A stretch of 64,000 nt of DNA from Archilochus colubris (Eukaryota > Chordata > Aves > Apodiformes > Trochilidae): assembly GCA_023079485.1 (NCBI GenBank), contig CM041083.1, positions 168,723,400 to 168,787,399 of the forward strand, given 5' to 3'. The position numbers and the translations under genes were made by a program. Below the pieces are notes generated by a model. That model did not search any database, was not told the origin of the DNA, and saw nothing but the letters and a program-made list of their open reading frames with translations. Positions 1 to 64,000 of the stretch are shown here, in pieces; the stretch's first letter is position 1; each line of letters starts with the position of its first letter.

Positions 1-3000
1 ACCTTGTCATACTCTAAAAACCCCACTGAAACACAATTTACTTAGATCACCCATACTATCGTTTTCTTCAGTGCACAAGTTGTAGCCATCATCCCTGCTC
101 TGTATGTGGTGTGCATAGTGCCAGTATCAGGGACCACTGCTAAAGAGCTTCCTAACTTCTCTGCTTCCCAGGACTTCTGTATTTATGAGACAGCTGTTGA
201 ATTTAAAACTCTTTCCCAGGAAGCCTTGTAGCCAGCACTCCTTTCTCCCCAGTCCATATCTCAAAGGCATGCCCAATCCTCTCTCTTCCCCCAGGAATTA
301 CATGCCCTTTGCTGCCCACCTTAGCAGGGTGCTAAAAGACTCCTTGGTTCCCCCACACCTATCTGAGAGCCTGAAAGATCATTGCCCCAGGGACAGTGCC
401 CTTGGGACAAATGAGACACCAGGGCTCATTCCTTTTCCCACAAATAGGCATCCAGCTCCACACAAAATGTCCTCACTAACCACACAGAGATGCTCAACAT
501 GACACAGGCAGGACTGGTAACTGAGTCCAGCTGGGCACTGGTGAGTGGTGCTGGTGAGTGTGCAGCACCCCCAGTGATGCAAAAATCTGAGGTGCTGATA
601 TCCAGAGAGCAGAGACCACCTGATACAGATCCCAGCCCATAAGGATGTAAATACATGGATGAACTCTGATTCTTGTGTCATGGAAAAGGGAAGTAGATGC
701 CACAATTACAGATCAAAGCAGCAGCAAACTCCTAACAATTTTTTTTTTTTTTTTAGAGAGAATCTCAACTACTATCCAGTAAAGTGGTCAAACTGCCTGC
801 AGGGAGAAAATTCAGAGATATTTCTCACCACTTTAATGCTCTAAAATTAGCGTTTCCAAGGAAGTAGCATGGAAAGAGGAGAGATAGTAGATAATTTTAC
901 CTCAATCATTTCTTCTGACAGCAAAATAAATAAAGTATGTACAAGAGGTTAGCTGGGTACCAAGAAGGGACCTGCTAACACCAGATATGAAGAACAAAGA
1001 ACATGTCAGCAAATGAGAAGAAAAATATCCTGAAGGTTTGAAGGAAGGAAGTGAAATCCTGAGAGGTAGCAAGAATGCATCTATTCATGGAATTCATAAG
1101 AAAATCTCCAAGGCATGTATAGTGCTGAATATAAAAATAAAATTATAAAATTATTTAAAAAAAAAAAAAAAAAGGAAGAAACACAAAGGCAAGAAAGTAA
1201 TGAACACAGCTGCCTGGCTTGGCTCAAGGGTCTCTCTGAATCAGTTAGAAACCCTTCAGCATTTGTAAATCTGACCAAACTGATACAAAGAGCAAGAATC
1301 AGAAGGGTACAGCAAGCAATAGGTAAGGAGTGAGTGACAAGAGACTGAAAGGATTTCACAGAGAAGCAATGCCTGAAAGTCATAGAAGCTGCCTATAAAC
1401 AAATCAACCATTTGGGAAACTGTAATGTCCATTTGATTGTCAGGGATTAAAAGAAGTGGTTGTTAGGCAGAGCCAGAGAAAGGATCTCTAAGTTATCACA
1501 TGGCTGATTTCCTTCACAGATGGATACTCTTAGCATTTCAAGGAACAGTCTTTATTGTCATTTTTCCAGCATGTCTTAAATGGCTTTATGGATTATGTGC
1601 CCAACTCCAAATGCTTGTGCAAAGTTTACAGAAACCAGTTATCAGTTATTATTATTATTGTTACATGCACACATTTCCAAGCCACTAAATAATTGCCAGC
1701 ATGTTGCAATGCAGAATAGCTCTTTACAATCTGGAAACATAATGGCAATTGACACACTCAATAGACAATAATGGTAATAATTGCCTTCACCAGTTTATAT
1801 AAATTGAGTGTAAAAATATCATCATAAAAATAGCAATCCTTTAATAGGCATTATCCTCTCCCATAATGGAAGCACAGGTCACAAAACACCTTCCTTTCCT
1901 CATTATTGACACTGCTAGGAACCAGACTAATAACTTCATTGTCACCACAACATTTCTGCAAGGTTTTGCATGTGTCCAATATGCAGATATTAACCCCTGC
2001 CTGAAACATTCATTCACCATCATGCAATTGCACACTGTCTCTCTAAGAACTCCAGATAAGGTGTCTGGCCCGAAATAAAAGAGCTTTTCCAGTTTCTTGG
2101 TAAAGAGAGAAAAAGGGAGTTCTTTATTGAAAGCATATTAGCATATTTTGCCTCATTAATAACTTCACTGCAGCATTAATTTGCTTAATTATTGCACTTA
2201 GAATTCAAAATGGTACCTAATTAATTCAAAGGCTGGGGAAAAAAGAAAAGAAAAAGTGAAAAAGAAAAAGAAACAAACCAACCAAATTTGGAATCATAAC
2301 ACATACACACATAGCCCTCTGCTGTGAGCACGTTTTTGGAAAAATAATTTTTTTTTGCTCTGTTCCAAGAAACACTAAGTCTGTGGACACAGTAAGTCAG
2401 AAGTTATCTTTTCAATGATTTATTTTAATACATTTTCCCAGGTTTGCCCATTTAGGCTTCTCTCCTGATGAATCTCCCTATAATAAATGGGGTTAATGCA
2501 TCTCAACAGTGTGCTATCAGAACTTCCAGCTCCATTACCCACTATTAAGATCTTGTTCTCTACCTCTGCAAATCTTTTTTCTTTTTCTATTTTACTGGCA
2601 ATGGCCAACAGGCACACTAAATCCTTAGCAGGTCATTTAAATATGTGAGTTCACTTCTCTCCTAACAGTTGAAAAATTACTTTCTCGTGGCCCAAAAGAG
2701 ACCCCCACAAAACCCACAAAAACCACCCCAACCTCAAAACACTATTCTCCCAGTCTCCATTTCCTAAAGTCTTTCATTTTAACTGAAAAAATGAAATCTT
2801 GAGGTCTTTTGGTCACCCCTAAAATTCTTATTTTAGGAATTGGGGATGGTCTTCCAATATAGCACCTTAACTGCTTGCCTGCCAATTGTATATTGTAGCA
2901 AGACAAACCCACCACAAACAGATCAAGGCTCCAGAGCTACTCTGAGCCAAATGCTTCTGGCATGGTGCTACAAAGGCTGCCCAGTAACAAAGGGGATGTT

Positions 3001-3605
3001 CACAGTGATGCTTCACTGATGCTGAGAAAGGCATATGGTCTGTAGCTGTGTTAACAGAAAACCTTAACTGAATATAGCCACAACAGAAAATAAATATTTC
3101 CAGCTCTGCTACTCCAGATGAAAAAAAAAACAACCCAGTTACATATAGGTAAGAAGCTGGTATGGCTGGAATGGTCACCATGCTGCTCTTTGGTTGCTGG
3201 GGCAACTCACTTCCCACTCCCAACACCTTGCTGGTTTAGTCTCTTGGTGTCCTCATCCATCTATACTTTTGCCTGTAGCAGCTTGGTCAGACAACAAACA
3301 TCAGAGGATTTTAAGGTGCTGGCCTCAACTCTCTAAAAATTTATTCTATTTATACAACAAGCTTGCTTACCCTTAGCTGCACTTTTTAAAGTGAGACACC
3401 AGGAGCAGTGTTTGACAGAATCTGCTGTAGATAGCTTAAACCTTATGAAGCCTGGTGTTATAGCTCATGTGAGTTTGCAAGAGGATTGTGTTTCATGAAT
3501 CTCTCTGCTGTACTGTCAGGACTTACACAAGGGCCAGAGAAGGCCAGCAATGCAGGGGTAATTTTCTTAGGGTTTTGGGTATCTGGGATTTCAGCAAAAC
3601 TGAAA

Positions 3606-3627
3606 ACACACACACACGCACACACAT
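3606..3627 (+). repeat. (CA)n microsatellite
   Basis: About ten CA units with one CG interruption. Confidence 0.9.
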
Positions 3628-6600
3628 TCAAAGGCAATTTAGCCCCAGAAATACCTAAACAGAATATGCATTCTCTTTTCAGTTAAAAACATTAGAAAAC
3701 AGTCTAAAAATTAGAGCTCTGCTTCCTGGCAAGCCTAGATCTGCTCCAGGCAGAGAGCTAAGCCTTGCAGAATATCAAGATACAGAAACAAAATATACAA
3801 AAAATCTAGGTTGCCTTCACAGCCCTCTCCAAGAAGTATTTTCAGAGCTCACCTAATAGTGACGTAGTTCAAGTCCTCACAAAACACACCCTGGGGTGTC
3901 TCACTGTTGAAAAGGATCTGGAAAACAAGATGCTGAGGGTACCCATCTTCACTTCAACAGCTTGAAGAGGCTTTTATAGAGGCTGACACAATTATCTTGC
4001 CTCTTACATTCCTGTTCCCTCTTCCATATCTTGTCTCTGAGTCACGGATGAGGCATTCTTTTCCTGCACAGGGTCTCTCCCCACTTAACAATTCCATCAC
4101 CTGGTGGTTTTGTCTTTTGTGACCTGCAGGTTCAAATCCTCTCCAGCAAAACAGAGAACAAGGGTCTTTAACAGCTTAGATAACTGCCCAGTCCCAGGAG
4201 ATCACCTTGCAAAAGACAGACCTTTCATTGCACTCCAGATGATTCTTGCAGCAAAAGAACAAGCCTTGTTCCATCCTTTAAAAAAAATTACTGTTTAGAA
4301 AGTCCCTACCATGAGGTGAGGGACGCTCCTCACTACAGCCAGGAGGAGGACCCTCCAGGGCTTCAGACTAGGAGAATTTCAGACACTGTGGAGTCCTTCA
4401 CCACCCATTCCTATCTCACAGGTCTGGTAAGCCCTCCACACCACAGACTTTCTGCTGAGAAGCCAAGGTAAGAGCCAGGTTTGAGAGGTCTGGCTGGGCA
4501 AGTGAAGATAGACAGTAAAGCACATGGATTTGAGAACTTGCCTCTGGTTTTGGTGCACTGCAGTGCCCTGGGCTGAAAACTGTAACAGCGTCACATTCAT
4601 TACCAAAATGAAGGATGTTGTTAAATTAAACATGAGGATGAATAATGAGAGCACACACTTTGTTATTTATCTGACTTTTTAAATCATTTTACATATTTTA
4701 TATATCAGACCACTTCCAGAACAGAATGAGTCATAAATTTTTGTGCAGCGAACTCAGTGCCTGCATCACCAGAATTACCAATGCACCTTTCTGTGGGATA
4801 ACCCCGTACCCAGCAAAGAATGAGGTAAATTTGGTACTACCTAGAGGTCTCAGCTAAGAAGCATCAAAAATAGACAGGTTTGCCATGTGAAATATTAAGT
4901 CTCAGTTGCTGAATTGATCCATTATTTGAATGGAACTGTTCAAACCCCTTTCAATGAAAACTATTGGTTAGTCACTTAGAGATAGTGCATTTTTTTTAAG
5001 GTCCTTCCTCTTTTGGAGGTTCATAAGGAAAGCTAAAGTCCTTGATCACAGTTCTGGGCCAATGTGTAGCATCCCCAGAAAGTGCTTTAGCAGGGGAATT
5101 ACACACTGGACACCCACAGAAAGAAGGGAGCCTGCACTGAGCTGAATTAGCAAATGATCTATTTAGGGAAACATGTCTAGCATCTCTTTTATCGAGCATA
5201 TGTACTCTGCTCATTGCTTTGCACCATTAAAACTTCTCATGCAGATATTGTAAGATGCAGACTGCCATTTTTTACCCTCTTTACTTTGCCTCATCAAACC
5301 TTCATTCTGGACCATTGTAGTCTAAAATCGCCGCAGTAGTAAAAAAGAAAATGCCCCTGCCAGGGATCTGAAGGGCAAGGGGTCATTAAAAGGGCAGAGG
5401 GAATTTTCAGAGTGATTAACAGACAGACATTGGGAATGTGATTTTATTTCAGTTACAGGAGTCTGGATAACTGAAGACAGACTACTACATTGCACACGAA
5501 ACCACACGTTTGACCACTGTTACTGATGACAGGATCTAACAAGAAAGGATGTTCTATCCTCTGGCTATGCTGATCCCAGCAAGCAAATGCCCTCTCTGAG
5601 TTGAGGGAGGACACCCAGTGAGAGAGTAGTCACCTCATCCACTATCCCACATCCTCTGGATAGCTGTACTTTGGAGCATCTTCACTAAACATGGAGCCTA
5701 CTCCCTATCCTTCTGTGATGGACAGAGGAAACCCCATGGAGCATCCTTCTGCCCCATGATTCTGGTCCCCAGTTCTGCAGCCTGGGAGGACCCAGCAAGG
5801 AGCCTTTCTCAAAGGCTTTCTCCCAGACTGAGGCATCCCCAGCTAGAATATAAGGAGTCTGAATCAGGTGAAGATGGTGGGTAGCTGAATGTTCTGCAAG
5901 GGGAAAAACAACCATGCTCAAGCCTCACCAGTTTGCCTCATTTCTTATCTGGAAACCTCCGAAGGCACACAGGCCAGGAGTTTAATCTAAAATAATTAGA
6001 ATATTCAGAAGCTGGGAGCTGTATCTCCACAGGGCTCACAAGGGGAAGAACAGCCTTTCCTTGTTTTCTTTATCTGTATTACAATGAAGAGAGGAAAGAA
6101 GGCAGAGGCAGATGCCTCTCTGCAGACTCCTTGCCCAGATGTTAAACCAGTTGGCTATGAACCCCACATGGAGGCTTTGATGCAAGAGCCAGGGCTGACA
6201 ACAGGAGATGAAGACATGGCCTCTACCTTTCTCCTTCCTGCCAAAACAGACAGAATGATCTGTACCACAGGCCAAACATCTCACAGCAAATGCCACCAAT
6301 ACCGGTCTGTAAAGTCCCACATCCCCATTGGTACCACGTCCCTCAGGGTTTGGAGAAGACCTTCACCACCTGCACCAGCTCTTGCCAGTGGACCTGGGGA
6401 AACAGTCTGATGAGGACCACAAGCTGTGGGGCTGCAGGGCCCATACCTTGCATCCCCTTGGCTATGAACCACTGTAGTGCCTTGCCTACTCCCATTCCCA
6501 GTCACATCGCATAATTTCTCACTCTCCACTTAATGTTTAAGTGCTTTTAAACCTCAAGCTTTCCCAGTCACCCTCCTGCAAAGATTTTTTTATCATCTTT

Positions 6601-7916
6601 CTGTTAAATTTTTTCCTTCCCTTTTGCCCAGCAGGTATTTCTAATTCATAATTAAAGTATGAGTCTCATGAGAAATGCACTTGGTCCACCAAGCAGGGCA
6701 GGGAGCTCAAATAGACACCTACATAGGAGAGAGAATAGCTCTATCTTCTGGTAATCCATCGTGTTCTGAGCCACATGCTGGGGATTGTGAGCAGACCCTC
6801 CTTAGAAGAAGTCCCTCATGTCTCTTGAACTAAACAGCTGGCACTCTGCACCCTGCTCATCCACCAGCCAGCATGCTGGCATTCCTAGCAGGTAAGTAAA
6901 ACATTATTGCCAAATGTTTCCCCTTCTCATTTCAAAAAGCCATCAGTCTGTTGACAGAAAATTTTGCTTTACATAACCAGCAACTACCAAACTGATAACA
7001 AAGAGCAGCCAACACTGATAAGCAGAAATTAGGGCATTTACCAGCTTCGGCATGCTTGAAATACTGTGTTGTCTCTTTAAAAACAATGAAAAACCATTCT
7101 GGATAAAATCTTTCAGAATGTTTTATTTCCTCAAGAGAACGGATCTCTTTTCTTAAAAAAAAAAAAAAAAAAAAAAAAGGCTCACTAATATTAAAATATA
7201 CTGAACCTGGTAGAACAGAACGTCTCCTTTGAAGTTGTTTCAATCTTTTTAAATATCTAAAGGACCTAACCCACACAGGGCTTGCACGTTTTCAGCTTGG
7301 AAAAAAAAAAATCAAAGCTTTCTCTCTTTTTTTTTCCCCATGTACACCCTCTTGCCAATTATGGGAATTAGAAAAAAAAAAAATCTGTGTCTGAAAGGGA
7401 GTTTTTTTATATTTTTGTAGTTATGCACAGGATGTAATCATTTGAGGAGAGGGACTGCCTGGGGGGGAGAAGAGAATTTTATTCCAAGAGCTATCCATGC
7501 AATTTCATCCTGGATCAAGTGTCAACCATCAGGTGATTTTTCATAGGGATCACCACACTTCTCTGCTGAGCAGCTCATCTCCGATTTGCTCCAACTATCA
7601 ACTCATCTCCTTTATTAGTCTCTCTGTTTATCTGCCCAGCAATGAGTCCCAGCTCTTGCAGCCAGGAGAACAAGCCAAGAATATCCAGATCCAGAGCTGT
7701 GAAAGATATTCTTCCAGCATCATCTGGCTCCTTGGCAGAGTCTGAGGGCAGCTGCACTCACAGCCCTGTGCCTGCCGCTGGGTTTGTCATGTGGCCACCC
7801 CGCAGTGGTGCTGCCTGAGCATCTTCTCTGTCCTCCTGGACACAATTTTCCTTTGATTCACCTTGAATCTGAGAATCCCATTACATGACTATTGTCTCAG
7901 ATTTGATAAATAAGGA

Positions 7917-7947
<31 letters not shown>

Positions 7948-8249
7948 TGACTCCTCATAAAAGGTAGCCAAGGCATCTTATTTCTGCTGTCATACTCCAT
8001 AAATCTATGTACTGCCTTTAAGGACCATTCCCATTGCTGTGCAGGGCATACTTCGACAGCACTTTTTCACAGCACACGAGCAGGATCTTTTCCAGCTGAT
8101 TTGTAGCACAAGGGCTGGAATTCTTTACTGATGGAGGAAAAAAAAAAAAAAAAAAAGGCATAGAACAGAGGACAGGAGGGCTACACTGTTACTCCAGGAC
8201 TGCTCCAGTCTAAAATTTCCAAAATACATTTGCTTACTTTTTTTCAGGA

Positions 8250-8272
8250 AAAACACACACACACACACACAA
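8250..8272 (+). repeat. (CA)n microsatellite
   Basis: About ten uninterrupted CA units follow GGAAAAA. Confidence 0.92.
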
Positions 8273-9997
8273 AAAGAGTCCTGATATAAAGGATGCAATC
8301 CTACATGGCCTTTTTCTTTCCCTTCTTCCTTCCTTGTTTCTCTTCTTCCTTTCACAAGAAAGACCACTAAAAGCTTTGTGTGTATTAGCTACAAGCATCA
8401 TCTATAGAAATCCTGTCTTAAACTATTACTCATATCACATTGCAAAATCAAATTTCATAGGAAACAAAGCACTAAATGCAACATAAATTAAATCAATATT
8501 ACAACTTGGGCATAAATTATCTGAACTAAACAAAATCTGACCTTGGTTCTACTAGTTTGGTCAGTGTCTTCGTTTTAGATGCTGCAGGTCATCCTTAAAC
8601 ATAAGTTTGTCCTTTCGGTTGATTTTTACATTTAAATTGGTTTAATAATTTGTGACATAACAAGCACTAAAATATAGGCATTTTCTACCTAAGGAACTAA
8701 CAGTCTGTCAGCTTCAGCTGTAGATGTGACACAGATGAACACTTGAATCAAAGGAAGATAATATTTCCATGTACTGTGACTGATGCAATTGTATACTGGC
8801 ATTTATTTGTCTGCTCAAAGTTTCAACCCCAACAGTTTTTTTCTTTCTGATTGTATTTGCCTAGATCCAATCTTAAGTTCTTCAGGGCAGCAATCTGTCT
8901 GCTCAAATGTTCATAAAGCACCATGTACACCTGTGGCAGTCTGTAATAACTAATTTCCTATCTGCTTATGATTAAAGAGGGATTTTGGGGTGGAACACTG
9001 TAAATTGAAGTGGACAGCCCGGGAGGACAGCTTACATTACCAACATCATTAGGTTGGACATTCTGCTTCAACACAGGATGGCAGCCACTCTGCCATGCAC
9101 GGTTTGAGCTTGCCTGTTTGCAGCTCTAAATGCTTTTGAGAGCCATCCACCATCCATTCCTGATGTCCTGACACCATCCTCCTCAACAACACATCATGTA
9201 GCATAAGAGAACTCCCCATTAAATGCATTGCACTGCAGCACGTTTGTCTGGGAGAGTATCTGTGGCTTTTTTCAGGATTGCTTCTGAGAGCAAGTTAGAA
9301 ACACCATGGAGCAACTGGGAAGACAGGAGTCCACTGTCTCAACCAGAGGTGGTAAGAAAAGTGGGATAAGTGACAGAAAGGATAGCAGAGAGAGAAGGTG
9401 AGAACTTGTTACTTTAATAGGATCTCCCAGTGACTCACTCATGGACACATCCACACTGGTCTGATCCCCACTTAATGGGAACTGATTTATGCAGGTGATA
9501 CAACAAATGTGAGAGTCCAGCTGCATGATGCATTCATGGATGAAGCTCCCAGCATGCTTAAGATTATCATAATTTTGAGAGCACAAAGGCATACAATAGC
9601 CTTTTGGGAGCAGTCCCCAAACCAGAACCTTGCCTGCATCCCAGGACATTGCAATGCCTATTGGTGGCCAACACAAAACTCCCTCCTCTTCCAGAAACTC
9701 AGCCCTGCATACGGCCTTGCAGTGCCCTAAAAGCAAAGGCCCTTTCCCTCCACCCTTCCCATTCCAGATCTCTCAACTTTCCACAGAGTTCAAGTACCCA
9801 ACTCCTGTTGTCCCAGGAGTTAAAATATCTCAAAATATCTCAGAGCTGAAATTCCCCAACTACTCCAAAACAACATCTCCCAACATCCTCCACTCCAAGA
9901 TTCCCACTACATCACCCCCATCACCTTCTCACCAAGACCTCAGCCTCCCTGCCTACCTCAGACCCCCTAAGATTCCTAATCTGACAGTTTACATGGG

Positions 9998-10275
9998 TGT
10001 GTAGTGAAAGGACAAGGGGAAATGGTTTAAAACTTGAAGAGGAGAGATTCAGGCTAGACATTAGGAAGAAATTCTTTCCAGTTAAGGATGGTGAGACTCT
10101 GGCACAGGCTGCCCAAGAAAGTTGTGGCTATCCCCTCCCAGGAAGTGTTCAAGGCCAGGTTGGATGGGGCTTTGAGCAACCTGGTCTGGTGGGAGGTGTC
10201 CCTGTCCATGCAGGGGACTGGGACTAGGTAATCTTTAAGGTCCCTTCCAACCCAACCCATTCCACGATTCTATGA
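9998..10275 (+). mobile_element. CR1 3' end fragment
   Basis: The fragment shows the CR1 3' consensus (TTAGGAAGAAATTCTTT, GGTTGGATGGGGCTTTGAGC, GTCCCTTCCAACCCAAC) and ends ATTCTATGA. Sense strand +. Confidence 0.92.
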
Positions 10276-12140
10276 GCCTTGCACCCCAGACTTTTCCTAG
10301 TCAAAACCCTCTTTCCTCCCATTAGGGTTTATCCACGTTTTCTCCTGATTCTTTCCATTTCAAATCCTCCCACCAACTCTCTTCACCACCCAGTCCCCCC
10401 CACCTTGTTCTTCTCTCATGCTTTTGCTCACTCACCCCAAGCTTCCCCACCCTACCATCTCTCCAAGATATTCCCCCCTATCCAGACTGTCCTACCTGCC
10501 TCCATCCGTGCCACTCATATCTGCCATGCTGCTTATGGCCCTGACAATTCACAGGGACACACCTTCAGCTTCCCCCACAGCCCATTTTCCCTGTCTGCAT
10601 CCTCTCCAGAAGGGTTGTTCTGGATGAAATTCCTATCAATAATGACTTCAGGGAGACTTCAGGTACCTGGAAGGGCTTTAGAAAAATTAAATCAGTAGCT
10701 TTGATTTTTATTTTTTTATTATTATTTCACTGCAGCATTTCTGAGGTACCTAACTGTAGACTGCCCTCTGTGGAGTATTATTTCAGCTGTAAGACATGGA
10801 GATGTCTCACACAAGAACACACAGAGAGGCCATGCTATGGCAGTGTAGCATAGATCTTCATTTTATGAGGCACACCTAACCAAACTGTGCCTGAGCATCA
10901 TTTTTGGCTGCCCAAAATGAATTCCTAATAGCCTCAAGGCTCACTCAGGCCTTCAGGCGTTGACCACTTTGGAAGCCCATTTTCCTCCTCACAAATGGGG
11001 CTGCAGTCCCTCTATAATGCCTCGGTGCTATTTATTCTAAAATACCACATTCCTGTGGCAGCAAAATGAGGGAGTCTCATGTGATCCTTGCTCAGCAAAG
11101 GAAGGGAGAAGGTTTACGGCTGTGGGGAAAAGGAAGTCAAGAAAAGGAAGACAAGAAGGTCACTGCCTACCTGGAGGACAGTCAATAAAAAAAGTCACCA
11201 CCTGGGCAGCCAAAGTTTGTTGCTTAACGAGCAATCACTGATCTAAAGCCCCATCATGAGATACACAGCTTGTGTGATTACAGGGCATAGAGGAGAGGGC
11301 TTTCCCTCCACAGGCTGATATATTTCAATGACTATGGCACCCAAGAGAACAGCACTGGAAGGAAGACTGCCAAGTCAGGCACTTTACCTAGGAAATATGT
11401 GGCCTAAGGTGGTCTTGGCTGCCCCAGCCATGCAGGGATACAATCCTTGGTTGCACATTGAATTGGAATTTCTCCCCCAGACTCCTGCCCCACTCTATAG
11501 ACCTGGGAGCCCTCCTTCCCTCCAGTGGTATGTTCTGGGTCCTTGCTCCAAGCCATGGTTTCTCACACTACTGAAGTGCTTCTGGGGATGGGAGCAATAA
11601 TTTTCTCATCGTTTTTTATTTGGTCTTCCCCACTCTTAAGTTAGAGTGATCCACAGGTGTTAATTATCTGATTTCCATAATGAACCTGTGGGAGGTGGGG
11701 ATATCATTAACACCACACCACAGCTGGTGAGGAGAGGCACAAGGAGATGCAGGTTAGTAGATTAATATCCACTAATTTTGCACTCCTAAGCTGAAACACT
11801 AGAGGTTTGCTTTCTCCTCACTTTGAAGGGCCTTCTACTGCAAACTCCATCGTGTTCTTTGTGTATCTCCCTATACTTTAATGATCAGGTACTGGAAAAG
11901 CATAACTTCATCACCTCCCCAAGGCTGCAAGCCACTGCACAGGCCATGCCCTGTCTGAGAAGGCACAGAGCCAAAACCAGCATTGGATTCTCACAGCTGG
12001 CTTTTCTTGAGACCAAGGGAGTAAGGGGTATGTTGTTAATAGGTTTTGATGGCTGCTTCCTCATAACTGAGGAATAGCTGGCTCTGTCTCATAAATATTT
12101 GGAGTAGCAATCCAAGTTTGTGGCATACTGGGATACAAGG

Positions 12141-12551
12141 TACTATGAAGAGAGGCTGAGAGAGTTGGGGGCTGTTCAGCATGGAGAAGAGAAGGCTCCA
12201 GGGAGACTTTTCAGTGGCCTTACAGTACCTGAAGGGGCCCTATAGGAAAGCTGTGGGGGGGCAGACTTTTTACAAGGGCATGGAGTGATAGGGCAAGGGT
12301 TTTAAGCCAGAAGAGAATAGGTTTAGATTAGATATTAGGAAGAAATTCTTTGCTGTGAGGATGATGAGACACTGGCACAGATTGCCCAGGGAAATTGTGG
12401 ATGCACCATCCCTGGAAGTGTTCAAGGCCAGGTTGGATGGGGCTTTGAGCAACCTGGTCTGGTGGGAGGTGTCCCTGCCCATGCCAGTAGGGTTGGACCA
12501 AGGTGATCTTTAAGACATTTTCCAACCCAAACCCATTTTGTGATTCTATAA
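12141..12551 (+). mobile_element. CR1 3' end fragment
   Basis: It runs from TACTATGAAGAGAGGCTGAG to TGATTCTATA, with the same blocks as the copy at 9998 and about 150 nt more at its 5' end. It is moderately diverged. Confidence 0.92.
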
Positions 12552-13764
12552 TTAGGACAGGCTCTTCTATGTTCTTTCCTCTCCAAACTTGCACCCCTGT
12601 TTCATTCAAATTCAGCATTTTCTTCACCTGCCTGAGATGCAGACCTCTTTCAGACCTTGGGATCACCTGAAAATGAAAGCCAGTCCCAACTACACTGCAG
12701 GTAGAACTTGCAGGGGCAGGGATTCACCTGTTTAATCTCTACTTAACACCTGCAGGCTGCAGTGTTTCAGAGGTATGGTCCAGTTTGGTTGGATGCTCAT
12801 AAAATGGCACAAGTCACTTGCTTTAGCAGGGCAGCTTCTTGCAAAATTTCAAGTCCTCAAATGAAAACATGAAAACCGTGGTTTAAAATAAATAGATAAA
12901 TAAGCAAACAAACCAGCAAATAAAGATGGGAGAGTCTGGATATTTATCCCACAGGCAAAACAACCATAAAAAAAAAATGCTTGGCATAAATTTATCCTAG
13001 CCTCTGTTTTGAATATAGCTGAACAGCTTCAGCTGAAACTTTCTCTTAGGAAGAACCAACAGCCTGAAGCAGACACCCAGCATGGAAAATTTCAGTTAAA
13101 AACAGTTCATACTTGCTGAAGCATAAGCTCCTGGAGACAGTCTTCTATACTGTAAGTATTGTTATTACAGGACTCCCTGTAGGACACAGAGAGCCCTGAG
13201 TGCCTTTCCCCAGCACTGATGCTCCTCTTGTCCAGATCTCTGTTGTCTCTTCCTAGCCCTCTTCTGCCAGGACCAGACTCATTTTTCCACCTGCATGACC
13301 AGCCCAAGGCTGATTTCTCACCCTGGCTGCTTTTCCTAAGGTAAGATGGCACAGCAAATCTGGGGAGACACTAATCCAGCACCTTCAATCAAGCTGCAGC
13401 TCACCTACACGTACTTGCAATTCATTCCTTACATTTTATATTTTTTTCTATCCATATTCCAGTGGTTCTGCCACATTTTTTTTAACTGGTTAAGGACTTC
13501 ATCCCTCAGCTGAGCAGGCAGTCTCCAGCCATTAGTGAGCAACTGTGTTGATAGGGTCTATCTTCTTCCTTGCCATGCCAGGGTCATCTTGCGCAAGCCT
13601 CTCATTCTTTTGATGGACTCTAGACAGCTTGCTCATTAGGCTAGTATCTAATTGCTTATCAGTCACACTCTCAGGCTCCTCATTACTTCACTTACAGAGC
13701 TACAGTAATTAGATTTCACATTTCTTCAGACTCTTGTGGCATTGTTTTAGCCTACTGAGGAGGC

Positions 13765-13855
13765 ACTCATATATAATACACATATATTACGAATTATCTC
13801 CTATAATTATCATATTCATTATAATATATAACACACCCATATACATACATAATGC
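13765..13855 (+). repeat. AT-rich low-complexity block
   Basis: TATAATACACATATATTA-type sequence with ATA-rich repetition; no clear unit. Confidence 0.6.
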
Positions 13856-16800
13856 TGCTAAGGCAAATTCAAACCTCTCCAGTTCTAAGTGTTCAGGGTG
13901 CTCCAGGAGCATCCACAAATGCTTGGTTTTCAGTTCTACCTTCTGCAAGGCTTCACCCATCTGTGACCCTTTGCTTCCAAACCATGCCCAATTGCATCAT
14001 TCTCTACCTCTCCCCCAGCAGAGCATACCTCTCCTGCAAAACAAAGCTTTCAGATCTGCTCACTGCAGAGATGCAAATTATTTTAGGCAGAAACATGAAT
14101 TTGATGTTAAGTACAGCAGCAAACAGAAAAGTTGCTTGAGCCGTCAGCCCTTATTTTGGGGGAAAACATAAATTTTTATGCACCTTTTTTGGTCTAATTT
14201 GATGTATTTCTTTAGCACCTATTCTCAAGCCTCAAGCTTTTTTTGCAAGATCATTCCACACATTCATTTCAGCACTTCAAAAGCAACAACAATTTATTTA
14301 ACTTTCAAGAACAGAATTCTGCAGACTTTGAGACCAGACAATTTTTGGTTCTTTCCTGTATTCCCAAATGCAAAAAGCACAGACACCAAGTGGCATGCAA
14401 ATTTGTGCACCTTTTTTTTTAAAGTGAATTGAATAAGGGAATGGGCCAGGCAGTTAAAAAGGCAAATGGGTGATTCCCCCAGAACTGGAAAGGGCCATAA
14501 GCTACAACTGCAGAACTAAGCAGAGCCAGAGGATGGGGCACGTTATTCAGTGTTATAGATGTAGAAACTGCAGTGGTTTCCAGGTCACCTCCTCATCCTG
14601 CTGTGGTCCACATTTACAGGTAGAGGAGGAAAGGGTGGGATCTAGGGACTGACTGGTTGTTTCCTAAAGACAGGCAAACACACATGGCTCTGGGCTATGG
14701 TGCAGACGTATTCCTCAGCCATGGGAAACAACGCTGCTCCTTTCCACTCTACCACCAGCTCTGGTCCCAGTCACATCAGCCAGAGCCAGCGTTGTGCCTC
14801 CTCAGCTAGACCCCTTCAGCAAAGCCTCTGTGGAGAAGGAGAAAATGTCTGTCATGCATGAAAGGCAAGAGGTGTGTACAGGAACCTTTTGAAGCTCTGG
14901 AGGTCAAAGTCCTGCAGAGGTTGAAGAAAAAAAAAAATCTGAATGGAAAAATCTTCCCATGGCCTCATAGAACAGTCTGATCTAATCCTGAGCAACACCA
15001 AAAATTCATGAAATGCAGCAAAATGTGGCAGTAGAAAACCTTGAAGCAAAAGGTGAAACACTTGGGACCCTAATGGTTTAAGAGCCAGATTTCTATTTGT
15101 CCCCAAGCTTCTGAAAAGTTTACTTCTAGTGAACTCAGTATAAATATCTAAAGCCTTTCCAAATTTCTTGTAACAGGATGTGTTTGCTCTCATCTTTCTC
15201 CTTACTGTTGTGTGCCATTTCCCTGCCTTGCTCTGCCCAGAGCTGGCTGCATCTCACTCTGACAGCCACCAAAACTAAAATCAGTCCTTGTAAGAAACCC
15301 AGCATGTTAAAGGTGGAGGCAGAGGTGGAGCTTTAACTCTGAGCCTCACTTGCAGATAGAAAAGGGAGATGATCCCAAAAGCAAGATGAAGACAGGCATC
15401 CTCACTGAACCCACCACCACTCCTTCCCCCTCCCCCTGCTGCCTTCAGTCCTGGGGCCTCCTCACCACACCAAAACAAGACCTCAGGATGGGCAGGCTCC
15501 CTGGTTCCTGGAGGGAACCCTTCTGGTTGAGGGAGGATGCTCAGAGATGCTGCAGGAGTGAGCAATGTTCCTGCCCTGGTAAGTGGCCAAGCGTGGCTAC
15601 TGCCTGAGTCTGGGCCCTTCCCCTGCTCTCACAGCCCCTTCAGGGGGAGTGACATGAGGCACACTCTTGCTTGCAGCCTGGGAGTTTGGGAGAAAAAGAG
15701 ACTTAGTCCTTCACAGACGGAAAACTCTGACTTTGCAAGCTAAGGTGTGATTAAAATGGAGAATGAAGAAGGAGGAGAGGGGGAAGAAAGAGAGGTGAGA
15801 TAGAGGAAGGGACTCATAGCACAAGGCTGAGTCTCTGCCTCTACACCACATTTTTCCTCCATGCCACCCTTCACAGTAATCTTCCAGGAAAAAAACAGGA
15901 GCAGACCAGGACACCAACCTGCAAAAGCCCACCCAGCCTGGGAATCAGAAGCTGTGGTGCTGTGCCTAAGGTCACTAAACCTTTTGTGACACTGAGTTAA
16001 TAACCTTGAGCACGGCATCACTCTAACGCAACTTCTCCCTTTCCGGGATATCAACAAGGATCACTTCCCAGTGTCCCCTCCTGTCCCCTGGATGTATCAC
16101 CAGGGGAGGGGGCCATGAAAGCACATGTGTGAGGTAAGACTGAAATACAGAGACAGCAGAAGAATGGGGAGGATGTTTTTATTGGCATAGTAACAATATG
16201 CTTGGAGGTATGTAACTGCCCTTGTGCTTATGTCAGGATAGGATCTTACTGGGAAGGACTTCAGAAACTTTAGAGAGGACACAGAGCCCAAGGAGTGATG
16301 GGGGCAGGTTTGCTTGGGTGGGTGGTACTGGGTGCCCAGGGGCAGCAGAAAGCCATTCAGAAAGGGACCTTGCACACCAGATAGGAAGGGAACTGCCTCA
16401 GAGAAATCAGCGAAGCCCATCACAACCACCACACCTAAGTATTCACAGAGGACTGTACATCTTCCTGGTAGCTGAGAGGTGGATTTCTTCTGCCTATTCA
16501 TCATTTGTAAGAGTCTAAAATCCCAAACAGTCCTTCAAGGAGGAGAGTGTGAATGAGGCCCAGGAGGAAACAAGGAGCTGCTGGAGGAAAGCCAAATATA
16601 CTAGCCCAGACACCTTCAAAGTGGTGTGAAAGACATCCCAGTCAGGTGTACAGAAGCAGTCATGGAAGAGGAGCACAAATTCACAACACCCATGGAGAGA
16701 AGCTGTGTCTGACCAGACTCCCAAGGAATGGAGAAGGTGGGCATTTCTTTTAAAGGTCTACATCAGACCCTGTTAACTACACCCACTAAAACTAAAGGCA

Positions 16801-19580
16801 GTGAGGCAATACAGGCAGAAAGGACCTGCATAATCAAGGTTTTTGTTTTAAGGGCACCTCTCATCTCCTAACAGTCCTCATGGTAGGCAAACAGCATCTG
16901 AGCTACCATCTATCCAATGTGCCTACAGTGTGCAGTGCATTTGTCTTCACAACACTGCTGTGAGGTACAGAACTGCTCTGTTGACATGAGGCAGTGAGTC
17001 TGAGAGAGCCTCCAGCCCTCATCCAGGCTAATATATGTCCAATTCCCATAGCATTTGAGTACCTCAGTACCCCAGAACTTACTGGGGCTGAGCCTAATTA
17101 GCTTGCTCCAAATGAGAGAGAGCTAAGAACCTTACCTGAGCACCTGCCTCGTGGTTTGACAGCTGAAAAGTCTCATCTCTTCTGGAGCAGAAAAGGTAGA
17201 GTGTAACCAGAGCTGGAAAAGCAAAGGCAGAAGAGGGAAGGGGCACCAAGGGGTAAGGTTATGTGGGACCACTAGCTGAATTGTGGATATAGAAGGGGAA
17301 AACTGACATCGAGCAACCTAGCATGACAGACCTGGGAACATCCCAAAAAGCTTGCAGTAAACCCCTGTTGAGGGCCACATGGAGGGACCTCTAGGAATGT
17401 GCTGCTCCAGGGATACCTCCGGGCAGCACACACACGAGGACCACGTGGGGAATGCAAAGAACTGGTCTTTTGTTTCATGCCCCTTTGTTTTAACCTCCTG
17501 AATCAAAGACCCCAGCTGCTACTCCAGGAGAGGCTAGAAATTAATCCAATTAAAAAATAAATTCCCTGTGGAATCAAAACTGCTTGCCAGGTGGGGGGTA
17601 CAGGCATGCAACTTCTTTCTTCTGTAAAACAAGTGCTTTTTTTTTTTTTTTCTTTTTCTAATCCACATTTCGTGAGGGGGAGATAGAGGAAGGGAAGCAT
17701 TTGAAGCAAATATAACAAATAATCAGGATGATTTATAACTCCAGTTAGCAACCCGCAGCTCACGGGAAGGATCACAGCCTCTTGTCTTCTATAGCCTGCA
17801 TGGCCAGAGACAGAAGCACAATGCTGTGTGCTACCCCCCAACACAAACAGTCACAGAGCAACAAAACCCTTTGCCGCTTCGTTCCACTCTTTTGTTTTCC
17901 AGGGTTTTTGGTCATCCCAGGCTTGTGGAGCTTGACAGGTTAACCCACACTTCCTTGGTTGTGGCAGAAATGATTAAACAGGGGGGGATTGTTTAGGCCA
18001 TGAAGCAGAAGGAATGCCTTTGTTTTTGTAGATCACTCCAAGGCAGCCGAGCCCTCCGGGATGCCTAAGAGGGAAGAGGCAAGGGCTGAGCTAGCGTGGA
18101 GATGGCTTTCCAGGGAGGGAGGTCATGCCATCCTTCTGCAGGCTTGGAGATGAGGGGTGGGGGGGACCCATTGCATCCCAGCTTCACAGCTGGAGAGAAC
18201 CTGGCCATGCCCTCTGAGTAGATGGGTGGGCAGGACCAGCTGGAGCCCATGGCCACATCAAAGACCTGGTAAAGTCACACCACTGTGGCTTGTGCTAGAA
18301 GGGGATACCACCCCATCACCCTGAGGGCATGCCAGTCATCTGCTGAGAGGAACTGGGGCCAAGGAAAGAGAGAGACTTTCAGTAGCCAGAGCTTGGTGTC
18401 TCTAAGATCTCCTGGGAAAAGGGAAACATATAACACAGCCAACACTTCTTAAAACCAAGCTTGCTTGCATCACCCCATTGGTTAAGCTGCACATCCTCCC
18501 CCAGGGTATATGTGGTTCTGAGGTACCGGAGTCTCACCTCCTCCTGCAGTCCCAAAATCTAACACTTCCCAGCTTACCTCCATCCATAGACATTATTGGA
18601 GAGAATCCCAGGTACCTGCTGTGAAGAGGAAAGTCTTACCCCATGGCACAGGGAACACCAACACCATGGGACATAGACAAGCTCGTTGTGCTGTAGGTGA
18701 TGGTGAAAAGGACCAGGGGCATAAGTGCCTGTGCTCAGCTGGAGGAGCAATGGGAAGAGGAGGAGATCCTGGGGTTTGCCACCCTCTGAAAGGCAGTAAC
18801 TATCTGGGGAAAGTGGAAGAGCACCCACAAACTTAATTTCTAAGAGCTAGACCAGAATCAGAGGAAAAAGTAAATCTGAAGGTACAAAAAGAGAACTTGG
18901 ACTGATTTTCTGGCCATCACTGACATCACTTGTTGATGGCATCAGGCTGTTGGTCTCAGTTTGTTTTCACTTCTTGGGGTCACACATCACCCAGGGATTC
19001 AGGTTCACAGGGGTAGATGGGGGCCTCTTGCTTTTTTCTTTGCCTGGCACCCATCTCCCTCAGAGCAGCTGAGATTTCTGTGTTGAAGAGGTACAGGAGA
19101 GCTTGACAACACAGATCCATCCTCCGGACAGTGTGAAACACCTTCTTAAGAAGTTCCACAACAACACTAAGTACAAGAGAGCTGGTAAATTATTGAAACA
19201 ACCTTGCAACAGCTCCGGAGAAACCACCAGTGCCTCAGATTCAAAGGAAAGGCTGTGGTGTGAGAATCCCCATTAGTAACAATACGCACAGTTTGCAAGA
19301 ACATATGTCCCCGCATGGAGCGATCAACCAATCTGGGCTGTTTAACCACAATATTTCAAAGAAGTGCCTTTAATGCAGCCGATCCGTATGTTTATTTTTG
19401 AGCTGTAAAACAGGATTCTTCCCTAGCCTTTCAGAACGTTCCTGTAATGGACTCTATCCAAACTGTCGGGGAGAAGGCTTTGCTCCAGCGGAGCGCCTGA
19501 TAGTATTTTATTTTTTTTCAAACTCAAAGTCATGACTGTGGAAAAAAGAATAACTCAGGCAGACAGAAAGTGCATTTTCT

Positions 19581-19586
<6 letters not shown>

Positions 19587-19612
<26 letters not shown>

Positions 19613-19632
19613 TTAAATAAATAAATAAAAAA
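19587..19632 (+). repeat. Poly(A) followed by (AAAT)n
   Basis: A run of about 25 A leads into AAAT units. No retroposed body is recognisable upstream. Confidence 0.85.
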
Positions 19633-20029
19633 GGCAAGAAGAGCAAGACTCCGCTGGGACCCTCTTAAGAAGGGGTCTGGATCAAAAGCATTTTTGAGAC
19701 TGGGACCGGGTGGATGGGAAAAAGATTTCCAAAGCTCTTCTCATGTGGATGCTTGAGCACGCATTGAAAATACAGCCCTTTGCACCCTTTTCTCTTGCAA
19801 AAATGTGTGGGAAGTGAACACGGGTTCTGGTTTATCGATTGATTGATTTTTTTTTTTTTATAAAGAATAAGAGCTCCTCCTGGAATAGCCGTGCCTTTGC
19901 GGGGAGGAGGGACATAGTGGGTGGGGGAAAGGTCTGGTCTCCTTCACTGCTCGATCTAATCCTAATTAAAAATAAATTACATGCTGTATGGAACTTGAAA
20001 TGGCAAAGATAATCCTGTTACACACGAGG

Positions 20030-20570
20030 AGCCTCTCCGCTGCCCGCTGCCCGCTCCCCACCGGCGGCCCCGTTCCCAGGCGCGCACCCCGACCCCAGAC
20101 CCCAAACCCGGGACCTCTCCGGACTCAGGCCCGGCCAAAGGCGCCCCAGCCCATCATCCCGACCCCCTCCCTCCCCTTCTCCCCCACCCTCCGGTCCCCA
20201 TACCCCGCCCCTCCAGACAGCCGTCTGCGGAGCTCCCGCGGGCAGGGGACAAGAGCTCGGCGGAGGCTTTTCGTATGGAAACCAGGCGCTGGGGCGGCTT
20301 TTGTTGGCGCAGAGTGTGCCCCCCTCCCCGCGGCCCCGCAGGCAGCGCTCAACCGCGATTTAAATCCCATTTCCATAAGCCGGGCTGCGGCCATCCCGCC
20401 GCCCCCCGCTCGCGTGCCGACCCGCGCAGCGCCCCGCGCAACGACTCGCGCAGCGCCCTGCGCAGCTCCGGAGCCGCGGATGGAGCCCCCCGGGATGGTA
20501 CATCCCTTCTTGTGCGCAGCAAAGAGCGTTTTATCCGAGGCTTCCAAAGGAAAGGAGCGGGGCGGGGGGG
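20030..20570. other. CpG-rich block 2 kb upstream of PCDH8
   Basis: This dense GC and CpG stretch is separated from the PCDH8 promoter island by AT-rich DNA. It contains short direct repeats of GCGCAGCGCC type (20425-20467). Open frames on both strands (for example 19988-20614) reflect base composition and match no protein I know. It could be an alternative promoter, an unannotated first exon, or a Polycomb-type element. Confidence 0.5.
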
Positions 20571-20740
20571 AACGGACGGACGGAGTCCATGAGGCTTGTG
20601 TCCTCTCTCTTTAAAAGGGATCCTTTAGGTTCCCTGACACATGGAAAAGGGGAAGGAGGGAATGCGGGGAGGAAGGAATCAAGGAAGAGGGAAAGGAGGC
20701 AATGGAAGAGGGAAAGGAGGAAGGAAAGCAAAGTTGAATG

Positions 20741-20820
20741 AGGAGAGGAGAGGAGAGGAGAGGAGAGGAGAGCAGAGCAGAGCAGAGCAGAGCAGAGCAG
20801 AGCAGAGCAGAGCAGAGCAG
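20741..20820 (+). repeat. Biphasic pentanucleotide microsatellite (AGGAG)6(AGCAG)10
   Basis: Six AGGAG units (20741-20770) change without a break into ten AGCAG units (20771-20820), about 1.7 kb upstream of the PCDH8 start. They lie in a longer purine-rich stretch (20640-20870). Confidence 0.97.
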
Positions 20821-21179
20821 AGGAGAAGGGAGGAGAAGAAGGAGGAAAGGATGAAGGGAAAAGGGAAGGAAAGGCATGCAGGTTCTTGGAGAGCTGGATA
20901 CCCCTCAGCACCCCTAGGTTCCCTTCTCGTTGGATGCCCTCCCTGCAGGCCGGGGCCACTGTTCCCCTCCCCATGTCCGCCCAGGCACGCCGTGGCCAGG
21001 GGGGTGCACTGGGCTCGGTGCGGGGCCTTGGTGCCTTGCGGGGCAGATGGTTTCATTCCCCCCGGTTCGTGCCAGGTTTCAGCCTCATGCTGTTATTTTG
21101 TTCTTCTGGAACGAGACTGGTGTTGCTTCCCAGAGAGGCCCTATTAGGACAAAAAGAAAATCCTGTGAATAGGCGTAAC

Positions 21180-21545
21180 AGGGCACCAGGAGGGATAGGT
21201 CTTAAATGTATTTTAATATGAGGAGGGCATTGTGTGTAATTCAGCGCTCATCATCGTTTAGTCAAAGAGTTATGGCAGTGATTGGGAATGAATAGGGGGA
21301 CATAATGGATACATGTGGCGTTTGCTCATTATATTCAACTTAGTCCAATTCCTCTGTGGAAACTGTTCAACTTTCTCTCCCTTTGGCCTGTCATAGTGAA
21401 ATAATACAGACATTGGTTCCTCGAATGGGATAGCCTGCCATGCTATTATATTTCTACAGCTAACGAGGGCTTCATAAGCCTTTGATACAGCCTGATCTTT
21501 GAAACCTTTCCAAATCTCCTCAAGCTTATGCTAAATCCTATTTGG
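21180..21545. promoter_or_regulatory. Possible PCDH8 proximal enhancer with TCF/LEF cores
   Basis: This unique-sequence block of mixed composition lies 1.0-1.4 kb upstream of the coding start. TCF/LEF-like cores occur at 21480-21486 (CTTTGAT) and 21497-21503 (CTTTGAA), with an inverted CTTTGAC core at 21261-21267. It ends at a long T-rich tract. Function is inferred. Confidence 0.35.
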
Positions 21546-21547
21546 AA

Positions 21548-21569
21548 GGGGTTTTTTTCTTTTTTTTCC

Positions 21570-21600
<31 letters not shown>

Positions 21601-21602
21601 CT
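21548..21602 (+). repeat. T-rich polypyrimidine tract
   Basis: Runs of T are broken by single C residues, ending at CTCGCC. This is simple sequence. Confidence 0.9.
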
Positions 21603-21842
21603 CGCCTGCAAGTGCCCCAGGCTTAAGAAACCCGGGCGGTGACATGCATACTAAAGCATGCGGGGACACCTCCTGAAAGGCGACTTACGACGCTGATCAC
21701 AGGCTCTCACGCGAGTGACACACCACTGCGGGCTCGCAGCTGAATGCCACCAATCCCCCACTCAAACTCCCCCCTCTAGCCCCCCCGCACCCCGCTAATC
21801 CGCGCCCGCCGCCGCTCGCCCCGAGACCGCGACACCCACCCC

Positions 21843-21915
21843 CCACACGACACGACACGGTGCGACATGCCAGCACACGACATGCCACGAGACGACATGC
21901 CACGACACGGCACCT
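21843..21915 (+). repeat. CACGACATGCCA-type minisatellite upstream of PCDH8
   Basis: Short units ACGACAC and GACATGCCAC repeat about six times with small changes. Confidence 0.8.
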
Positions 21916-21987
21916 GTCCGACCTGTGCCACAATTTAACAAACCCCCGCCGCGCATTTTACTCCCCGCGACAGCTCCGCTGCTGAGC

Positions 21988-22140
21988 ATCCGGAGAGACA
22001 GAGAGAGAGAGAGGAGAAAAAAATAGAGGGTGGAAAAAAGAAAAAAAAATAGAAAAAAAAAAAAGAGGAGGGAATAATAATAATAAGAAGAAGAAATAAA
22101 GGAAAGGAGGGAAGGAATAAAGCGGGGGGGGGGGAGGGAA
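21988..22140 (+). repeat. Homopurine tract upstream of PCDH8 promoter
   Basis: About 150 nt of almost only A and G, with a few T in ATA and AATAATAAT runs, lie just 5' of the CpG island. Mirror-like stretches could form triplex DNA. Confidence 0.85.
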
Positions 22141-22269
22141 GGCAAAACCCCAAACCACGGAGAGTTAAAGAAAACAAAGGCGGTCTCCCCGCACCCCCGC
22201 TCCCGCCGGCTGCCGGAGCCGCCCCGGCCGGGGGAGCGCCGGGGGGCCGCCCGCTCCCCGCAGCCTCCC

Positions 22270-22342
22270 ATTGGCTCCGCCACTGATCATTTGCATACCG
22301 CCGTCTATTAAAGGCGGTGCGGAGGCGCGGAGGGGCGCAGAC
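22270..22342 (+). promoter_or_regulatory. PCDH8: PCDH8 core promoter: inverted CCAAT, octamer, TATA-like box
   Basis: Three motifs are closely spaced upstream of the start codon. ATTGG (22270-22274) is an inverted CCAAT box, ATTTGCAT (22289-22296) is a perfect octamer (POU factor) site, and TATTAAA (22306-22312) is a TATA-like box. The TATA position predicts a cap site near 22335-22342 and a 5' UTR of about 200 nt. The motifs are seen; the cap site is inferred. Confidence 0.65.
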
Positions 22343-22458
22343 GGCGGCGGAGGGGGTGCGGAGACGTACTCGGGATACCGCGCATCACTACCCCTCGGTA
22401 GCGCACATAACCACCCCCACTACCCCCCTGGTGCCAGGTATCATCACCGCGGACCGCG

Positions 22459-22500
22459 CATCATCATCATCATCATCATCATTATCATCACCACCACCAC
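22459..22500 (+). repeat. (CAT)8 and (CAC)n trinucleotide repeat in PCDH8 5' UTR
   Basis: There are eight uninterrupted CAT units (22459-22482), then TAT, CAT and four CAC units. The repeat lies in the predicted 5' UTR, 40-80 nt upstream of the start codon, and contains no ATG on the + strand. Confidence 0.9.
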
Positions 22501-22539
22501 CCCGGACCGTCCCGTCGGGCTGAGCCCCGCGCAAGTGCC

Positions 22540-24951
22540 ATGAACCCCCTGCGGCTGCTGGCGGTCGCCTGCCTGCTGGCTCTGTCCCGCTGCAAGACGG
22601 TGAGGTACCGCACAGACGAGGAGGGAGCGCCGGGCACGGTGATTGGTACGCTGGCCGATGAGATGCCGGTGAAGGCGCCCGGGGAGATGAGCTTCCGCCT
22701 GATGAGGCAGTTCAGCAACAGCTCGCTGGTGAAGGTGCGGGAGGAGGACGGGCAGCTGAGCATCGGGGAAGCGGGGCTGGACCGGGAGCGGCTGTGCGGT
22801 CAGGCCCCCCAGTGTGTCCTGGCCTTCGACGTGGTGAGCTGCTGGCGGGAGCGGTACCGCCTGGTGCACGTGGAGCTGGAGGTGCGTGACATCAATGACA
22901 ACGCGCCACGCTTCCCCCGTGCCCAGATGGCACTGGAGGTGTCAGAGAGTGCTGCACCTGGCACCCGCCTCCCACTGGAGGTGGCCGTGGACGAGGATGT
23001 GGGCTCCAACTCCATCCAGAGCTTCCAAGTCTCCCTCAACAGCCACTTCGGCGTGGAGGCGCAGACACGAGCGGACGGGGCACGCTGCGCTGACCTGGTG
23101 CTGCTCCAGGAGCTGGACCGTGAGCGCCAGCCCTCCTACACGCTGGAGCTAGTGGCCAAGGATGGTGGTAGCCCAGCACGCTCGGGCACGGCCACCGTGC
23201 ACGTCCGCGTCCTCGATGCCAACGACAACAGCCCGGCCTTCGCCCAAGGCTCAGTCACAGTGGAGCTGCCTGAGGACGCACCACCCGGCTCCCTGCTGCT
23301 CGACCTGGACGCTGCCGACCCCGACGAGGGCCCCAATGGTGAGGTGGTCTACGCCTTTGGCAGCCAGGTTCCCACTGAGGCGCGGCGGCTCTTCCGCCTC
23401 GACCCCCGCTCAGGACGCCTCACACTGGAAGCTGCCGTGGACTACGAGCGCACCCGCACCTACGAGCTGGACGTGCGTGCCCAGGACCGCGGTGCCAGCC
23501 CCCGCACCGCCACCTGCACCGTCATTGTGCGCCTCACCGACGTCAACGACAACGCGCCACGCATCAGCATCAGCGCCCTCCGTGGTGCCGCCAGTGCTGC
23601 TGGCGTGGCCTATGTCAGCGAGGCGGCGGCCACCGAGAGCTTCGTGGCCCTCGTCAGTGCCACAGACCGTGACTCAGGAGCCAACGGGCAGGTGCGCTGC
23701 AGCCTCCGCGGCCACGACCACTTCACCCTACAGCGTGCCTATGAGGACAGCTACATGATCGTCACCACAGCGGCGCTGGACCGTGAGCGCATCCCTGAGT
23801 ATAACCTCACCGTGGTGGCTGAGGACCTGGGCTCACCGCCCTTCAAGACTGTCCGTCAGTACACAGTCCGAGTCAGCGATGAGAATGACAATGCACCGCT
23901 CTTCGCCAAGCCCCTCTATGAGGTGGCTGTGCCTGAGAACAATCCCCCAGGTGCCTACATCACCACCGTGGTGGCCCGCGACCCTGATCTTGGCCACAAC
24001 GGTAAGGTCACCTATCGTCTTCTGGAGACACAGGTCATGGGGGCTCCCATCTCCACCTACGTCTCAGTGGACCCCGCCACCGGGGCCATTTATGCCCTCA
24101 GGACGTTCAACTATGAAATTCTCAAGCAGCTGGACCTGAGGATCCAGGCTACTGATGGAGGTTCCCCACAGCTCTCCAGCAGCACCCTTGTCAAAGTGAG
24201 GATGGTGGACCAGAATGACAACCCTCCTGTCATAATCCACCCAGTGCTCACCAATGGGACAGTGGAAATCGGTGTGTCCAGCAAGACCTCTCGCGACTCC
24301 CTGGTGGCCCAGATCAAAGCCCGAGATGCAGACGATGGGGCCAATGCCGAGCTCACCTTTGCCTTCCTGGAAGAGCCTCAGCAAGATCTCTTCACCATCA
24401 ACCCAAGTACTGGGGACATTGTGCTGAGGGGTGACCTCTCTGAAGAGCTGGGTCAGCTGTTCAAGGTCATCCTCACTGTAACAGACAATGGCAGACCCCC
24501 CCTGGCCACAACTGCCACAGTCAACTTTCTGGTGACTGCCACTGCTCCATCCAGTATCCAGGAGATAGCCAAGCCCAGCTCCTGGGAAGGAAAAGCTTTG
24601 CAGTGGGACATCCCTTTGATCGTGATCATCGTCCTGGCAGGCAGCTGCACCCTTCTCCTGGTGGCTATCATCACCATCGCCACCACCTGCAACAGGCGCA
24701 AGAAGGGGAACGAGATGAAAAACAACGCTTCCCTGAAGGAGCAGATAGACATCTCCCACCTGGAGAAGGGCCGGCAGGAGGAGAGCAGCCAGAGGGGAAA
24801 TGTATTTGAGGTCCGAACCTTCCCCAGCAAAACCTCATTCACCACCCCTGACCCTTCTCCTGCTGCTGAAGAGATCTCCACCGCTGAGAGCGGCAGCGAC
24901 AGCACTTGCAACTATGAGGGTCAGAAGAAGCTCAGAGGACCAAGTGGGGAG
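22540..24951 (+). other. PCDH8: PCDH8 coding exon 1 (ectodomain, membrane segment, proximal tail)
   Basis: The exon holds 804 whole codons and ends in phase 0 at GAG followed by the donor GTAAGA. It covers the signal peptide, all six cadherin repeats, the transmembrane helix and the first part of the cytoplasmic tail. The reading frame stays open into the 131-nt intron and stops at 25066-25068. Confidence 0.95.
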
Positions 24952-26140
24952 GTAAGATCCTGGTGCAGGGAAGGGCGTGGGGGAATCGTCTCAGAGGATG
25001 CAAACTGCAGAGATGCAGTTCTGGTGTCAATTTACCCTTTGCTGCTTGCCCTCTCACCTCTCCTTTGATCCCTCCACCTCAGCAGGGTTTCGCCGCTGCG
25101 CCGAGCTACAGCAAGGAACCTGCTCCCCCCGTGGCCATTTGGAAGGGGCACTCATTCAACACCATCTCCGGCCGAGAAGCAGAGAAGTTCAGCGGCAAAG
25201 ACAGCGGCAAAGGCGACAGCGATTTTAATGACAGCGATTCAGATATCAGCGGGGATGCTTTGAAAAAAGATCTCATCACTCACATGCAGAATGGTAAGGA
25301 CTCAGCCCCGGCTCCTGGTTGGCACCTCCACACAGACAGATGGGTGGACGGGGAGGTGGGCAGAGGGACCCATCCCTAGGGCACAGTGATTAGGCAGGGC
25401 AGCTGGAGGGAGAAACCTGATGCTGTGTGACTCAAACTGCCCATCTCTTCACAGCAGGCTCTTAGATGCTGGTTCCTTTCCACACCGAGCACCCAGCACA
25501 AATTAGCAGATGCTGGAAGTACTGTAACAACGGGTTTTCCTTCCTCCTCAGAAAGCTTCCCATAAAGTTAGGATTGTGTGGAGTGTCCCTAGCAAAACAA
25601 CATAACCTTCCCTAGCATGGTTTTTTTTGCTGTGCTGTAGAACATCACCCCCCGACTCCCACTGTCAGTGCATTGAATCATCCCATGGCCGGTGACTGAG
25701 GATTACAAATGATGTGGATTTATTCCTGCAGTAATGACAGGTTTTTCCTTCTCTCCTTCCCTTCAGGTCTGTGGGCATGTACAGCTGAGTGCAAGATCCT
25801 GGGCCACTCTGACCGCTGCTGGAGCCCCTCCTGCGGCCGAGCCAACCCTCACCCCTCTCCCCATCCTTCTGCACCCCTCTCCACCTTCTGCAAGAGCACG
25901 TCCTTGCCCAGGGACCCCCTCCGCAGGGACAACTTTTACCAAGCCCAGCTGCCCAAAACAGTGGGGCTTCAGAGTGTCTACGAGAAAGTGCTGCACAGGG
26001 ACTTTGACCGGACGATCACTCTCCTCTCCCCACCACGCCCCGCACGGCTCCCTGACCTTCAAGAGATTGGGGTGCCCCTCTACCCAGCCCCCTCGACTAG
26101 ATATCTGGGTCCCCAGACTGACACGGCTGAGAAGGTGTAG
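22540..26140 (+). CDS. PCDH8: Protocadherin-8 (paraxial protocadherin), complete, 3 coding exons
   Basis: Coding sequence is join(22540..24951, 25083..25293, 25767..26140), 2,997 nt, 998 aa. It encodes a single-pass, calcium-dependent adhesion protein of the delta2-protocadherin group. Seen: a hydrophobic signal peptide (about 1-18); six cadherin repeats whose linkers carry DINDNAP (117), DANDNSP (226), DVNDNAP (334), DENDNAP (447) and DQNDNPP (557); repeated LDRE motifs; a membrane segment at about 693-716 followed by NRRKK; and a 280-residue tail. The tail has the acidic [13 protein letters not shown] motif (850-862) and LWACTAEC (876-883), typical of PCDH8 and its delta2 relatives. One large exon for ectodomain plus membrane segment is a family hallmark. 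Human PCDH8 is about 1,070 aa; part of the difference is a shorter Ala-rich stretch near 340-365. The start has G at -3 and no upstream ATG after the predicted cap site. Family knowledge: roles in paraxial mesoderm morphogenesis, somite boundaries and synapse remodelling. The orthology is strong. Confidence 0.97.
25083..25293 (+). other. PCDH8: PCDH8 coding exon 2 (tandem-acceptor exon)
   Basis: The exon has 211 nt (phase 0 in, phase 1 out) and encodes residues 805-874 plus one base of codon 875, including [20 protein letters not shown] and the acidic [13 protein letters not shown] motif. The acceptor is a tandem CAGCAG at 25080-25085, so the exon may start at 25083 (extra Gln) or 25086. The donor is GTAAGG at 25294. 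Confidence 0.93.
25767..26140 (+). other. PCDH8: PCDH8 coding exon 3 (C-terminal tail)
   Basis: The acceptor is a pyrimidine-rich tract ending TTCAG at 25766. The exon completes the split Gly codon 875, continues [20 protein letters not shown], and ends at TAG 26138-26140. The segments [15 protein letters not shown] and [18 protein letters not shown] match the very conserved PCDH8 C-terminus. Confidence 0.95.
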
Positions 26141-26810
26141 CTCAAAACCCTCCCTGCCTGAGTACACACGTCCCTGCACGCACACGACTAGGTCGCTCCT
26201 GAGAGCCTTTAAGTTATTGACCAGACCGGGTGTTGTTCATGTAAATATGCAAGATGTGCCTTAAAAAATGAAGTTGTTGGGAAAGATTTCCAATCACGTC
26301 AGTACTGTTTGATATTTGCAAACAAAAAGACAATTGTTTGTAGTTAATGTAATTTTTATGAAATGTGCAGTATTTAAGTTTTTTTCATGTTTTCTACATT
26401 GGTTTTTTTGTTTGCTCATTTTGCTTTTTGTTCACCCATGGCCTGCCATTTTTTGTAGTGTTTTTAACCTGTACATTGTGTAATGTAATGTTTGTACATA
26501 ATGAAAATTGGTTATATTTTTATATAATAAAAGCATAAAAAATGGTAATTCTTGCCAAAGGAGCTGTCTGAAAGACACCATAATAATTAATAATAATATC
26601 CTGAATATGTTAAACCTTGTAAGGGAAATTCCTCTTTCACCATGTAATAATAATATCCTAAGCAACCCAGTGTACTGAGAAGTTAGCCTTGCCAAATGTG
26701 ACTTGTATTTCTTGAGTCTGTGGTCAACTTAAATGTTATTTAATTGCCTTTGGTTCCTGTAATCTGTGTCACTGATAAACACTAATAAAGGTTTTGTGAT
26801 GTGTTGGAGG
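26141..26810 (+). other. PCDH8: PCDH8 3' UTR with two poly(A) signals
   Basis: This AT-rich region follows the stop codon. AATAAA occurs at 26526-26531 and 26784-26789; the second is followed by the GT-rich GTTTTGTGATGTGTTGG, a typical cleavage-stimulation element. Two Pumilio-type sites are present: TGTAAATA at 26240-26247 and TGTACATA at 26493-26500. The 3' end is inferred to lie near 26545 for the short form or 26805 for the long form. Confidence 0.75.
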
Positions 26811-29800
26811 GATCTGTTCATGGATTTCATCCTTTAGAGCACAGTGGTCTTTCCAGGTCAGCAAAAGTATTTTGTGCAGAGAAATGCAGTAGGCAGGAGC
26901 CTGAAGGATGCTACTTTTATTCTGGACCATCCTTCATTACCTCACTGGAGGTTTAGCTCTGGAGATTTTAATGACAGGTTGCAGGGTGGGAGGGAGAACA
27001 GTGTGACAGAGCTGGACTTTGCTTCTCATTATCTGCTGTGAGCTCTTCTAGCTTCATCCTTCACTGAGAGGAAGCAGTGTTATTTAGTGAAGCAAATGAA
27101 ATTATGTCCAAAGTGTTTGTGCTGTGCAAGTATCTTTGCATCAGCAGGCACTCCAGCACTTTGCTTTTCTGATCTGGCTGAGATGTTGATTCGAGTAAAG
27201 CTGCATAGGAATGTGCTTTTATGCTTATCCCTTGTTAAGGCAGCCTTACAGAGGACAGCAACTTGACTATTTTGTATGTATATTTATTCACCAAGAGAAA
27301 GGACAGGTATATTTTTGTGCATAAAAGAGAGAAATAATAGCTGTTGATTATGTCGAGACTGTCTGTGCTACATATTTTGCCTCCTGGAAATGACAAAGGC
27401 CTGAAAAAAAAATCATAGAGCATTGAAATTCCCTCACCTCAAGGTTTCAAGTTAAAAGCAGATTTCAAATCCTTCTGCTGAAATCAGGCATAGAAAAGCA
27501 ATGAATGAAACAAACTAAGCATAAGCATTTCTGGGCTTATAACAGAGATAACACTTACATTGGAGTTTTAATATTGGATTGAACTTTTCCAAAAGGGAGA
27601 ACTGCATCTCATATAATTTTGCATTTTGTACAAATCAAGAATCCAGAAATTTGCACAGGACGAAGCTTTTGGGTTTTTTTCACTTATTCTTCAACTATAT
27701 GACTGATTACTATGGTACACATATATAGAAGATGGCTCACAAAGAAAATATAAAGCTGTCATAGGCATAAACAAGGCCAAATTAGACTTGGTGTCACAAA
27801 ATGTAAGTAAAAACCAGCATCCCAGAAGTGTGTCCCTTAACCAGCAGAAATCCCCTTTTTCCCCATCTTCCAGCTTTCTCAACACCATGTAGCCAGAATG
27901 ACAGAGCCTGACCAAGTTCTCATGCACACCTGGGCTGAGTTTTAACAAGGGCTTCATAAAAGCCTCTATGTGAAGATTTGTGGTGGGTATCAAGCTTTAG
28001 AGGCTGTGCTGTAGTGTGTGTACTTGAAGGGAATTGAAATCAGACTGATGCAAAACTTGACTGGGAAGCAGCATCTTTTATGGCCAGGAAAACAATTGAG
28101 TGTCTATGGTGATTCATCCAAGCCTGGCAGTAAAAAAATCCTGATGCACCCAGTGAACTAAGTGGGCTGTCTTGGTTAAATTTAGGGCTGAATTTGGGGC
28201 TGAAGGACAGGTGCTGAGAAGGAAGGCTGGGAGCCTCCCTGCTGGCTAATCATTAGTGATGCAGAGCAGCAAGGCCACATGTGAAGTAATTAGCCATAAC
28301 TCTAAATGCAGGGGCAGGGGGGGAAAGGCTCTCTGTCAAAAAAGGAGGGCAATCTGATAAGCTGGTTCTTTGTCATGTCATTTTAAAGCCCGGGATGTCT
28401 GCTGCAAGACCTCCACAGCAGGTCCCTAGGCTCCTGGGGGAGGCTGGTGGGAGGTAACTGCATCACCTTGGGTCGAAGTGCTGAATTTGTGCCCTGCAAC
28501 AGAATCTGTGTGCTTCTGTGGGCTGATGCTCATCACTGCTCAGCCAGGAGTTCAAGCCACCCCAACGTGAGGCAGCTGAGAAAGGGAGGGGGAATAATGT
28601 CACCTGTTCCCTTTCAGCAGCAAGCATCTACATTCTCCTTGGGATCTGGGATCTGTCTGTTGGGGGTCCTACTGTTTGCCAGTAAATTGTAGGATTCATT
28701 GACTCAGCATTTAAATCTGAGCCAGGCACTGTGCAGGGACTCTCTGATTAGTGGAGATATATGGACCTCTTCTGAGAGCTCATCTTTTTTGGAGACAATG
28801 AGGACAGCTGAGGTCACTCACTGAAGTTTTGATCTCCTTTTCACCTGTAAGGCAAGGAGCAGCAGCCCAGACTGATTTAACCTTCAGATACCTAAAATTA
28901 AGTAAGAAAAATCCCCAAGCTCCATCAGATAAGAGCAGACACCATCCAAAGCACAGATGAGTGGAGAGCCCAAGGTTTAGCTCTGGGGCAGGGCCCCTTG
29001 AAGCAAACATTCACTCCACTGACACTATTTCTCTGTATATCCCAGTTATTTTCTTTCATTTTTCATCAACATAACTAGAGATTTTTGCTAGAATACTCCA
29101 GAAATTAATGCAGACCTACCAATTAAATTCCATTTATTTACCAAGCATCATGTAGCATCAGCCCTCTGTGAAGGCTCCCATTGAGCTCTACCAAGCATGA
29201 TGTATGGGGGTAGAGACTGTGCATCCACACAACCTCTCCCTCATGGGAGCTGCCCTTTCCTCCCAGCCTTTCCACAGCTCAGGGAGCAGAAGTGAGGATG
29301 GGGAGCAGGTACCTGGGACTGGAAACAGCACTCTTTCACTCAGCCAGCACTATTTCTCTGGACCAAGGTGGCTACAGCAGCTGGGGATCGCAGAAGAGCT
29401 AACACTGAGCTTGAGCTGCTTCTGCAGAAGCCTCTGGTAGTCAGATATGATGGAGCAAAGCACCTTTGGCTCCTTTCACAAACAGGGGAAAGAAATAGGC
29501 ACTTTCAGGACATTAATCATCTCCACTGGAACCAACCATCTAAACCAGGTCTGCACTGAGAGGTTCCCCATCCCTCCCTGCATGCAGGCTTTAGATGTTT
29601 GCTCTGTAGCCATCCAACACCTAGTGAAATGAACCTCACCTCACATGCTTTCAAATACTGCCAGGTAGTTTGTTAGCGATTGCCATGAGACCATCTGATC
29701 TGAGTGCACTGACAGGGTGGCAAAACAAGGGAGCCACAGCTGAAATTGTTTAGAGGAAGGTGATGATACCCAGTAACATCATTAGCATCAAGTCAGGCCC

Positions 29801-29995
29801 TTGGAGAGCAGCAGACTCACAACCAGGTGCTGGTGTCCAATTGCTTTGGTATCGAGGGAGTGAACTAAAACAGTACAAACACAGAGCTGGGTAATTCCCA
29901 CAGCCTCTTTTCTGAGTGCACCTCCACAGCCATGAAGATGTAGCAGCAATGCACAGGACACACAGGAGTGATGCTACAGCAGCACAGCCATCAAA

Positions 29996-30415
29996 TGGCT
30001 CGAGCACAGATCCTATGAGGAGAGGCTGAGGGAGCTGGGGGTGTTCAGCCTGGAGAAGAGGAGGCTCGGAGGAGACCTCACCACTCTCTACAACTCCCTG
30101 AAAGGAGGGGGTAGCCAGGGGGGGTTGGTCTCTTTTCCCAGGCAACTCTCAGCAAGACAAGAGGGCATTGTCTTAAGTTGTGCCAGGGGAGGTTTAGGTT
30201 GGATATTAGAAAGAATTTCTTTACAGAGAGGGTGATCAGACATTGGAATGGGCTGCCCAGGGAAGTAGTGGATTCTCCATCCCTGGAGATATTTAAAAAG
30301 AGACTGGATGTGGCACTCAGTGCCATGGTCTGGTAATTGCATCAGTAGTGGATCAAGGGTTGGACTTGATGATCTCTGAGGTCCCTTCCAACCCAGCCAA
30401 TTCTATGATTCTATA
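29996..30415 (+). mobile_element. CR1 3' end fragment
   Basis: It starts in the C-terminal coding part (CCTATGAGGAGAGGCTGAGG) and ends CCAATTCTATGATTCTATA. It belongs to the same younger subfamily as the copies at 41808 and 51293. Confidence 0.93.
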
Positions 30416-32054
30416 AAGCCTTTTCTCCTTAATGCCCCAAAGATGTTCTGGGACTGTGGAGTTACAACTGTTACCCTGGAGAACTCAGGCAGTTATCCAA
30501 ATCTGTTTAATTGTTAATAAATTCAATTCATTTTCCCAAAGTCAAGTCGGTTTTGCCTGTGACAGTAATTAGTAAGTGAACTCTATATTTTTCTTGACCC
30601 ATGAGGGTTTTTATCTGATTCTCTCTCCACTGTCCTGTAGAGGAGTGAGAGTGACTGAGTGTCTGGGTGAGGATCTGGCTGCTGGTTAAGGTCAACACAC
30701 TCCACTCACCAAAGAAACAAGATCCCAGAGATGCCTTCTGCAACATTTCAGCCAAAAAAATAAAGTCAAATTACCATTGACCTGCTTTTCTTTCTGGTGC
30801 CTCTCCAGTGCCTTCAAGGGATGTTTTTTGTTTAATGTTATGCGATGGAGTCAAGCACCATTTTTGACTAATCCTGGTTTCTGCAGTGCATGCTCTAGGT
30901 GCAGGACTCTTAGTAAAGTGGGGTGGGAGTACTCATGCTTGCAGGTGGATGTGGCTGTGACCTCTGGAATGGGTATTTATTCCTATGAATTCTACACATG
31001 TAAGGCATGCTCAGAACTGCTGCCTGGACCAGACCTTGAAGGCAGAGAGATGTGAAGGCTTCAAGGTGAGGTTTAGCTGATGATTCAGAAAGAAATGCCT
31101 TTTGTGGCCAGTGGGTGTCTGTATGCAGAGTAGGTGCCTACACTCCTGTGGCAGACAAGGAGGGCTTGTCAGGGGGGAGTGAGAGGGCTGTCAGGCTCAT
31201 GTCTGAGTAGGCACCTGCATTTGCTTAGCAAAATCACTCTCTAGCCTCCCCATCAGTGACATTGCCATTGTACATGACATCAGATTAAGCACAGAGACAC
31301 ACGTGGATGCAGAAATTTGGGTGGGTGCACTGTCACCAAAAATACTTTACCCTATATATGACGTAAAACCACAGGAGGTTTCCAGGCAAATTAAAAACCT
31401 TGGGATGTGTTGCAGGTTTGGCATCACTGGTGATAATGCCAGCTCACTCCCCAGTGTCACCTAAGCCCAAATTTAGGCTGAAGAATGTGGACTGGTAATT
31501 GAGGAAAAGTTAAGTGTTACTTTCCACCAAGGAAATGCCAAGTATATGCCAAGGTTTTCAGGCCTTCCTTGTTTAAGAGGATGCATTGGAGAAGCTCCCC
31601 AAAGTCAGTTTTCCCTCTTCTTAAGTAGTGATAAGGATCCCAGCACTTGTCCATCCTTCCTGGTGGATGGAAAACATGGCTTTGCACCCATGCCCATGGA
31701 CACCACTGCAGGCAGGGAGGGATTCAGGGATCAGGAGAAGGGCTGGTTTCAGTATATTCCCCCCAGACCACAGTGCCTGGGGTGGGTTAAAATCCTGGAA
31801 ACTGGAAAGGGAGCAGATGGCCATCATCTGAGGAAGGCAGAGACTTAGCCTGGCTGTGAGAAGCTGGTGGGTTCATTCAGTTGGTAATTATTAATCATTT
31901 TTGAGTGGGCTTTACCACCTGGGGACGGGTTCACATGCATAAGTGCCCATTTTAGCCTGCAGCAGGTGAACCCTGCTTGGCCATCATCTCCTGCTGTGCC
32001 CTGATGGTACTTTTTGAATAATGAAGTCCTACCAGCCCCTCATGCAAGACAAGT

Positions 32055-32137
32055 GAGACAGGCTGACTGAGCTGGGGTGTTCAGCCTGGAGAAAAGAAGG
32101 CTCCGGAGAGACCTAATAGCAACCTTGCAACTCTCTG
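32055..32137 (+). mobile_element. Short internal CR1 fragment without 3' end
   Basis: About 80 nt match the CR1 block TTCAGCCTGGAGAAAAGAAG and the following GGAGAGACCTAATAGCAACC. Both ends are missing. Confidence 0.75.
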
Positions 32138-33689
32138 CCAGGCAGCCCCTGCCCACCTTCAAAGCTCAGCTCCTGGAATACTTCACCCACATACCAGCAG
32201 GTGGGTGTAGCCTTCTGCCAGGGTGGTGAGCCCTGGTCCTGGTCTGCAAATGTAATCCCAACTATGTGCTCCATTCCCTTGGGATGAGAAAGCTCACCAA
32301 ACAATGTCCAGCCCAAAAGGGCCCCGCTGGCAAGACCTCTCTTTCCCCACAGACTCATGCTCTGTATAGAAATATTCCTTATGGTTAAGGGAAAATGGCT
32401 TAAGGACAACTTTAATCTGCTCCTGCAAGAGGGGAGTCTTGTGGGAGGTCAGCAAAGGCCATGATGATGGACAACTCTGTAAAACTCCATCAGAGAGACA
32501 CAAGGAGAAGAAAGGGCAACAGCTTCTCCTCCCTTCACCTAGAAAACTCTTCTCCCTCCCACTCACAGTGAAAGACAAAAAAAAAAAGCAGAGAGTTTAA
32601 GGGACAGGAGAGAGGGACCCATATTAAATGGGGCAAAGCTATCTAGAGGTTGCAAACACACAATGGGTTTTGGAGGAAAATCCCCAGTAAAATAACCAAT
32701 TTCGTTTATATACAGAGGATCCTCAAGCTTAATTAATCCTTTCTTTTCATTCAAAGCATGTCCACTGGATTTGGAAGAAATTCAAGAATCTTGACCTTCC
32801 AAAAATCCTGCAGCAGACACTGAAAGCAGGTTTACTGGACAACTAGCTAGAGAATAGAACAAAAAGGCACCTCCACAGACCAAGATCTTAAAATCATGCT
32901 TTTGTCTACAAAATCTGCCACTGCCTGAATCTCTACCTTGGGGACAGAAGTGCCTTAGGCATGTGACACCTAAACAGGGGCGTCCCATCCCCAGCTTTCT
33001 GGTGCAGCTCACAGATAATAATTCACCAAGGTCTCCTCCCTCCCCAGAGATTAATTGCTCTGCTGTACTAAAGATGTTCCTCCTCCCTCCCTTGTGGGCT
33101 AGACCACTTCAAAAATGGGTTTCAGCCAGGGCTGGCAGCCTGCTGTGACCTTTGCCTGTTTGAGGAATGCAGGATAATGAGAGATCTGAGATACCCCAGA
33201 ACACACCGCTTGGCAGGATGTTAATTAAAACAGAGTAGCCCTATCTCTTCCATTTGCAGGGCTGTAGCTCAGAGCATTTTATGAACACCCAGCAGGTGGA
33301 GGAAGATGTTCAAGGCCACACAACACACCTGCGAGAGAGCTGGGAGTAAATCCAAGCCCTTTTTGTTCAGTTATCAGCATACAAAGTGGCGTACAGGATG
33401 AATCCCAGGACAAGAGCAGCTGGGTGCACTGGTGGTGTGGGAAGGCAGAAGGATTGCTTCCAACCACTTCATTTGAAAGGGAAAGAGCATCCTGCCTCCA
33501 TCCATTCTCCCACCCTCTAGCAGCAAACTATCACTGTCCAAATTTCATTTGTAAAGGTCCCCACAGTCCCTCGTTCCCCATCAGACCATAACAAAGAGGT
33601 TGGGGGCTGCCACTTCAAAATCCATGCTTGCTCTGAGCCCTGGGATGGCCAAGGCTCTGCTTTGTTTTACCACCCCGGCATGACCCGGG

Positions 33690-34360
33690 TTTTCTTAGGA
33701 GTTATTTATTTTTATTTATTTAACTGCGTAAACTGATTATCCATGTAACAACTTTAATCAATTATCTGTGGCGAAGAACTTCTCTGCAACTTAATTAGCA
33801 AAGTTCTTCCCTGACCTAGCAGTATCTGATTGCATCATGTAAGAGCTTAACTTTGAAATGGCAACACAGTTCATTAAAAATAACTAATAGCTGCAGGGTT
33901 TAAAGATGTAAATGTTCATTTTCTTAATGAGAAAAAAAAGGGCATGCAGACTCTACCTGTCTATATTCATTATACTGTGTCCACATGGGATGACTCACAT
34001 TTGCAAAACTCAAGTTTAATTAACATGCTTATTTTTACAATGATATTTCTCATTATAATAAATTAAATGTTTAAACAGCCAGCGCAAACATTTTGATCCA
34101 AGACAAAAATGCTTGCACAGTGCTAGTTTAAGCATTTAATTTATTATAATCCTTTCCATAACAAATGCCTCAGAAGTTGGTTGGGGTTTTTTGTGTTTTT
34201 TTTTTTTCCTCTGTGAAAGGCTATTAGTATTATTTCCTCTGGTAATGTTTAATCCAAGACAATCAAAAAATTGAAGGCGTGAACAGAATTGGACTGGAAG
34301 CAATGATGATAAATGAGATAGTGAAGGAATCTGCCTGCTCTGGTAGCGGTGCAGCTGGTG
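33690..34360. promoter_or_regulatory. Possible conserved non-coding element around the hairpin
   Basis: This AT-rich, repeat-free block is dense in homeodomain cores (TTAATTAGC, TTTAATTAACATG, TAACTAATAG, AATCAATTATC) and flanked by GC-richer DNA. It contains the 34052-34150 hairpin. The look is typical of deeply conserved vertebrate enhancers, but conservation was not tested. Confidence 0.4.
34052..34150 (-). ncRNA. MIR759: Hairpin resembling the mir-759 precursor, between PCDH8 and CNMD
   Basis: Arms 34052-34076 and 34126-34150 are reverse complements over 25 nt with one G-U-type mismatch (34070 with 34132). The stem continues inward with small bulges and a few mismatches to an 11-nt loop at 34095-34105, giving about 40 base pairs. 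Read on the - strand, the stem base, 5p arm and 3p arm align with human mir-759 as I recall it, with scattered substitutions. The human gene lies between CNMD and PCDH8 on the strand opposite both, as here. The 22-nt segment matching human miR-759 is the complement of 34102-34123 and agrees at 17 of 22 positions. The alternative is an old palindromic transposon copy with no small-RNA product. Because the stem is nearly symmetrical, strand depends on the homology. Confidence 0.7.
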
Positions 34361-34427
34361 CCAGCTCTGCAGCGAAGCCGCTCCCTGGCAGCCCGCGCTG
34401 TCATTAGGAGCTCACGCACAAATTAAT

Positions 34428-34529
34428 CAAAGCGCAGCGAATAACCCAAAGCGCAGCGAATAACCCAAAACGCATCGAGTAATCCAAAACGCATCGAATA
34501 ATCCAAAGCGCATCGAATACTCCAAAGCG
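34428..34529 (+). repeat. CpG-rich 19-bp minisatellite, 5 units plus a partial
   Basis: The unit is CAAAGCGCAGCGAATAACC. Copies start at 34428, 34447, 34466, 34485 and 34504, with a partial at 34523. Units 1 and 2 are identical; units 3-5 differ by a few bases but keep CpGs in the same places. Confidence 0.95.
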
Positions 34530-34935
34530 TTTCTGTGCGCCGGGAGCACTTACCCCGACCCTACCCACTGGGGACTGGGAGGGGGGCTCTTTATGAAGGG
34601 CTCCTTCCACTTGGAGGTTGTTTTCTTTAAAATCAACACTCCAGCATTTCCCAACTGGGCGATGGGGCTGGATGGGGCTCTTGGAGGGAGGCAAAGCCCC
34701 CGGGGAGCCCCGATGTCAGCGGAATCCCCTCAAGGCCTGGCCACCACGGCCTGCTACGGCCCGGGCTGGCCCCAGTAGGGGGGGTGTGGGGGTGCGGTAG
34801 CCCGGGCCCTGCTGCGGGCCCACAGCCACACCGGGGTGAGGGGGGGGGCTGGAGCTGAGGTGCAGAGGTAGTGAGTGGAAGCAGTGCCCAGGGAGCTCCA
34901 GCAAGCTGCACTGTGAGGGTGGAGGGGGTCGTGCT

Positions 34936-35620
34936 AGAATCACAGAATGGTTTTGGGTCTTAAAGGGGTCTTAAAGATGACCGAGTTCCAACCCTCCCGC
35001 CACGGACTGGGACACATCTCGCTGGGCCAGGTTGCTCAAAGCCCCATCCAACCTGGCCTTGAACACCTCCATGGAAGGGGCATCCATAGCCTCTTCTGGG
35101 CAATTGGTCTCTCACCACCCTCACTGTGAAGAATTTCTTCCTTATGTCTGGTCTAAACCTACCCTCTTCCAGTTTGAAACTGTTCCCCCTCACCCTGTCA
35201 CTACACACCCTTGTAACAAACAGGTCCCTCCCCAGCTTGGATGTCCCCTGCAGGTACTGGAAAGCATCTATGATGTCTCCCAGAGCTGCCTTCTCCAGGC
35301 TGAACACCACCAGCTCTCAGCCTGTCTGCACAGGAGAGGAGCCCCAGCCCTCTCATCATTTTCATAGTTCTCTCCTGGACTCACCCTAACAGCTCCATGT
35401 CCTTCTGATGTTGGGGACTCCAGAACTGGACACAGAACTCCAGATGGGGCCACAAGAGCAGAGCAGAAAGGGAGCATCACCTCCCTTAACCTGCTGGCCA
35501 TGCTTCTTTTGATACAGCCCAGGATATGGTTGGCTTTCTGCTGCAAACACACATTGCATGCTCATGCAGAGCTTCTCGGCAACCAACACCCCCAAGTCCT
35601 TCTCCTCAGTGCTGTCTTGA
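34936..35620 (-). mobile_element. CR1 3' fragment, antisense
   Basis: It starts at AGAATCACAGAATGG and reads through the complement of the CR1 3' UTR into the C-terminal part of its reverse transcriptase frame, ending near 35620. It belongs to a different, more diverged subfamily from the 51293 copy. Confidence 0.9.
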
Positions 35621-38600
35621 TGTCTTGCAAGATGAGGAAACTCTGCAGTTATTGTAGCTCCTTATTTACATGGGGTTTCCAGCCTGGGCATCAGTGCAAG
35701 ATAGGAAACTAAGCCATGAAATCAGCTATCACCTTACACCCACTACGAGGTTCAATTTCTAATTTCTGAAGTCTTCTGGCCCAGCTGAGGCATGAGTGGA
35801 GTCTGGGGGGCAAGCTGAAGCAGGGATTTTGTCCTTCCCTCTTTAACCAAAAATTCACCAGAGGTGATATTTATTCCTCAAATGGATTCCAGCTGAGTGG
35901 GCTCCATCATTTCCCACTCAGGGTCCAGACTGGGTCATGAGGTCTAATGAGAGACTTGGAGAGCAGGGCATGGTATGGCAGGCTAGAGACTCCCCAGGGC
36001 CACAGGGAGAGCAGGAAGGAATACTTATCCTGGATGGGAGCTGGGAGGCAGCCACATCTATCTGACTTTCTATGGGTTTGTGTCCCCAGGAGATACACCC
36101 AACACCTCCTTGGGAAATTTCTGCTTTTCTGTCTGCAGAAAGAAAGGCCCAGGAGACTATTTCTCTTGAAGTAGACCAAGAGGGGAGTCCTTGCAAGGGA
36201 TAACACCATAGCAGAGTAATGCAATTGATTCAGGCTCCCCTGAGCAGGTAAATAAGCACGAGACAATGAGCCACCTGGCTGGGGACAAGCACACAAGGAC
36301 CCACTGTGTGTCCCCAGTGTGAAGCCACCAACATCCCCTGCCACCATCTCACCCTTGTATCCAGGAGAGCTCCTGTTCTGGCTTGGTGGACTGGAACAGA
36401 TGCCGAATAACTGTAGCTGTTCAGGATGTTTTGGTGATGATGAAAAATTAGTCTGCAAGTCACTCCAGTGTATAACTCAAAAGTATATAATTTGAATTAA
36501 GAAATAAAGCTCTTTAGGGGATTTCATCACACTGTGAAGAGCATTAGCAAAACACAAGCTGTCAATCACTTCAGGCACTTGACAGACTGGAAACCAGCTG
36601 ATGGTCCAGGCTGGGCCAAGCCAGCAGAGGAGAAGAGAAATGTCTCCTGGATTGACTCAGGATGGACAGCCACAGGAGTGATTTTTATTTTTTTTTAAAG
36701 AAATGGGCATTAAAACATTCAGAGGCAAATTAAAAAGTCTCCCCAAACCACTGAATTAAATCCAGGGGTTGCTCACAGTCTGACAAATGTCCTGCCAGAA
36801 GGTGCCCACTTATTTTTCTTCACTGGCTGCTTGACAAATTGCTGTGTTCACAAAAACTCAGCGGATTAATAAGCTGATCCCACTGCTTAACTAATTGCAA
36901 AAAGCCAAAAAGTGATTTGAGTGGTACGATGGTCATTACAAAAATATCCACTGACTTTGGAAAATTGAGGGCACAACATTTTTACCTCTGAGGGCAGCTT
37001 TATGTAGGCCACAAAGTGCCTTGGGTATTTCTTAGAGTCCTCCAGTTTATTCATGTATTATTTCCTCGGATATTCAGTATATTTTTCCAGCAGGCATGAA
37101 ACTGGAGCTTCTGTGTACGAGTTTCATCTGCTCAAAATGTGAAAAAATATAGATCCCCTTAGCACATTCTGCTACAGTAGAAGCAAAGTGTAAAAGAAAA
37201 ATTCCAAATATGTAGATTTAAAAATAAAAACACAGAAGTCTCTTACCTAAAAGGGATTTTTGAGGGGAAAAAAAAAAAAAAAAAAAAAGAAAAGCCCAAC
37301 CTGCTCTACAGATAGGTCTAGACTTTAATTGTCGAGTTGCCTAAGAATTGTTGGCCTGAGGTCATTTTAATCAGGTTGCATGTCAGCTTGCAAAATCTCC
37401 AAATTAGCTTACAGCTCCGGGAGAGAAAGATGTTTTTCTTTCCTGAAGAACGCAAACAGATTGTTGTGACATGTTCTCAGTCATCATGACAGATCAGATC
37501 CCTGCTTTGCTCTGCAAGCCAGGAAAGAAGTCAGCCGCTCCTTCGGAGATTTGGGCATCTCCCAATTTGTCAGAGCCAGGGATGGAGTTTATAGAAATCC
37601 TTCTGAGAGTGAGGTTTATATGCAAAGACTCTGATAAAAGAGAGTGACCTTAATTGGGAAACAAGTTTCTTTCACATTTTTTAACAACCTCCAGGCCTTC
37701 CTAGCAGTCTGATGAAAGGGAAGTTGTGAAAAGAAACAACCTGTATGTATGCAGCAGGAACTATCATATACTGAGCTGTGCAAAGAATGACAAGAAACCG
37801 ACTCATCCTTTTTAAAAAAGGATTAATTTGCCATTTTCTTCTCAAGTTCATAAAAAGTAAGGCTGTGGGTGGATTTCAAAACAGGCTGAGCACTTTAGTT
37901 AGATTTATAGCAGGCTCTGAGGCTCAGAGACTGCACATTGCTCTGGAACAGCTAACCTGGGACGAGTGTCCCTCCCAGGGTGTCCTCAGATATTGTGCCT
38001 AATTTGGTCCCTTGACACTAGAACATTTGGATGCTTTTTTCTTTTCTTTTTTTTCTTCCTTATCCATGTTCAGTTTTTCATCTGCATCAGCAAATGTCTC
38101 CAATGGGATCACAGAAAGTAGAGAAAGCAAGATAACAGGAGCTGGAGCTGCTGACTTGGTTTCATCTTGATGGACTACAAGAAGGATAGGCAAGTGGCAG
38201 ATTCATGACAGTGGCTGATAGTGGGGTGCATCTCACCCCTCTTGTGCCCCCAAAGGTCTGCACCTGAATTAGTAACCAGCAGTGTCTCGTTCACAGGAAG
38301 AGGGAAAGGAACAGATGTCTTAAAATGGTGATTCCTCTGACAGTTCAGGCACCTCATTTAGGGATAATAAATCCATCCGTCCCCGGTGGATTGCCTTCAG
38401 ATGGGAAAAGATGCAGGCAGAAGCAGGAGCCCTCCCCTGAGCCTTGGCATGCTGCAAATGCAGGTGCATGCTAGGCAGAGATGGACCTGGGACCACTTTG
38501 CCAAAACAGGAGAGGTTGTGATGTCTCATGAGTTCCCCACAAAGGAGACATCCTGAGCAGTTGGTGTAAGACCCCTGGGCCTTTAAAATTGGATGGGACA

Positions 38601-41600
38601 AGGCAGTGTGGGATCTCTCTGTCTGAAGAACCCCAGCAGGAGCCAAAGACACTGAATTTCCCTCTCCCCAATCTTTCCTACTGTCATTCTGCAAGCCAAG
38701 AGAAGTCACACCCGAATGTCTCTGGGTAAAAGCTGTCAGTTTCTTTCTCCCAAAGGAGAAAAATCTTCATCTTCCCTGTTGTATGAGTCCGAGGACTTTT
38801 TTATTAATTTTTTTTTTTTTTCATTCCCTGGCTCCCTGCCATTTGCCCTGGTGGGACCCAGGGCAAGACAACAGTGCCAGGCAACCCAGATGTCAGCAAA
38901 TTGTTAATCCCAAGGGACAGACCCCTGGGGTGAGATTCCTGCTGCAACTTCTCCAATTAGACGGCTTACCTCCTGCCTTGCCTCTGCTTTAGCCATTTCA
39001 AACCTAACTTATTCTGTTGTCCAGTCTCCAAGTTAAAGGCCTGGGAAGCTCTGGATGTAAGCACACAGAGGTTACTGGTTCCATAACAGAGTCGGGCACG
39101 TTGGCTTTACTTTGTTTTGCTAATAAAGCTGCAAAATAAAGCTGTTGACTCTTCTTTCATCAGCATCAGCCCCACGAGGCTCTCCCATGTCTCGCCTGGT
39201 GATTAGAGCTAGGAACACAGGGCTGGAGTTCAGCCCTTAATGAGCTACCCATTCAGTGCATTTCACTCGGGGTTCCTGACCTTTTTGCACCTTGGCCTGT
39301 TCAGCTGTAAAAGTGTCTGAAGGGTGGGCTTCAGGGAAACCAGCACCATGCCCTAGTTGAATCTCAAGTCAGGGGTTCATAGGTAAACACACAAAAAACC
39401 CCCCCCCAAAAAACCTCAACCAACAAAAATTTTGAATTTTCAGAGCCCCAGCTCAAATGCCACAAGCACGTCAGACCTTGCCAGTGTAAAGAGCAACAGT
39501 CTCTGGGGTCCCTTGTTACCATGTCAGAGCAAATCTAAGTTATGTCCCTGCAATTTGTGCTGTCGTGGAAAAAAAAAAAAAAGGTGCTTCAACCCCAGCA
39601 CAGACAAGGAAACATGGTGCCAGCTCCTGCACCAGGATACATCAGCACCTGCAGCACTGAGCAGTGTTGGGAAAACCTGTGTGGCATGTGCCCATCCAGG
39701 AGGGGATGTGGTCCCCCAGCCAGGGGGAGCGGCATCCCTGTTACTCTCTAAGTCTCTGAGCTGTGAGAGAGCCCACAGCCCATCCCTGGTCAAGGAAGGC
39801 TCCTCATGGACAAACCAGCATGAACCACATCAAGGACAGGAAAGCCCTGGTGCTCTCTGACACCAAGTCCAAAGCATTTCCAATCTGTCCCACAGCCAGA
39901 AGTGCTGCAGCTGCTGGCACCTCTCTTAACACTCATTTCTTGATGCAACAGAAGGAGATGAAGGGAGAGCCTTGTGTCTGGTACAGCTTGTTTGCTGTGT
40001 AATGCCTTTTAGATATGATGTGGATGCTGAAGAGAAGTCCTGCCTCGGCCTTCTCACTCTGCCCAGCACACACACACATCCACTCATGTGAAACATGGTG
40101 GTTTCTCTCAAATCTAAGAACTGTTGAGAGCTTTTTCCCTTTCAAAGGCAAGGTTGTGAGTCAGATTCATAGGTGGCATGGAGGAGCCTGAGGTGCCAAG
40201 CTGGAAATTCATGTAGCAACAGTGATAAAGGAAGAAGTGCCCTCCCTTGGGATTTCAGTGGTGTTGGGTCAGCCTTGCCATGCAGTTTGTCATGGCAGGC
40301 TCAGTAAAGTGGACAAACTGTTTTCAGACGGAGCAAGGACACCCCAGATCCACTCAATCCAATTCTGCAGCAGAGCCATTTGGTCCCATACCTTCTCTGC
40401 ACCTCCTCACACAGCCCACTCTGCAGCCATGTGGAGGTGACACTCCTGAACCAGACAGCTCTTCCTTGGGCATGAAAAAAGAGTCCCAGATCTACTTCTC
40501 TGGGTACCTCAACATTATCCCACCTTGCACCATGCAGACATACACAACCAAGCACAGGCTTGGCAAGAGCTGAGGTTGAGAACTCTCTTATAAAGCCTTC
40601 TCCACACCAGTTATCTACCCTAACTCATCTGCAAAGTGCCCTTTAGTGCTGGTGACTGGTAGGTATGGAGAAGACACTGGCATGAGGCATCTTCTGAAAC
40701 TGGGAAGGTGGGTATTTGTACTTCGTTTCCAACATACAGGACGCTGGATTCAGTGGGGGTGGCTGAGTGGGAGCCCAGACCTTCAGAATACAAAGGAAAA
40801 CTCTGTTCTTCTGTAAGGATCCTTTTGCTGAGGATTTTCCATCCCCTGAGGAAAATATGCTGACAGGTTTTAAATAATGAAACAAATCACATTGCTGGCA
40901 AACCCAAGCTGATCTTTAAAACGCATTATCCTCAGAAGGCAAGAAGAATGCTCAGTGCCTTTACACTTGCTCCAACCTATTCACACATTAACTAATTCAA
41001 TACAGGAGGGACCACCCAGCTGAATCTTAGCCACAGAGCAAAGACTACACCAGTGTACCCCAGCCTCCTCCGTCTTTAAAACCATTATTGACACACCTGG
41101 GGCCCAGGTTTCTTCAGTGCCAACAAGTGCAGGCAGCCATGGAACAAAGCTCTTTTCATCAGGCTAAGCTTGCACAGAGGACACCATTCCCACAGAGCCA
41201 CTTGCTGGTCTTGGCCAGGAAGGGTGGGATCCCCTTACTGCAATGAGATGCTCTGGGGCAGCTAAAGACATCTCCTTGCAGAAGGAGAGAGTCAGGTGTG
41301 GTCACAGCCAGGGAAAGTTTGACTCCATGGGCAGAAGCAAGGAAATCAGCTACCTTGGGCCACTGAGGCTGTGCAAGTGGGAGACCTAAGAGAGGAAGGC
41401 AGAGAAGCTGAGAGGCAGTTCTTTCCACCTACAGTAATACTACAGCTCATTTATGAAGCTCATGCAAGATAACTCTTCTTCTTCCCCCAAAATAGTCCAG
41501 AAACTGTCCAGAGACAAATCCTGACTCTCTTCCAGACCATGTGGGGATAGGTGAGCAGCTACAGGCAGCAACTGCAAGGTCTGTTAGCAAGGAGAAAAAT

Positions 41601-41807
41601 CCTTGCCAATGAGGAGCAAGGAAAGGCCAAGCCAATCCTCAGTCCCCCCTGACATCCCCTCATCCTGGCTGTGGGGCTGGGCTTTGCCCCTCCACTCACA
41701 GAACCCCCTGGAAGACAAACTGGTGGGCAGAGGCCACCAACACCCCCTCACCAATTAGTTCCATGTCCTGAAGTGGCATTTTCCAGCTCCTCAGCTTCCC
41801 CCCATGC
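35621..41807. other. Intergenic DNA, no gene recognised; possible regulatory block 36840-37680
   Basis: Unique sequence between two antisense CR1 copies. The part 36840-37680 is AT-rich with TTAATAAGC, TAACTAATTGC and TTTAATTGTC cores and looks like conserved non-coding DNA; a run of about 22 A sits at 37268. Confidence 0.5.
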
Positions 41808-42262
41808 AATCATAGAATCATAGAATTGGCTGGGTTGGAAGGGACCTCAGAGATCATCAAGTCCAACCCTTGATCCACTACCGCTGCAGTTACCAGACCA
41901 TGGCACTGAGTGCCACATCCAGTCTCTTTTTAAATATCTCCAGACACAGAGAATCCACTACTTCCCTGGGCAGCCCATTCCAATGCTTGATCACTCTCTC
42001 CATAAAGAAATTCTTTCTAATATCCAACCTAAACCTCCCCCGGCACAACTTGAGACCGTGCCCTCTTGTCTTGCTGAGAGTTACCTGGGAAAAGAGACCA
42101 ACCCCCCCCCTGGCTACCCCCTCCTTTCAGGGAGTTGTAGAGAGTGATGAGGTCTCCCCTGAGCCTCCTCTTCTCCAGGCTGAACACCCCCAGCTCCCTC
42201 AGCCTCTCTTCATAGGATCTGAGCTCGAGTCCCTTCACCAGCCTGGTTGCCCTGCATGGCCC
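41808..42262 (-). mobile_element. CR1 3' fragment, antisense
   Basis: It starts AATCATAGAATCATAGAATT and is very similar to the first 430 nt of the copy at 51293. It ends abruptly within the coding part near GTTGCCCTGCATGG. Confidence 0.93.
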
Positions 42263-45200
42263 CAGAGCAGATGGGCTATAACATGTGGAACTTAAATTAT
42301 TTGACAGTTCTCCCTTTTCAGGATCAGAGAACACCATGGAAGTGGCTGCTCATTGTGGTGTGGTGAAAGCCCTGGGAAACAGGACTCTGCTGCAGGTCCC
42401 AAAGGCAGCCACAGCTGTGAGCCCCATGGCAGCCAAGTCTTCCTGGGAGCTCACCATCCTTTCTCCCACCTCACCTGGCCTCCAGGTTCAGGGGCTGCCA
42501 TTCCTCCTTTCCTCCCTTGCTCTTCTAGGCTGTCCAAGATGAAAGGTCCCCATTCTTTCTCATGCTATTTTTCAGGCATCTTCTCCCCTAAGCAGCCCAC
42601 ACCAGGTCTGCATGGGGACCCTGTTGCTTCAGGCTCATCAAATCACATCTTTGGGAAAGGAGATTTGAACGTAGCCAGGCCAAAATTGTTATCACTGTTG
42701 TTGCTAGAGCCTGATTTCATAAGGAAAGACATGGAGGGAAGACAGGTGGTTCCCATAAATGATGCCTGGTTTTGGCCTCTCTCTACCCTATCTCTCAGGA
42801 AAATAGTTATCCAAGCAGTCCATTGCTCACACCTCCAGTTGAGCTGCCTGGCAAATGTCTCCAGTTCAGGCACTCTGAATTTTCCAGAGAGACCTTACCC
42901 ATTTTGTCCACCATATCCTACCCTAAGCACAGAGGTCCTCAGAAGGAATAGACCTCTCACAGCCGTCAGTAGGGAAGGGAGAACGGGCATGTGGTGTTCT
43001 CCATGGTCATTTCTGAGGACTAGAAATGTCAAGAGAAGGGATGTAAACAGATTAAAGTCAACAGGCAGAGCACTAACATTTAGCAGAAGACATGGCTGCA
43101 CGAGGTGGTTTATTGGTTCTTTCATCCTCCCCGATTTAGTTTCTTAACTCTGATGCTATGGAGGGGTTTTGGAACAAACTTTTGTTTTGGGGTTTTGGTT
43201 TTTTTTTTGAGTAGAGATTTGTTTTAAAAAAAAGAAAAAAAAGCCATGTAGGAGGCCAAATGAGAGAATAGAGTATAGGTAAATAAAGATAAAACTTGCT
43301 GAAATCAACCCTCACAAAATTCTCACAAAGGGAATGAAAAAAAAAAATTAAAAGAAAATAGTTTAACGAGTTATGAGAAAGGTGGTAAAATAGATGTTTC
43401 AAGAGACTGTATTTGTGAAAAAAATTCTGGTGCCACAGGCACTTCCAGGACAATCTCATTGGAAATTATTCTCTAAAGTCAGGTCGTGAAATTATTAGAA
43501 GAACAGTGTGTAGACTGAAAAAGAAAAATAGTTAATTCGTGGGTGCTCTTGGCTAAGGAAAAAAAAACCAAAAAACCCAAAAAACCCTCCAAGCTCGGCC
43601 TTTGCTACAAAGGAAAAAGAAACTTAGCAGATTTCTCATCAAAGTGTAAAAAAGCCTCTAGGAAATAAGCAGATTGATGCTACTAAGCTGTTTAAGATAA
43701 TAACTACCTCGAAAGCACAAAGCTGTGGTTGGAGGTCAAAAAAGTAGCCTATGAGCAATTTACACAGAAGAGCTACAAAAAAAGACCACATTGTTAAAGG
43801 TAGAAATGAAAACATGTAATGACAGCTAGTTATTTTATTTCTTTAATTCAAGGCAAACAGAAGGCACAGCCGCTGGCTAAATTAAGAAGAATAAGATGAA
43901 GACATATGGACAAATGGGATTCAGCTCTCGGGAAAAACAAATCAGCCTGTAGTGTCCTGGGGTGAGGAAGAGCAGCCCAAGATGGGCTCTATGTCCTCAC
44001 CCGACCACTGGAGAAAAAGAGGAAGAATTTGGGCTGAGTGAGGCCCTGTACCAAGTGTGTTTCAGGCCATCCTTTCAAGCAGGACCAGCCCAGCTGTGAG
44101 GTGCATCCCAAACTGAGGAAACAGGGATGCCCATCTTCTCCATAGAGTAGAATCAAATCAAAGGGACTGGACTTCTCAGGGAGAATTTCACAGCCTAACA
44201 GGGGAAAAAGGTGATTTAAGTGTTTGAAAATTCACATGTTGCTGGGCAAAGAAGGCAGAACGTGTCTGGACACCCTGAGCATGGGGCATGGAGGGAGAGG
44301 AGGAAAAGCAGGCATCCCAGGGACACCACAACATCCAGAGGCAAGAGACACGGTGACAACATGAACGTGCGGTTTACATCTTTCAAGTCTCACTGCCAGC
44401 AAGAATGTCTAGAGTTTCTCAAAATCTTCAGGCTATCACTGGTTAAATACCAAAGCCAAGGTTTTCTTTTTCTATGGGACTTTCTTCCCTAGAAGACCTT
44501 GGGTTATTTTTTGCAGAGACATCAAGTAAGTAGGGCCTGAATCAACACCAAGTTATGGTGGTGCAAAACTGTGAAAAAACAGAGCAGCGAACCAGGCTCT
44601 CACATATTTCTGTTCAAGTAACTATTTGGGACACTAAGAAAATGAAGATAAAATGCAAAAATCACCACAAGAGACTTATGGAAAGGCACACAGCATCACC
44701 AAATCCTTCTCATTTTTAATATTTCCACTTCTCCTGCTAAACTTTTTCTTTAAACCGAAAAATAATGAGAAAATGTGCTGCTTTGAGACAAGCCGGTACT
44801 ATCAGCTAAGCAACCCCACATTCATCGTGGCACTCCAAGTACTCTGGAATGCTTTTCAGCCTGGAGGATAATAGTATTAGACGACCAGAAAGGCTGTCCT
44901 CTAAAAGACTGTTATTATGATTTCCAGTCTCAGAAGTTGGCTTAATCCAGCTGAGCACACACATGTTATTTAGAGAGGAGCCTCAGCTCAGACACTGGTA
45001 TCATCGTCATCTTTATTGCAAATGAAGAATTCAGCCAGTGAAAGGCAAGTCACGTTTTTTTGTGGGTTTTTTTTTGTCCTAAGCCCCTGCAAACAGTGGC
45101 TGTTGCACTTGTCTTTGCACTCTGCAGCCAGCGTCTGGAGCTGCTGAATGCTGGGCTGTTTGTATGGATTTGCATCTGTCTAAAAAATCCCGTTTTCTTC

Positions 45201-47919
45201 TCTTGTCACCTAATCAATCAAACAGCAAAAGATGCACTCCCCTCACCCTCCAAGGAAAACAGGTCCGTGCCCACACAAAAGGCAAAGCATGAACATAGGG
45301 GTTGACTTGAAGGGGGAAGCTGCAAACAGTGTAAGAGGAAGGGTTTTTTTTCTTTCTGTTTCCTTGAAATTTCATGCTGCTCTTCCTCTGCCTGTGGAAC
45401 AAAAGAAGAAAATGCAGCGATGCTCTAAGTTGGGGAAAAAATACATAATCTGGAATTGTTCCCTTCACGAGAAAAACACATTTGGAGGATTACTTGGGTG
45501 ATTTGCACCTTGAATTGAGGAGGAAATGCTGCACACAGTTTCCTTTCCAGGGTTTGGGCAAAGCAGCTCCCTCCCAAAGGACCAGTTCCCTCACACACAC
45601 CTCCCCACACCAGCAGAACCCACAAAGGATGGGCAGTGGGGTGCCCATCCCTGCTGATAAACTTGTGGCTGGAATTGTGAGTGGCTGCCCAATCCCAGTC
45701 CTGCCAGGACCACCACTGCCCCATCAATAGGGTGGGGGACAAGCCCTCAACTCCATCCTTCACCTACCAAGGGGTGATGCTGCACTTCACCCCATACTGC
45801 TCTTACAGCACCTGGAGTGAAGATGCCTCCATGAGCACCCAACAAATTACACACATTTGTCCTTGCACCCAGCAAATGTATTAATTACACACATTTGTTC
45901 TTGCACCAGCAGCCTCTTTCTAACACTCCCTGGCTGCCCATTTGCTGGCCAGCATGGTACAGCCTCCCTCTGTCCCTGCACTCACATCCCAGGGAAGGAG
46001 CTGTGGGGCACTCAGTTGGGTACCAGGATGAGGGGACAGCTGGTCCCCCACCTCAGTCACAGGGAAGCAGCTGAAACAAGCCAAACCCCAGTGAGCAGCA
46101 CCTCTTCCCAGGCAAGCACTCCCTCCCTGGAATGGTTTCCCATGGGAGACAAGCACAGGGGCCTTAAAATAAATCTGTCTTTTTAAAGCAGTGATGCTAA
46201 ATGGAGGTTTGAGATCAAAGGCTGGGATTCTCACATTTTGCCAAGACAGACATATCCATTCACGAGATTTTTGGTGTTACAAAATACTTGCTAATGAAGA
46301 GGATCATAATCTTATTATTAGCCCCAACCTACAACAGTATGTCAGTCGAGAGTGGGCTAGAGTATGCCCTAGTTTAGGAAGTTGCACAGTAGGCTTCATT
46401 TTTTATTTAATGAGCTGTGATTGCTTTTATTTTTGGTGGCAACTGTGCCCGTTAAATTTTTGGTTAAGGTCTGATTATTGACGACAGGAATCGATGGGAA
46501 GGATTAGTTTGGGCTGAAGGGAGGCAAAATAGGGATCATGTCTCTGGGATTTGGTCCTCAAGCACACAGAGGGGTGAGGGCCATCAGCAGGGTCTGTGTT
46601 TGCTCCACTTTTGCATTACTTGATGATGGTTTTCAAGCTACTGGTCACATCACTGAGGGGATTTAGAAGTGTGAGAAGCAGCAAAGATTTTTTTCAGCTA
46701 TGGAGTGGGTTGCAGAGGAGAGGCACATGTAGGAAAACAGCTGCAGCAGCCAAACCTGCCTTTCTGGGACACACAGGGCTGTGATGAGCCAGGGTGGGAC
46801 AGGATCCCAGAAGGTTTAAGAGAGGGGGGCATGTCAGTAGTAACAACTCAGTGTAACAACTGAGCAAAGAGGCATAAACCTGATGCTGGGTAAGCAGGAG
46901 GAAAGAGAAATGTAAATGGAGATGCACGCTCTGAAAAAAAAATTATTTGCTGTTTCAGAGCTAATGAGCACAGTGAATGCTCCAGAGTGAGATGGGCCCC
47001 CACATGCCAGGGTCTCCCCAATTTAACAGGCTCTCCTCCAGGGTTGTTTCTAGGCTGAGAAACTGGAGCTGGGCCACTGGGCAAGCAAAGCAGGGCAAAG
47101 CTTTGCCAGATTTCCCTTTCATATGCTGTTTGCTCCAAAGGGGCCCAGCATGATTTATTTTCCAGCAGCAAGGAGTGCACACTTGGACACACGTGGGTAC
47201 AGGCAGGAGGACACACAGACAGAGACAGACACACGTAGCCCTGAGTTTAAGTTTCCCATGTGCTGTATCAGAAAAAGCAAAGAAGATCCCTTCCAACCCA
47301 GATTCCCCTGTGATTCTGCTGTGCTTCTGGTGCTCAAAAGAACACACGGAGCAGCATGAGTGACAAGGAAATGGAAGAAATTCCAGAGATGTGTTTACTT
47401 TGGAGGTCAAGTCACAAGTTACTTCCAGCATTTTAAAATGAAAATATGAAAGTACCCCCCACACACCCTTTAGGGGGTGCACCAAGCCTGGGTTTGGGGG
47501 TTGGTTCCCCAGGCTGTGCCCAGCTTGATGCCAGGGGTCGTGCTGGTGGCTGGGCTGGTGGCTTGTGCCATCAACATCGAGGTGTTTCACAGAGCAGGCA
47601 CCCAGTAGCAGCTCGTCAGCTCCAGCGCCTGTGAATTCCTGTGGCGAGTGTCAAATTAAAAAAAAATTAAAAAAGAAAAAGAAAAATCTGTTAAAATGCG
47701 GTTCTACTTTTAAAAGCTGATTTTCACCACGTCTGCCTGCCTGCTGGGGCACCTCTCCTCTCAGCAATGCCATGAGGGGTCGGGGGAGGGGACTTTATCC
47801 CCTGTGCCCTCCTGACTGACTCCTCATGTCCAAAGCTGGAGACAAGACCCAGGGAGAGGGGGAGGGAGGACAGAGCTGGAGGGGGTGTGAGGGACCCGGT
47901 ACCGGGCAGCTCAAGGGGC
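42263..47919. other. Intergenic DNA 5' of CNMD, no gene recognised
   Basis: Contains a 264-codon open frame at 42353-43147 without known motifs, A/T-rich runs at 43.2-43.6 kb, and an AT-rich unique block at 46190-46500 that could be a CNMD enhancer. Nothing was recognised as a gene. Confidence 0.55.
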
Positions 47920-48080
47920 TCATTGTGTCTAAGGTTGGGGGCGGTCCTGCCTTCCCGCATCGGGGCCGGGGCGGGCCGGGGCGGTGCTGCCCCCCTGTTG
48001 GGTCCGTGGCCCGGAGCGGGTCCGTGGCCCGGAGCGGGGCAGCGGCGGAGCCCGGGGAAGGTCTCCCGGCCGCGGCAACC
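47920..48080 (+). promoter_or_regulatory. CNMD: CNMD GC-box promoter and 5' UTR, TATA-less
   Basis: Three Sp-type GC boxes precede the start codon: GGGGGCGG at 47937-47944, GGGGCGGG at 47968-47975 and GGGGCGG at 47978-47984. No TATA box is seen in this GC-rich stretch. Sp-family control is inferred from the motifs. Confidence 0.55.
48001..48036 (+). repeat. Perfect 18-bp tandem duplication in CNMD 5' UTR
   Basis: The unit GGTCCGTGGCCCGGAGCG occurs twice head to tail, 45 nt upstream of the start codon. Confidence 0.95.
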
Positions 48081-62860
<14,780 letters not shown>

Positions 62861-63035
62861 GGAAAATCAAGCAGAGCCTTGAAAAAAAATAAGCAGGAAC
62901 ACAGTGAAAGCAAACTGGTAAAAGGCTACAACCAAAGCAGCACTTCCAACCCTGGCTTTTAAAATCCAAGTGTGTTACTGCACCAAAGCAAGGCCAGATA
63001 TTCTGACTGTAAATAAAAATCTTAAGTTAATATGC
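62861..63035 (+). other. CNMD: CNMD 3' UTR with poly(A) signal
   Basis: AATAAA at 63012-63017 is the first good signal after the stop codon and predicts a short 3' UTR of about 170 nt. Another AATAAA lies near 63290. The cleavage site is inferred. Confidence 0.6.
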
Positions 63036-64000
63036 CATTAGCTTTGCAAATGACAAGGGTTATACTAGCATTTACTGAATTAAAAACCCAAGGCATCCCA
63101 AAGAAAGACAGCACTAAACTTTGCTCACAAACTGGTTTAGCAATCCAGAAGCTTGCTCGTAAATTCAAGTTCAGCCTTGAGTAACAAAACCCTCTCTTCC
63201 CAAGCTACATGTGAAAATTTACGTCCAATTAGGCCAACCAGCTCCACTTGGCCACTTGGAAGTACCTTTCATCCATGTAGCTTACTTAAATAAATCACAA
63301 GTTAAGTTGCTCCCCGTTGCTATTCACACCGAGTTGCTAGGTCATTATGAATGGTTATAAAGCAATTACAGCATACCTTTCCCACAAAGCTGCTCCAGGG
63401 GACAGGGGAAAGTGCACATTGTGCTGAATCGGAAGCAAACAGCAGGAAAAGGGGCTGCGGAAGGGAACGCGCGGAGCCGCGGAATCAAAACCCTTTGCAC
63501 ATCCCAACATCAAAGAGGCCCCAGCATCCTGTATCCATGATACCACTGGAGTGGCTAACAAGTATCTGCTATCCAGCTACTACGGCAGCAGTATTTACAT
63601 GCAGTTGCAGAACCAAAGAGTCTCGAGACCCTTCAGAACCTCCAACAGCCACTGTATTTATAAATCCTTGAACGAGACACTTCTGACACAAGATTACAAC
63701 CTCTCTTTATTCCACATGGATAGCAGCCATTCCTGCTAGCTCCTTTAGCTTCCCTGAACCTAACCTCCATTCCCTGCAAGAGAAACTGCTTACCAGAAAG
63801 GAGGAAAAAAAAACAAACAAACAAACAAAAAAGGGTTCCTAAACTCACCCTTTTTGCTTAGGCAAACTCTGCAATTATTAGGATTCATCCTATTGCATAT
63901 TACATCTCTAAGGAAAGTACTAAGCTTAAACACTTGAAAGAATGGAATTACTTAGGATTTCTAGCCTTGAAAAACAGCTAAACAGTACTACACAGCCTTC
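63036..64000. other. Downstream of CNMD, no gene recognised
   Basis: In human the next gene is SUGT1, convergent with CNMD. None of its 3' coding sequence was found here. A TTTATT at 63706-63711 would be AATAAA on the - strand, which is weak evidence of a convergent 3' end. Confidence 0.5.
63808..63833 (+). repeat. (CAAA)n microsatellite
   Basis: Five to six CAAA units follow an A run. Confidence 0.9.

Follow-up and report, generated by a model that had tools for sequence, protein, structure and literature searches.

A hairpin homologous to the mir-759 family in the PCDH8–CNMD interval of the hummingbird Archilochus colubris

A long near-palindrome is found between the genes PCDH8 and CNMD in Archilochus colubris, and its similarity to the mammalian microRNA precursor mir-759 raises the question of whether mir-759 is a genuine microRNA whose product has been assigned wrongly or instead a conserved palindrome that has been mistaken for a microRNA. 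The palindrome was analyzed in a stretch of 64,000 nucleotides (contig CM041083.1, positions 168,723,400–168,787,399 of the forward strand, assembly GCA_023079485.1), here termed the window. Positions of the features within the window are in Table 1.

Table 1. Positions of the hairpin, its parts and the flanking coding exons in the window. Columns are those of the Rfam model RF03436.
Feature	Position	Strand	Basis
Complete hairpin of 99 nt with 44 predicted base pairs	34052..34150	-	Fold prediction, pairs counted from dot-bracket
Lower stem, 5′ arm of - strand RNA	34126..34150	-	Inverted-repeat search
Lower stem, 3′ arm of - strand RNA	34052..34076	-	Inverted-repeat search
RF03436 mir-759 match, model positions 1–89 of 89, 86.1 bits	34057..34145	-	Covariance model
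Equivalent of annotated mammalian mature miR-759, columns 23–44	34102..34123	-	5/22 differ from consensus
Longest run identical to consensus, columns 70–86, 17 nt, 3′ arm	34060..34076	-	
Second longest identical run, columns 4–14, 11 nt, 5′ arm facing columns 70–86	34132..34142	-	
Identical run, columns 53–62, 10 nt, upper 3′ arm	34084..34093	-	
PCDH8 main coding exon	22540..25068	+	Open frame 22411–25068, protein relatives
First coding exon of CNMD, start codon ATG at 48081, splice donor GTGAGT following 48152	48081..48152	+	Protein matches
Open frame with CNMD exon carrying part of BRICHOS domain	56179..56394	+	Domain and protein matches
Open frame with CNMD last coding exon	62630..62857	+	Protein matches

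The two 25-nt arms of the palindrome are 96% complementary and are separated by 49 nt. The window has 24 inverted-repeat pairs with arms of at least 18 nt that are no more than 400 nt apart, and the hairpin arms are the longest among these with the exception of low-complexity pairs and a CR1-like pair at 61.4 kb. The latter is a 43-nt inverted repeat (positions 61418–61460 and 61559–61601, 84%), which we take to resemble two facing CR1-type ends. The single mismatch in the hairpin arms is C.A on the - strand, which corresponds to G.U on the + strand. When 120-nt stretches at 2130 positions were folded on both strands (4260 in all) and the folding energy was fitted to GC content, the - strand stretch at position 34051 ranked first, and ranks 2 and 3 overlap the same mir-759-like hairpin. 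The original prediction described a near-palindromic 99-nt hairpin with 25-nt arms and one wobble-type mismatch, and this description holds. It also specified an open 11-nt loop, which is not what the fold displays: on the - strand the predicted loop is 3 nt and is closed by a few pairs. The best GC-corrected fold after the mir-759 hairpin is at positions 45781–45900 (- strand, -46.2 kcal/mol, residual z -3.03); the whole-window search showed no Rfam match there at E ≤ 0.1.

The MFE of the hairpin is -43.5 kcal/mol (z -8.42) for the - strand and -37.9 kcal/mol (z -8.86) for the + strand, and on neither strand was this value equalled by any of 200 dinucleotide shuffles; measured against its own shuffles, the + strand is as extreme as the - strand. 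An identical hairpin is predicted with 0, 50, 100 and 150 nt of flanking sequence, and a pair near the hairpin base has a probability of at least 0.96 when flanks of up to 150 nt are included. The hairpin is thus stable and of a size suitable for a microRNA gene, with a stem (about 44 bp) that is longer than usual. The stem of a microRNA hairpin is usually about 35 bp.

A search of the window with 4227 Rfam families gave a match at E ≤ 0.1 to one family only, RF03436 (mir-759). The match is on the - strand, with E-values of 2.1e-18 (301 bases), 4.4e-16 (window) and 1.8e-15 (whole genome), and it spans the complete model, in agreement with the earlier claim of homology to mir-759 along the whole length. 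Seventy-five of the 89 positions are identical to the RF03436 consensus, 14 differ and there are no insertions or deletions. The + strand of the hairpin scores 45 bits against the same model, as expected of a palindrome. The absence of an alignable hairpin at the human locus had been named as a finding that would count against homology; compared with the Rfam model only, RF03436 aligns throughout. However the score of 86.1 bits is under the RF03436 gathering score of 100, and no match was found in the window at the Rfam gathering thresholds. The bird hairpin is therefore not a formal Rfam member, solely an ortholog of the mir-759 locus.

Weak matches at E ≤ 10 are found to four other microRNA families: MIR7504 (RF04134), MIR4208 (RF04174), MIR2606 (RF04205) and MIR6140 (RF04228). 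These have E-values of 0.015 to 8.7 and scores of 13.5–25.8 bits, far under the gathering scores of 83–140, and three of the four are on the + strand. They are probably composition-driven alignments of AT-rich stems. When RF03436 was searched over 14 well-known genomes, matches were seen in Escherichia coli and Lactococcus lactis, none over the cut-off, and these are at chance level at E ≤ 10. An exact scan with a conserved 3′-arm pattern found no occurrence in viral contigs and none in prokaryote contigs, as expected.

The main PCDH8 exon ends about 9 kb before the hairpin, and the CNMD start codon follows 13.9 kb after it; the hairpin, on the - strand, is antisense to PCDH8 and CNMD alike. 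The identity of the flanking genes is based on protein relatives. A search with the PCDH8 exon gave 7330 relatives at E ≤ 0.001 among 8000 scored. Among the best 120 of these 7330 most are named protocadherin-8, PCDH8 or PCDH8-like, eight are nameless and a few have general or other names (e.g. P0045, P0075, P0089, P0108). The Anna's hummingbird (Calypte anna) PCDH8 protein, P0038, is 100% identical to the exon, with 86% of the query covered. The joined CNMD pieces matched 319 proteins at E ≤ 0.001, of which the best 120 were compared, and the top matches are bird leukocyte cell-derived chemotaxin 1, or CNMD. The separate pieces match 104, 118 and 120 of the best 120 of 319 proteins and align, e.g., to residues 1–24, 115–155 and 283–353 of P0121. 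The BRICHOS domain in one CNMD exon scores 27.6 bits, where the cut-off is 25.

Other elements are present in this region. Two overlapping open frames of 311–313 aa are found inside the CNMD gene at positions 51536–53372 (- strand). The frame tested, 51536–52474 (- strand), encodes a PF00078 (reverse transcriptase) domain with a score of 63.8 bits, and the element is a LINE of the CR1 type found in birds. Open frames 41816–42295 and 54803–55276 (both + strand) have one 34-residue peptide stretch in common; they are two copies of a dispersed repeat and flank the CNMD start.

LECT1 is taken here as a synonym of CNMD. With the listed order taken as genomic order, the human gene list in one paper reads LECT1, MIR759, PCDH8 (PMC3964219), and the cattle list in another reads PCDH8, MIR759, CNMD (PMC11927911). 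The bird hairpin thus occupies the place of the mir-759 locus, and the syntenic position between PCDH8 and CNMD that had been proposed for it agrees with the bird window and with both lists. The proposal also had mir-759 as best known from primates, which is too narrow, as the cattle list names MIR759 (PMC11927911). The bird hairpin is homologous to RF03436 (hsa-mir-759, 13q14.3; cattle MIR759) over the full length and agrees with it in stem layout and in its location in the PCDH8–CNMD interval. It differs by one extra pair in the lower stem (columns 15/75). The bird stem also runs five pairs past the ends of the model, but these are not covered by the model and so may be no difference.

Homology to RF03436 together with the shared interval makes it nearly certain that the bird hairpin is the ortholog of the mir-759 locus, as judged from sequence and gene order. 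This homology, with the location shared by bird, human and cattle, suggests that a mir-759-related hairpin dates back at least to the common ancestor of birds and mammals, and this supports the early-amniote date that had been put forward. The divergence of amniotes dates to about 320 million years ago. What had been termed an avian mir-759 is thus upheld as an ortholog of the locus. It is not upheld as a microRNA in birds, given the score under 100 and an annotated seed that differs at two of seven positions.

Open-licence papers were searched for a published mir-759 from birds, and none was found. Two published entries were set aside. A zebrafish "miR-759" on chromosome 8 is based on BLAST of mouse sequences at more than 80% identity, and synteny is not given in the passage that lists it (PMC2427041). 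An entry "mmu-mir-759" has 100% precursor identity to human (PMC2258288), which looks too good for mouse versus human, and the entry may be mislabelled.

The changes in the bird hairpin were analyzed with the Rfam RF03436 consensus as reference, i.e. as a comparison of two sequences. Twenty-nine of the 36 model pairs are unchanged in letters. In two others both partners have changed and pairing is retained (3/87 from CG to UA and 22/69 from GC to AU); at both positions the human mir-759 precursor would carry G.U, which would make a neat intermediate, and no weight is given to this here. Two further pairs, 29/63 and 34/58, became G.U by a one-sided change and hold on the - strand only. Three pairs are broken (27/65, 37/56 and 43/50), all in the upper stem. 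The column pair 15/75, which is outside of the model structure, is paired in the bird and unpaired in the consensus. The lower stem (columns 1–22 and 68–89) has five changes in 44 positions, all of which keep or add pairing, and the upper part (columns 23–67) has nine changes in 45 positions, including all three broken pairs, although the difference between these rates is small.

Neutral sequence is saturated between birds and mammals, and the identity of 75/89 therefore points to constraint. The evidence for selection on pairing as such is modest. When the same 14 changes were randomly placed in 200,000 trials, at least two double-compensated pairs together with no more than three broken pairs occurred in 3.0% of trials; taken singly, the fraction was 0.064 for at least two double-compensated pairs and 0.096 for no more than three broken pairs, and the test is a weak one. 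Selection acting on the RNA fold is nonetheless considered probable, with some reserve.

The strand of a putative RNA was assessed over 38 column pairs, i.e. the 36 of the model with 14/76 and 15/75 added by hand. The consensus forms 38 of these pairs on the + strand versus 36 on the - strand, and the bird sequence forms 33 versus 34. The G.U changes at 29/63 and 34/58 would favor the - strand. The C.A in the lower stem at 14/76, and that at 15/75 in the consensus, would favor the + strand.

The annotated mature miR-759 (5p) is taken to be at model columns 23–44. The annotated seed (nt 2–8) is CAGAGUG in the consensus and CACUGUG in the bird, i.e. two of the seven nucleotides differ, and the annotated stretch has no unchanged 7-mer. 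In addition, the equivalent of the annotated 5p starts at nt 28 of the bird hairpin, which is 27 nt above the base. Drosha usually cuts about 11–13 nt from the hairpin base, and the annotated 5p is therefore a poor fit in the bird. One paper gives a variant in the hsa-miR-759 seed at 13:53384209 with a count of 4 (PMC4064319), thus the seed is not strictly fixed in humans either; this entry also agrees with the start of the mature product taken here. That the bird hairpin would yield the same microRNA as annotated miR-759 is not supported, and for the annotated seed the nucleotides compared contradict it.

A conserved product, if there is any, would be one other than the annotated 5p, because of the lack of an unchanged 7-mer in the annotated stretch. 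Identical runs of at least seven letters are confined to columns 4–14, 53–62 and 70–86. The only such run in the 5′ arm (11 nt) is below the annotated stretch. The unchanged 10- and 17-nt runs are in the 3′ arm, and a conserved product would most likely come from that arm.

The following process can be proposed. The locus would be transcribed from the - strand, antisense to PCDH8 and CNMD, and the transcript would fold into a hairpin of roughly 44 bp. Drosha and Dicer, or Dicer alone, would cut this hairpin into small RNAs. The stem would have been kept by selection since the amniote ancestor, and the small RNA that is conserved would not be the annotated miR-759 5p of the upper stem but another, with the 3′ arm as its most likely source. 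A processed small RNA from this hairpin in birds falls a little short of an even prospect, and the sequence of - strand transcription, trimming of the hairpin to small RNAs and a conserved output different from the annotated 5p is likewise held tentatively, with the balance leaning slightly against it. The reading as a whole, that an ortholog hairpin is transcribed from the - strand and cut to small RNAs with its stem under selection, is favored by a narrow preference. Counted against a microRNA are the score of 86.1 bits, which is less than 100, the change of two of seven seed positions, a 5p that is too high on the stem and the 44-bp stem length. It is possible, if somewhat doubtful, that what has been kept is the long lower stem, that annotated human miR-759 is lineage-specific or minor, and that the real output is another small RNA, from the lower stem or the 3′ arm, or else the function is that of a palindromic DNA or a structural RNA in the PCDH8–CNMD interval.

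The chief rival of the microRNA reading is a deeply conserved palindromic DNA element, e.g. an enhancer of PCDH8/CNMD or a chromatin site for dimeric factors, with the hairpin and the microRNA annotation as by-products. The site lies in non-coding DNA next to a developmental gene, in keeping with such an element, and the two strands are about equally far outside their shuffles. The AT-rich lower palindrome is less changed (5/44) than is the upper portion, where the annotated microRNA lies (9/45), and the 29/36 pairs that are unchanged in letters exceed what pairing alone asks for. However the two G.U changes are good only as - strand RNA, and the mir-759 name presumably rests on a cloned small RNA. 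The DNA element is regarded as a real contender but rather unlikely. Chance formation of a palindrome with a chance likeness to mir-759 might be considered, as AT-rich sequences fold and align easily and weak matches to the four other microRNA families appear at E ≤ 10. This is refuted in practice by the full-model match free of insertions and deletions with E-values of 4.4e-16 (window) and 1.8e-15 (genome), by the 0/200 shuffles that fold as well and by the identical gene interval.

The palindrome could also have been kept by template-switch mutation, i.e. by copying from arm to arm, with no selection on an RNA. One paper reports template switching in RNA hairpins, some of them at human microRNA loci (PMC8794818), and at columns 15/75 the two arms agree better in the bird than in the consensus. 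This process explains the likeness of one arm to the other but not the 75/89 letters that are common to the bird and the mammalian family, and the two double-changed pairs stand singly and far apart and form no run. Furthermore mir-759 is absent from the main text of that paper (PMC8794818). Template switching is thus an improbable account. The near-palindromic shape and the size would also fit an old MITE-type transposon insertion that predates the amniote radiation and may or may not have acquired a function later. The ends, ATTATAAT, also form a direct repeat, but only since the 8-mer is its own reverse complement. The genome (the window's own assembly, 1,099,824,533 bases in 182 contigs) was searched for further copies, with only the best candidates scored and very common words skipped. 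A DNA search with the hairpin at E ≤ 0.001 found only its own locus and own reverse complement, and an RF03436 search at E ≤ 10 found only its own locus, with 57 of 290151 candidates scored, so that a weak copy could be missed. There is no second copy in the window either, where the next best match by score is 15 nt, self-matches on both strands aside. Many copies in the genome had been named as the sign of a transposon family, and none beyond this locus was found in the 1.1-Gb genome. This lowers the transposon alternative and raises the reading of a transcribed and processed ortholog hairpin. A transposon may have brought in the hairpin at first, and the locus could be the lone relic of an old family, but the flanking genes are common to bird, human and cattle, and an origin from a MITE is considered very improbable.

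If the reading of a transcribed and processed ortholog hairpin is true, a microRNA locus known from mammals moves back to the amniote ancestor, with the hairpin retained while the annotated seed has changed. The RF03436 cut-off of 100 bits leaves out a clearly related bird hairpin, which suggests that there are hidden bird orthologs, and other non-mammalian orthologs of mir-759 may likewise escape the gathering score of this family.
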